A DNA stretch of 50,216 bases from Candidatus Poribacteria bacterium (GTDB lineage: Bacteria; Poribacteria; WGA-4E; PCPOR2b), in the NCBI GenBank assembly GCA_021295755.1, contig JAGWBT010000102.1:1-50216 (forward strand), in the 5' to 3' direction. Each line of letters opens with the position of its first letter. The stretch's first letter is position 1. The notes under the pieces are model-generated. The model was not told where the DNA came from. It ran no database searches and worked only from the letters and a program-made list of their open reading frames with translations. Positions 1-50,216 of this stretch are shown here, one piece after another. A program made the position numbers and the translations under genes.

Positions 1-1
1 G

Positions 2-691
2 GCATCAGAAGTAGCCCAAAAAGTCACCGCAGCAGGGGTTCAACTGCATCCCAATCTGGATCACGCCGCAATCTTTTGTGACCCGCCGTATATTGTCGCA
101 GGTCCATTAAAAAAACTCGGCTATGTCTCCGGTTGGGATGCCCGTTGTTATCCCTCGCCGGTAGATGAGTGCGACTATATCAACGTTTCGGCACAATTGC
201 CAGAGGACAGTCTAGAGCGAAGAAACGGTTGGTTCGATTATGTCGCTGTTGTCCACCCGGTAGACAACCAAGCCTTAGACCACATGCTAAGTCAGGGTTA
301 CGGTAATCCGTTCATCCACCATTTGACATGGGGGATTGTTCCGCCGGAACGTGCAGGTACGAGCGATTTTGATTATGCGGGTCAGGTTGTGCGTTTTATG
401 GTCAGCACCCGAACAGGGGACGAGCCCGGCACCCTGATTATTGCGTTGCCGCAGGAAGTGCTCGATCACCCTGAGTTTGCTGATACACTTCCGACATGGG
501 TTGATGGAATAGAAACGGATCAGTATCAAGTCGAATCAATGCAGGGCGGTGGATTTCTAATTCAGTTTTTCGTATTGACAGGCGGAAGGATTGAAGTCGC
601 ATTGAGATCTGGGACAACACAGACGTTTAACCCGAAAAGTGTTCATAAGATCTCCAAAGATGAAATCAGTGCGATCCAAGATGATTCATAA
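2..691 (+). CDS. Conserved protein of unknown function, 5' end outside window
   Basis: The reading frame is open from the first bases of the window to a TAA at 689-691, so the visible 229 codons are the C-terminal part of a longer protein. The first possible internal start (TTG at 197) lies in mid-sequence with no ribosome binding site, so it is not taken as the start. The visible part has no signal peptide and no membrane segment. It contains the stretches HPNLDHAAIFCDPPY and NPFIHHLTWGIVPP, with several His and Asp residues that could bind metal, but I do not recognise the family. It ends 19 bases before the ThuA gene on the same strand, so the two are probably co-transcribed. Confidence 0.75.
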   Translation, partial: ASEVAQKVTAAGVQLHPNLDHAAIFCDPPYIVAGPLKKLGYVSGWDARCYPSPVDECDYINVSAQLPEDSLERRNGWFDYVAVVHPVDNQALDHMLSQGYGNPFIHHLTWGIVPPERAGTSDFDYAGQVVRFMVSTRTGDEPGTLIIALPQEVLDHPEFADTLPTWVDGIETDQYQVESMQGGGFLIQFFVLTGGRIEVALRSGTTQTFNPKSVHKISKDEISAIQDDS

Positions 692-710
692 ACAGTAAAG
701 GAACGGTTAT

Positions 711-1406
711 ATGAGCAAAGTAGTTCGAGTAACAGTATGGAATGAATATCGCCACGAAAAGACCAATGAGCAAATTGCACAGATCTACCCCGACGGCATG
801 CACAACGCAATTGGAAATTATCTTAAAGAACAGCCGGGGTTTGCGGTGCACACCGCAACATTAGATGAGCCGGAACATGGGTTGACAGAAGCAGTCCTCT
901 CCAATACGGATGTTTTAATCTGGTGGGGACACGGGGCGCATGGGGAGGTAGCGGACGAAGTTGTTGATAGAATGCACGTCCGCATTCTTGATGGCAATTC
1001 CAAGATTTTCACCAAACTGATGGGGACATCGTGCAGCCTCAAATGGCGTGAATCAGGCGAGAAGGAGCGGCTCTGGGTCATAGAGCATGGCCACCCAATC
1101 GTCGAAGGGATCGATGAATACTTTGAGATTGAGCACGCTGAGATGTATGGTGAGCCTTTCGATATTCCTGAACCGGACACACTGATTTTCGTCAGTTGGT
1201 TCCCCGGCGGTGAGGTATTCCGCAGTGGCTGTTGCTACCACCGCGGCAAGGGCAAGATATTTTATTTCCGTCCCGGACACGAAACCTACCCGATCTATCA
1301 TAATCCGGACGTGCTACGCGTTATTGCTAATGCAGCAGGTTGGGCTGCGCCGGTTGATGGACCACAACCCGTTTTTGGAAACGCACAACCGATAGAAAGT
1401 CTATAG
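711..1406 (+). CDS. ThuA-domain protein (trehalose-utilisation-like)
   Basis: A 231-residue cytoplasmic protein of the ThuA family, which has a class I glutamine-amidotransferase-like fold and often sits in sugar-utilisation loci. The N-terminal strand reads [13 protein letters not shown]. It is followed by [14 protein letters not shown] (about residues 67-80), a central [12 protein letters not shown] segment, and the C-terminal strand [14 protein letters not shown]. These match the ThuA pattern of WWGH near the middle and a conserved PGHE..P near the end. The length is normal for the family. It starts 19 bases after the upstream gene, preceded by an AAAGGA motif. It converges with the DUF4915 gene, leaving only 4 bases between the two stop codons. 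The substrate cannot be told from sequence. Confidence 0.88.
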
Positions 1407-1410
1407 GGAA

Positions 1411-2376
1411 TTACGATGGTTGTGAGGGATTAATGGAGGCTCCCTCCGGTAAAACCTGCACATCATAAATCTCCTCAACACCTGTCTCATACCTTAGGTG
1501 TTCAACAATACGTCCTTCAGATAGAGACACTACCACGATGCCGCTGAACAGCGCATCTTCGGAGATTGGCAGTGCTGCGAAGGTCGAACTCGTCTTTCGC
1601 AGCTTTGACAATCCCACGAACAGATAGTCCCTACAACGTGCCATGCCACGCACGAAGCCGGGCAACTGAGCAACCACTTCGTATCTGCCCGTTTCGGGTT
1701 CGGCACACACTAACTCCCCAGTCGCGGAGAGGAGCAGATAAAGTTTCCCATCATACACCCGTGGTGAGTGCGGCATCGGTAACCCTTCCAACACAATCTC
1801 GCCGCTGGGAACATTCATCAGAATCCCGCCCGCCACTTTGTTCTCACGCCAACCCTCAAAGGTGTTCACCCTCCCAAACGCTGTTACATACTCAGGTTGA
1901 CCATCTACTATGGCCATACTGTTCAGATGGCAGCGGTCTTCCGGCGTTACGTCACTGACAAATGAGGGACGCCATTGGGTCTCGAAATCGGAGTTTTCGT
2001 CTGTCAAAGCCATGGAGGAAAGGAGGGTGTTGACAGCCCACAGTCCATCCTTCCCCCAAGCGAGGTCATGGGTGTCGACCTCTCCGCTAAAGTAAGTTTT
2101 CTCCTGCACATAGGTATCTTCTGCTGCGGGAGTATTGGTAAGCACCACTACCTCCTCCCGTGTAGCCACTGCGATCCGCTGATCGGAAACCGCCAATCCC
2201 ATCGGTCGAGGGAAGTCCAAAGCAGGCTGCTCAATCGTTTCCGGGCTTGTGGCGCGGATAAAGATAACCTTACCCGCTTGGTAGGTGCTGAACACTAGCG
2301 TGCACCCCAATTCCCAGAGCAATTTGGGTAGAGTTGGCGAATGAGTGTAATGGAATGGAGATAACAGAGCATTCAT
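1411..2376 (-). CDS. TIGR03032/DUF4915 family beta-propeller-like protein
   Basis: A 321-residue protein that I assign to the TIGR03032 (DUF4915) family. Matching segments are LVFSTYQAGKVIFI near residue 28, FPRPMGLAV near 55, THDLAWGKDGLWAVNT near 102, CHLNSMAIVDGQPEYVTAFG near 148, and PHSPRVYDGKLYLL near 203. The family is built of repeated beta-strands resembling a propeller. Its function is not known; members have been noted near secretion or surface-polysaccharide genes. No signal peptide is visible. Its start is 57 bases from a MITE-like repeat (2434-2590), so its promoter may lie in or against that repeat. Confidence 0.8.
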   Translation of the reverse strand: MNALLSPFHYTHSPTLPKLLWELGCTLVFSTYQAGKVIFIRATSPETIEQPALDFPRPMGLAVSDQRIAVATREEVVVLTNTPAAEDTYVQEKTYFSGEVDTHDLAWGKDGLWAVNTLLSSMALTDENSDFETQWRPSFVSDVTPEDRCHLNSMAIVDGQPEYVTAFGRVNTFEGWRENKVAGGILMNVPSGEIVLEGLPMPHSPRVYDGKLYLLLSATGELVCAEPETGRYEVVAQLPGFVRGMARCRDYLFVGLSKLRKTSSTFAALPISEDALFSGIVVVSLSEGRIVEHLRYETGVEEIYDVQVLPEGASINPSQPS

Positions 2377-2433
2377 GAGATTTCACCTTTGTGGTTCTAC
2401 GCCACTAAGATTTTTTCGATAGATCTTCTCATT

Positions 2434-2590
2434 TATAGTGGATCTTAGAATTAATGAGACACTTCAAATCGGTGCGGTTAGCAAACCGTCCTACCGTTCT
2501 CCTGTTTGGTAGGCACTGTTTCCAACTGCGCACCAACCAAGACCCCCGCCGGGGGTCGAAAGTGTCTATTTATTTTTAGAATTCACTATA
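2434..2590 (-). repeat. Inverted-repeat (MITE-like) element, copy A
   Basis: A 157-bp element bounded by TATAGTG (2434-2440) and CACTATA (2584-2590). Its arms, about 30 bp, are imperfect inverted repeats. Read on the minus strand, it begins with the same 27 bases that begin copies B (10375) and D (45066). The centre carries a GTTTGGTAGG...ACTGTTTCCAACTGCGC module shared with copy B, and a perfect CCCCCG/CGGGGG hairpin. The right arm lies inside the 3' end of the metallophosphoesterase gene and provides its stop codon. Confidence 0.85.
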
Positions 2591-4648
2591 ATCAATTGAC
2601 GGACTTTCAATGAGGATAGGAGTTTGGTCAGGTGTCAAAATGCAGTTTTTAGCGTCATGAAATTTTACACTTTGGAGAGTAATCTTGGATAATTGGTAGA
2701 CCTTCAGCGATTCGCCCTCTTTCATATCTAGGAATGCTTCCACATTGAGCGCTTCGCTTACTGTGGATTCCGATCCGCTGTCTAGTAACAGGGTATAGGT
2801 CGAAGTGTCGGTCGAAAGCTGTAAAGCCTTCAAACCGTTCACCTGCTGAAGACGAAATGAGTGCTTTGAAACCTTCAACGACCGGCTAAACATAATCGTG
2901 TTGAGAGATTGTAGAGTATAGCTTGCAAGACGTGGATTACAAAGGGTGTCCAACAGACCATGCGTTACATCCATCGTGCGATCGAGATCGATGAGGGGTT
3001 CAAAATAGATGCGGCTTCCCGGTATCGTCGCCATCGAAAACAGCCCCTCCGCTGCTAAGTTTGCGTTGGTTTGGTTGTTAGTCGCGGCGAATTCAAGGCT
3101 GAAATCCACATTAGAAATATGGCTGAAGGGTGTTATTCCCACAATTTCCTGAATCTGATTACACAGCGATTGATCGGTATCCAGCTTGCAAATAACCCTA
3201 TCAATTGCTACTCCATTTACCGCCAAAAATTGATTAAGGGTTGGGATTTCCTGAGGAGTGTATCCCAGCCGAAAGCGGGGAAACTGTTTCCCTGAAGTTG
3301 CCTCCCTACAAACAATCGGTAACAATGTAACGGACACACCAAAATCTGTCTGAAGTGCTTTGATGATTTCAATACATTTCTCCGACGGATAAAGCGTTTC
3401 GACTATCTGGATTTCCAGCCCATCTATCCTTGGATGAATTTGGCGCACCGTATCCAAAATATCCAACTCTTCGGAGAAAATGGCCACGGCATCTAACTTC
3501 ACGCCCTCTTTGCGCAAGATTTCCAAACGCCTCCGCTGAAAGGTGTCTAGAAAATCGGTAAGTGGTACACGGACATATCCAACCCCCATCTCCATGCATG
3601 CGAATAGGGGATAGTCATTTCTCACCTTCTCGCGTATCGCAGCGGGCCAAGCGCGTGGAATTTCGGCGGTCGTCGACAACGGCTGACTCAGCGTGATGCC
3701 GAGTGGGGAGTGAGGAAGTGTGCCGCTCACCCGTGTGATGAGCCGTTCTTCCGGTTTTGTTGGAAACTCTTCAACCCCAGATGTCCGAACAAAGTGAATG
3801 TCTGTTTTGTCCGCTCTCACCCGCATCAGATAAAACCCAAATTTAGGGGCGTCATCGCGCCCTCGTTCAGGCGGTGGCGAACCGGCAAACAGGCAGGAAA
3901 ATCCAGGGCGGGTAAAGACAGGGGAGGCTAAAACCGCGTATCGCGTATCCGATAGGTGATCAAAGAAGGCGAAGTGAACATGCCCGGCGAGGAGCATCTC
4001 GACCTTGTAAATTCGTACTAGATCGAGCAGCCAAACTCTTGCGAGATTTGCTATATTGTCGTAATGCCCCATCGAAGATTCGGTCTCATCGAACAGATAG
4101 GGTGGCATGTGTAGAAGGATGAAAAGGCGTTTCTTTGTATGTTCAGCCAAGTCCTTTTCCGCCCATGCCTCTTGCTCGGCAGCATCAGGGAGTGTACCAT
4201 TCATGATCTGCGAATTGAGCACCACAAAATGGCAATTCCCCTGATCGAAACTATACCACGACTTGCCGAACCTCTGATGATACCAATCCAACACCTCCCT
4301 ACTGACGTGGGACGCGGGTGCGGTGGGATCGGGCTTATCACCGATGTCATGATTTCCCGCAACATAGTAGGGCTCAATACCGCATGCTCGCATCTGTTCA
4401 AGCGATTCATCCATTGATTTGTAAAATCGCTCTACATTGTCGGGGTATTCTTGAACCATATCCCCGTTGTGCACAACGAATTGAGGCTCAAGTGCGGCCA
4501 CCATGCGCAAGGCTACTTCTCGCCGCGCAGATTGCTTCCGGCGGTTCTCAAATTCGAGAGATGTCCCGCCCGGATCGAGCATGTAGTGGGAATCGGAAAT
4601 GACAACAAATTCAAAGAGTGCGTTTGGCAAAAAGGATTTGTTAAACAT
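2576..4648 (-). CDS. Calcineurin-like metallophosphoesterase with large unknown C-terminal region
   Basis: A 690-residue protein. Residues 1-300 form a complete calcineurin-like metallophosphoesterase domain with all dimetal motifs: D19-S-H21, G62-D63, G98-N-H-D101, H180 (LLHMPPY) and G222-H-V-H225. It should hydrolyse a phosphomono- or diester. Residues 320-690 match nothing I recognise; they contain alternating hydrophobic strands and a stretch (DVTHGLLDTLCNPR) suggesting an alpha/beta fold. No signal peptide is visible. The last four residues, Tyr-Ser-Glu-Phe, and the TAA stop are encoded by the inverted-repeat element at 2434-2590, so the original C-terminus may have been replaced. It lies 47 bases downstream of the TonB receptor on the same strand and is probably co-transcribed with it. 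Confidence 0.85.
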   Translation of the reverse strand: MFNKSFLPNALFEFVVISDSHYMLDPGGTSLEFENRRKQSARREVALRMVAALEPQFVVHNGDMVQEYPDNVERFYKSMDESLEQMRACGIEPYYVAGNHDIGDKPDPTAPASHVSREVLDWYHQRFGKSWYSFDQGNCHFVVLNSQIMNGTLPDAAEQEAWAEKDLAEHTKKRLFILLHMPPYLFDETESSMGHYDNIANLARVWLLDLVRIYKVEMLLAGHVHFAFFDHLSDTRYAVLASPVFTRPGFSCLFAGSPPPERGRDDAPKFGFYLMRVRADKTDIHFVRTSGVEEFPTKPEERLITRVSGTLPHSPLGITLSQPLSTTAEIPRAWPAAIREKVRNDYPLFACMEMGVGYVRVPLTDFLDTFQRRRLEILRKEGVKLDAVAIFSEELDILDTVRQIHPRIDGLEIQIVETLYPSEKCIEIIKALQTDFGVSVTLLPIVCREATSGKQFPRFRLGYTPQEIPTLNQFLAVNGVAIDRVICKLDTDQSLCNQIQEIVGITPFSHISNVDFSLEFAATNNQTNANLAAEGLFSMATIPGSRIYFEPLIDLDRTMDVTHGLLDTLCNPRLASYTLQSLNTIMFSRSLKVSKHSFRLQQVNGLKALQLSTDTSTYTLLLDSGSESTVSEALNVEAFLDMKEGESLKVYQLSKITLQSVKFHDAKNCILTPDQTPILIESPSIDYSEF

Positions 4649-4695
4649 CTCTCACAACCAAGATTCGGAGGATTGGCGGAAGACCGTGGTGCCCT

Positions 4696-6930
4696 TCAAA
4701 AACGTCGCACCACTTCCAGTCCCCAAAACTGGGGTTCATTGACATAGCTAGTTAGGTTGTTGAAGTCAATGCCGCCGGTAGGAGACATATCGTTAAGAAT
4801 GTTGCGGCCTATAATTGCTATTTCTGTGTTGCCGTATGGCAATAAACAGGCAAGCCGGAGTCCACCCTCCAAGAGCCAATCATCGGCATATTCCACAGAA
4901 TCGTAGAGAAAAAAGCGCACGCGGCTGCGATAAGCCCAATCTGTAGAGGCGATGAGGCGCATACCTGCCGGAAGATCAACCGCATAACGCAGCGTCACAT
5001 CTGCAATCCACTCTGGAGCTTGCGGTAAGCCATTTCCATCAATGGAAAAGGTTCCTTCAGCCGAACCGGGCGGGTCCAGCACCGTACATGGTGCGCCGCA
5101 ACCCTGTATAGCCAAAATCGGATCGTCAATACGCGTTTGGTTGTAACTAAGCCCGGCTGTCACCTCCAGTGCTGTGGTCGGTGCGAGAACGAGCTCTGCT
5201 TCAACGCCACGGCCGATCGTACCTTCAGCGTTCACCAACCGGTTGAAATTGGTCTCTCCACCCACTGCGGTGAGCTGCTGATCCTGCATAAAGTAGTGGA
5301 ACGCAGCGAGATCCAAGTGCAGGCGTTGTCCCAACAGGCGCAACTTTGTGCCGCCCTCAACAGACAGAATGGTCTCCGTATCCGCTACCGTGACCTCATC
5401 ACCAAACAGCAGCCGTCCCTGAATACTGGGGGCGCGAAATCCACGCGCTGCGCGGACATACGTCTGCACACTCGGTGCGATCTTATAGCGTAGGCTCAGA
5501 TCCCCGCTCAATACCGTGGCTTCAGGGGTCTCGTGGATGGGACCGATGGGCCCCGCCTCCGTGACAGCGGGAGCTTCGATCCGCCACGCTGTATAATCCT
5601 TCGTATCATTAGACAATCGTAAGCCAGCCCCGAGTTCCAGATCTTCGACCAATCGGAAGGTCAGCGCCGCAAACGCCGCTCGCGCAATGGCTAGTTGCTC
5701 TTGACGTACCTTCCCATCTTGAACACCCTTAGCGAAGGTATTGTAGTTGAAATCTTCCATCTCGACAAACTCGCGGAAATAGTACAACCCAAACTGGTAG
5801 GCGAGACGGTACCGTCCGGTACTCATCAGACGGAGTTCTTGGCTGAATTGGCGGAGCGCAGGAATGCCGGACGCTGTTTCAGAAGGAAATGGGATTACGC
5901 CGGGACCACTCGGCAGACTGAAAGCAGCACCGTATCCACCGTCAATGTCTCCACGCGAAAAGGTGGTGAGCCGTTCCAGCCCTGTCAACGAAACTAGTTG
6001 GAAATCCCCTATGTCATAACGGACTTCAGCTGCCAAGCCCTGTGTACTCAATGTCTGCTCATTGCGTCCGTCGTGTGCGATGCGGTCACGCGAAAAATCT
6101 TCCACCAAATCTCCCTGCTCCTTCGACAGCGTATTGGCGCGAAACAGACGTGCGGTGCCGTCGAGATCACGGGCATGGAATTTGACCCATGCTTCCAAGT
6201 CCGGGGTAGGTGTCCACAAAAACTGTAGGCGCCCAGCTATGTCCCGATGTCCCCCTAGGCCATCTTCCTCGTCTGTGTATTCGTTATCTATCCAATCGCC
6301 TCGCTGCTGAACAAGCAGTGAAAATCTCGCGGCGAGTACAGATGGAATAACTGGACCAGACCATGCTCCCTCAAAATTACTGCTGTTGAACCGTCCATAG
6401 TTCAACCGACCATATCCCTCTAGTGTCTGGGTGGGACGCGCCGATTCAAATTTGACAGTTCCTGCGGGGGTATTGCGTCCAAACAGTGTGCCTTGTGGCC
6501 CCCTAAGCACCTCAATCCGATCCAGATCAAAAGCAGGAAACCCTTTCAACAAGGCATTTTCAAGTACAACCCCGTCGTAGAGAACGGAAACCGGCTGCGA
6601 GGCATTGAGGTCAAAGTCCGTATTGCCCAAGCCGCGGATGTAAAAGCGCGGAAATACACGCCCAAACGAGGATTCCATCTGCAAACTAGGGGTACGATTC
6701 GACAAAAAGCGCACATCCATGCCAGATGAACGCAAGGCATCGGATTTTTCGCCCTGCAGCGTCGAAATAGAGAGCGGCACGTCAAAAGATCGCTGCTCAC
6801 GCTTTTGGGCCGTAACCACAACCTCTTCTAGCATCATAACCTCTTCGACTTCCTCATCGGCAACAACTGTGAGCGATATAGCCAGTATCGCTGAGAAAGC
6901 CAAAGCACCTAACTGCACGCCAAAACGCAT
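4696..6930 (-). CDS. TonB-dependent outer-membrane receptor
   Basis: A 744-residue outer-membrane receptor for TonB-driven uptake of a siderophore, cofactor or other scarce ligand. I start it at ATG 6930, after a strong AGGAGG ribosome binding site. This gives MRFGVQLGALAFSAILAISL as signal peptide; a longer reading to 7005 would put non-signal residues in front. A TonB-box-like EEVVVTAQKR follows. The plug domain comes next (FYIRGLGN, IEVLRGPQGTLFGRNTPAG), then a long beta-barrel ending in aromatic-terminated strands with C-terminal VVRRF. The layout resembles the large Sphingomonas-type TonB receptors of unknown ligand. It begins 34 bases after the TPP enzyme stop. Its presence shows a diderm cell envelope. 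Confidence 0.93.
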   Translation of the reverse strand: MRFGVQLGALAFSAILAISLTVVADEEVEEVMMLEEVVVTAQKREQRSFDVPLSISTLQGEKSDALRSSGMDVRFLSNRTPSLQMESSFGRVFPRFYIRGLGNTDFDLNASQPVSVLYDGVVLENALLKGFPAFDLDRIEVLRGPQGTLFGRNTPAGTVKFESARPTQTLEGYGRLNYGRFNSSNFEGAWSGPVIPSVLAARFSLLVQQRGDWIDNEYTDEEDGLGGHRDIAGRLQFLWTPTPDLEAWVKFHARDLDGTARLFRANTLSKEQGDLVEDFSRDRIAHDGRNEQTLSTQGLAAEVRYDIGDFQLVSLTGLERLTTFSRGDIDGGYGAAFSLPSGPGVIPFPSETASGIPALRQFSQELRLMSTGRYRLAYQFGLYYFREFVEMEDFNYNTFAKGVQDGKVRQEQLAIARAAFAALTFRLVEDLELGAGLRLSNDTKDYTAWRIEAPAVTEAGPIGPIHETPEATVLSGDLSLRYKIAPSVQTYVRAARGFRAPSIQGRLLFGDEVTVADTETILSVEGGTKLRLLGQRLHLDLAAFHYFMQDQQLTAVGGETNFNRLVNAEGTIGRGVEAELVLAPTTALEVTAGLSYNQTRIDDPILAIQGCGAPCTVLDPPGSAEGTFSIDGNGLPQAPEWIADVTLRYAVDLPAGMRLIASTDWAYRSRVRFFLYDSVEYADDWLLEGGLRLACLLPYGNTEIAIIGRNILNDMSPTGGIDFNNLTSYVNEPQFWGLEVVRRF

Positions 6931-6964
6931 ATTTTTCCTCCTACACAGCACGCGGAAATTTGTT

Positions 6965-8698
6965 CTACATCTGCCAACCCTGATGCCATTCAGACTCATG
7001 TCCAAGCCCTTCTCGTGCTACAACAACATCAAGTAGGTAGGGTCGATTTTCTTTGAGGATGCAGTCAATTCCACGCTTCAGTGCTGCCCCCAGCTCTGAC
7101 GGATCGGTGACACGTTCACCATCGACACCCTGAGACCGAGCGAGCCCAGCATAATCAATCGACGGTCCTCCGAGGAAGAGTCCGGGGTATTTGCCTTCCT
7201 GCACCATCTGACTGTCCGGCATTTCTCGCGCCCAGTTTATACGTACAACTTGATAGCTTTCGTTGTTAGAAACAATTGTCAACACGGGGGTCTTGTAACG
7301 AGCCATAGACCAGAACCCTGCTGCGCTATAGGTAAGCGAACCATCGCCGATGCTTAAGACAACGGGTCTTTCGTCTCCAATCCCGATCTTCGCACCAACC
7401 GCACCGCCGACTGCCCAGCCGAGCGAGCCACCGCCACCACCGAATCGCCACATTTGTTGATGTCCAAATGGCAATAGTGTTGTTCGGGCGGTTGGGTTTT
7501 CGCCAATGATTATCGAGTCTTTCGGTAGAAGCGTCGCCATCTGTGCCTCTAGCAGACTAGGATGAATCACATCGTCGTCCGCATGTTCCCGCACCACCGC
7601 TTCCTCACGCTCAAGCAGGAGTTTTGCGTAAGTTGAGACCTTGGCGCGTTGGTTGCGCCACAACTCGGTGGTATCAGTTCCGTACATGCTGGATATTGCC
7701 TCACACAGTGCGGGCAGGGTATCTTTTAGGTTACATTGGGCAGCTAGATCGAGCGGATAGTGCCGTCCCATCAACGTTGGGTTGGGACCAATCTGCATCA
7801 CAGTCGGTTCCTCCGCAGATCCATGAAGCCCTCGACAACCCACCATGAATAGGAGATCGGGTTGCAGCCCTGTTACTTCGGAGAATTCCTTTTCTACTGG
7901 ATAGCCACCGCAGGACAGTGGATGATGGGTCGGGAAGTTGGCACTGGTTTGCCGACTACTCAAAACTGGTGCACCGAGCAATTCCGCTAATTGTACGGCT
8001 TCGTCTTGTGCGTTTTGATTCCAGACATCATCGCCGAACATCAGGGCAGGGCAGCCACACTCACCGAGTTTTCGGGCAATCGCTTCGATTGTTTGGGGTC
8101 GTGCTGCTCCCGGACCTTCAATCTGATACCCTGCCCCTTCCCCAATCTCCGCCTCAAGGTCCTCCTGATTGAGCAAATTCGCGTTCATTGAGATAAAAAC
8201 GGGACCCGTTGGTGGGTTCGTCGCCTCCCGCATCGCCCTCGCTGTCGCCAACGTAAGTGCCTCCGGCTGATAGCTAACTTGATAAGCGCAACGCGCCTCT
8301 TTAGTCACACCGCGCATCAGTTCTGCCTGACTCAGGCCGGGAAAGGGGGTTAACCCTCGGAAATCCTGAACCTCCATTGTCCAATCTCCAGCGATAACAA
8401 CCACCGCCGAACCTGCCATCTGGGCGTTGTAGAGTTGACCCGCCATCTGAAGCGAACCGCCGGTCACGTGGGCGATAGCTACGCCTACTTTGCCGCTAGT
8501 GCGATGGTATCCATCTGCCATGGCCGAGACCAATCCCTCATGTTTTGCCATAGCAATCCTCAAATCCCCATCTTCGGCAACAGCCGCAAAGAGTCCTGTT
8601 TCTGCCGAGCCGGGGTTGGTAAAAAGATATTCAACCCCGCATTCCTTGAGCATTTTGACTAGGATCATTCCGCCTGTACCGCTAATCTTTTGTCGCAT
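6965..8698 (-). CDS. Thiamine-pyrophosphate enzyme (acetolactate synthase/benzoylformate decarboxylase-like)
   Basis: A 577-residue three-domain TPP enzyme. The N-terminal pyrimidine-binding domain carries VEYLFTNPGSAETGLF and the expected glutamate in AMAKHEGLVSAMADGY (about residues 51-66). The middle domain includes ARPQTIEAIARKLGE. The C-terminal PP-binding domain shows the GDGSLTYSAAGFWS...NNESY motif (GDG followed by NN) that binds Mg and TPP. The length fits acetolactate synthase and benzoylformate decarboxylase relatives. There is no small regulatory subunit beside it, and neighbours are a TonB receptor and a phosphoesterase, so a catabolic 2-oxoacid decarboxylase is more likely than isoleucine-valine synthesis. 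The exact substrate is not determinable. Confidence 0.85.
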   Translation of the reverse strand: MRQKISGTGGMILVKMLKECGVEYLFTNPGSAETGLFAAVAEDGDLRIAMAKHEGLVSAMADGYHRTSGKVGVAIAHVTGGSLQMAGQLYNAQMAGSAVVVIAGDWTMEVQDFRGLTPFPGLSQAELMRGVTKEARCAYQVSYQPEALTLATARAMREATNPPTGPVFISMNANLLNQEDLEAEIGEGAGYQIEGPGAARPQTIEAIARKLGECGCPALMFGDDVWNQNAQDEAVQLAELLGAPVLSSRQTSANFPTHHPLSCGGYPVEKEFSEVTGLQPDLLFMVGCRGLHGSAEEPTVMQIGPNPTLMGRHYPLDLAAQCNLKDTLPALCEAISSMYGTDTTELWRNQRAKVSTYAKLLLEREEAVVREHADDDVIHPSLLEAQMATLLPKDSIIIGENPTARTTLLPFGHQQMWRFGGGGGSLGWAVGGAVGAKIGIGDERPVVLSIGDGSLTYSAAGFWSMARYKTPVLTIVSNNESYQVVRINWAREMPDSQMVQEGKYPGLFLGGPSIDYAGLARSQGVDGERVTDPSELGAALKRGIDCILKENRPYLLDVVVAREGLGHESEWHQGWQM

Positions 8699-8958
8699 TG
8701 AGTCCTCCGATGTGTCTGAAAAATAGGTTTATCAAAATCTTCCGTTCTAAAACCCCGTCATTTATGCGTCTTCGTCCCGATTTATCGGGGGCGGGGATAC
8801 AGAACGGCTAATACGGTTGATAGTCAAAAAAGGTTGAAATTGTAGGTGAAATATAGTATAACTTTTTTGGCTTTCGTGGGGACGTTTCAACCCACCGCTC
8901 GGTGGTGGTCCCCACACCCTTTTGAAACAGGATATGAGAGCCAGAAAGCTAGTCTACC

Positions 8959-10095
8959 ATGAAGACCTACAAGTTCAAACTGTATAGCAATCACGGGAAT
9001 CGTGAATTGCACAAGACCATAGATGGTCATGCTCATGTGTGGAATCACTGCGTTGCGCTTCAACGTCGTTACTATGCGATATATGGCAAGTATATCGGCA
9101 AGTTTAGACTGATAAACCATATCTCTAAACTGAAACGGCTTGCCAAGTTCGTCCATTGGCATCAACTGCCAAGCCAAGCGATACAGGACGTGGTGGCTCT
9201 TATAGACAAAGGCTACAAGGCTATGTTTGAAGCCCGTGCTGCTGGCAAGAAGTGGGGTCGTCCCCGCTTTAAGCCACGTCGTAAATACAAGTCGTTCACA
9301 TTGCTACAAGCGGGTTGGGAACTTCTGCCGGGCAACAAGATTCGGATTGGCAAGCGAATCTACCAATATTTCAAGTCCCGTGATGTGCCAGGCAATCCGA
9401 AACGTTGCACAATCAAACGGGATGCCATCGGCGATGTCTATATCACTATCCTAACAGACTATGAAGAACCTGACTTCCATCGAGTCATGACGGGTAAAAT
9501 CGCAGGCTTCGATTTCGGTCTCAAACGGTATCTCACCGGTCATAATGGACATGATATAGACTCACCTGAGTTTTTCAAACGCAGCATCAGCGCTATTAAA
9601 CGTGCAAGTCGTAACCATTCACAAACTAAAAAGAAGTCAAAGAACCGTGAACGTGCACGGCTTGACTTAGCACGGAAGCATCGCAAGATTGAACGACAAC
9701 GGGAGGACTTCCACTGGAAACTTGCACATCAACTCACAGACCTATACGATGAGATACGGCTTGAAGATTTGAACCTTAAAGGCATGAAACGCCTTTGGGG
9801 ACGTAAGGTCAGTGATTTAGGCTTTGCCGATTTCGTTGTGAAGTTGAAATACATTGCAGCGAAAAAGGGTGTAAAAATCACGTTCATTGATAAGTGGTAT
9901 CCTTCAAGTAAAACTTGTTCAGTCTGTTGGGTTGTCAATGACTCGTTGAATCTGCGTGATAGAACATGGCAATGCAGCGATTGTGGCACGACACACGACC
10001 GTGATAGAAACGCTGCAATTAACATCTACAGGGTTGGGGCATCAACCCTCGACGGAGAGGACGTAAGACCATCTTCGGATGGCAATCCTTGTTGA
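8959..10095 (+). CDS. tnpB: TnpB, RNA-guided endonuclease of IS605 family
   Basis: A 378-residue TnpB with all catalytic parts. The RuvC-like site has D185 (GFDFG), E269 (RLEDLNLKG) and D347 (THDRDRNAAIN). The zinc ribbon has C320-x2-C323 and C339-x2-C342. The N-terminal region (KTYKFKLYSNHGNRE, VWNHCVALQRRYY) is the usual wedge/helix-turn-helix part. The first knuckle is followed by Trp where Gly is common. Known TnpB proteins are RNA-guided DNA nucleases that help retain their element. They use an RNA that overlaps the gene's 3' end and runs into the right end. Nothing here suggests inactivation. Confidence 0.93.
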   Translation: MKTYKFKLYSNHGNRELHKTIDGHAHVWNHCVALQRRYYAIYGKYIGKFRLINHISKLKRLAKFVHWHQLPSQAIQDVVALIDKGYKAMFEARAAGKKWGRPRFKPRRKYKSFTLLQAGWELLPGNKIRIGKRIYQYFKSRDVPGNPKRCTIKRDAIGDVYITILTDYEEPDFHRVMTGKIAGFDFGLKRYLTGHNGHDIDSPEFFKRSISAIKRASRNHSQTKKKSKNRERARLDLARKHRKIERQREDFHWKLAHQLTDLYDEIRLEDLNLKGMKRLWGRKVSDLGFADFVVKLKYIAAKKGVKITFIDKWYPSSKTCSVCWVVNDSLNLRDRTWQCSDCGTTHDRDRNAAINIYRVGASTLDGEDVRPSSDGNPC

Positions 10096-10165
10096 TAGCG
10101 CAATTCCCAAAACTAACGGACAGGGACATCAAAAGAATCCCCGTCCTTTAGGGCGGGGAGTATGT
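9990..10165 (+). ncRNA. Predicted omega (right-end) RNA of the TnpB element
   Basis: TnpB guide RNAs start inside the 3' part of tnpB and end at the right end of the element, where the guide sequence begins. Here that interval covers the gene's terminal codons, a 36-base spacer and the CCCCGTCC...GGGCGGGG hairpin, and ends near GTATGTCAAG. The position is inferred from the family; the hairpin is seen directly. The downstream guide would begin around ATTCGGCTTTAG. Transcription cannot be shown from sequence. Confidence 0.4.
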
Positions 10166-10374
10166 CAAGATTCGGCTTTAGTTTCGGGTATCATAGCAAA
10201 GTCCGTCCAATTCCGCAACGAAAAAGTCGCAGCTTTCATAGAGGGTTTTCAGGCATAAAAAACACCGCAAAAATTTTAGTCCCTTTTCGCTACAGCAATC
10301 GGTTATAATGGAAAACAACCTATCATCCAATCATCAGTGTTTTTGGTTGGGGACTTTTCAATGCTACGCTTATT

Positions 10375-10510
10375 TATAGTGAATTCTAAAAATAAATAGA
10401 CATTTTCGTTCCCGGTGTTTGGTAGACGCTGTTTCCAACTGCGCCTACCAAACGGGAGACCGGTAGATGCGGCATCCTAACCGCACCAGTTTGGAGTGTC
10501 TCATTACGTT
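10375..10510 (+). repeat. Inverted-repeat (MITE-like) element, copy B
   Basis: Begins TATAGTGAATTCTAAAAATA like copy D and like the minus strand of copy A. It contains the GTTTGGTAG...CTACCAAAC hairpin around CTGTTTCCAACTGCGC, and reaches GGAGTGTCTCATTA. Its right terminal CACTATA end is missing: after TCATTA the sequence changes into a terminator hairpin. The 206 bases between the TnpB element and this copy hold no gene that I can see, only a TATAAT-like box near 10305. Confidence 0.75.
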
Positions 10511-10513
10511 TCT

Positions 10514-10559
10514 AAAAATCCCCAATTATTAGAATGAAAAAAATAATTGGGGATTTTTT
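10514..10559 (+). terminator. Strong rho-independent-type hairpin
   Basis: A 17-bp perfect stem, AAAAATCCCCAATTATT (10514-10530) against AATAATTGGGGATTTTT (10542-10558), with an 11-base loop and a T-run on the plus strand. It lies between the repeat copy B and the Nmad3 gene and would insulate that gene from upstream transcription. It has A-runs on the other side too, so it could act in both directions. Confidence 0.8.
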
Positions 10560-10653
10560 GTTTTTGGGTATATTTTCGGCATGAGAATCGTTTTATATTA
10601 TGAGAACGGGATTGACTTGTTCTTTTACTTCAACGATAAGGAGTACATCAAAC

Positions 10654-11538
10654 ATGAAACTAATTCTCAGCAGGAAGGGATTTGATACAGAAAACGGTCG
10701 TTGTCCCAGTCCTATTTTCCCTAATGGTAAGCTGTGTTCCCTGCCGATACCTGACTGCGACTCAAACATTAGATACGATGACATTAGATATGGCGATATG
10801 AATATCGGGGAGATAGTCGAGAATCTCACCCGCAGACGACAGCCTCAAAACAGGATTGCTCCCGAGTCTCGCGCCCACTTGGACCCAGACATTAACTACG
10901 AAGCTTACCCACGTGAAAAAGGTTGGCAACCCCTGTTTGGTCAGGGCAAGGGACATCAAACCCATCTAAGCGACCAGGGTGTGCAAATTGGCGATCTGTT
11001 TCTGTTTTTCGGACTCTTCCAAAAGGTTAAAAAAACTTCTGGCAAGTGGTGCTTTGTCAAAGACGCTTCTAGACAACATATCCTATGGGGTTGGCTTCAG
11101 ATTGGAGAAATACACAAGGTCAATGAACTGACGCAGGACCAGCTTTCATGGACGCGCTACCATCCTCATCTACAATACCTACAATACCCCGAGCCCTACC
11201 CAAACAACACACTATACATTGCGTCTGAAGTATTGGACTTGGGCAATGGACCAATAAAACCGGGCGCGGGCCTATTCCCGAATTTTCATGAACGGTTAGT
11301 TCTGACAGATCCGGAGGGGTCAGAGGTGACGGATTGGCGGCTGCCTCGGTGTTTCTACCCTGATGAGAGTAAGTGCCCGCTTACCCACTTTCCCGATCTT
11401 AACAACAACTGGAATCAAAATGATAAATACGCCTATGCATGTCGCAAGGGGCCAGGACAAGAATTTGTCTTAGATCTCGATCAATATCCCGACGTAACGG
11501 ATTGGCTCGTCCAGTCCATCTTTACTCATGACTGCTAA
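10654..11538 (+). CDS. Nmad3 family protein (nucleotide-modification-associated domain 3)
   Basis: A 294-residue protein. I start it at ATG 10654, preceded by AAGGAG, because MKLILSRKGFDTENGRCPSP is the typical Nmad3 N-terminus; an earlier ATG at 10600 has no ribosome binding site. Recognisable family segments are SPIFPNGKLCSLPIPD, the AHLDPD block near residue 76, FGQGKGHQTHLSDQGVQIGD, LFLFFGLFQ, and HILWGWLQIGEI. Nmad3 is predicted from comparative genomics to take part in making or handling modified nucleotides; no catalytic reaction is established. Here it has its own upstream terminator and no partner modification gene nearby, then a metabolic operon. Recognition is from motif memory, not a search. 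Confidence 0.8.
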   Translation: MKLILSRKGFDTENGRCPSPIFPNGKLCSLPIPDCDSNIRYDDIRYGDMNIGEIVENLTRRRQPQNRIAPESRAHLDPDINYEAYPREKGWQPLFGQGKGHQTHLSDQGVQIGDLFLFFGLFQKVKKTSGKWCFVKDASRQHILWGWLQIGEIHKVNELTQDQLSWTRYHPHLQYLQYPEPYPNNTLYIASEVLDLGNGPIKPGAGLFPNFHERLVLTDPEGSEVTDWRLPRCFYPDESKCPLTHFPDLNNNWNQNDKYAYACRKGPGQEFVLDLDQYPDVTDWLVQSIFTHDC

Positions 11539-11591
11539 ACTTGCAAAATATGAATCAGTACTACACGATTAAAACCTGAACGAGAGGAAAT

Positions 11592-12374
11592 ATGAGAAAT
11601 AGCAAAACCCTAAAGAAAATTCGCCAAAACCGATGCGCACGAGTGTGTGGCTTGGGACACTATCTGCCGTTTTTTGTGCGTTACGCCGCCCATTTTGGCT
11701 ATGATGTCATCTGGCTGGACCTGGAGCACCGAGCGATGACCGATCGTGAGGTGCAGAGCCTGTTGGGACAATGCTATCACAACGATATCGACTGCATGGT
11801 GCGACCTCCCACCCAAGAACGGACGCGACTCTATCGTTACTTTGAAGATGGCGCAACCGGTTTGATGATGCCCTTAATCTCAGATGCGGCGGATGCCCAG
11901 CACATTGTGAACGCTGTGAAATTTCCTCCTGTAGGTAATCGTGGTATGGACGGTGCCGGTCTGGATGGCGATTTCGGGCTTGGCGTCTGGCGTCCAGACA
12001 GCACCTATACCGACGATGCCAATCGAGAGACTTTCATCGCGATTCAAATCGAGACACCGGAGGCACTTGAGAACGTCGAAGAGATTGCGGCTGTGCCGGG
12101 AGTAGACGCGCTTTTCGTTGGTCCGGGAGATCTTGGGCTACGCCTGAGCCAGAGTGAAGACGAGACACAGACTAGCCTCGATGCAGCCATCGCCCAAGTT
12201 GCCGATGAAGCCAGAAGGCACGGCATCGCTTGGGGCATTCCTGCCGGAACACCTGAACTGATTAAACAGTACCGCGCAATGGGAGCGCAGTTGCTGGCTT
12301 ACGGCGGAGATTTCTCATTAACGGCTGTGTTGGAGCATAGCAGCCAAGATTTCGACGAAACACTTGGCGAGTAG
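11592..12374 (+). CDS. HpcH/HpaI family aldolase
   Basis: A 260-residue TIM-barrel class II aldolase of the HpcH/HpaI (citrate lyase beta-like) family. Members cleave 2-keto-3-deoxy sugar acids such as 2-dehydro-3-deoxyglucarate, or 4-hydroxy-2-oxoheptanedioate, to pyruvate and an aldehyde. Seen motifs are YDVIWLDLEHRAM (about residues 38-50), the PVGNRGMDG loop, the metal-ligand strand IAIQIETPEALENV, and ALFVGPGDLGLRL. It starts after GAGAGGAAAT. It lies 35 bases upstream of a Gfo/Idh/MocA oxidoreductase, which suggests joint sugar-acid breakdown. Its specificity is unknown. Confidence 0.85.
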   Translation: MRNSKTLKKIRQNRCARVCGLGHYLPFFVRYAAHFGYDVIWLDLEHRAMTDREVQSLLGQCYHNDIDCMVRPPTQERTRLYRYFEDGATGLMMPLISDAADAQHIVNAVKFPPVGNRGMDGAGLDGDFGLGVWRPDSTYTDDANRETFIAIQIETPEALENVEEIAAVPGVDALFVGPGDLGLRLSQSEDETQTSLDAAIAQVADEARRHGIAWGIPAGTPELIKQYRAMGAQLLAYGGDFSLTAVLEHSSQDFDETLGE

Positions 12375-12409
12375 CACTGACTTTAGATGAGATGTGCGAG
12401 GAGGTAATC

Positions 12410-13483
12410 ATGGCTATACCGACAATTCATGTGGGCTGTACCCATTTCGCTCGTGGGCGGCTTCAGGCGTTAGTCACCTGCGAAGGGTTATATCCTGTCG
12501 CCTGTGTGGATATCAACCTTGAGGAAGCACAAGAAGGGGTAGGGTCGTTAGAAGGCGCTGTGCCCGAAGGACTTGGGGACCGGATCTATACAACAATCAC
12601 GGAAGCACGGGCGAGACATCATGCAGAGGCGTGCCTCATCTACGCTTCGACGCCGGTGCACGCAAAGCTGGTTGTCGAAAGCCTAAATCTTGGGCTGCAT
12701 ACGTTGTGTGTCAAACCGATTGCAACGACGCCGGATGAGTTTCGGGAAATTATCAAGGTTCGCAGGGCGCACCCTAATCTGATGCTGGTGCAGGGACAAA
12801 ATAAACGCTGGAATCCTGCCGCTTCCAAGATGCGGGCGTGGCTGCGTGAATCGGATGGTATCGGCGAAATGCTTGGTGGGGAGTGTCGATTCTGGATTCG
12901 TCAAAATCTTTGGCGTGCAGATAATTCACGTTATCCGGACGCTTACGTTGAAGGGATTTTCTTTCACGCTGCCACCGCACATCAACTCGATCAACTTGTT
13001 GCGGCGAAAGGACTTCCAAAGCATGTGACGGCATGTATCCACCACCGGGAAGATCATGAGATTGCTCAGACCGGCGTTTGGGGAACAGCGGGCGGTCAGG
13101 CATTGCTGGAATACCCAAACGGTGCGCCTTTCTGCTATACGGGAACGAACGCCTCCCATGCAAACCCATTCGGCTGGAGCGGTCACTGGACATTTCACGG
13201 GGAAAATGGGGATATTCGACGGGACGGAGGGCATCTCCAGCTTTTCCGTAAGGGTGAATGTGTCGAAGATTGCCAACTTCAAGACCTTCATCCCGGACTC
13301 GTCGAAGACGATCGTCTTCAGTTTGATGCCTTTGCAGATGCTATCTCCACAGGCAGAGATCGGGAGTGGTTGCGGGAGAGTACGTTGGGAACATGGATCC
13401 TGATGGAGGCGTGTAAGACATCGGCACGCACGCATACCCGTGTTGATGTCGAACGGTTACGTGTGGAGTTGATGGGCCTTTAG
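12410..13483 (+). CDS. Gfo/Idh/MocA family oxidoreductase
   Basis: A 357-residue NAD(P)-dependent oxidoreductase. The start at ATG 12410 follows a GAGGAGG ribosome binding site; an upstream GTG-type start at 12392 is less likely. The N-terminal Rossmann part has VGCTHFARGRLQAL and the acidic strand end VACVDINLEEA. The catalytic-loop region contains LCVKPIATT, the family's K-P pair. The C-terminal alpha/beta domain includes HAATAHQLDQLVA. It follows the aldolase closely. It probably oxidises a sugar or inositol derivative. The GxGxxG dinucleotide loop is degenerate (GCTHFARG), which is unusual and worth noting. Confidence 0.85.
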   Translation: MAIPTIHVGCTHFARGRLQALVTCEGLYPVACVDINLEEAQEGVGSLEGAVPEGLGDRIYTTITEARARHHAEACLIYASTPVHAKLVVESLNLGLHTLCVKPIATTPDEFREIIKVRRAHPNLMLVQGQNKRWNPAASKMRAWLRESDGIGEMLGGECRFWIRQNLWRADNSRYPDAYVEGIFFHAATAHQLDQLVAAKGLPKHVTACIHHREDHEIAQTGVWGTAGGQALLEYPNGAPFCYTGTNASHANPFGWSGHWTFHGENGDIRRDGGHLQLFRKGECVEDCQLQDLHPGLVEDDRLQFDAFADAISTGRDREWLRESTLGTWILMEACKTSARTHTRVDVERLRVELMGL

Positions 13484-13522
13484 CGGGAATTCCTGTCGTC
13501 CCCTGTTGGATCTTCAAGCGAC

Positions 13523-14506
13523 TCACACCAACGATACCGAAGCTAGGTAAACATTGGAACCGTGATTATCGCCCGCTGCGTATTCGTGGGATGAATAGTA
13601 CGCGATAAGTACTTGGCTATCACTGATAGGGAGAATACCGCCGTAGCCGGTGTCTCCCCCGCTGGGAAGGACCGTATGCAGCCGGATATCACCATCTTCG
13701 TATAGGAAGACTCCAGTTCTGAGTTGGCTCTGGTCGTAGTCACTGTACTTATCGTTGAACCGATTCTCCGTGGCGCGAACACCTTCATTGGCGAAACTTC
13801 TGCCGGTGACAATAACCTCCTCGCCAACTATAGCGAGGGCTGAACCATAGCAGCGGGATTCGCGGGAAAGATAACGGTCCCACTGATCATAAGGCGGTTC
13901 TGAGGTGGAAAGCAACGCACAATGTCCCCGCGCTCGTGTGATAGCTAACAGGCGGCCATCGTCAAAGAAACAGAGGGAGGTTTCACTGGGCGCCGGTGTA
14001 CCAAAGTGGATTCCTGTTGTATCATAATAGGCAGGTTCCTCCGACCCGTGGACGATCTCCGTGACCCACTCCCATCGTTCGCCGTCAGCCGAAGCAAGCA
14101 AATCAACTGAATTGTGGTTTCCGAGCGGTGCATGTCCAACTGTATCACATGCTACGTAATAGCGCCCATCGAACTCAGTTGGATGCCAAAAGTCGTGGTT
14201 CCTGAGAAAACATCTCTTCGGTGGTGCCCAAGTCGCTCCGTCCGTCGTCCACGTTACTACCTGCTGAGATGGAAAACCGAAGTCAGAATCTCCCGTGTCT
14301 TCCTTCACCCCGTACAACAGTAGTTTGTCACCGACAGGGAGCAGATTCGGGTCTATTGTCTTTCTTCCAATGGCAATGTGGGATGTCCAATTCTCTAGGT
14401 CAGTGGAGGCACATACCCTGATTTGGGAGTCCTCGGTTCCGTGACCAGTCCCATCAACGAAACAGATGTAGTAGACCCCATCCCCTGCTGTTATTATAAA
14501 CCGTTT
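13523..14506 (-). pseudogene. Sialidase/BNR-repeat glycosidase-like gene with damaged 5' end
   Basis: The frame encodes a beta-propeller-like protein with Asp-box-type motifs (STDLENWTS, TTDGATWAPP, SADGERWEW) and HPTEFDGRYYVACD, so it resembles sialidase/exo-glycosidase-like proteins. A stop is at 14507-14509. Between that stop and a TTG at 14317 the sequence still reads as protein (GDGVYYICFVDGTGHG) but has no ATG, GTG or TTG start. An ATG at 14531 in the neighbouring frame reads MKIDVNWVKTVYNN and would join by a one-base shift near 14495. That ATG has no ribosome binding site and directly abuts repeat copy C. So the gene is either frameshifted or was cut by the repeat. The intact part could also be translated from 14317. 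Confidence 0.6.
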
Positions 14507-14534
14507 TTACCCAATTCACGTCTATTTTCATGAT

Positions 14535-14660
14535 TATAGTAGATTTTAGAATTAATTGGACACTATGAACGAGCGAGGCCATCAACCTTGTTCGCGGAGT
14601 TACGGCACACGGCGTGTGCCTACTACTTTTAATGTCTATTTATTTTTAGCATTTACTATA
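14535..14660 (-). repeat. Inverted-repeat (MITE-like) element, copy C
   Basis: A 126-bp element from TATAGTAGATTTTAGAATTA (14535) to TATTTTTAGCATTTACTATA (ends 14660). The terminal arms match those of copies A, B and D in the same order as copy A. The core is different (TTGTTCGCGGAGTTACGGCACACGGCG...), with an ACGGCACACGGCGTGTGCC hairpin. It abuts the damaged start of the sialidase-like gene. Confidence 0.8.
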
Positions 14661-15020
14661 GTTTCTTTCTTTAATTAGGGTGTGTTGACATTTGTGAAGC
14701 TATCTGCAATCGTGGAAGCGAGGTTCTATTTCCCATTCACCAATGCGGGTTAGAAAACCCAAACCATACAGGTTGAATCTATTGTAGATTGTAGGTCGAG
14801 ATTCATACTTCGACGATGAAACGTCGATTTTGGAAAATCGACCTACAGAAGCCCGACATCGTCTCTGACGTGTAAACAAAGGGTTGGGAGACCCAACCCC
14901 TACGAAGAATCATACGTCTGTGCACCCTCTTGATTGTCTGGTTACAACGAAATGTCAGCAGAGCCTAATAACTCAAGTTACACATTGCCATTTATTGACA
15001 ACTTCAGGGTTGGATTCTAT
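14661..15020. other. Gene-free repeat-rich spacer
   Basis: No plausible gene. The spacer contains AGGGTGTGTTGACATT (about 14680), which recurs near 39050. It also has the 25-base palindromic word GTCGATTTTGGAAAATCGAC+CTACA (14823-14847), which is identical at 39123-39147. Short GGGTT...AACCC inverted words surround it. Confidence 0.7.
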
Positions 15021-15049
15021 TTGACAAAAGCGATCTCGTCGCATACAAT
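15021..15049 (+). promoter_or_regulatory. Sigma-70-type promoter of the HMA lipoprotein gene
   Basis: TTGACA (15021-15026), a 17-base spacer, then TACAAT (15044-15049). This is five of six bases from consensus at -10 and perfect at -35. It lies 42 bases upstream of the start codon. Confidence 0.75.
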
Positions 15050-15091
15050 AAATAGGCACTTGATTATAGTCCCAAAGGAGGTGTAACCCAA

Positions 15092-15475
15092 ATGCGCATA
15101 CTAAAACTGACACTAATTTGCTGCGTCGCAATTCTGCTTGCTATTGGCTGTGCTTCAGAGAAGCAGATGGAAAAGGCGGCTGAGACAGCAGCACCTGCAA
15201 CGACAGAAGCTGAAACCGCTGCAAGTACGGATATGTCCGAAGCAGCACCGGCGGCTCACGAACAAATCACGTTAAACGTTGATGGGATGACGTGAGGCGG
15301 CTGTGTATCCAAAGTGCGGGCCGCACTTACAAACGTTCCGGGCGTGATTAGCGCCGATGTTTCCCAAGCAGATGGTAAAGCCATTGTTAAACTGGAAAAA
15401 GGCAAAGCCACTGATGTCCAACTGGCCGATGCTGTCAAAAACGCGGGTTTTAGCGCAAAGACCGCGACAAATTAG
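15092..15475 (+). CDS. Heavy-metal-associated (HMA) lipoprotein with in-frame TGA, candidate selenoprotein
   Basis: It starts at ATG 15092 after AAAGGAGGTG. The first 20 residues are a lipoprotein signal ending LLAIGC. An Ala/Glu/Thr-rich linker follows, then an HMA domain: ITLNVDGMT, then TGA (codon 68, 15293-15295), then GGCVSKVRAALTNVPGVISA and a full domain end to TAG at 15473. The TGA stands exactly at the first Cys of GMTCxxC, the metal-binding motif of MerP/CopZ-type domains. The frame is intact on both sides. Starting 17 bases after TGA there is a 7-bp hairpin (15312-15318 with 15322-15328) with a GGC loop, placed like a bacterial SECIS. TGA is a normal stop elsewhere in the window. 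Selenocysteine is an inference; a TGC/TGT-to-TGA mutation or base error is the alternative. Expected role: periplasmic metal (Hg or Cu) binding or redox. Confidence 0.7.
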
Positions 15476-15496
15476 TCGATTCCCACAGTTAAAGCG

Positions 15497-15545
15497 AGAA
15501 CGGAAGGTGTCGAATCAATTAACCGATACCTTCCGTTCTTCCATT
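15497..15545 (+). terminator. Rho-independent terminator after the HMA gene
   Basis: A 16-bp stem, AGAACGGAAGGTGTCG (15497-15512) with CGATACCTTCCGTTCT (15524-15539), containing one G-U pair and followed by a T/C-rich tail. Its place 22 bases after the TAG at 15475, not after the TGA at 15293, supports the longer reading frame as the functional gene. Confidence 0.8.
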
Positions 15546-15606
15546 TCTTCCTTCCTACCTCTACCACATCACTTAACAGCTCTTTGATGAAACTAGTGTT
15601 GTCGAA

Positions 15607-17451
15607 TTACTGCATTCCTCCCATTTGCTGCAGACCAACAAGCATAATGAGGATTTCCTTAAAATCGCCGAGTGAGATAAATAGCTCTCCTGCAACACCG
15701 TTGTCCCGATTTTGGCTAGCAATACCGATGCTGTAGGTTTCGGGAATGTTCACCAAAAACATTTGGATCATGCCAATGTTTGGATCTGCTTGCGCAAAAA
15801 TCTGTACCAAACTCTTGACTGCAGTGATAGGTGAAAGCGCAAAGAACATGTTGTTTTTGAGCGTCAACGCACCGGTCAATTTGGCGTAGCCAACCCCTTC
15901 ATCAAAGCCTGCCTCCATACCCGCCATTCGGTCTAGTACGCTTTTTATAAGTTGGGCGTTACCCGCCATTGCGTAGAGCATTTTTCCACCGTTGATGACA
16001 TAGTAGATATTCCACTGCTCTGGGGCAGCAACTTCCATTCCGGGCGGAAGTTCAGCGAAAATGGCGTTGATATTTGGCAGCATATAACTTTTAATCTCCA
16101 CACCACTGTATATCTCTGGGGGACCTGCAGACACATCGCTGTACATACCAGCGAATTCCTCCGTGGTTCCCAGCGCTTGTATTAGTCCCATGGTCGCTCC
16201 CAAATATCCGGTGAAGTCTTTCTCCATGGTAGCTTTAACCTGTGCTTCATCCTTCACATCGTAGATGTATAAAAGGTCAGGCATCAGGCTACTACCGAAA
16301 TTGACAGAAAAAGCGAACTCATCCCCCAAGCCTGCGTAGAAATTCTTCGTGGCTTCAGTAAGTGCATCGGATGCTTCTTCAATCTTCGCTGTATCCGCGT
16401 TTGAACTCGAAGGGATAAATAACTGCATCATTGTCTGTGTAAGCTCAATGAACATCTCCTTCTGAAATTGCATTTCACCATTGAGAAACGCAGTTTGGGG
16501 CAGGTATTTAAGATGTGTTAGTTCCTTCGGCATTTGACTAATATACGTTTGGATTTCGCTATCTGGCTTAAATTTGAGGAACGGAGACACCTGGAGGTCG
16601 GTCCCGTTGAGCTGCAAGGTAAGACTCAAGGTTTTTGACTGATCCAGCATCCATAGACCGCCGTCAATTAGACTTTGAGCCTGCCCTAAACCGACACGGA
16701 GCTCTGGATCGGTTTCTGCACTTGCCTCCATTTCTTCCTTTAATCCTTCCGCTTTTTCAGTCAGCGTGGAACGGAGGGCATCCGCAATCGTATCCATTGC
16801 AAAATACGCAATCACGTCATTTACGCCAGATGTGGTATCGAGTTCGAGCGATTGAAAATCGGTAGTGCTTGCAATCGATGGCATCACTTTTTTCTGAGTA
16901 TCAATGACCTTTTTACAGACCTCCGCTGAACCTGAATAGATCATGACATCGTCCATCAGAACAAATGCGCCCTCCTCACCCGTAGTATAATACGTCACAC
17001 CGTTATGGGTGGAAGAACTACTGCCTTCCGCCTCCATCTCGATTAGCTGTTTAACGCTTTCCGCATCTTTAACGTGAACCGCAGCGGAATACAGCACTGG
17101 ATTCACATCGGAGAGAAATACCGCGAAGTTTCTCCGCATATCCAGACCCAGTTCCTCCAATTCTTCTAGCGTTTCAAAACCTGCGCCAAAGGTCTCAGCT
17201 AATATCTGAGCGGGTAGTTCTTGCGGTGGATCTTCAGGAATCAGTTCTGTCAGAAGCGTATTAATTTCATCATTAAGTCCTAGTAAACTCGGTATGTAAA
17301 TCACCCCAACGGTATCGTGGGGGATGACATTCAAAACGCTGTCAGGATCAACATCGGGCGCCGCCATTACTTCTTTCCCGCTGTAGCTTAACACCATGAT
17401 GCTAGTCAGCAAGATTAGAGTTACGGCAGTTAAACGACCGGGTGCTTTCAT
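15607..17451 (-). CDS. Secreted DUF3352-like protein
   Basis: A 614-residue protein with an N-terminal signal peptide (MKAPGRLTAVTLILLTSIMV) and possible cleavage after VMA. The mature part begins PDSVLNVIPHDTVGVIYIPS, like DUF3352 proteins, which open with a segment on bias or potential-type values per protein. It continues with helical segments and repeated alpha/beta units (ELEELGLDMRRNFAVFL, GVTYYTTGEEGAFVLMDD). There is no transmembrane segment apart from the signal. It starts after an AGGAG motif. Its function is unknown and it has no operon partner. It converges with the HMA gene. The DUF3352 assignment is moderate, from general pattern only. Confidence 0.6.
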   Translation of the reverse strand: MKAPGRLTAVTLILLTSIMVLSYSGKEVMAAPDVDPDSVLNVIPHDTVGVIYIPSLLGLNDEINTLLTELIPEDPPQELPAQILAETFGAGFETLEELEELGLDMRRNFAVFLSDVNPVLYSAAVHVKDAESVKQLIEMEAEGSSSSTHNGVTYYTTGEEGAFVLMDDVMIYSGSAEVCKKVIDTQKKVMPSIASTTDFQSLELDTTSGVNDVIAYFAMDTIADALRSTLTEKAEGLKEEMEASAETDPELRVGLGQAQSLIDGGLWMLDQSKTLSLTLQLNGTDLQVSPFLKFKPDSEIQTYISQMPKELTHLKYLPQTAFLNGEMQFQKEMFIELTQTMMQLFIPSSSNADTAKIEEASDALTEATKNFYAGLGDEFAFSVNFGSSLMPDLLYIYDVKDEAQVKATMEKDFTGYLGATMGLIQALGTTEEFAGMYSDVSAGPPEIYSGVEIKSYMLPNINAIFAELPPGMEVAAPEQWNIYYVINGGKMLYAMAGNAQLIKSVLDRMAGMEAGFDEGVGYAKLTGALTLKNNMFFALSPITAVKSLVQIFAQADPNIGMIQMFLVNIPETYSIGIASQNRDNGVAGELFISLGDFKEILIMLVGLQQMGGMQ

Positions 17452-17577
17452 AATTTATTTCTCCTTTGTAGAGGTGAGTTGGTAGGTATATAGAATTGAT
17501 TTTAGCATCATGCTAGTTTACGATAGGCTTGAGAAATTTACACGGTGAATCTATCAACCCGTTTCAGTCGATCCAGA

Positions 17578-18672
17578 TTAGTTATTTCTCTTTGTCGCTT
17601 CAATCTTTTCTGCTAGCCTCTCAATTGCTGTGTTAGAAGTCAGAACACCGATTTCAACTTCGTAATGCCTGCGTCCACCCGGTTCTAGAAATTCCAGCGT
17701 CCCTCGTTCTCTCTCCTTTGACCTGCCATCGACCCAACAGTTTGCCGGTTCCAACCCGATAACATAGAGACCCTCAGCGTTCATTTTCCACTGGACGAAT
17801 CTGGGAAGCTGCGTTTTGTGGTATCTCACGTACAGCCCGAGACCTTGTCCATTGTTGAAGGACCGATTGACCAGAGCAACGTAGATATGGTTATCCTCAT
17901 CCGCTTCCATCTCATGATAATACACCTCTTCACGAAAATCGACAGTAGGTGCTTCGCACCGCGCATGGTCGCTCAATTTTCCCGCGGCGTGTTCATCCAT
18001 TGGGGTTACTTGCGACGAAGGGGCAATCAACTCGGAACCTTCAGCAACGATTGGAAACCCGGGATTGATATGGAATAGATACATGTGCGGTGTATCCTGA
18101 TAGCCAAGATTCTCAACAATATCTTCAATATGGAGTTTGGTTGCGCCAAGTTCTGTCCAAATACGACGGGTTCGACAGAGGTTTTCACCGTAGACCGTTG
18201 TTTCTGTCACCTTGCCTTGAGTCCACATGATGTACCGATCTCCCTCCCAACGGCTATCGATCCATACATTTTGGGCGGGGATATAAGAGACACGACCGTG
18301 TAAACCAAGCGATTCTTCCTCGTCGGTATCCGGCTCGCCAAGGTAGGTCATGCCGCAGGTGGTTAGTAACCCACCAAAGAATCCACGCAGCCAGCCGTTC
18401 CCCTCTGGTTCATAATAGGTCGATGCGACATCGCCGGTGCTGGAGCGCCAGCACAATGGAATACCGTTGTATTCTGCATAAGAGATGTCCAATCCACGGT
18501 CTGGTAGAACAGAAAAATTTAACCCGGAGCCCGTCCGAAAATCAACGCCAGCCACCCCTTTTTCCGACCCACTCGCTAATTCATATTGCTTCACACCGGC
18601 AATTTGGGAGATGTCCCCAACATGCCGAAGCAGTTGTAGGCGATGGTACTCCTCGCCATATAAGTTGATCAC
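17578..18672 (-). CDS. DUF4432 family protein (aldose 1-epimerase-like)
   Basis: A 364-residue protein of the galactose-mutarotase-like superfamily, DUF4432 type. Marks are GVDFRTGSGLNFSVLPDRGLDISYAEYNG (about residues 42-70, split here by a loop), GLLTTCGMTYLG, GLHGRVSYIPAQNV, and HMYLFHINPGFPI with the conserved histidines. The final part has GLEPANCWVDGRSKERERG. Related enzymes interconvert sugar anomers or act on sugar acids. It sits alone, 127 bases from the DUF3352-like gene, after a gap rich in repeats. The start at ATG 18672 is preceded by AAAAGGAGGGATAAA. Confidence 0.85.
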   Translation of the reverse strand: MINLYGEEYHRLQLLRHVGDISQIAGVKQYELASGSEKGVAGVDFRTGSGLNFSVLPDRGLDISYAEYNGIPLCWRSSTGDVASTYYEPEGNGWLRGFFGGLLTTCGMTYLGEPDTDEEESLGLHGRVSYIPAQNVWIDSRWEGDRYIMWTQGKVTETTVYGENLCRTRRIWTELGATKLHIEDIVENLGYQDTPHMYLFHINPGFPIVAEGSELIAPSSQVTPMDEHAAGKLSDHARCEAPTVDFREEVYYHEMEADEDNHIYVALVNRSFNNGQGLGLYVRYHKTQLPRFVQWKMNAEGLYVIGLEPANCWVDGRSKERERGTLEFLEPGGRRHYEVEIGVLTSNTAIERLAEKIEATKRNN

Positions 18673-18820
18673 ATTTATCCCTCCTTTTATACTCGCATTT
18701 TCTAATTTTTATCAAATTGTTTTTGCCTATGTGGCGTTCTGCTTGATAGTTGACATTTTGCTGCCGCCACTTTGGGAAACGCTTGAACCTCTGACCGTTC
18801 ACGCTTTGCGTCTCATCCAT

Positions 18821-18900
18821 TCTATACACATGCCCCCCGCTGGGGCTTTAAGGACTGTACCGTTGCGCGTACTATATACATATCGCCCCGCTGGGGCTAA
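18821..18900 (+). repeat. Palindrome doublet, CTATA...CCCCGCTGGGG, 50-base period
   Basis: Two units: CTATACACATGCCCCCCGCT plus GGGGCTT from 18822, and CTATATACATATCGCCCCGC plus TGGGGC from 18872. They start exactly 50 bases apart, and each ends in a GCCCC-GCT-GGGGC hairpin. The same arrangement, also with a 50-base period, occurs at 38922-39000. The flanking sequence differs between the pairs. Confidence 0.7.
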
Positions 18901-19164
18901 ATGAACTAATGAACCCCTAACCCTTTACGTTTCATGTTCACTATAGTTGGGTTTCGCTATATCTATCTATAAAACAACGGTGTTGAAAGGTAGCGGGTCT
19001 ATTGTGGTTGATAGGGATTCGATTTTAACCGCTCAACCCAACCTACAATATTCAATATACACTAGCCCGTAGCTCTATGTGCACATCTCGACACGAAAAT
19101 GTCGATTTTCCAAAATCAACCTACTTAACTCCACCTATGTAGTGGCTTCTTCTTAATAGCAACT
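18901..19164. other. Repeat-derived spacer without gene
   Basis: No coding potential seen. It contains CCTTTACGTTTCATGTTCAC, a reverse form of the ACGTAAAACGTG family, and GTCGATTTTCCAAAATCAAC (19101-19120), a degenerate copy of the GTCGATTTTGGAAAATCGAC palindrome. Confidence 0.6.
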
Positions 19165-20409
19165 TTATTCATGCCGCAAAGCCTCGGTCGGCATCAAGCG
19201 CGCCGCCTTATACGCAGGAAGAATCCCAAAAACGACACCAATCAACATGGAAGAACCGAAAGCAACGGCTGCCGCCCATAGAGATACCACGGCGGGCCAT
19301 TCCGTCTCCTTGATGAGGAAGGTTGTGACTCCCCATGCGACCACAAAAGTAATGAATCCACTAATGAGAATCCCAATCAGTCCCCCAGAGACGCTCAGAA
19401 CAACCGATTCGATTAGAAACTGCTGTAGAATGTCACGGTGTCGCGCACCAACGGCTTTGCGCAGTCCAATTTCCCGCGTGCGTTCCGTAACGGAAACGAG
19501 CATGATATTCATGATACCAATGCCGCCGACCAATAAGGAGATGCTCGCGACACCGCCCAGTAGAATTTTGAGCACCCGACTGACGTTCCCGACCTGTTCC
19601 AATACCGCCTTTGCGGTGTAAAACTGGAAGTGTTCTTCAGTGCCGTGTTGGCGACGCAGGGTAATCTTCACTTCGGCGAGTGCCTGATCCACCTTTTCAA
19701 AGCTCTCCGCTTTCATCCATAGTTCAAATCCCCGCTTCTGATCACCGATGAAACGGGTCCACATCGTCGTGAACGGCACAATCAACTTTCTATCCCAACC
19801 GCCCGTCGCCATTCTGTCGCCCTTCTCCTCCATCACCCCAACGACGGTAAAGCGCTGCCTGCCAATCTTTAACTCTTGACCGATTGGATCGGTTTTGCCA
19901 AATAGATCCCTCTGAACTTCAACCCCAATCGCACATACTGATTCGTTCCGATCCAGATCCTCCTGTTGGATAAAACGCCCGGATTGAACATACCAATTGT
20001 GAACTTCTTGATAAAACGGCGTAACCCCTTCAAAACGGAAATGCTTCGTCTCCCCTTTGTACGATATGGGCCGCGCCATAGTGTCAATTTCCCCGGTGAT
20101 GCTTTTCACCGACGGGCAAGCCATCGTGATTGCCTCAATATCTTCGTAGTCGAGATACACCGGAGCTTTATTCTGGATCCATTCTCCATCTTCTCTCTGG
20201 ATCCAGCGCGGACGGAAACAGATAATTAAATCGGATCCACCCATCCGTTCAAATTCTGCTAAGACTAAAAACTTTGCCCCATCGCCAATCGAGACCATGC
20301 CGACAACCGCAGAAATACCGATGATGATACCGAGCATCGTCAGTAATGATCTGAGTTTATTCCGTCTCAGCGCAGCCAATCCAATGAGTAAACTTTGTAT
20401 GATTTGCAT
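19165..20409 (-). CDS. MacB/FtsX-type ABC transporter permease
   Basis: A 414-residue inner-membrane permease. Near the N-terminus is the hallmark LRSLLTMLGIIIGISAVVGM membrane segment. A periplasmic MacB-core domain follows (about 50-260), and then the FtsX domain with three membrane segments: SISLLVGGIGIMNIMLVSV, SVVLSVSGGLIGILISGFI, and SLWAAAVAFGSSMLIGVVFG. The cytosolic loop VTERTREIGLRKAVGARHRD is typical, and the C-terminus PAYKAARLMPTEALRHE is canonical. Family members work with a separate MacB ATPase and often an adaptor, to export peptides, lipoproteins or toxins. Neither partner gene is adjacent here. The start at ATG 20409 follows an AGGAGAATTGA motif. Confidence 0.9.
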   Translation of the reverse strand: MQIIQSLLIGLAALRRNKLRSLLTMLGIIIGISAVVGMVSIGDGAKFLVLAEFERMGGSDLIICFRPRWIQREDGEWIQNKAPVYLDYEDIEAITMACPSVKSITGEIDTMARPISYKGETKHFRFEGVTPFYQEVHNWYVQSGRFIQQEDLDRNESVCAIGVEVQRDLFGKTDPIGQELKIGRQRFTVVGVMEEKGDRMATGGWDRKLIVPFTTMWTRFIGDQKRGFELWMKAESFEKVDQALAEVKITLRRQHGTEEHFQFYTAKAVLEQVGNVSRVLKILLGGVASISLLVGGIGIMNIMLVSVTERTREIGLRKAVGARHRDILQQFLIESVVLSVSGGLIGILISGFITFVVAWGVTTFLIKETEWPAVVSLWAAAVAFGSSMLIGVVFGILPAYKAARLMPTEALRHE

Positions 20410-20637
20410 TCAATTCTCCTGTATCTTTTGCCTTCACCTCTGTCTACACATTGAGACGGAATTTAGTAGGTAAGGATTAACACGCACCGTGAGTGAAACG
20501 TAAAACGTGAAACGTGATGCGTAGATTGGTTCATTAGTGAAGCAACCCGCATCAAAGGTTACTACTGCTATCCGCATTCAATAGTACCGCTTAAAAATTA
20601 TAGCACGATTTACACAAGTCTGAAACAACATTCCGAA
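20410..20637. other. Spacer with ACGTAAAACGTG repeat
   Basis: No gene. At 20493-20523 lies GTGAAACGTAAAACGTGAAA followed by CGTGATGCGTA. This is the best copy of an interspersed repeat also found near 29080, 31032, 37596 and 45465. It is followed by TTGGTTCATTAGTGAAG. Confidence 0.65.
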
Positions 20638-20666
20638 TTGACACCATATCGCATTTTTGGTAAAAT
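20638..20666 (+). promoter_or_regulatory. Sigma-70-type promoter of the VOC-aminotransferase pair
   Basis: TTGACA (20638-20643), 17 bases, TAAAAT (20661-20666). It lies 51 bases upstream of the VOC gene start and on its strand. The -35 box is perfect and the -10 box matches five of six bases. Confidence 0.75.
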
Positions 20667-20716
20667 GCTTGGAGGTAGTAAAGGCAGTCAATGACATGCA
20701 ACCTTGAGGAGGCAGC

Positions 20717-21178
20717 ATGAAAGTCACCGGAGCGCACCATACCAGTTACACTGTTTCTAACCTTGAACGCTCACTGGAGTTCTATGTCGGATTGCTCGGC
20801 TGCCAGGTGATTTGGCAGCGCGAAAACCGCGACCAATACTTCCGCGATATTGTAGGCTATCCTGATAGTGTCGCAAAGATGGCAATGTTAAGTATTCCAG
20901 GCTCGCCCCACGCTATTGAGTTAATTGAGTACATTGTTCCGCGTGGTGTCTCCGCCGATGTTCGCACCAAAAACGTGGGCAGTTCACATATCGCATTTCT
21001 GGTTGACGACCTCCGGTCAGGGTATGAGGAATTGTGCGCAGCGGGTGTAAAGTTCCGTTCACCACCTGTCGCGATTACGGCAGGGGCGAATAAAGGCGCT
21101 TGGGCGGTTTACCTGACAGATCCGGATGGGATCACGATGGAGTTCTTTCAACCACCAAAGACAGAAACGAAGTCATAA
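20717..21178 (+). CDS. VOC (glyoxalase/bleomycin-resistance) family protein
   Basis: A 153-residue two-domain vicinal-oxygen-chelate protein. The four expected metal-ligand positions are present: H in GAHHTSYTVSNL, E in HAIELIEY, H in GSSHIAFLVDD, and E in GITMEFFQPP. VOC members isomerise, dioxygenate or detoxify small molecules through a bound divalent metal. The start at ATG 20717 follows GAGGAGGCAGC. It is the first gene of a pair with the class III aminotransferase 29 bases downstream. The substrate is unknown; methylmalonyl-CoA epimerase or dioxygenase-type activities are open options. Confidence 0.85.
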   Translation: MKVTGAHHTSYTVSNLERSLEFYVGLLGCQVIWQRENRDQYFRDIVGYPDSVAKMAMLSIPGSPHAIELIEYIVPRGVSADVRTKNVGSSHIAFLVDDLRSGYEELCAAGVKFRSPPVAITAGANKGAWAVYLTDPDGITMEFFQPPKTETKS

Positions 21179-21207
21179 TATAAGTCAGCAGTAAATAAGG
21201 GGGTAGT

Positions 21208-22548
21208 ATGGACAAACAAGCATTACAAAATTCGCTGGACAGTTTAATCACGGAGTATGTAGCTAACAATCCACGCTCAGGGGAGATGTTTGAGCGGGCG
21301 AAGGAATCGCTGCCGGGCGGCAACACCCGTACTGGTGCGTATATGTCTCCCTTTCCAATCTATATAGAGCGTGGCGAAGGCGTCTATTTCTACGATCTAG
21401 ATGGCCACCGTTTATTGGACTTTGTCAACAACAACACCGCTCTGATTCTAGGTCACGCTCACCCTGCGATTGTCGAAGCACTTCAGGACCGTGTGGCAAA
21501 AGGAACAGCGTTTTCTCGACCGACAGCCCTTGAAGTTGAAATGGCGGAGTTGCTGCGGGAACGGGTGCCCTCTTTGGAACGAATTCGCTTCTGTAGCTCC
21601 GGAACTGAGGCAGTGCTGAACGCATTGAGAGTCGCTAGGGCTTTCACTAGCAAACGCAAAATTGCCAGATTTGAAGGGGCATATCACGGTGTGGGTGAAT
21701 ACGCGCTCGTTAGTTACGTTCCGCCGTTGGGACCAGAGTTGGGACCTGCCGATCGCCCCCGATCAGTTCCTTCGACAGCAGGCCTCTCACCAGCAGTCCT
21801 CGAAGAGGTGTTGGTACTGCCGTTTAACGACGCGGATGCCTGTGCAGAAATCATAAACGAAAATGCTAATGATTTGGCAGCTGTAATCGTGGATCCTTTG
21901 GCAACGGGTGCAGGAACCTGTATCCCGGTAGACGGTTTCTTAACTCGGCTCAGAGAACTTACAACACAGGCAGACGCACTACTAGTTTTTGATGAGATTA
22001 TCAGTTTCAGGGCTTCCCCCGGTGGTGCACAGGAACTTTACGGTGTGAGACCTGATTTGACGTGCATGGCAAAAGTTATTGCAGGTGGAACGGCGGGAGC
22101 TGCCTTTGGAGGACGCGCTGATGTGATGGAATTGTACAGTCCCCTATCCGGAGCGAAGATTCCTCAGTCAGGGACCTACAACGCAAATCCCATCGCTACA
22201 GTTGCCGGACTCGTCACGCTCCAAACGATGACACCGGAGGCATACGACAAAATCGGTGCGTTGACACAACGGTTAGGAGCAGGATTGGTATCTGTGTTTG
22301 ATGATGTAGGAATCGAAGCCCAAGTCACTGCCGTTGGCTCACTTTTCCGCGTCCACTTCCTGCCTCGTCCTCCACGGAACTATCGAGAAGCTGCGCAGGA
22401 TGACAAGCTATTGCAGGATTACCTCTTCTTCTGGCTCCTGAATCACGGGATTCATTGGACGAGCGGTGGGAATATATCCCTCCCGATGACGGAGGAACAT
22501 ATTGACAGATTGGTGTCCGAAGTTCGGAATGCGTTCCAACAGTTCTGA
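21208..22548 (+). CDS. Class III aminotransferase, glutamate-1-semialdehyde aminomutase-like
   Basis: A 446-residue PLP enzyme of fold type I, class III. Visible are LPGGNTRTGAYMSPFPIYIE, the phosphate-binding CSSGTEAVLNALRVAR, LLVFDEIISFRASPGGAQ with the pyridine-binding Asp, and CMAKVIAGG with the Schiff-base lysine. The sequence is close in layout to HemL. However, SGTEAVLNALRVAR and the omitted haem neighbours suggest a paralogue of the kind seen in secondary or catabolic loci, not the tetrapyrrole enzyme. It is paired with a VOC protein. It ends with TGA at 22548 and is followed by a terminator. Confidence 0.85.
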   Translation: MDKQALQNSLDSLITEYVANNPRSGEMFERAKESLPGGNTRTGAYMSPFPIYIERGEGVYFYDLDGHRLLDFVNNNTALILGHAHPAIVEALQDRVAKGTAFSRPTALEVEMAELLRERVPSLERIRFCSSGTEAVLNALRVARAFTSKRKIARFEGAYHGVGEYALVSYVPPLGPELGPADRPRSVPSTAGLSPAVLEEVLVLPFNDADACAEIINENANDLAAVIVDPLATGAGTCIPVDGFLTRLRELTTQADALLVFDEIISFRASPGGAQELYGVRPDLTCMAKVIAGGTAGAAFGGRADVMELYSPLSGAKIPQSGTYNANPIATVAGLVTLQTMTPEAYDKIGALTQRLGAGLVSVFDDVGIEAQVTAVGSLFRVHFLPRPPRNYREAAQDDKLLQDYLFFWLLNHGIHWTSGGNISLPMTEEHIDRLVSEVRNAFQQF

Positions 22549-22578
22549 ACCACGGTAATGAGAGAACATCTGTGAGAA

Positions 22579-22626
22579 GAAGGATTAGGCTCTAAGGGAT
22601 CTCATAAAGAGCCTACCTTCTTTTTC
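22579..22626 (+). terminator. Terminator after the aminotransferase gene
   Basis: The stem GAAGG(AT)TAGGCTCT pairs with AGAGCCTACCTTC (a two-base bulge), then TTTTT. It is located about 30 bases downstream of the TGA stop. Confidence 0.75.
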
Positions 22627-22630
22627 TACT

Positions 22631-23818
22631 TCATAAAGATTCTACCTTTAAAATATGCTCTACCAACTTTCTTTTCCCCTCAACATTTACAATAATATTA
22701 AATGCCCAGAGTAGCGGATCTGTCAACTCATCAACAGTGTCTATGAATTTTTCTCGGTCTACAAGATCTTGCGGAAGACGTTGTGTAGAGGCTAAAACTT
22801 CGGAATCTAAACACTTTTGTTTTTCTCTCTCATCAGATGCTATGAATCCACCAAGCGCGTCACGATACGTTTTATAAAATAGAAGTTTCTTGTCAAAAAC
22901 TTGTCGTAATTGCACCGTAATCTCAACATTCCCTAAATGCCCACATTTCCTGTAAAAAGATGTTGCTGTTTTAACCAGTTTACCAATCACCCGGACAAAT
23001 TGCCAAAAGCTACATCATTCTTCTTCCTCATTAGAACGCCGCCATATCTTGTCTAATGTCTCTCTATGATAGACAATCCCATACTCATTTAATTCCCAGT
23101 AAGTATCTAAGCCTCTGTTTCCTGTCTTTAGAGCAATCCATCCACCCGCAACTCTTGACGAGTTCTGCCAGTATAAGCCCCCTTCTTCCGTTACAAATTC
23201 ATAGATATCTCCTGTTGAAATGACAGGACGATAGGGAAATACCGGATGGGCCGTCACTGTAATATTCGACCAAATTACCCGAAAAATCGATGTTATTCTC
23301 GCTTCAATTCGCTCGCTAATTTGTCGAGTAACTGTCTGCGAATCCTCACGGCGTTTCAACATATATTCGATTTGGTCAATTTCTGCAAGTCTAAGTTCAT
23401 ACGGTTGGGTGATACTACCAACTCGAATATAAACTCTCGTAGACTTCTCAATTGCGTGAGGCGCTCGCGGGCTTTCATTAACACGAATTACAACAACTAC
23501 ATTGTTTCCGTTAGGAACCTCACAGATTATCACTTCAGGTATAACTGCGGGGTAAATACCGGTAAGGGCACTCTACTGGATCTGCTCTTCAATTCCGCTT
23601 CTCTCGGGTATGCCCTGAACAGGAAATATGACTTGATTCATTGAATCAGTCTCCGCACCAATAATGAAAATGCCGCCGAAGCTATTGGCAAAAGACGACA
23701 CGATTTTAGGGATATCCTTAATTTCCTACTTATATTCTACTCGCACACCTTCATCAAATTCGCGACAAAAAGCTTCAATATCTGAAAAAGCGATCTCGTC
23801 TGCAACCTTTGTGAACAT
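22631..23818 (-). pseudogene. AlbA_2/Schlafen-type ATP-binding protein gene with three in-frame stops
   Basis: One frame of 396 codons from ATG 23818 to TAA at 22631 holds a complete-looking AlbA_2 (Schlafen AlbA, DNA/ATP-binding type) protein. It is interrupted at codons 31 (TAG, 23726-23728), 82 (TAG, 23573-23575) and 268 (TGA, 23015-23017). The protein reads through smoothly: VEYK*EIKDIPKIVSSFAN, EEQIQ*SALTGIYPAVIPE, SNEEEE*CSFWQFVRVIGK. AlbA_2 marks are SSFANSFGGIFIIGAE, VVVVIRVNESPRAPH and TRVYIRVGSITQP. The three stops are explained by CAG, CAG and CGA each losing C to T. The rest (268-396) is of unknown function. It is linked to an HNH remnant 8 bases upstream. Two pieces (22631-22990 and 23015-23533) could be taken for separate genes. 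Confidence 0.75.
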
Positions 23819-23823
23819 AACTT

Positions 23824-24005
23824 TTAACCGCTTTCTAATTTCGCCTGCAACTCCGCAGATGTTCCCATTCCCTTCATCGAATTGCAAGTCCCACACAGCA
23901 CCGACAGGCTTTCAAAGAGATCTGTCCCTCCCTCACTGCGAGGGATTTTGTGATCTATTGTCAAATTGCTATGCCTAAGCACTTACGGCAGTTACCTAAT
24001 TGATT
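23824..24005 (-). pseudogene. HNH endonuclease remnant
   Basis: The frame ending at the TAA at 23824-23826 reads LTIDHKIPRSEGGTDLFESL, then SVLCGTCNSMKG. This is a good HNH core with DH, the GG.D..ENL-like segment and C-x2-C. The upstream zinc knuckle NCRKC is found one frame away, right before it (about 23975-23995), so a one-base shift separates the two halves. There is no start codon in a complete frame. It lies just before the AlbA_2 pseudogene, so the pair was probably an operon (nuclease plus ATP-binding partner, possibly defence-related). Confidence 0.65.
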
Positions 24006-24096
24006 CGAGCGTTGGGAGTTGTCCTGTATAGCGATGGATTTCGAACTACAAGACTTTGAATGTTCAACGGCGTAAGCCCTAATAGGGAAAAAATAA

Positions 24097-24199
24097 GGCT
24101 CATGTAAAGAAATCGTGCGACAGAAACCGTAGGGGCAACCACAAGGGTTGCCCCTACGGTTTCTCCCTTCGCGCTTTGCACTTTCTGTTTACATGAGCC
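24097..24199. repeat. GGCTCATG hairpin element, copy 1 (full)
   Basis: A 103-bp palindromic unit. The end GGCTCATGTAAAGAAA (24097) mirrors TTTCTGTTTACATGAGCC (ends 24199). The centre is CCGTAGGGGCAACC-ACAA-GGTTGCCCCTACGG, a 14-bp perfect stem. The same terminal sequence with a different central stem occurs at 27670-27760. Half copies lie at 30999 and 37689. It lies between the HNH remnant and fabF and may act as a terminator. Confidence 0.8.
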
Positions 24200-24251
24200 A
24201 AAAATGAAACACTTCAGTCTCTATTAAGTTATAGCTAACAGCGGGCAGATT

Positions 24252-25493
24252 TCATGCCACATATTTTCGGACAGCAATGGATGTGTTGTGTCCGCCAAAA
24301 CCGAATGCGTTGGACAGTGCGACCTGAATATCCGCGGATCGTCCTTGATTCGGCACACAGTCTAGATCACATCCTGGATCAGGATTTTCGTAGTTGATGG
24401 TTGGTGGGATATAGTCGTTTTCCATTGCGCACAAGGTGGCAATCAACTCGACTGCTCCGGCAGCACCTAGCAGGTGACCTATCATAGATTTTGTCGCACT
24501 CATGGGAAGACGATTGGCATGGTCCCCGAAAAGCGACTTAACAGCCAGTGTTTCTGCAATATCGCCCGATGGCGTTGAGGTGCCGTGGGCATTGATATAA
24601 TCAACGTCCTCCGGTGCGATTTGGGCATCTCTGAGTGCCAATTCCATTGACTTGGCAGCACCTTCTCCGTTTTCACTTGGGTGCACCATATCATACGCAT
24701 CGGCACTCATCCCGTAGCCGACGATCTCGCCATAGATAGGCACATTGCGTTTCAAGGCGTGTGAGAGGGATTCCAAGACTATCACGCCTGCCCCTTCGCC
24801 CATCACAAACCCATCACGCTCTTTATCAAATGGACGGCTTGCCCGCTGTGGTTCGTTGTTGCGTGTAGACATCGCGCGCATGGCGCAGAAGCCAGCAAAA
24901 CTCAATGGGGTGATTGCGTCTTCCGAACCACCGGTAAACATCACGTCAGCATCGCCACGTTGGATAATTTTGAACGATTCCCCAATCGCGTTATTCGCGG
25001 TTGCACAGGCGGTGACAGATGCAAAATTGGGGCCCTTGAGCTTCAAATGAATCGAGATCTGCCCGGCAGCCATGTTAATAATCTCGTAAGGGACAAAAAA
25101 TGGGCTGACCCGTCTCGGTCCTTTTTCCATCAAGATTCGGTGATTTTCTTCTAGAATGCTGATACCACCAATTCCGGATCCGACGCCAACGCCAACGCGG
25201 TAAGGATCTAGCGAAGAAAGGTCGAGATCCGCATCCTGTTGGGCTTGGATTGCAGACACCAGTGCGTATTGGATAAACAGTGGCAAACGCGCCACAGCCT
25301 TCCGCGGCAGATAGGTCTCCGGCGCAAACCCTTTGATCTCGCCCCCAATCTGCGTACGAAAATCTTCCGGATCAAAATGTGTCACCCGATCAATACCGCT
25401 TTTGCCTACCGCAATTGATTCCCAAAACTCATCTTTAGTGTTGCCTACAGAACAGACAACTCCCATTCCAGTGATAACGACTCGATTCCCCAC
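24252..25493 (-). CDS. fabF: 3-oxoacyl-ACP synthase II (FabF)
   Basis: Elongating condensing enzyme of type II fatty-acid synthesis. It joins malonyl-ACP to acyl-ACP. The start is set at GTG 25493 ([16 protein letters not shown]), 413 residues, normal for FabF, after AAGAGG; a longer frame to 25550 adds an unlikely extension. The Cys-His-His site is present: Cys in [14 protein letters not shown] (near 163), His in [11 protein letters not shown], and His in [14 protein letters not shown]. It is last in the lysC-to-fabF transcript and lies 132 bases from acpP. Confidence 0.95.
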
Positions 25494-25625
25494 GAATATA
25501 CCTCTTTGTAAGGGAATGTGTGCTGTTACATAACCAAAGGTTGATAGCACACGCTCCCCACGTAATAAGCAGAAACTGTCTGCCGAATCGGTAGCTACGG
25601 CACTCTAATTGAGCAAATACAACTA

Positions 25626-25859
25626 TTAGATATTCTCATCTAGGTAATTAAGCGCTTGTTGCACAGTGCGAATCTTTTCAGCTTCACTGTCCGGAATTTC
25701 AATATCAAATTCCTCTTCAAGTGCCATAATTAATTCCACTGTATCCAACGAGTCAGCACCTAAATCATCCATAAACGAGGCATCAGGTTTAACCTGCTCT
25801 TCGTCAATCTGTAACTGATCTGCAATCATTTTGATAATTTGATTTTGATCTATTGCCAT
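25626..25859 (-). CDS. acpP: Acyl carrier protein
   Basis: A 77-residue acidic carrier protein, the thiol carrier of fatty-acid intermediates. The phosphopantetheine serine is in the [18 protein letters not shown] signature, near residue 37. I start at ATG 25859 ([16 protein letters not shown]), following GGAGG at a somewhat long spacing. The TTG further up would sit inside that ribosome binding site. The gene lies between fabG and fabF, the usual order. Confidence 0.95.
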
Positions 25860-25905
25860 TGATTTATTAACCTCCAAAGTTATTGAAAATTGTACATGGA
25901 TTCAC

Positions 25906-26646
25906 TTACATAAACATACCACCATCAACTTGGATAGCTTGCCCTGTGATGTATCGGGCGGCATCTGACGCCAAAAACAGAGCAGTTTCTGCGACATCCG
26001 CTGGTGTACCGAAACTGCCCGCTGGAATCATCTCTAACATTTTCTGTTGATCTGTTTCCGATATTTTTTCTGTCATATCAGTTGTGATAAAACCGGGGGT
26101 AATTGCATTCACCGTGATACCACGGCTGCCGGCTTCTTTGGCAACGGATTTCGTCAAGCCAATGATTCCGGCTTTGGAAGCGGCGTAGTTCGCTTGTCCG
26201 GCATTTCCTGCAACTCCCACAACTGATGAGATATTAATGATTCGTCCACTTCTTTGGCGCATCATCGATCGGATAACCATCCGCATACAATACGCCGTTC
26301 CGGTGAGATTGGTTTGTAAAACCACCTCCCAGTCCTCATCCTTCATCCGCATAAACAATGTATCACGGGTAATTCCAGCATTATTTACAAGGATATCGAC
26401 ACGGTCAAATTCTTCCAGCGTTAGATCCACAAGTGCCTCTACATCGGCTTTGTTGGAAATATCAGCTTGTGTTGATTTTGCGTTTCCAGCTTCATCTGAA
26501 AGGGATTCAACGATGGTAGCAACCGATTCAGCGGAACGTGAACAGAGCATCACAGATGCACCTTCCTGACAGAATTTTCGAGCAATCGCTTCCCCGATTC
26601 CACGTGATGCACCTGTTACAATTGCTACCTTGTCCTTAAGTATCAT
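25906..26646 (-). CDS. fabG: 3-oxoacyl-ACP reductase (FabG)
   Basis: A 246-residue short-chain dehydrogenase that reduces 3-oxoacyl-ACP with NADPH. Motifs are AIVTGASRGIGEAIARKF for the cofactor, NNAGITRD, and YAASKAGIIGL with catalytic Tyr-x3-Lys. The C-terminus ITGQAIQVDGGMFM is typical. The start at ATG 26646 lies 4 bases after the fabD stop, so translation is coupled. Confidence 0.96.
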   Translation of the reverse strand: MILKDKVAIVTGASRGIGEAIARKFCQEGASVMLCSRSAESVATIVESLSDEAGNAKSTQADISNKADVEALVDLTLEEFDRVDILVNNAGITRDTLFMRMKDEDWEVVLQTNLTGTAYCMRMVIRSMMRQRSGRIINISSVVGVAGNAGQANYAASKAGIIGLTKSVAKEAGSRGITVNAITPGFITTDMTEKISETDQQKMLEMIPAGSFGTPADVAETALFLASDAARYITGQAIQVDGGMFM

Positions 26647-26650
26647 TTAA

Positions 26651-27637
26651 TCAACCTTTATTGGCTAGTTCCATCACTTTATTGAGGCTCTTAGTATCCT
26701 CAACATTCAGGCAAATCGCGTCTGGAAGGGTACGACGTACCATCCCAGAAAGGACTGTTCCAGGTCCTACCTCTACAAAGTGTGAGATACCGGCAGCCCC
26801 AATAGTCCGTGTTGACTTTTCCCACTGAACGGCCGAGGTCACCTGCGCTATCAACAAACGGCGAACTTCGTCCGCAGTTTGAACAAAGTTGCCCGTTACG
26901 TTAGCAGCCACCTGAATACTTGGATTGTTGAACTGGAAATCGTTGATTACAGTCTGAAGTTGCTCTTGTGCCGGTGCCATTAAGGAAGAATGAAACGCAC
27001 CACTCACTTCAAGTTTGAGGGCACGTCTAGCATCTGCCTCCTTTGCGCTATCCATGACGCGCTCAACAGCGGCGGTATCGCCGGAAACAATTAGTTGCCC
27101 GGGACAATTGTAATTTGCGATTTGAACCACCCCGTTCCTTGCATCTTGATCCTGGTCAGACGACGCAGCTTCGCAAAGCTCCTGTAACGTTGCTTCCTCC
27201 AAGCCTAAAATTGCAGCCATTGTGCAATCTTGTCGCTGGGAAGCCTCTGCCATGAATTGCGCCCGATATTCGACCAACTTCAGCGCATCCGCGAAGGTAA
27301 GCACGTCCGCCGCAACGAGGGCGGAATACTCTCCGAGGCTATGACCGGCAACCGCTTTCGGCGCAATCCCGTGTTCGTTCAAGACTCGCAACACCGCAAC
27401 GCTACATGTTAGAATCGCCAGTTGTGTATTTTCGGTCTGTTTCAGTGCTTCCGCGGGTCCTTCAAAGCAGAGCTGGCTTAACTTCCGATTCAGGATCGCG
27501 TCCGCCTCGTCAAAGGCCGCACGCGCTGTGGCGTATTCTTGGGAAAGTTCCAAACCCATTCCCACTTTTTGGGCACCTTGACCGGGAAAGAGAAAAGCAA
27601 GCGCGTCTTTTAGCGAGGATTCGATCATATCAGACAT
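26651..27637 (-). CDS. fabD: Malonyl-CoA:ACP transacylase (FabD)
   Basis: A 328-residue transacylase loading malonyl onto ACP. The N-terminus has FLFPGQGAQKVGMG. The nucleophile Ser lies in AGHSLGEYSALVAA. The malonyl-binding Arg lies in VEYRAQFM, and the His in SGAFHSSLM. The length is normal. It is separated from fabH by a 91-bp GGCTCATG repeat element, the only interruption of the fab genes. Confidence 0.95.
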   Translation of the reverse strand: MSDMIESSLKDALAFLFPGQGAQKVGMGLELSQEYATARAAFDEADAILNRKLSQLCFEGPAEALKQTENTQLAILTCSVAVLRVLNEHGIAPKAVAGHSLGEYSALVAADVLTFADALKLVEYRAQFMAEASQRQDCTMAAILGLEEATLQELCEAASSDQDQDARNGVVQIANYNCPGQLIVSGDTAAVERVMDSAKEADARRALKLEVSGAFHSSLMAPAQEQLQTVINDFQFNNPSIQVAANVTGNFVQTADEVRRLLIAQVTSAVQWEKSTRTIGAAGISHFVEVGPGTVLSGMVRRTLPDAICLNVEDTKSLNKVMELANKG

Positions 27638-27669
27638 AAACCCTAAATTTCTGGTTTGTTTAGATTTTC

Positions 27670-27760
27670 GCTCATGTTAAGAAATCGTACAACAGAAACC
27701 GAGTTTTCAAGAAAAAACTCGGTTTCTCCTACTGCTTCGCACTTTCTTTTTATATGAGCC
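27670..27760. repeat. GGCTCATG hairpin element, copy 2, between fabH and fabD
   Basis: The ends GCTCATGTTAAGAAATCGTA and ATATGAGC match copy 1. The centre is AGAAACCGAGTTTT-TCAAGA-AAAACTCGGTTTCT. The 37 bases from AACAGAAACC to CGGTTTCT (about 27691-27727) are identical to those at 45166-45202. The right end starts immediately after the fabH stop, and the element's last base overlaps the TAG. It may be a terminator or an mRNA-stabilising hairpin between the two genes. Confidence 0.8.
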
Positions 27761-28749
27761 TAGATCTTAATCAGAGTGCTTCCCCATGTCAGGCCGGCAC
27801 CAAATGTAACTAGTAATACTAAGTCATCCGGTTTAACCCGTCCGGACCGGAGGGCTTCGTCAAGCGCAACGATTGTAGTGGCGGCAGAGGTGTTTCCGTA
27901 CTTGTCAACATTGATATACACTTTTTCTGGGTCAATCCCAATCCGCTCTCCCACGGCTTCGATGATGCGGATATTCGCCTGATGCGGGATAAGTAGATCT
28001 ATATCATCAACAGTCAGTCCTGCCATGTCCAACGCCCGTTGAGCGGCTTCTGGCATAATACGGGTACCCAGCTTGAACACCTCTCGTCCACGCATCTTGA
28101 TCGAATGCATTCTGTCATCAATGGTCTCATGGCTTGCCGGAAGGCGTGTACCGCCTGCGGGCATCCCTAACAGATCTGTATCGGCATAATCGCCATCAGA
28201 TCCGATATAAGATGCCAGAATTCCTTTTTCCTCATCTGTTCCCTGCACGATTGCAGCACCTGCCGCATCTCCGAACAAAACACAGGTATTCCGGTCTTCC
28301 CAATCGAGAATTTTATTAAAAACCTCTCCACCGACAACTAGAATCGTTTGATAACGTCCGGACCGAATCATACCGTCAGCAAGGTCAAGTCCATAGATAA
28401 ACCCTGCACAAGCTGCCGAGAGATCAAAGGCACAAGCGTTTTTAGCACCGATGCCTTGCTGCACATAACATGCAGTTGAAGGAAAAAATGTATCAGGGGT
28501 CGCAGTACCAACAATGACCATCTCAACGTCAAGCGGATCAATATCGGCGGCTTTAATAGCTTGGCGACTAGCTCGAACACATAAATCCGAGGTTGCCATA
28601 TCAGGTTCCGCAATGCGTCGCTCTACAATGCCAGTTCGCTGTCGAATCCATTCATCGCTAGTATCGACCAGTTTTTCTAGGTCAAGGTTTGTTAAAACTC
28701 CCTCCGGCAGGTATGAACCCGTCCCGGTAATTGCTGTATGTCGAGCCAT
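27760..28749 (-). CDS. fabH: 3-oxoacyl-ACP synthase III (FabH)
   Basis: A 329-residue initiating condensing enzyme, which joins acetyl-CoA (or branched starters) to malonyl-ACP. Catalytic Cys is in LSAACAGFIYGL (about residue 113), His in LLIPHQANIRI (about 253), and Asn in KYGNTSAATT (about 283). The N-terminus ITGTGSYLPEGVLTN is typical. It follows rpmF by 68 bases. Its stop codon touches the repeat element at 27670-27760. Confidence 0.96.
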   Translation of the reverse strand: MARHTAITGTGSYLPEGVLTNLDLEKLVDTSDEWIRQRTGIVERRIAEPDMATSDLCVRASRQAIKAADIDPLDVEMVIVGTATPDTFFPSTACYVQQGIGAKNACAFDLSAACAGFIYGLDLADGMIRSGRYQTILVVGGEVFNKILDWEDRNTCVLFGDAAGAAIVQGTDEEKGILASYIGSDGDYADTDLLGMPAGGTRLPASHETIDDRMHSIKMRGREVFKLGTRIMPEAAQRALDMAGLTVDDIDLLIPHQANIRIIEAVGERIGIDPEKVYINVDKYGNTSAATTIVALDEALRSGRVKPDDLVLLVTFGAGLTWGSTLIKI

Positions 28750-28817
28750 TATGATAGCGTCCTTTTTGGTTTCAGCCGTTATTTAATCCCACAGTTGAAG
28801 CTGATTATAGTATAGGC

Positions 28818-29003
28818 TTAAGCTTCTTCAGCCGTTTTCACCACAACCCGCCCGTTATAGTATCCACAGCTCGGACAAACACGATGAGATAGGATTGTTT
28901 CTGAACAGTGGGGACATGTTGAAACAAATTTTTCCCCAAGTGCATGGTGGCTTCTTCGCATTCGTTTTTTTGATTTTGAGGTTCGACGTTTTGGATGTGC
29001 CAT
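28818..29003 (-). CDS. rpmF: Ribosomal protein L32
   Basis: A 61-residue 50S subunit protein. The N-terminus MAHPKRRTSKSKKRMRRSHH is diagnostic. The zinc ribbon has CPHC and CPSCGYYNGR. It lies between yceD and fabH, the common yceD-rpmF-plsX-fabH order minus plsX. An AAGGAGATAACC binding site precedes ATG 29003. Confidence 0.96.
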   Translation of the reverse strand: MAHPKRRTSKSKKRMRRSHHALGEKFVSTCPHCSETILSHRVCPSCGYYNGRVVVKTAEEA

Positions 29004-29238
29004 AGGTTATCTCCTTATTATCGCATGAATTTTGTATTTTGACGCAAGTTGCTGCTTGTTGTTTCGATGCCTTTCTGAATCGTGATGCGTAATGCGTAAG
29101 AAGTTCATTATGGATGCCTTGGTGCAAATAACAAACTAATGAACTCTTAGGGGGTTACAGCATACTTTGCCCCGATGAATCGGGATTCAAAGCAGATGCT
29201 TACTACTAGCAATTTGCGTTATTTTAGCATCAGACAAA
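29004..29238. other. Spacer between rpmF and yceD with interspersed repeat
   Basis: No gene is apparent. The piece from about 29045 to 29150 (AGTTGCTGCTTGTTGTTTCG, then CTGAATCGTGATGCGTAATG, then GAAGTTCATTATGG) matches the region 37555-37665 in order and spacing. This is an insertion-type repeat inside the yceD-rpmF transcript. Confidence 0.65.
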
Positions 29239-29784
29239 TCAGTTTTCAAGCGCACGGTCAGACTGATCTAGCAAATCCGCCAAAGCAGCAAATGGCGAGG
29301 AACTCTCTTCAGAGATCTGACAACCACAGTCAACAACATTTCGATTTTCTCCACATTGCGGGCAGAGTCCCTTACATTCCTCCGAGCAGAGAGGCCAGTT
29401 CGGAATTTCGAGCATGAGGCTTTGCCGGACCTCCTCCGATAAATCGATTGTATCTCCCAAATAATACCGCTCGCCGGTATCCGCATGCCATGGCTCAGAA
29501 GGCGTAGCCACATCGGTTGGATAAAATTGGGCTTCGATATCCCCCGAAACAGTCGTTGCAAACGGCTCAACACAGCAACGACACTCGACCTCAACCGATG
29601 CTGAAAAACTCCCTTTCACATAAACATCTTCCACGCGGCGTGAGAGTTCGAGATGTCCGTGAATATCTGCAACAAAATGTGCTTCTTCTAGCGCTAAATC
29701 AATTTCCGCCGAAGGCACCCAAACTTCACGGCGTGTGATTTGGCTGTCAGAAATTTCTCTAACAATGAATTCGAGCGTTTTCAC
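29239..29784 (-). CDS. yceD: DUF177/YceD family protein
   Basis: A 181-residue protein of the YceD (DUF177) family, usually co-transcribed with rpmF and linked to 23S rRNA or ribosome accumulation. Clustered cysteines CRCCVEPF (about residue 68) and the C-terminal CSEECKGLCPQCGENRN with CGC are typical of the family. It starts at GTG 29784, overlapping the TGA stop of the C-terminal lysC frame by GTGA, which indicates translational coupling. Confidence 0.85.
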   Translation of the reverse strand: MKTLEFIVREISDSQITRREVWVPSAEIDLALEEAHFVADIHGHLELSRRVEDVYVKGSFSASVEVECRCCVEPFATTVSGDIEAQFYPTDVATPSEPWHADTGERYYLGDTIDLSEEVRQSLMLEIPNWPLCSEECKGLCPQCGENRNVVDCGCQISEESSSPFAALADLLDQSDRALEN

Positions 29785-30104
29785 AAAGAAGTGCCCCCGA
29801 GTTCAAATCGATCGTGAATTGTACGCACAGCACGTTCCGTTTCACTCTCATCAATCACACAAGAAATTGTGATTTCTGAAGAACTAATCATCTGAATATT
29901 GATATTTGCATCAGCGAGAGCTTGGAACATTCGGGCAGCGATACCCACATGACTCTTCATCCCAATTCCGACTAACGACACCTGCGCAATGTTTTTGTCT
30001 GGGCTAACGCTGGCGAAACCCACTTCGCTTTTGAGTCCTTCGATGATTTTAATTGTTGCTTGCAGGTCCTTCTCAGTAACTGTAAACGCTATGTCGGCTG
30101 TATA
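29781..30104 (-). pseudogene. lysC: C-terminal ACT domain of aspartate kinase, out of frame with the upstream part
   Basis: In this frame the protein reads [20 protein letters not shown], then SEVGFASVSPDKNIAQVSLV, through NIQMISSSEITISCVIDESE to the TGA at 29781. It is the second ACT domain of aspartate kinase. It is one base out of frame with the catalytic part, whose TAG lies at 30089. A GTG at 30023 is the first possible start, but it would remove the first strand of the domain. The loop between the two ACT domains also lacks about six codons compared with ordinary kinases. Confidence 0.7.
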
Positions 30105-30982
30105 ACCATATCAATACTGATGTGGGCATCAGCAACTGCCTGAAAAATACGCGCCGCGATCCCCGGTATGTCCGGCACACCGAGCAGCGATACCTTTGCT
30201 TGGTCTTTATCAGAGGTCACCGCACTGACAACAACTTCTTCTATCATCTCGTCTTCCTTTACCACCATTGTGCCTTCGGCTTCGCTGAAGCTAGAGCGGA
30301 CGCAAAGATGAACACTAAATTTCTTCGCAAGCTCTACACATCGAGAGTGCAAGACCCTTGCACCAAGTCTCGCCATCTCAAGCATTTCATCATGAGTAAT
30401 CTGGTCGTGCTTACGGGCATTTGGAACGACACGTGGGTCTGCTGTGTAAACGCCTTCTACATCCGTATAAATATCACAACGATCAGCCTCTAACGTTGCG
30501 GCAATGGCAACAGCAGTGGTATCGGAGGCACCTCGTCCGAGGGTCGTAATCTCGTTATCAATGGTTACCCCCTGAAAACCCGCTAGTATAACAATCCTTC
30601 CACGCTCAAGTTCCGATAGGATGCGCCCTTTGTTGATGCTCTGAATTCGGGCATTGCTATAGAAGCCGCTGGTGATGATGCCGACCTGCGTCCCTGTGAG
30701 GGAGATTGCTTCGTATCCAAGTTCTGAAACCGCCATCGCCAACAAGGCAATTGAAACCTGTTCACCGGTGGACAGCAGCATGTCAAGTTCCCGTTCAGGG
30801 GGATCTACAGAGATCTCGTGGGCAAGTCGAATCAGATTATCAGTCGTATCTCCCATCGCAGACACGGCGACAACAACAGCGTGTCCACCCTCATGTGTCA
30901 GTGCGATTCGCTTGGCAACATTTTTGATCTTTGTAGCATCCGCGACTGAGCTCCCACCAAATTTTTGGACAATGATTCCCAC
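30089..30982 (-). CDS. lysC: Aspartate kinase, catalytic domain plus first ACT domain (frameshifted before second ACT)
   Basis: It phosphorylates aspartate, the first step to lysine, threonine and methionine. Residues 1-240 are the amino-acid-kinase domain: [30 protein letters not shown], and [19 protein letters not shown]. An ACT domain follows ([20 protein letters not shown]). The frame then ends after IDMVIQPT at a TAG (30089-30091), while the next ACT domain continues one base over. The total span 29781-30982 is 1202 bases. Either the gene is broken, or a sequence error is present. A third possibility is that it yields a shortened alpha subunit plus a separate ACT polypeptide, as some kinases make two subunits. 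Loss of lysC would be a severe defect unless another kinase exists. Confidence 0.85.
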
Positions 30983-30998
30983 ACTTATTAACCTCTTG

Positions 30999-31032
30999 GC
31001 TTATGTTAAGAAATCGTGCAACAGAAACCGAG
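30999..31032 (+). repeat. Half copy of the GGCTCATG element
   Basis: GGCTTATGTTAAGAAATCGT followed by GCAACAGAAACCGAG is the left half of the element seen at 24097 and 27670. It then merges directly into ACGTGATGCGTGAAACGTGA, a copy of another family. The remaining bases to the WD40 gene end at 31276 hold no gene; they contain CATCCCGATCTATCGAGG, a loose palindrome. Confidence 0.7.
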
Positions 31033-31275
31033 ACGTGATGCGTGAAACGTGATATTGGAAGAATGGAAGAGAATCTAACGCAAGTGCTTGCATCCCGATC
31101 TATCGAGGGACGCCATGACGCAGAGAAAAAAAGCGGAAAACGCGCAGAAGCCTTTGTCCTGTTTTCCCGTTTTCATCTTCTTTGGGTCCCCGCGCCTTTG
31201 CGTTTGATTTAACCCATCCTTGCACACCATGACTTACTGCTATTGTCCACCATCTGCAAGCCAAGCCGAGCCGGG

Positions 31276-33546
31276 CTACTTGGCGATTACCATCCGTCTC
31301 GTGGCAGTATAATCCCCGGCGGACAGGTGATAGAAATACACACCGCTTGCCACCGGCTCACCCAACTCGTTTCTCCCATCCCAATAGACCGCCTTTGACC
31401 GACTCTCGTAGACCGCCGCAATCCGATGCCCAACGTCGAGCCTACGGACCACTCGACCTCCTCCGTCATAGATGGTCAACGTGACGAAGGCATCCTCCGC
31501 CAACCGGTACGGTATCCATGTCTCTGGGTTGAACGGATTCGGATAGTTTCGCAACAACGCCGTCTCTACCGGTATCTCGTAGGCAACTAATGCAGGCAAC
31601 TGAATCCAGCTCCGCTTCACATCTTCAGCCATTACGGTATACCATAATGGCTGAACCCCGACAAACGGCTCTGAGGATTGCACAGAGATTTCGAGGATAT
31701 CCCCAATCATAGCCGCCTGTCCCGTCTCTATGTCAACAACGGTGAGTTGATAGCCAACCCCTTCATTTCCGGTCATACCGGTAACCGCTCTGCCAGTCGT
31801 AGACTCTCGGTCTTTGATCGGAGTTGAAAGGTTCTTGACGGTCACCTGGAAACCCGACCCCGACTGTAGGTGGTGGGACAAGATGCCCCACCTACGGCTG
31901 GGGTCGGGTGAAACGATTGACCCTCTCACCGCCAAAACAGGAGTCGTATCCCCCACTTCAACACCCGTGCTTGCCATCGGCGGAGCGGCATCCGTTCCTG
32001 AGACGTTAGTCCATCCCTCACCGGAGATAGCCATTGTCGCAGCCTCCCGAGCGATTAGGATAAAGGATTGTCCCCCCGTGATGGGGATATCGCCGGGATC
32101 GCCTGCCCGCCCGACTGTCTTGAACGCCCCGTTATCTGAAACGATAATCACAGGGACGTTGTCCCGAATCCCATCGAGTGCGAACAGGTCACTCACCCGG
32201 GCTATCCTTGAATCTTTCAATGGCACACCCACTAGGTTGGTGCCCCGGTTCAAGGTAATGGTGCTATTTCCGTTTGTACCCAGCGCGTTGCCACTTAGAC
32301 GAAGGGTCACGGCTTGGGTCATAATGGCAACGATACCGATCTCATCGGTCAACACTTTGTCCCTGGACGTGCCTTTGTCCGCGGTGTCGAAATAGGCGAG
32401 CCAACCCCCAGTTTTTTGGTCATGAGCGATAAGGAGGTTGACGGTATCTGCGCCCCCGAGGGCGTCGTAGAGGGTAGCAATAGATGTGAAAGTCTGTGCC
32501 CCGCCGTCAACGGCAGTCACCTTCAGGGGGATGTGAATCAAGCTGATGCCTGCTGGTATCGACCAGAGATATTCTTCTGCAAGGGTGGACGGTGTGAGCT
32601 CCCACAGGAGGACCGTGCCGTCGCGACTCCCACTAGCAAGGGTCCTCCCATCGGGACTAAACGATACGCTCCTGACCCAATCCGTATGCCCGGTGAAGGT
32701 GCGTATGTGCATCCCTGTGTTGACATCCCACAGCCGCACCGTTGCGTCGTCACTCCCACTGGCAAGGGTGCTTCCATCCGGACTGAACGATACGCTCCTG
32801 ACCCAATCCATATGCCCGGTGAGGGTGCGTATGTGCATCCCTGTGTTGACATCCCACAGCCGCGCTGTATCGTCCAAACTCCCACTGGCGAGTGTGTTTC
32901 CATCCGGACTGAACGATACGGTACTGACCACAAACGTATGCCCGGTGAGGGTGCGTATGTGCATCCCTGTGTTGACATCCCACAGTCGCACCGTATTGTC
33001 GTCACTCCCACTGGCAAGGGTGCTTCCATCCGGACTGAACGCCACGCTATAGACCCAATCCGTATGCCCGGTGAAGGTGCGGGTATGCGCGCCCGTGTTG
33101 ACATCCCACAGTCGCACCGTATTGTCGTCACTCCCACTGGCGAGTGTGTTTCCATCGGGACTGAACGATACGCTCCTGACCCAATCCGTATGCCCGGTGA
33201 GGGTGCGTATGTGCATCCCTGTGTTGACATCCCACAGCCGCACTGTATTGTCCAAACTCCCACTGGCGAGTGTGTTTTCATCGGGACTGAACGATACGCT
33301 CCTGACCCAATCCGTGGTCAACAGGGCGACCTCCTGACCGGTGGCGGTATCGTAGAGCCAAATACCGATATTACTCACCACCGCGAGCCGCGTACCATCG
33401 GGAGAATACGCGATATTACCAGATATCCTCCCTTTACCGAGACGTGCTGTAGCACCTTCAGGCAAACCCCATCGCGTGTAATCTTGGGCGAGGGTGTTGA
33501 GTGAAAATAGGGCTAACAGAATTAGTACAACTACAGTTGTTTTCAT
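31276..33546 (-). CDS. Secreted WD40 beta-propeller protein with C-terminal sorting-type domain
   Basis: A 756-residue exported protein. Signal peptide MKTTVVVLILLALFSLNTLA. Residues about 45-335 form seven WD40 blades of 42 residues (DWVRSVSFSPDGNTLASGS...DNTVRLWDVNTG..IRTLTGHT), the first degenerate. They should close a single propeller that binds proteins or ligands. A middle region (335-660) has Ig-like strands and GTNGNSTITLNRGTNLVGVP. The C-terminal domain (about 665-756) reads NYPNPFNPETWIPYRL, then WDGRNELGEPVASGVYFYHL and AGDYTATRRMVIAK. This has FlgD-Ig/sorting-domain character, suggesting type IX-like export or surface anchoring. It sits between thrC and lysC with a likely promoter of its own. 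Confidence 0.9.
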   Translation of the reverse strand: MKTTVVVLILLALFSLNTLAQDYTRWGLPEGATARLGKGRISGNIAYSPDGTRLAVVSNIGIWLYDTATGQEVALLTTDWVRSVSFSPDENTLASGSLDNTVRLWDVNTGMHIRTLTGHTDWVRSVSFSPDGNTLASGSDDNTVRLWDVNTGAHTRTFTGHTDWVYSVAFSPDGSTLASGSDDNTVRLWDVNTGMHIRTLTGHTFVVSTVSFSPDGNTLASGSLDDTARLWDVNTGMHIRTLTGHMDWVRSVSFSPDGSTLASGSDDATVRLWDVNTGMHIRTFTGHTDWVRSVSFSPDGRTLASGSRDGTVLLWELTPSTLAEEYLWSIPAGISLIHIPLKVTAVDGGAQTFTSIATLYDALGGADTVNLLIAHDQKTGGWLAYFDTADKGTSRDKVLTDEIGIVAIMTQAVTLRLSGNALGTNGNSTITLNRGTNLVGVPLKDSRIARVSDLFALDGIRDNVPVIIVSDNGAFKTVGRAGDPGDIPITGGQSFILIAREAATMAISGEGWTNVSGTDAAPPMASTGVEVGDTTPVLAVRGSIVSPDPSRRWGILSHHLQSGSGFQVTVKNLSTPIKDRESTTGRAVTGMTGNEGVGYQLTVVDIETGQAAMIGDILEISVQSSEPFVGVQPLWYTVMAEDVKRSWIQLPALVAYEIPVETALLRNYPNPFNPETWIPYRLAEDAFVTLTIYDGGGRVVRRLDVGHRIAAVYESRSKAVYWDGRNELGEPVASGVYFYHLSAGDYTATRRMVIAK
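32600..33330 (-). repeat. Tandem 126-bp repeats encoding WD40 blades
   Basis: Near-identical units of about 126 bp, six clear copies inside the WD40 gene, each containing CCCACTGGCGAGTGTGTTTC-like and TGTTGACATCCCACAG words. High DNA identity, not just protein similarity, indicates recent duplication or gene conversion. Open frames on the opposite strand are by-products of the repeat. Confidence 0.85.
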
Positions 33547-33575
33547 GTAAACGGCCCCTTTCTCGGAAGGGGGTT

Positions 33576-33604
33576 ATCATCCTAATATGTCAAGTTTGTG
33601 TCAA
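33576..33604 (-). promoter_or_regulatory. Possible promoter of the WD40 gene
   Basis: On the minus strand, TTGACA (33604-33599), a 17-base spacer, then GATGAT (33581-33576). The -10 box matches four of six bases. It lies about 30 bases upstream of the start codon, followed by a CCCCTTT/AAGGGGG hairpin in the leader. Confidence 0.45.
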
Positions 33605-33672
33605 AAAATGCGCGCGGACGGATATAAAAATCTGCCCCGATCTATATCGCTCGCATATGTGTTTCATGTTGC

Positions 33673-34734
33673 TCACACCTCATAAACATACTTCAGGATT
33701 GCATCTTCGCTCGCAGACACTGTGATCGGCTCACCCCCGATTTCTCCTAGCGCGGTGTCCGGATCCTTCAAGCCATGTCCGGTCAGGCTGCAAACGATTG
33801 TTGAGCTCAGCTTGAAATATCCGCTCTGATTCAATTTGATGACGCCAGCAACGGAAGCTGCGGAAGCAGGTTCAACAAACAACCCCTCTAATTTTGCGAG
33901 CATCTGATAGGCTTGCAAGATTTCGTCATCCGACACGTAACCGATTAACCCTTTCGATTCGTCCCGCGCTTCCTCCGCAGTCCGCCAACTTGCAGGATTT
34001 CCTATCCTAATTGCACTCGCAACTGTCTGCGGTTCCTCAATAGCATGCCCTAAGACTATCGGTGCCGCTTGGGCCGCCTGAAAGCCAAGCATTTTGGGAA
34101 GACTCTCTGCCTTGCCGCAGTCGTAATACTCTTTATACCCCTTCCAGTATGCGGTAATATTCCCAGCATTACCAACAGGCATCGCTTGATAATCAGGCAC
34201 AAAGCCAAGATGGTCAATGACCTCAAAGGCACCTGTCTTCTGTCCTTCAATGCGATAGGGGTTAAGCGAATTTACCAGATGAATTGGGTGCTTTTCGGTA
34301 ACGTCTCGCACAAGCTGAAGCGCTTTGTCGAAATTTCCATCAACCGCAAGGACTTTTGCATCGTGCATCAACGCCTGTGCCAATTTCCCAAGGGCGATTT
34401 CCCCCTTCGGAACGAGTACAATACATTTCAGTTTCGCTTTGGCAGCGTAGGCAGCAGCAGACGCCGACGTGTTGCCAGTTGAGGCACACATTACTGCTTG
34501 AGCACCATCCTCAACGGATTTGGAGATAGCAACGGTCATGCCCCGATCTTTGAAGGAGCTCGTCGGATTTAGTCCTTCGCATTTCAGGTAGAGGCGCAGG
34601 TCGTTACCAATTGCCTCATTTAAGTTTGTCGCCTCAACGAGGGGGGTATTCCCTTCCTTGAGCGTAATAATTGGGGTTTCTAATGTAACCGGTAGATATG
34701 CACGGTAGTGATGAATGACACCGTTCCAGACCAT
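33673..34734 (-). CDS. thrC: Threonine synthase
   Basis: A 353-residue PLP enzyme (fold type II) that makes threonine from O-phosphohomoserine. The PLP lysine is in [20 protein letters not shown] (about residues 56-75), with the phosphate-binding [14 protein letters not shown] near 87. It also has [18 protein letters not shown] and [12 protein letters not shown]. It starts 14 bases after the hom stop; hom and thrC are one transcription unit. Confidence 0.93.
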
Positions 34735-34748
34735 TCGCTGCGATTTCC

Positions 34749-36071
34749 TTAAAAGGCAACTTCCTCTTCAATGCGGATCAGTCGGCTTGTCCCCTTGACA
34801 ACACCAAGTGTATCAATCTCTCGAATTGCCATCTGCATGTTTTTCTCAACAGCCTTGTGCGTTACGATCACAATTGAGGCAGTATCATCAATTTCATGCC
34901 GTTCCTTCTGGATGACAGATGCGATGCTGATACGGTGTTCCCCAAGGATATTGCTAATCTGCGCTAACACCCCCGGCTGATCCAAGACAACGAGACGGAC
35001 GTAGTAACGGGTTTCAACATCATCAATGGGACAGAGGGCTATGTTGGCTTGTGATCCGGAAAGCCAACCGCGCGGGACTTGAGATCTCACCCTACCGCTA
35101 ATCGATTTTGCCGCATCGATAATATCCGCAACAACAGCGCTCGCTGTCGGCATTTCGCCGGCACCTTGTCCGTAGAACAGGGTTGGACCAACGGCATCGC
35201 CAATGACACAGACCGTATTGAATGCACCACCAACATTTGCGAGCATACTGCGCACGGGCACCAATGTCGGATGGACACGCGTTTCAACCCGGTCCTGATT
35301 CAGTTTCGCGATAGCAAGGAGTTTGATCACGTATCCGAGTTCACGAGCGTACTGAATCTCATTGGGCGTGATATGTGTGATACCTTCCGTGTAAACCCCA
35401 TCCATCGGCATGGCAAAGCCGTAAGCGAGAGAAGTGAGGAGGGTCAACTTATGTGCGGCATCAATCCCTTCAACATCAAATATCGGATCTGCCTCAGCAT
35501 ACCCTTTGGCTTGGGCATCTTTCAGCACTTCGTCAAAATCAACTTCGTTTTCGTGCATCTCCGTCAAGATGTAGTTGCAGGTGCCGTTGATGATACCGTA
35601 AATTGAATGGATACGGTTCGCAGCGAAACTCTCCCGTAGAGTTTTGATTATTGGGATGCCCCCTGCGGCGCTCGCCTCGAAATTCAGACTGACATTATGC
35701 TTATCAGCAAGTTGAAAGAGCTCAAATCCATGCGCTGCTAACAGCGCTTTGTTCGCTGTGACAACGTGCTTGCCATTGCGGATGGCTTGAGTGACCAAGG
35801 ACCGCGCTTCATCGGTCCCGCCCATTAACTCTACAACTATATCGATCTCAGGATTCTCGACAATCTCGGCGGGATTTGTCGTCAAACACTCCGCACCCAA
35901 TTCAACCCCGGGGCGAGATGCGGGTAGCGTCCGCTTCGCAATTTTGATTAAACGTAATTGGATTCCGGCGTTTTGTTCAATCAGATTATTCTGGTTGAGC
36001 AAAATCTTGGACACACCTGTGCCAACTGTGCCCCAACCAAGAAGCCCCACATTAATACTAGCGTTATCCAC
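34749..36071 (-). CDS. hom: Homoserine dehydrogenase
   Basis: A 440-residue NAD(P)-dependent enzyme making homoserine from aspartate semialdehyde. I start at GTG 36071, after GAGAGGT, because a longer frame to 36134 runs through the tRNA-Pro gene. The N-terminal Rossmann segment is [19 protein letters not shown]. The catalytic part has [29 protein letters not shown], and [17 protein letters not shown]. The C-terminal ACT domain starts at [18 protein letters not shown] and should bind threonine as feedback regulator. The gene lies just 21 bases after the tRNA on the same strand. Confidence 0.95.
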
Positions 36072-36092
36072 TACGACCTCTCTACACAAAAA

Positions 36093-36166
36093 TCGGGGCG
36101 ACTGGATTTGAACCAGCGACCTCTTGAACCCCATTCAAGCGCGCTTCCGGGCTGCGCTACGCCCCG
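36093..36166 (-). tRNA. tRNA-Pro (anticodon GGG)
   Basis: A 74-nt cloverleaf read on the minus strand. Acceptor CGGGGCG pairs with CGCCCCG. The D-arm is GCGC/GCGC around AGCCCGGAA. The anticodon stem is CTTGA/TCAAG with loop ATGGGGT, giving GGG at positions 34-36. The T-arm is GCTGG-TTCAAAT-CCAGT, with discriminator A. CCA is not encoded; TTTTTGTG follows. It is the first element upstream of hom. Confidence 0.95.
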
Positions 36167-36204
36167 ACCATTATTCGTTCAGATGCAATACGGCTAAATG
36201 TTAG

Positions 36205-36560
36205 CACTGACCACTCCCAAGCATAAATACTTGGGATTCTTTCGACAGACTGACTCCCATTAGGGACGCTGTATTCCTGCTTCGGCGGGACACGCTCTGA
36301 AAGGTAGAGTCTTACCGTCTCTCCACGGGCGTTTAGACTCTCTGCGTGTCCCGCAGCGAGTATTGATTTAAGGGCTTGGTTATCGCCCAATACGCCTTTT
36401 ACTCTCCATGCTATAGGAGTGTGGGAGACACCACTTAGCAGTGGCGATAGCATTCTCCCACAAGGCGATGTATCAAATATACCATATTTTGATTGAGAAA
36501 AGCAAACAAAATTAAAGGGGTTGGCCCCAACGCTAAAGCATTGGGCTTGCTACCATTTAG
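36205..36560 (-). mobile_element. IS605-derived miniature element or solo right-end RNA remnant
   Basis: Read on the minus strand this stretch begins with a left-end-like hairpin (CCCAATGCTTTAGCGTTGGG, 36545-36526). Next comes an AT-rich part, then a GTGGGAG...CTCCCAC stem with inner CCACT/AGTGG (36461-36421). After that it carries a sequence that translates as AAGHAESLNARGETVRL (36357-36307), resembling the C-terminal tail of IS605 TnpB proteins, and VPNGSQSVERIP. It ends with the right-end hairpin TCCCAAG-CATAAATA-CTTGGGA (36236-36215). The tnpB body is missing. A 99-codon frame covers part of it but has no protein character besides that tail. It lies next to the tRNA-Pro gene. Confidence 0.6.
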
Positions 36561-36734
36561 CAGTCAAGAAAAAAATTAAGAGAAGGTTCATGTAAAAAGC
36601 AGGTGCAAAGGTATTAAAGCATCCGCGAATTAACGCGAATCTTCGCAAATAACAAAGACGCTCATATCAAAAGTAAAGTGCAGAGAACGAATATATGAGC
36701 GTAAGAGAAAGGGGCAAATGAAAAGGTGATTCCG
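36561..36734. other. Spacer with degenerate GGCTCATG element
   Basis: GGTTCATGTAAAAAGCAGGTGCAAAGG (from about 36588) and AAAGTGCAGAGAACGAATATATGAGC (ending about 36698) look like worn ends of the GGCTCATG family. No gene seen. Confidence 0.45.
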
Positions 36735-37526
36735 TCATACCAAAGTGGCGAACCAATCCCGCACCCGTACTTTATCCGCATCGTTGCCAAAACCGAGACT
36801 GAACCAGCCGGAATAGCCGTCCGCTTTCAACCGTGCAAACAGCGCGTCAAAGTCAATAGTGCCCTCACCGGGGACGAGATGGACCTCATAATCGCCGGTG
36901 TTGTCATTGAGGCGCACTTGACCAATATTCTCTACGCCAAACGCATCAAGGAACCCCTCCCAGCCTTCGGGCACAAGATGGCCGTGGGCGACATTGAATG
37001 CCCACTGAAAGTGTGGCGATTGAATCGCATCAAAGAACCAGTGCGTCTCTTCGACGTTGTGCGGGATGTAGTGGATTTCGGCATAGTCGGGTTCTTTGTT
37101 GTGGTTCTCGAAGAAGATGGGGACGTCTACTCGTTCTGCTCTGTCTACCAATCGCTTCATCCGTTCAACCGCCACTTCCCGTCGTTGTGGGACATCACCA
37201 AAATGATACCCTCCATGTCCCACAAGCCAACCGCAGCCGAGTCGGGCAGCCAAGTCGAGATTAGAGAACAGGTATTCGTCCACCGCTTCCGCCATGATCG
37301 GTACATACTCGGCGTTATTTATAGCGGACGATGGATGGATGCCAATGGCAATATCATGCCGTTCGCAGAGGTCTCGCACTCCCCGAACACGCGCGGCGTC
37401 GAATGAGGTAATGTCATTCGGGGGTAGGTCTGCTTGAAAATCAATGTACCGAAAACCATTTTCGGATGCCCAGCGAATCAAGTCCTCAATCGGTTGACCT
37501 GAAACATCAAAGCCGAAACGATTCAT
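36735..37526 (-). CDS. Sugar phosphate isomerase/epimerase-like TIM-barrel protein
   Basis: A 263-residue member of the AP endonuclease 2-like TIM-barrel superfamily, which covers xylose isomerase-like, inosose dehydratase and hydroxypyruvate isomerase types. Segments that fit metal ligands and strands: FGFDVSGQPIEDLIRWASEN, IAIGIHPSSAINN, WLVGHGGYHFGDV, IFFENHNKEPD, WAFNVAHGHLVPEG, and HLVPGEGTIDFDALFARL. The start at ATG 37526 follows AGGAGGATATAC. It lies upstream of two enolase-superfamily genes, suggesting sugar-acid or polyol metabolism. The substrate is unknown. Confidence 0.8.
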   Translation of the reverse strand: MNRFGFDVSGQPIEDLIRWASENGFRYIDFQADLPPNDITSFDAARVRGVRDLCERHDIAIGIHPSSAINNAEYVPIMAEAVDEYLFSNLDLAARLGCGWLVGHGGYHFGDVPQRREVAVERMKRLVDRAERVDVPIFFENHNKEPDYAEIHYIPHNVEETHWFFDAIQSPHFQWAFNVAHGHLVPEGWEGFLDAFGVENIGQVRLNDNTGDYEVHLVPGEGTIDFDALFARLKADGYSGWFSLGFGNDADKVRVRDWFATLV

Positions 37527-37554
37527 CGTGTATATCCTCCTCTACAGTATTAGG

Positions 37555-37721
37555 GCGTAGGTTGCTATTTGTTGTTCCGGTGCCCGTCTGAATGTGCAAC
37601 GTAAAACGTGATGCGTAAAACGTGAAAACTGCTAGTTCATTGATTCATTAATGAACTAGTAGCAAGGAACAGCGATCGTTGTTCCCTACGGCTTCTGTTG
37701 CACCATTTCTTAACATGAGCC
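37555..37721. repeat. Composite spacer: ACGTAAAACGTG block plus reverse half GGCTCATG element
   Basis: From 37555 the sequence matches the 29045-29150 block in order (GTTGCT..TTGTTGTT, CTGAATG, CGTGATGCGTAAAACGTG, GTTCATT). It adds a CTAGTTCATT...AATGAACTAG palindrome. The half element is at 37689-37721: CGGCTTCTGTTGCACCATTT, then CTTAACATGAGCC. Two families are fused. Confidence 0.65.
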
Positions 37722-37791
37722 AAAAAGCGTTATTTCCCTCATGTCTACTAGGTTTCAATCCGATATCGCTCAATCGCTTCCTCATCAAGTT

Positions 37792-38805
37792 CTATTCCCA
37801 ATCCCGGACCGTGTACAGCGCGTCTCCTTTGACCAGCTTGTTCAAAGGAGACCAAGCCTCCTCAGGGCGGATTGGCGGGGTTGTATAGACTAACTCTTGC
37901 ATCCGGCATGTGCGGATGGTCGCAGCAACTTGCAGTGAATAGATTAGATCCATGCCGTGTGAGCCGTGAAAGATACATTCCATGCCGAACAACTCAGACA
38001 TACTTGCCACCTTTTTTAGTGTGGTAATCAGATTGGCACAATGGGGTTGCACAATATCAAAGGCTTCGCCCTGAACATACCCGCGATACACTTCTTCTGG
38101 TTGATGCTCTCCACCGGTGATGGCGATATCCGTTTCTGCTCGCAGCCGCGCGTGGAGGTGTATGTCGCCGCGAGTGAACGGTTCTTCCAACCAAGTGGTA
38201 TCAACTTCTTCCAATGCTCTGGCCGCACGAAGGGCGGTATCGTAATCCCAAGTGGAACCTGAGTATTGCCCTGTTCTGTCTACCATCACTTCCATTTTAT
38301 CGGGTCCGCCAATCCGTTCACGGATTAACCGGATTGCTTCGACATCCTCCATCAGATCCGGTCGGAAGATGCGAATTTTGACAGCTTTCCACCCCTGTTC
38401 TGAATATCGTAATACATCTTCAGCCTGTTGTTGTGGCGTTACGTCGGTCTGATCCGCTGCCCCGGGCCACACACAGGTGAGGTATAGAGGAATCTCATCG
38501 CGATAGGAGCCCATTAGCTTGTGCAGGGGGAGACCTGCGGCTTTACCTACGATGTCCCACAACGCATTTTCTGCGCCAAACCACTTATTCAAACCGGCTT
38601 CGAGGTGTTGTTCAATCTGAAACGGATCCTCGCCCACCAAGAGCTGGCTGACAGCATCGACATCCACCGCCTCGAATCCGTAACCTATGATCCCTTCATC
38701 GGTATGGATTCGCGTAATCGCCGAAGAATTGTAGTATCTCTTCTGCCGTTCCTCCTCAGATATCGGGACTGCAACACGAAAGCTTTCAACAGAAGTGATT
38801 TTCAT
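37792..38805 (-). CDS. Mandelate racemase/muconate lactonizing enzyme family protein, C-terminus frameshifted
   Basis: A 337-residue enolase-superfamily enzyme. I start at ATG 38805 (MKITSVESFRVAVPI) after GAGGAGAGATACGTT. The barrel includes KAVKIRIFRPDLMEDVEAIRL with the K-x-K type region, VMVDRTGQYSGSTWDYD with the metal ligand Asp, WLEEPFTRGD, ITGGEHQPEEVYRG, and FDIVQPHCANL. The frame ends ALYTVRDWE at a TAG (37792). One base over, the sequence continues GPGLGIELDEEAIERYRIET to a TAG at 37748, the normal MLE C-terminal strand. So a one-base deletion seems to have shortened it by about 20 residues. It probably dehydrates or epimerises an acid sugar. Confidence 0.85.
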   Translation of the reverse strand: MKITSVESFRVAVPISEEERQKRYYNSSAITRIHTDEGIIGYGFEAVDVDAVSQLLVGEDPFQIEQHLEAGLNKWFGAENALWDIVGKAAGLPLHKLMGSYRDEIPLYLTCVWPGAADQTDVTPQQQAEDVLRYSEQGWKAVKIRIFRPDLMEDVEAIRLIRERIGGPDKMEVMVDRTGQYSGSTWDYDTALRAARALEEVDTTWLEEPFTRGDIHLHARLRAETDIAITGGEHQPEEVYRGYVQGEAFDIVQPHCANLITTLKKVASMSELFGMECIFHGSHGMDLIYSLQVAATIRTCRMQELVYTTPPIRPEEAWSPLNKLVKGDALYTVRDWE

Positions 38806-38921
38806 AACGTATCTCTCCTCATAGCAAATCAATCAGAATTCTGCTACATCTGATACCGCAAGTTTCCACCCATCGCTCTGCTAGGGCAAATAATGAAAGC
38901 GAGAACCAAGATAAAACTCTG

Positions 38922-39000
38922 TTATACACATCGCGCTCCTCTGGAGCGCAGGGATTGAATATATCGCCCTACTATAGACATATTGCTCCTCTGGAGCAAA
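38922..39000 (+). repeat. Palindrome doublet with 50-base period
   Basis: Units TTATACACATCGCGCTCCTC + TGGAGC (from 38922) and CTATAGACATATTGCTCCTC + TGGAGC (from 38972) are exactly 50 bases apart. This matches the doublet at 18821-18900 in period and layout. Each has a GCTCC-TCT-GGAGC hairpin, in place of GCCCC-GCT-GGGGC. Confidence 0.7.
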
Positions 39001-39048
39001 AGGCAGACCTCTTCAGATTTAACAGCAAACCGATGGAGGCTCGATAGC

Positions 39049-39200
39049 TAGGGCGTGTTGACATTTTACTGTCATGAATTTGGAAAACATTATAATGATC
39101 GGACAATCTGTATAAGCAGCATGTCGATTTTGGAAAATCGACCTACAATAGGGCTTGGATATGTCTATCCAAGCCGAGCGGATTTGACAAATAGCAACTT
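39049..39200. repeat. Shared spacer block with GTCGATTTTGGAAAATCGAC
   Basis: AGGGCGTGTTGACATT (39050) and the 25-base word ending CTACA (39123-39147) match the 14680-14847 region; the 25-base word is identical. Their spacing differs (about 143 bases there, 73 here), so this is a loose mosaic. No gene in the block beyond the read-through end of the enolase gene (see 39306). Confidence 0.6.
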
Positions 39201-39305
39201 GGACTCTAATAATCTGCGACTGAGCCATCCTTCAATCGACTGTCGGGCCAAGTGAACCTACGCTCCGCGTCTTTTCCGGTCTCAATTACCGACGCCTCAT
39301 CAACC

Positions 39306-40283
39306 TCAACGCCCAAACCGGGACCTTCTGGCAGCGACACGTAGCCTTCCGCTCTCTGGCAAGACACCCTTGTAGCCCTCGTGAATCAAGAAAAATGGGA
39401 CGGCCGCTGCCACATGTAGGCTGGCGGTCAAGCCGAGATGGGACATTGTGCAGTGCGGTGCAATCGGGACGTGATGGGATTCTGCGAGGGCTGCGACCTT
39501 CTTCATCTGACTGATGCCGCCGCCGTGCCCGCAGTCCGGCTGAAGGATGTCAATCACCTGCGCTTCGAGGATTTCACGCACCTCCCAGATAGTCCGATCG
39601 CGTTCTCCTGTTGCGAGGGGAACGGGGACCGATTCGCGGATCTTACGCATCACTTCAATGTTGCCGGGCACCCACGCTTCTTCCAAGAAGAGCAGGTCAT
39701 CGGCTTTTAGATAGCTTGCAAATTGTTTGACGATAGGGGGTGGCAGACAACTATGGGCATCGAACATCACAGCGCCATCGGGTCCAACCTGTTCACGCGC
39801 GTCTCGTACTTTCTGAACCAGATCTTCGATCTCCGCAGGCGTCCCAGCGAACGGTTTGGAACCCCCGGGACCTGTTTTAATTGCTTTGGGACTTGGGTAC
39901 ATCCAGACTTTGTCGCGGCAGGGACCACCGAGTAAGCGGTAGACGGGAACATTCCAAAGTTTGCCGGCGATGTCCCACAACGCCATATCAATTGCGGAGA
40001 TGGTATGCACCATCAATCCGCCACCGCGGATGTTGCGGTGGGCGCGAAACAGTCGTTGCCAGTGATGCTCAATACGAGTTGGGTTTTCACCGATGATGAG
40101 TTCCGAGAGCGATTCTGCGAGGCGGCAGGTAACATTGTTCTCCATGTTGTTAATTTCGCCCCAACCGGTGACTCCCATATTGGTCTCGATTTTGACATAG
40201 GCTTTGACGCCCATGGGGAAGGCGTGTAGCGCGGTAATTCTGATTTGAGATCCACTATCTTCAATTTTTGGTTGATCTGACAT
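39306..40283 (-). CDS. Mandelate racemase/galactonate dehydratase-like protein, C-terminus frameshifted
   Basis: A 325-residue enolase-superfamily enzyme. I start at ATG 40283 (MSDQPKIEDSGS), after AAGGAG. The N-terminal capping domain has VTGWGEINNMENN, and the barrel includes AVMFDAHSCLPPPIVKQFAS with an Asp ligand, LLFLEEAWVPGN, PLATGERDRTIWEVREI, and ILQPDCGHGGGISQMKK. The acid-sugar dehydratase-type segment VPIAPHCTMSHLGL holds the catalytic His. The frame ends in RRSRFGR at 39306. One base over it reads EGPGLGVEVDEASVIETGKD, then ERRFTWPDSRLKDGSVADY to a TAG at 39206. An extra G after GAGAGC would explain it. Confidence 0.85.
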   Translation of the reverse strand: MSDQPKIEDSGSQIRITALHAFPMGVKAYVKIETNMGVTGWGEINNMENNVTCRLAESLSELIIGENPTRIEHHWQRLFRAHRNIRGGGLMVHTISAIDMALWDIAGKLWNVPVYRLLGGPCRDKVWMYPSPKAIKTGPGGSKPFAGTPAEIEDLVQKVRDAREQVGPDGAVMFDAHSCLPPPIVKQFASYLKADDLLFLEEAWVPGNIEVMRKIRESVPVPLATGERDRTIWEVREILEAQVIDILQPDCGHGGGISQMKKVAALAESHHVPIAPHCTMSHLGLTASLHVAAAVPFFLIHEGYKGVLPESGRLRVAARRSRFGR

Positions 40284-40397
40284 AAAGAAACTCCTTAACT
40301 CTGAATGATTAGATTGGAGGTTGTTGACCGAATAACATAATAGCATATCCGCCCCAAAAGGAGAACACAAAAAGATATGATGTATAATGCTTTTCTG

Positions 40398-40426
40398 TTG
40401 ACGCCCTCAACAAATTGTGATATAAG
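40398..40426 (+). promoter_or_regulatory. Sigma-70-type promoter of the DUF3604-PhyH-sox region
   Basis: TTGACG (40398-40403), 17 bases, TATAAG (40421-40426). It lies 60 bases upstream of the DUF3604 gene start, which is preceded by GATAAGGAG. Confidence 0.65.
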
Positions 40427-40485
40427 AATGGTGTCCCCCTACCTAATTGAGATTCCTAGCAGCGAGGGTTGATAAGGAGTAATTA

Positions 40486-42738
40486 ATGGCTGAAGAACAA
40501 GCGGCGGTCCTCGTCGATGACAGTAATCCGGTATTCACAATGAATGCCTCGGAGCAATTGAATATGTCTAATGCAGACATTCATCAATTGTATGGTGAAG
40601 TGCGTCTTGAGCCACGAGATAAGGTGGTGGCAGGTAGTTACAGGACATGGACGCTGACTTATACCGCAGGCAAAAAGGGGATAGCACCGGGTGGGCGGAT
40701 AAGGATTTACACTGATTCGGATTCGGATCGGGGGACGCCACAGATGGACGATTCGGCAGGCGCAGATTACCTGACGATAGAAGCACCGCAAGCCGCGCGG
40801 ATAGGTGTGCTAGTACAGAGCGTGCTTTCGGTAACGTTGGTAGTGAACGGTCGAGCACTTCAACCGGGAGAGCAGGTGGCCGTGACCTATGGCGATCGGA
40901 GCGAGGGCGGGCCGGGCTTCCGGTCACAGACGTTTCAGGAGGCACGACACTATTTCTGGGTAGATGTGGATACCGCCGGTGATGGAAACATCGTGACGTT
41001 GCCTGAGCCGCCGTACTTGATTATCGTGGGTGGAACAGCGGAAAAACTGGTAGTGACCGGACCGTCAATGGTCCTCGCAGGAGAGCAGTTCCAGATCCAA
41101 ATCAGGGCAGAGGACGCATGGGGAAATCCTGCCTCGGCATACCGGGGGACGGTAGCGATTCAGTCCGGGAATGTGAGGGTGCCAACGGAGCGACTAGCGT
41201 TTGGCGCAGCAGATAAGGGGGTACAGTGGATTGAAGGGTGCACCGTTACACAAACGGGAATTCACCGACTGACAGTGGTCGATGAAAAAGCCGGGTTGAC
41301 CGCCCAGAGTAATCCAACGTTGTGCCAAGAAACCAAGCCTTGCCACAATCTTTACTGGGGTGATTCTCACGGCGGGCAGATAGCGATGGCAGAGAAGATT
41401 CCAGACTTCTTCCAGTACGCCCGGGACGTCGCTGCAATCCATTTCGCAGGCTATCAGCGGAACGATCATGTGCTGTCCAAGCGGGACTGGGCGTTACAAC
41501 AGGCGGCAGAACGTGTCTACGATCAACCCGGACGGTTTGTGGCTTTGCCCGGTTACGAGTGGTCAGCCAATACGAGCCGGGGTGGGCATCACAACGTGTA
41601 TTTCCGGCGACATGACCAATCCATTCGGCGCTCCGACCACACAGGGCTGGAAGACAAATCGGACGCTGACACGGATCTGTATCATATCCAAGATGTCTAC
41701 GAAGCTTTCCGAAATTCGGATGCAGTGATTACCGCTCACGTTGGTGGTGAACACTCGGATTTGACCTACCATGATCCTGCATTGGAGCCAGCAGTGGAGG
41801 TCACGTCCGACCATGGGACGTTCGAGTGGAACAAGATGGGCTTTTTTGGCGGCAGCGATAGTCACAATGGCCGCCCCGGAAACGACACACCGGGCTTTCA
41901 GCACCGGCGCTACGCCAAAGCCGGGTTGGCAGCTGTATATGCGCCCGAATTGACGATTTCGGAGGTACTTTCGGCGTATAAAGATAGACGCATCTACGCA
42001 ACAACGGGAGCCCGGATTTTGATGCACACCGAAGCGGCAGGACACTCAATGGGAGCAGAATTCACTACATCGGAAAAACCGCAGATTTCCGCGTTCATCG
42101 CTGGCACGGCACCGTTTGAATCGGTAGAACTATTTCGGGGACTAGAACCCATTTACAGTCACCCCGCGGATTACAGTGTAGACAGCAACCGTGTACGTAT
42201 TCTCTGGGAAGGTGCCAGTCGCAAAAGTAGTTATTCAGGGGTAATCTGGGAAGGGAAATTGAGGATCGCTGGTCGCCGCGTTGCAAACGTAGACAAGATT
42301 CGGTTCGACAGTCCACGCTCCCGGGTGTTCGACGTGGAAGATTATGGCTTGCGCTGGTATTCGGTGACCTGTGATCTGACTGGAGAAAATGATGGAGAAC
42401 TAGAGTTGGTGGTAAATACCTCAGTGATTGCAGGACCGCTCTACGGGGGAAGTGGAATCAGTGCGCCTAGGCGGATGTCCTACGCCCCGGCGGAGAAAGT
42501 GGGGGTCAATATCAACTTGACTGAACTGAAGAAAGGTCCTGTGACGCTGGAAATCGGCGGGTTAAATCGGCGGGTGACAGTATCATTGGCTCCCACGCCA
42601 CAGGAGGCTGGCGAGGCTAAATTTTCATTTGCCGACCCATCGCCAAACCCCGGCATCAATCCTTACTGGGTACGGGTCGTCCAGACGGACATGGAGATGG
42701 CGTGGAGCAGCCCGATTTACGTGGACTATGTAGCGTGA
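40486..42738 (+). CDS. DUF3604 family protein (PHP-like)
   Basis: A 750-residue protein. Residues 1-270 are beta-rich (LEPRDKVVAGSYRTWTLTYT; an Ig-like AEDAWGNPASAYRGTVAI segment). Residues from about 285 form the DUF3604 core with PHP-like metal-binding residues: HNLYWGDSHGGQI, ALPGYEWSANTSRGGHHNVYF, ITAHVGGEHSDL, GFFGGSDSHNGRPGND, and RRIYATTGARILM. A C-terminal beta region follows. No signal peptide is visible. DUF3604 proteins are thought to be metal-dependent hydrolases of unknown substrate and are frequent in marine bacteria. It is separated from PhyH by 69 bases and ends in TGA. Confidence 0.85.
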   Translation: MAEEQAAVLVDDSNPVFTMNASEQLNMSNADIHQLYGEVRLEPRDKVVAGSYRTWTLTYTAGKKGIAPGGRIRIYTDSDSDRGTPQMDDSAGADYLTIEAPQAARIGVLVQSVLSVTLVVNGRALQPGEQVAVTYGDRSEGGPGFRSQTFQEARHYFWVDVDTAGDGNIVTLPEPPYLIIVGGTAEKLVVTGPSMVLAGEQFQIQIRAEDAWGNPASAYRGTVAIQSGNVRVPTERLAFGAADKGVQWIEGCTVTQTGIHRLTVVDEKAGLTAQSNPTLCQETKPCHNLYWGDSHGGQIAMAEKIPDFFQYARDVAAIHFAGYQRNDHVLSKRDWALQQAAERVYDQPGRFVALPGYEWSANTSRGGHHNVYFRRHDQSIRRSDHTGLEDKSDADTDLYHIQDVYEAFRNSDAVITAHVGGEHSDLTYHDPALEPAVEVTSDHGTFEWNKMGFFGGSDSHNGRPGNDTPGFQHRRYAKAGLAAVYAPELTISEVLSAYKDRRIYATTGARILMHTEAAGHSMGAEFTTSEKPQISAFIAGTAPFESVELFRGLEPIYSHPADYSVDSNRVRILWEGASRKSSYSGVIWEGKLRIAGRRVANVDKIRFDSPRSRVFDVEDYGLRWYSVTCDLTGENDGELELVVNTSVIAGPLYGGSGISAPRRMSYAPAEKVGVNINLTELKKGPVTLEIGGLNRRVTVSLAPTPQEAGEAKFSFADPSPNPGINPYWVRVVQTDMEMAWSSPIYVDYVA

Positions 42739-42807
42739 TAGCCAAACCCAGCGAGCGCAAACGAGACACAGATTCCCCATACTATTCGCATCGAACAGGA
42801 GGTTGTA

Positions 42808-43659
42808 ATGTTAAAAAACTCCCAAATAACCGAATATCATCAGGACGGATACACCGTCTGCCCAGGCTTCTTGACCGCGGACGAAGTTGCTCAGTTGCTC
42901 GCAGAAACCGAGAAGATTATCGGTGGCAACACGCTCGCAAACCACGACGACAAGCGGATGGAAATGGAGCCGGATCAACCCCCAGACGGGACAAAGGTGC
43001 GTCGGCTTTACGAGCCGTGCAGTTATTACCCGCTGTTCAGGACATTATCGGAGTCCGAAAAATTGCTGGACGCTGTGGAGGGCTTGATAGGTCCCAATCT
43101 CCTGTACCACTACAGCAAACTCAATATGAAACCGCCCGAAATCGGTTCGGTTGTGGAATGGCATCAAGACCTCTCCTACTATCCGATGACAAATCGAGAT
43201 TCGCTCGCTGTGCTGTTTTACCTCGATGATGCGGACGCAGACAACGGTTGTCTACAGATGTTGCCCGGTCGGCACGAAGGAGATCTGCTTGCCCATACGC
43301 GTGAAGGGTACTTTCAAGGTAGAGTTACAGAAGCAGTTAATAGCTCAGAGGCGGTATTGGTTGAAGGCAAGGCTGGCACCGTGGTCTTTATGCATTGTAT
43401 GACCCCACACGCCTCAATTACCAACTGTTCAAACCGCTCTCGACGCACGCTGATTCTCAGTTACCGTGCCGCTGATGCTTTCCCCATCTATTACGGGGAG
43501 ATGACGAGTCATGTCGAAACACACACACGACTGGTCCGTGGACATCAGGCACAGATGGCACGCTTTACGATGAAGGAATTCCCTGTTCCTTACTACAAAG
43601 AGAGAAGTGTGTCGCTATATGAGTTACAGGAGCGATCACGGAAAGGGGATATCAGGTAG
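42808..43659 (+). CDS. Phytanoyl-CoA dioxygenase (PhyH) family oxygenase
   Basis: A 283-residue Fe(II)/2-oxoglutarate-dependent oxygenase. The metal triad is visible: H-x-D in VVEWHQDLSYYP (about residues 113-115) and the distal His in VFMHCMTPHASITNCS, with the 2-oxoglutarate-binding Arg in SRRTLILSYR. It hydroxylates, and so may demethylate, small molecules. Immediate neighbours are DUF3604 and soxB, so a link to N-methyl compounds is possible but is inference. The start at ATG 42808 follows AGGAGGTTGTA. Confidence 0.9.
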   Translation: MLKNSQITEYHQDGYTVCPGFLTADEVAQLLAETEKIIGGNTLANHDDKRMEMEPDQPPDGTKVRRLYEPCSYYPLFRTLSESEKLLDAVEGLIGPNLLYHYSKLNMKPPEIGSVVEWHQDLSYYPMTNRDSLAVLFYLDDADADNGCLQMLPGRHEGDLLAHTREGYFQGRVTEAVNSSEAVLVEGKAGTVVFMHCMTPHASITNCSNRSRRTLILSYRAADAFPIYYGEMTSHVETHTRLVRGHQAQMARFTMKEFPVPYYKERSVSLYELQERSRKGDIR

Positions 43660-43726
43660 CCGAGACGAGTTGCAGTGAAGCCAACCGATCATATCGTCCT
43701 GTCAGAATTCTATCTACGGAAAACAG

Positions 43727-44965
43727 ATGTCAATCCAACTCATTCGACAAGCCTTTAACGGCGATCGACCGCCGCCGAGAATGTGGCGCTCACATGAACT
43801 GAAAGATTACTACGATGTCGTTATTATCGGCGGAGGTGCACACGGGCTTGCCTGCGCCTACTATCTCGCCAAAGAGCACGGCATCACTGATGTGGCGGTG
43901 CTAGAAAAGAGTTACATCGGTGCGGGCGGCAGCGGTCGTAACACGGCTATTGTCCGCAGCAATTATCTCACCCCAGAAGGTGTGCGCTTCTACGATGAGA
44001 GCGTCAAACTCTACGAAAAACTGTCGGCTGAACTCAATTTTAATGTGATGTTCAGCCAACGGGGCCACCTGACCCTCGCGCATACCGATGGTGGGGTCAA
44101 TACCATGCGGCGTCGAGCGGAGGTCAACCAGATCGAAGGTGTTGATTCGCGTTTAATTTGGCCCGATGAGATCAAAAGCCTCTGTCCCTATCTCGATGTA
44201 ACTGACCATCCCCGTTACCCCATTTTGGCGGCACTCTACCATCCACCCGGCGGTATCATTCGCCACGATGCAGTCGTTTGGGGTTATGCTCACCAAGCGG
44301 ACGTACGCGGCGTCCACATTCATCAAAACACAGAGGTAACCGGGATCAAGGTCAAGCGCGGAAAAGTGACCGGTGTGGAAACGAGCCGTGGTCCCATCAA
44401 AACCGGGACGGTTCTCAACGCAACCGCCGGTTGGGCTTCGACAATCACGGCGATGGTAGGAATTAACCTACCGCTGACTACTATCCCCCTGCAAGCCTGT
44501 GTGACTGAACCCCTCAAACCGTTCTTGGATGTGGTTGTTGTCTCCGGCAGCCTGCACGTCTATATCAGTCAGACCGATCGGGGAGAGTTAGTGATGGGGG
44601 CAAGCGTAGATCCTTTTTCCTCCTATTCGATGGCGGGTTCTCTCACATTCCTCGAGGGTATCGCGGGGCATGTTCTCGAACTATTCCCCTCTCTGAGTCA
44701 TGTCCGTATCCTGCGTCAGTGGGCTGGTATTTGCGAAATGCCTCCCGACTACAGCCCAATCATGGGGTTCACACCTGTCAATGGATTTCTGATAGACGTC
44801 GGTTGGGGCACCTACGGATTCAAGGCATCCCCCATCGCCGGCAAAACTCTGGCAGAGTTAATCGCCACCGGTAAGACCCCAACCCTCATTGCTCCGTTCC
44901 GTCTATCACGCTTTGAGGAAAATGAGCTGGTTGGTGAGAAAGGTGCGGCGGCAGTGGGGCACTAA
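43727..44965 (+). CDS. soxB: Sarcosine oxidase beta subunit-like FAD oxidoreductase
   Basis: A 412-residue flavoprotein of the DAO/SoxB type. In the heterotetrameric enzyme this subunit oxidises the N-methyl group of sarcosine. Its FAD motif is DVVIIGGGAHGLACAYYLA near residue 30, with GAGGSGRNTAIVRSNYL after it. The segment HPPGGIIRHDAVVWGYAHQA contains a His in the position recalled for the covalent FMN link in this subunit type. C-terminal WAGICEMPPDYSPIMGFTPV and DVGWGTYGFKASPIAGK bind the substrate pocket in relatives. The next sox genes follow after a 250-base gap of repeats, so the operon is interrupted, not continuous. Confidence 0.85.
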   Translation: MSIQLIRQAFNGDRPPPRMWRSHELKDYYDVVIIGGGAHGLACAYYLAKEHGITDVAVLEKSYIGAGGSGRNTAIVRSNYLTPEGVRFYDESVKLYEKLSAELNFNVMFSQRGHLTLAHTDGGVNTMRRRAEVNQIEGVDSRLIWPDEIKSLCPYLDVTDHPRYPILAALYHPPGGIIRHDAVVWGYAHQADVRGVHIHQNTEVTGIKVKRGKVTGVETSRGPIKTGTVLNATAGWASTITAMVGINLPLTTIPLQACVTEPLKPFLDVVVVSGSLHVYISQTDRGELVMGASVDPFSSYSMAGSLTFLEGIAGHVLELFPSLSHVRILRQWAGICEMPPDYSPIMGFTPVNGFLIDVGWGTYGFKASPIAGKTLAELIATGKTPTLIAPFRLSRFEENELVGEKGAAAVGH

Positions 44966-45065
44966 TAAAACGCTTTTATTTTTAACGCAAGGGCGCAAAG
45001 TCGCAAGGATCGCAAAGAAAAGATATTAAAAAATCTTTGCGTTAAAATCTTTGGCTCGATGCAAT

Positions 45066-45167
45066 TATAGTGAATTCTAAAAATAAATAGACACTTTCGC
45101 CCCCCGGTAGGTGCGGGTGAAAACCGCACCGGTTTGGAGTGTCTCATTAATTCTAAGGTCCACTATA
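45066..45167 (+). repeat. Inverted-repeat (MITE-like) element, copy D
   Basis: The smallest, best preserved copy (102 bp), TATAGTGAATTCTAAAAATA to GTCTCATTAATTCTAAGGTC plus CACTATA. The terminal arms of about 30 bp are inverted. The core hairpin is CCGGTAGGTGCGGG...CCGCACCGG. It is inserted between soxB and soxD. It is preceded by about 100 bases without a gene that include CGCAAGGGCGCAAAGTCGCA. Confidence 0.88.
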
Positions 45168-45202
45168 ACAGAAACCGAGTTTTCAAGAAAAAACTCGGTT
45201 TC
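45168..45202 (+). repeat. Core of the GGCTCATG element abutting MITE copy D
   Basis: ACAGAAACCGAGTTTTCAAG and AAAAAACTCGGTTTCT form a 14-bp stem. The sequence is identical to the centre of the fabH-fabD element (27692-27727). It begins at the base after the CACTATA end of copy D. Confidence 0.75.
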
Positions 45203-45216
45203 TTATGGAGATCAAT

Positions 45217-45483
45217 ATGTTGCTTTTAACCTGTCCTAACTGCGGGGATCGAAATGTCAGCGAGTTCCGCTTTGGTGGAGAACTCGGTTCGCGTCCCCAA
45301 GATCCTTCCGCTCTCAGCGATGCAGAATGGGCAAACTATCTTTATATGCGCAATAATGTCATGGATGCGCAAACAGAGTGGTGGCATCATAACGCCGGTT
45401 GTGGTCTATGGTTTCTGGCTGAACGGCACACACGGACTAATGAGGTGATACAGACTTACCTTTACGTAAAACGTAATGCGTAA
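45217..45483 (+). CDS. soxD: Sarcosine oxidase delta subunit
   Basis: An 88-residue zinc protein. TCPNCGDRNVSEFRFGGEL with two Cys near the N-terminus and WWHHNAGCGLWFLAER with His and Cys give the zinc site of the heterotetrameric sarcosine oxidase delta subunit. I start at ATG 45217 with GGAG upstream, not at the ATG 45205 that lies within the ribosome-binding region. The last codons, TYLYVKRNA, run into the ACGTAAAACGTAATGCGTAA repeat word, so the natural C-terminus may have been replaced. Confidence 0.88.
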   Translation: MLLLTCPNCGDRNVSEFRFGGELGSRPQDPSALSDAEWANYLYMRNNVMDAQTEWWHHNAGCGLWFLAERHTRTNEVIQTYLYVKRNA

Positions 45484-45543
45484 TGCGTGATAGGGCTTTT
45501 GCTAATTTCATTATTTCCTATTAGATGTAGAACCGGAGAATGA

Positions 45544-48477
45544 ATGCGAACTGAACAAGACAAACTAACAACAGCACTCAATCGACTTCAGCCGAAGCAA
45601 GGTGAGGTGATTGATCGCAATACTACGATTCGATTTACCTTTGATGGAGTAGAGTATACCGCCCACCCCGGCGATACTGTCGCTTCGGCTCTGACAGCAG
45701 CGGGTGTTAAAGTCTTGAGTCGCTCGTTTAAGTATCATCGTCCGCGTGGGCTGCTCTGTTGCACCGGGCACTGTCCCAACTGTCTGGTGCAGATTGGAGA
45801 TGAACCAAATGTTCGTGCCTGTACCAGACCTGTGGAAGCGGGGATGGACGTCCGAGCGCAGAACGTTTGGCCCTCGCTCAATCGGGATCTGCTTTCCTTG
45901 ACGCAACTGGGATCACGTTTTATGCCGGTCGGGTTTTACTATAAGACTTTCATCCGTCCCCAAAAGCTGTGGCCCCTCTACGAACATACGTTACGCCACG
46001 CGGCTGGTTTGGGCGAGGTTGATATCGATACGTCCCTAGGCGAGTTTGACAAGCAATATCTGCATACCGATGTTGTCGTGGTCGGTGGTGGACCGGCAGG
46101 CATTAGTGCGGCATTGAGTGCAGCCGAAGCCGGTGCCCAGGTGTTGCTTTTCGACGAGAATCCAGCCCTCGGAGGGCATCTCCGCTTCACTGTTCCTCTG
46201 GAATCTCCCTCAAGCCCGCAAGCGTCCAAAGACTTACCGGAGTTGTTAGAAGCAGTTAATCGGCAACCGAATGTCACGGTTTTCACCGAAACGAGTGTTC
46301 TGGGTTGGTATCAGGACAACTGGCTTTGCGCCGTGAAGGAAGCCCGTTTGTTTAAGATACGGACGAAATCAATGGTTGTGGCAACCGGTGCCTATGAAAC
46401 ACCCCTTATTTTTGATAACAACGATTTACCGGGCGTTATGTTAGGGAGTGCTGTGCAGCGTCTGCTTCACCTTTTCGGCGTCCTGCCCGGTAGACAGGTC
46501 GTGATTGTCACCGCTAACGAGGATGGATGGGATGTAGCCGCCGACCTTCACTCACTGGGGGTGAATGTAGCAGCGATCGTAGACGAGCGTGATCCCAACA
46601 CCTGTACCAGCCCATATCGGGACGGATTGACGAGCGCTGGAGTTCCGGTGTTTTATCGGCATACCATCCTTGAGGCTCTCGGTTCAAACACAGTAAGAGG
46701 GGCACAGATTGCGCGGTTCGACGAACGAGGCGAAATTTCTCCCGCTACGGCACAATCGCTACAGTGCGATCTCATCGTGACGAGTATAGGTTGGACACCT
46801 GCTACTGAACTTTCGTATATGGCGGGCGGAAAATCGGAATACAATGAAGATCGAGCAGAAACAGTACCGGTGTTTACTCCACCGGGCATCTATGTGGTAG
46901 GACGAGCAGCGGGCACACACGCCGTTGATTCCCAGATCGCTGAAGCACAGCAGGCAGGATCGAATGCGGCTGCTTTTACGGGGTTCGGCGAATTCGATGA
47001 ATTAACAGTACAGTCGTCTGGTGTTCCGGAACCGCGCCGTAGCTCTGATCGGGTGTGCGTGCCCGGCAAAAAGAAGGGATTCGTGTGTTATTGCGAAGAT
47101 GTCACCGACGAAGACGTGGAAACGGCGATTGCGGAAGGTTACAACAGCATAGAGCTTCTCAAACGATACAGTACCATCTCAATGGGACCCTGTCAGGGTA
47201 CGATGTGTTCGATGAACACCATCCATCTCTGTGCCCGTGCTAACGGTTGGACAGTGCAGGAGACCGGCACCACCACTGCGAGACCGCCCACCACGCCGGT
47301 GACACTAGGAGCTTTGGCGGGACAAAACATGGAGCCCGTACAGACGACTCCGATTCATCAATGGCACCTCGACCACGGCGCAGAGATGATGGTCGCGGGG
47401 CTTTGGCTGCGTCCAAACCACTACGGCAAGCCAGCGGCAGAAGCGTTGGGGGTACGTAATCGAGTCGGCCTTATTGACGTGAGCCCGTTGGGAAAACTGC
47501 AGCTTACCGGTCCTGGGGTGCCTGAGCTACTGGAACGCATCTATACCAACCAGTGGGACAACCTCCGTGTGGGACGGGTCCGCTACGGCGCGATGTGCAA
47601 CGATGAGGGTGTGGTGCTAAACGACGGGGTCTGCGCACATCTGCAGGACGAAACGTGGTATATGACCACCACCTCTACCGGTGCAACAACGGTCTTTGAG
47701 TGGCTGCAATGGTGGTTGCAATCGGGATGGGGTGAAGGCATACACCTAACTGATCTGACGGACACCTATTCTGCTTTCAACTTAGCGGGTCCCCAATCGC
47801 GGGCGGTACTGGAGAAATTGACAGATCGAAATCTCACCAACAGAGCCTTTCCTTACATGCGTATCCGTTCCGCCAAGATCGCGGGTGTACCGTGTCAATT
47901 GTTGCGACTCGGTTTCACCGGTGAGTTGTCCTATGAAGTGCACTGTCCGTCCGGTTATGCGTTGCACGTCTGGGAAGCGCTGATGGAGGCGGGAAAAGAG
48001 GTTGATATTACCCCGTTTGGCGTGGAGGCACAACGCATATTGCGATTGGAGAAGGGGCACATTATCGTCGGACAGGACACCGACGCTATGTCTGACCCGC
48101 TCTCTGCCAATATGGCGTGGGCGGTGAAATTGGATAAGCCTGACTTTCTGGGAAAACCTTCCCTGATGCGAATCTCTGCCGAAGGACTGAAGCAGCTTCT
48201 GGTAGGCTTCAAAATGGTCGAACCCGATGTTGTTCCCGATGAAGGGCTACAGATTGTTGAGTCCGAAGCAGATGGACAGTTGAAAATTGTTGGTTGGGTC
48301 ACCTCCAGTCGATTCAGTCCGACCCTTGAGGAGTCAATCGGACTCTGTTGGCTGCCGCCAGATATAGCATCTCAGAACGGTGCCTCCTTCACGATTCGTA
48401 TGGACGGGCATCTAGCAGAGGCGCGTGTCCATCACGGTGCCTTTTATGACCCCGACGGAGAAAGGTTACGCATGTGA
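45544..48477 (+). CDS. soxA: Sarcosine oxidase alpha subunit
   Basis: A 977-residue large subunit that moves the methyl group from sarcosine to tetrahydrofolate and binds NAD. The N-terminal ferredoxin-like part has RSFKYHRPRGLLCCTGHCPN with a Cys cluster. The Rossmann domain starts at VVVVGGGPAGISAALSAAEA (about residue 179). A Cys-rich [2Fe-2S]-type or zinc insert FVCYCEDVTDEDVE with GPCQGTMC follows (about 515-560). The C-terminal 400 residues are a GcvT-like aminomethyltransferase domain. The length is normal. The stop overlaps the GTG start of soxG (ATGTGA), so they are coupled. Confidence 0.92.
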   Translation: MRTEQDKLTTALNRLQPKQGEVIDRNTTIRFTFDGVEYTAHPGDTVASALTAAGVKVLSRSFKYHRPRGLLCCTGHCPNCLVQIGDEPNVRACTRPVEAGMDVRAQNVWPSLNRDLLSLTQLGSRFMPVGFYYKTFIRPQKLWPLYEHTLRHAAGLGEVDIDTSLGEFDKQYLHTDVVVVGGGPAGISAALSAAEAGAQVLLFDENPALGGHLRFTVPLESPSSPQASKDLPELLEAVNRQPNVTVFTETSVLGWYQDNWLCAVKEARLFKIRTKSMVVATGAYETPLIFDNNDLPGVMLGSAVQRLLHLFGVLPGRQVVIVTANEDGWDVAADLHSLGVNVAAIVDERDPNTCTSPYRDGLTSAGVPVFYRHTILEALGSNTVRGAQIARFDERGEISPATAQSLQCDLIVTSIGWTPATELSYMAGGKSEYNEDRAETVPVFTPPGIYVVGRAAGTHAVDSQIAEAQQAGSNAAAFTGFGEFDELTVQSSGVPEPRRSSDRVCVPGKKKGFVCYCEDVTDEDVETAIAEGYNSIELLKRYSTISMGPCQGTMCSMNTIHLCARANGWTVQETGTTTARPPTTPVTLGALAGQNMEPVQTTPIHQWHLDHGAEMMVAGLWLRPNHYGKPAAEALGVRNRVGLIDVSPLGKLQLTGPGVPELLERIYTNQWDNLRVGRVRYGAMCNDEGVVLNDGVCAHLQDETWYMTTTSTGATTVFEWLQWWLQSGWGEGIHLTDLTDTYSAFNLAGPQSRAVLEKLTDRNLTNRAFPYMRIRSAKIAGVPCQLLRLGFTGELSYEVHCPSGYALHVWEALMEAGKEVDITPFGVEAQRILRLEKGHIIVGQDTDAMSDPLSANMAWAVKLDKPDFLGKPSLMRISAEGLKQLLVGFKMVEPDVVPDEGLQIVESEADGQLKIVGWVTSSRFSPTLEESIGLCWLPPDIASQNGASFTIRMDGHLAEARVHHGAFYDPDGERLRM

Positions 48478-49160
48478 GCACTTCCAAAACGCCCGTCAAA
48501 TTGACCCCCTTACACTCTACCGCTCAACGCTTGGGCGCGACTTTCACCGAACAGCGTGGATGGCGTATCCCAGAGGTTTATACGACGTCGGAAGTGGAAA
48601 TTGCCGCCGCCCAAGGGAGCCTTGCCCTCGCTGATGAAACACCGAATGGGAAACTGTTATTTGAAGGAGATCAAGCAGAATCTGTGTTGATGGATGTCTT
48701 TGATCTAGATTCCCTCAAAGTCAACGAAGGACGCGATGGAATCTATCGTTTGCGGAACGACCTCTTTTTTATCAGCACACCACCCGGCAGAGAGGTTAGC
48801 ACACAGAGAAAGTTGACGACCACATTAAAAGCATCTGAACAGTTTGGCACGGTCACAGACATAACACACGGACGAGCGGAGATTCGGGTGATTGGTCCTG
48901 CTAGTCAAGAACTTTTGAGTAAGGTATGCGGATTGGATTTCCATCCTTCGGTGTTCCCAAACGAAACGGCGAAACAGAGCAGTCTTGCCAAGACAACACA
49001 GTTAATCATTCGCAGGGACATCGGTAAATTACCGGCATTTTCCATCATCGGCGCACAGTCGTTGGGTCCCTATGTCTGGGATACCCTAATGGAGGCAGGC
49101 AGAGAATTTGGGATTGTCCCGATTGGCAGGGCGGCGTTAGCTGCGTTAGAGGACAAGTAA
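48474..49160 (+). CDS. soxG: Sarcosine oxidase gamma subunit (GcvT/YgfZ-like)
   Basis: A 228-residue folate-binding-type subunit completing soxBDAG. The start GTG at 48474 overlaps the soxA stop. Segments RGWRIPEVYTTSEVEIAAAQ, FDLDSLKVNEG and ITHGRAEIRVIGPASQELLS fit the SoxG family, with C-terminal GPYVWDTLMEAGREFGIVPI. Together with soxBDA it completes a heterotetramer that demethylates sarcosine to glycine and forms 5,10-methylene-THF and hydrogen peroxide. Confidence 0.85.
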   Translation: MSTSKTPVKLTPLHSTAQRLGATFTEQRGWRIPEVYTTSEVEIAAAQGSLALADETPNGKLLFEGDQAESVLMDVFDLDSLKVNEGRDGIYRLRNDLFFISTPPGREVSTQRKLTTTLKASEQFGTVTDITHGRAEIRVIGPASQELLSKVCGLDFHPSVFPNETAKQSSLAKTTQLIIRRDIGKLPAFSIIGAQSLGPYVWDTLMEAGREFGIVPIGRAALAALEDK

Positions 49161-49179
49161 ACGGGGAGGTAGACCGCCT

Positions 49180-50216
49180 GTGACGGCAAAGAAACTGACA
49201 TGTGAAAATCTCATCGAATGCGGGTTAGACAAATCCACATCGGATCGCCTGATAGAGCGCATCAATCCGTTACTCGCGTCGCTTCCAGCTGCAGCGTGTT
49301 GGAGGGCAATTTCGCAAACCGTTTTAACCCCTGATCACCCGTTCGCCCTTCACCAACTCCTCCACAATACAGTTTTTGCCGACTGGAAGGGAGTGGCTGC
49401 CCCGGCTTGGTTTCCGGCGGAAGATGAAATTGAGAAGACAAATATTGCGGCGGTTATGCGGGAGTTAGATCTCGATTCTTACGAGGCACTCCATTCATGG
49501 TCGGTACGCCATCGCACTGATTTTTGGAGGTTGATGATTGAAAGACTTGGGATTCAATTCCATCAGAAATTTAGCGAAGTAGTGGACTTGTCTCAAGGAG
49601 ATGAATTTCCCAAGTGGCTCGTAGACGCGCAGCTTAATATCGTCGAGAGCTGTTTTAACGCACCAAGCGCTGTCACCGCGATTGTGTTTCAGTCAGAGGG
49701 TTCGGTACTTTCGACGATGACCTACGGCGAACTCAACGCCCTGACCAATCGGGTTGCGAATGGCTTGGCGAACGCCGGCTTTCGGCCGGGCGACCCTATC
49801 GCCATAAATATGTCGATGCACCCCGAATCGGTTGCAATCTATCTCGGTATCATCAAAGCGGGCAGCGTCGTGATTGCGATCGCGGATAGCTTCGCACCCG
49901 ATGAGATCCAGATGCGCTTGCGTATTGCAGATGCGAAAGGAATTTTCACGCAGGATTATATCCGCCGTGCTGGAAAACAGTTACCGTTATATGCGAGGGT
50001 GGTCGATGCTAAGGCACCAAAAGCGATAGTGCTTTCCCGTGGGGACGAGCCCCCGATTGAATTGCGCAATGGTGATTTAACTTGGGAGGAATTTCTCAGT
50101 AATAGTGATCGGTTTGACGCAGTTGGGTGTGATCCGCACGACCACACGAATATCCTATTTTCTTCGGGAACGACTGGGGAGCCCAAAGCGATCCCGTGGA
50201 CGCAAACTACGCCGAT
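49180..50216 (+). CDS. AMP-forming acyl-CoA/acetyl-CoA synthetase, 3' end outside window
   Basis: The frame is open from GTG 49180 (after GGGGAGGT) to the window end, so the protein is partial. The N-terminal part has FHQKFSEVVDLSQGDEFPKW, similar to ACAS-type N-terminal segments, and TYGELNALTNRVANGLANAG. The phosphate loop is NILFSSGTTGEPKAIPW near residue 323. These identify an ATP-dependent CoA ligase acting on a short or branched acid, activated through an acyl-AMP. It follows soxG by 19 bases and is likely the last known gene of the sox transcript. The adenylation C-terminus is not visible. Confidence 0.85.
   Translation, partial: MTAKKLTCENLIECGLDKSTSDRLIERINPLLASLPAAACWRAISQTVLTPDHPFALHQLLHNTVFADWKGVAAPAWFPAEDEIEKTNIAAVMRELDLDSYEALHSWSVRHRTDFWRLMIERLGIQFHQKFSEVVDLSQGDEFPKWLVDAQLNIVESCFNAPSAVTAIVFQSEGSVLSTMTYGELNALTNRVANGLANAGFRPGDPIAINMSMHPESVAIYLGIIKAGSVVIAIADSFAPDEIQMRLRIADAKGIFTQDYIRRAGKQLPLYARVVDAKAPKAIVLSRGDEPPIELRNGDLTWEEFLSNSDRFDAVGCDPHDHTNILFSSGTTGEPKAIPWTQTTP

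Follow-up and report, generated by a model that had tools for sequence, protein, structure and literature searches.

Does the in-frame TGA of a small lipoprotein gene from Candidatus Poribacteria, located where an HMA domain would carry its first metal-ligand cysteine, terminate translation or encode selenocysteine (Sec)? The gene (ORF 15092-15475) belongs to the window, by which we mean the whole 50,216 nt stretch of DNA that was analysed (contig JAGWBT010000102.1); its features, and those of related loci, are collected in Table 1. An initial annotation made from the letters of the DNA had proposed a selenoprotein candidate, and this reading was supported by every test that could have refuted it among those run. 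We place the probability that the UGA at residue 68 is read as Sec, and hence that this is a selenoprotein gene, at about 95%. Sec is very probably inserted, judging from the conserved UGA, the coding frame that follows it, a hairpin and a complete Sec machinery.

Table 1. Features of the candidate selenoprotein gene in the window, and multi-domain loci in related genomes (U, Sec-HMA; C, Cys-HMA)
Feature	Location	Strand	Remarks
Candidate selenoprotein gene, HMA lipoprotein of 127 residues	15092..15475	+	Sec would be residue 68; stop TAG 15473-15475
Sigma-70-type promoter-like site TTGACA-17-TACAAT	15021..15049	+	11/12 matches; chance expectation 1.4 such sites in scanned region
Ribosome-binding site AAAGGAGGTG	15074..15083	+	8 nt before ATG; read from sequence
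Signal peptide with lipobox LAIG-C	15092..15151	+	Translation; residues 16-20, lipidated Cys predicted at residue 20
HMA domain, broken by TGA in table 11	15269..15451	+	PF00403; AlphaFold2 model; fold search
UGA codon, probably read as Sec	15293..15295	+	Codon 68; first metal-ligand position of GMTUGGC
Bacterial SECIS-type hairpin AAGTGCG-GGC-CGCACTT	15312..15328	+	17-33 nt after TGA; loop starts 24 nt after TGA
Inverted repeat, likely transcription terminator	15497..15539	+	16 nt, 94% complementary, 11-nt loop; 3' of gene
Multi-HMA protein, UUU-CC	G030 (L047/L246), near-complete genome		Three Sec-HMA then two Cys-HMA
Multi-HMA protein, UUU-C	G046 (L048/L247), G075 (L253), G024 (L254)		Three Sec-HMA then one Cys-HMA
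Multi-HMA protein, UUUU-C	G057:C30 (L054/L252)		Four Sec-HMA then one Cys-HMA
PSCyt1-WD40-HMA fusions	L050 (G000:C148:31281-31505), L052, L053, L065, L096		Sec in most genera, Cys in window's genus

Organisation of the gene

The promoter-like site, the sequence AGGAGGTG and the inverted repeat after the stop codon frame ORF 15092-15475 as a single gene. The strong ribosome binding site of the initial annotation was borne out: AGGAGGTG ends 8 nt before the ATG and is retained in four of six homologues from the genus, the remaining two having AGGAGATG and GGGAGGTG in its place. The promoter proposed with it stands as a promoter-like match, given the number of such sites expected by chance, and the TACAAT stretch is also present upstream of the genus homologues. 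The frame is intact to the TAG as claimed, but of the terminator said to follow it only the inverted repeat is present, which a terminator scan did not call; similar arms enclosing a varied loop lie 3' of the gene in the genus homologues. The upstream intergenic region also contains an imperfect 26-nt inverted repeat at 14790-14847 (TGTAGGTCGA...TCGACCTACA), possibly a dispersed palindromic repeat.

At the N-terminus, the signal peptide, the lipobox LAIG-C and a cysteine at position 20 that is invariant in all 12 aligned homologues together predict a lipoprotein. When U is read as C, residues 60-120 match the Pfam HMA family (PF00403) at 50.9 bits (cut-off 24.8; E=2e-13), and the TGA was indeed located by this profile match at the first metal-ligand Cys of a GMTCxxC motif. 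The MxCxxC pattern retains its second Cys, the first being UGA/Sec, and assignment to PF00403 rests on fold and score because Sec is an isosteric replacement of Cys. AlphaFold2 predicts a confident beta-alpha-beta-beta-alpha-beta domain over the same residues (pLDDT about 90 or more), in which only the first strand precedes the Sec residue. The nearest solved structure in a fold search is MerP (1osd, TM 0.93 by target), followed by Cu-ATPase domains and CopZ.

Conservation of the TGA and of the reading frame beyond it

A homologue containing one TGA is present in all 59 relatives, which span 11 genera. The exact DNA motif was found in 69 of the 85 genomes of the phylum and a reversed control pattern in none, so the motif occurs far above chance. 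Within the order, 68 of 73 genomes possess the exact motif and five (G003, G004, G006, G009 and G012) a slightly different motif together with a TGA gene, so that all 73 genomes searched carry a TGA-HMA gene. Outside the order such a gene was detected in one of 12 genomes, and that copy contains TAG. In a TGA-HMA copy at L226 (G070:C129:18724-18972) an extra in-frame TAG lies inside the hairpin stem, where a G-U pair keeps the pairing; this may represent decay or error. Matches to the same motif in named genomes are mostly from Candidatus Poribacteria, and the viral contigs scanned with it gave no match.

Since the genome containing the window is a draft of 257 contigs, the TGA might be taken for an assembly or sequencing error for TGC or TGT. 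The same TGA is nevertheless present in independent assemblies of many species, single-contig genomes among them, and its recurrence at the same place in independent genomes of the genus, family and order excludes a sequencing error for practical purposes. The column is occupied either by TGA in these genomes or by Cys in relatives, as had been anticipated for a selenoprotein: Cys appears in the final repeat of every multi-HMA protein and in a WD40-HMA protein of the window's own genome (GMSCGAC). The window gene therefore has an in-frame UGA where homologues have Cys, and its frame is conserved beyond this codon.

Translation table 11 stops at the TGA, and were this a true stop the product would be a 67-residue lipoprotein stub and the remainder either a pseudogene in decay or a frame open by chance. 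The genus homologues give a dN/dS of 0.18 upstream of the HMA domain, 0.30 downstream of the TGA and 0.25 past the hairpin; a value of 0.72 for the nine codons that immediately precede the TGA derives from few changes. The frame after the TGA, which would encode most of the HMA fold, is thus under purifying selection and shows none of the degradation that might have been expected downstream of a genuine stop. These ratios and the order-wide conservation led us to reject the stop or pseudogene reading, which is also opposed by the frozen synonymous sites and the sel genes described below and is very improbable.

The hairpin downstream of the TGA

In the bacterial SECIS model the apical loop lies about 16-37 nt downstream of UGA, with G among the first two bases of the loop. 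The 7-bp hairpin with a GG-starting loop noted in the initial annotation was confirmed as described, and the SECIS-like layout claimed for it also holds, the loop beginning 24 nt after the TGA and its first base being G in 106 of 106 sequences; the window gene can accordingly be said to possess a SECIS-type hairpin. Folded alone, the hairpin has an energy of -8.2 kcal/mol (z -2.36). A 50-nt piece including the TGA prefers another fold in isolation (z -0.8), and we consequently used the hairpin alone together with alignment-based tests.

Synonymous choice across 118 distinct genes is frozen at codons +7 to +10 at the hairpin site (GTG in 117/118, CAG in 109/109, GAT in 76/76 and GCA in 116/116), compared with an entropy of 0.35-1.96 bits for codons further downstream. 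All six core pairs are formed in 99 of 106 sequences; under synonymous-recoding nulls the number of complete stems averaged 8.5 with the codon usage of the window and 3.4 with that of the same genes, with maxima of 17 and 8 in 300 trials. Among 43 diverse sequences 98.1% of cells are paired, and two pairs show changes from A-U to G-C and from G-C to A-U. Since the stem hardly varies, there are few compensatory changes (6 cells in A1). The covariation score was equalled in none of 500 shuffles, and pairing falls to 7-56% when the hairpin partner is slid along. One locus (L046, G011:C13:107304-107651) has a one-codon insertion that converts the motif to UxxxC (GMTUGISC) and keeps the hairpin, 3 nt further on.

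A complete stem is present in 125 of 143 Sec-type HMA copies, among which are some loci of different kinds that have different hairpins, versus 2 of 17 Cys-type copies, which taken alone are a weak control because some are close relatives keeping five pairs. The hairpin thus goes specifically with the TGA.

Selenocysteine machinery of the host genome

A search of the genome for sel genes, suggested in the initial annotation, recovered all four. The genes selA (605 bits), selB (372 bits) and tRNA-Sec (selC, 76.6 bits; anticodon TCA) are contiguous on one contig (C53), and selD (374 bits) itself has the known Cys-Gly-Sec (CGU) site, with its Sec encoded by TGA and a hairpin of its own. When the genome was searched for the hairpin of the window gene, the only exact match was the window gene, and one-mismatch matches were as frequent in the control. 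A tRNA-Sec scored above the cut-off in 55 of the 59 relatives; none did so in G016, G037, G043 and G051, which all have TGA-HMA genes and are drafts, two of them 94-96% complete.

It could be argued that UGA is decoded as one of the standard amino acids, through nonsense suppression or a recoded genome, as every relative keeps the frame open across this codon. TGA is however an ordinary stop elsewhere, as the initial annotation had observed, ending 5 of the 16 long ORFs of the window, and on these grounds general recoding of UGA was rejected. The presence of a dedicated selABC set with tRNA-Sec, the specific link between the hairpin and the TGA, and the fact that the alternative residue is Cys rather than Trp or Arg also oppose an ordinary amino acid, which we regard as highly improbable.

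Architectures in related genomes

Single HMA lipoproteins are often encoded by two genes in tandem. Multi-HMA proteins have a signal peptide and four or five repeats, which would contain 3-4 Sec residues, and the final repeat or repeats are always of the Cys type with the motif CDAC (Table 1). According to a 2026 review (PMC13188914), 2-3 Sec residues are the upper range for a prokaryotic protein, a range exceeded by the putative four-Sec protein of G057. Fusions of PSCyt1, WD40 and HMA domains (~560 residues) have Sec in many genera and Cys in the window's genome, G004 and G008, and so constitute a natural Sec/Cys exchange. Similar GMTUxxC proteins are also found in Planctomycetota, Acidobacteriota, Armatimonadota and others. 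Nine such HMA genes from these three phyla (L077, L104, L106, L111, L127, L137, L138, L145 and L151) include several with a lipobox, and have hairpins of other sequence.

Possible function

In the mechanism that we favour, SelB and Sec-tRNA(UCA) would recognise the hairpin 17-33 nt past the UGA and decode this codon as Sec. Once cleaved at the lipobox, the product would be an exported lipoprotein about 108 residues long, with one MerP/CopZ-type HMA domain and a Sec-x-x-Cys site; translation that ended at the UGA would leave a 67-residue stub missing nearly all of the HMA fold. Support from sequence extends to the conserved UGA, the coding frame after it, the hairpin, the complete Sec machinery, the lipobox and the HMA fold, from which we infer Sec insertion itself. 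Outside the cytoplasm, the Sec selenolate and the following Cys most likely bind a soft metal ion, either Hg(II) or Cu(I), and the protein would serve to sequester the metal or to hand it over to a partner; metal, location and partner are in this respect presumed. Compared with Cys, Sec gives tighter metal binding and has a lower pKa, properties that the window protein may exploit.

The gene region is syntenic within the genus, and in family f3 the gene is located among unrelated genes (GIY-YIG, PhyH, glycosyltransferase, PRPP synthetase and phosphoglycerate mutase). No mer products were present among the flanking proteins scanned in the window and in one relative with annotated conserved neighbours, nor was a metal operon found nearby among the flanking genes of the window and of the compared regions, so that the fold alone points to metals. 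The neighbourhood provides no functional clue. Elsewhere in the window a TnpB/OrfB-like IS605 gene (8959-10095), with a Cas12f1-like TNB domain, adjoins an Nmad3 (nucleotide modification) gene at 10600-11538.

Alternatively, the inserted Sec could belong to a thiol-disulphide (redox) protein, in which the UxxC pair would alternate in the periplasm between a selenol/thiol and a selenenylsulphide state, with metal binding as a side effect. Selenoproteins commonly use UxxC as a redox motif (PMC13188914), and an AhpC/TSA-family gene is situated a few kb off in 9 of 21 regions compared. These AhpC/TSA genes are however separated from the HMA gene by several kb and by unrelated genes, and the fold is that of an HMA domain, with MerP and CopZ as best matches and GMTUxxC in the metal loop. 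We consider a redox role rather unlikely and, on the basis of the fold, a metal role probable.

More tentatively, the exported Sec metal-binding domains of the order, whether single, paired, stacked in threes or fours or fused to cytochrome and WD40 domains, might form an order-wide system in Poribacteria that traps mercury or copper on selenolates at high capacity, or that stores selenium outside the cytoplasm, and would then be a bacterial counterpart of the multi-Sec selenoprotein P. Gene tables that treat TGA as a stop present the window gene as a 67-residue stub without the metal domain, and the same misreading probably affects comparable genes of Planctomycetota, Acidobacteriota and others. 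The gene would link Sec directly with a metal-ligand position in an extracytoplasmic protein, and Cys versions of the domain in the same proteins and the same genus allow a natural comparison of Sec and Cys as metal ligands. A bacterial message with three or four UGA codons also raises the question of how efficiently SelB can decode.

Comparison with known HMA-type selenoproteins

The presence of Sec in HMA-type proteins is already known, and it is the lipoprotein and multi-Sec forms that appear to be uncatalogued. None of the 119 families or subfamilies tabulated in PMC13188914 corresponds to a UxxC HMA lipoprotein, and our literature search found no paper on selenoproteins of Poribacteria, although a prior mention elsewhere is possible. 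Among the single-domain proteins tested, no NCBIfam model scored over its cut-off; a repeat protein passes the cut-offs for CopZ and NF041115 only via summed repeats.

MerP (1osd, 1afi) and CopZ (6ff2, 2qif) share with the window protein the fold (TM by target 0.93 for both 1osd and 6ff2) and the position of the motif, in which they have Cys and the window protein would have Sec. The periplasmic location of MerP would likewise be shared, but MerP is soluble in the periplasm and is not a lipoprotein, and the window protein scores 52.1 bits against the MerP model TIGR02052, below its cut-off of 92.55. NF041115, named 'metal-binding (seleno)protein', resembles the window protein in that the metal-binding loop of its HMA-type domain contains Sec; it is however a UxxU protein, whereas the window protein is a predicted UxxC anchored lipoprotein that scores 61.2 bits against a cut-off of 95. 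This UxxU family has been termed a putative mercuric reductase (PMC13188914), and the Global Ocean Sampling survey lists a Sec-containing MerP (PMC2398784). A CopZ-like Sec domain is also shared with NF045683, the MerT/CopZ fusion-like heavy metal transport selenoprotein, but the MerT membrane part is absent from the window protein and its score of 33 bits falls well short of the cut-off of 375. UxxC selenoproteins among the P-type cation ATPases are recorded under TIGR01525 (PMC13188914), and ATPases of this type from Aquicultor and Chloroflexota were also picked up by our DNA motif scan. They have GMTUxxC in an HMA domain, as does the window protein, but in the ATPases this domain is the N-terminus of a pump, whereas in the window protein it would be a free exported lipoprotein.
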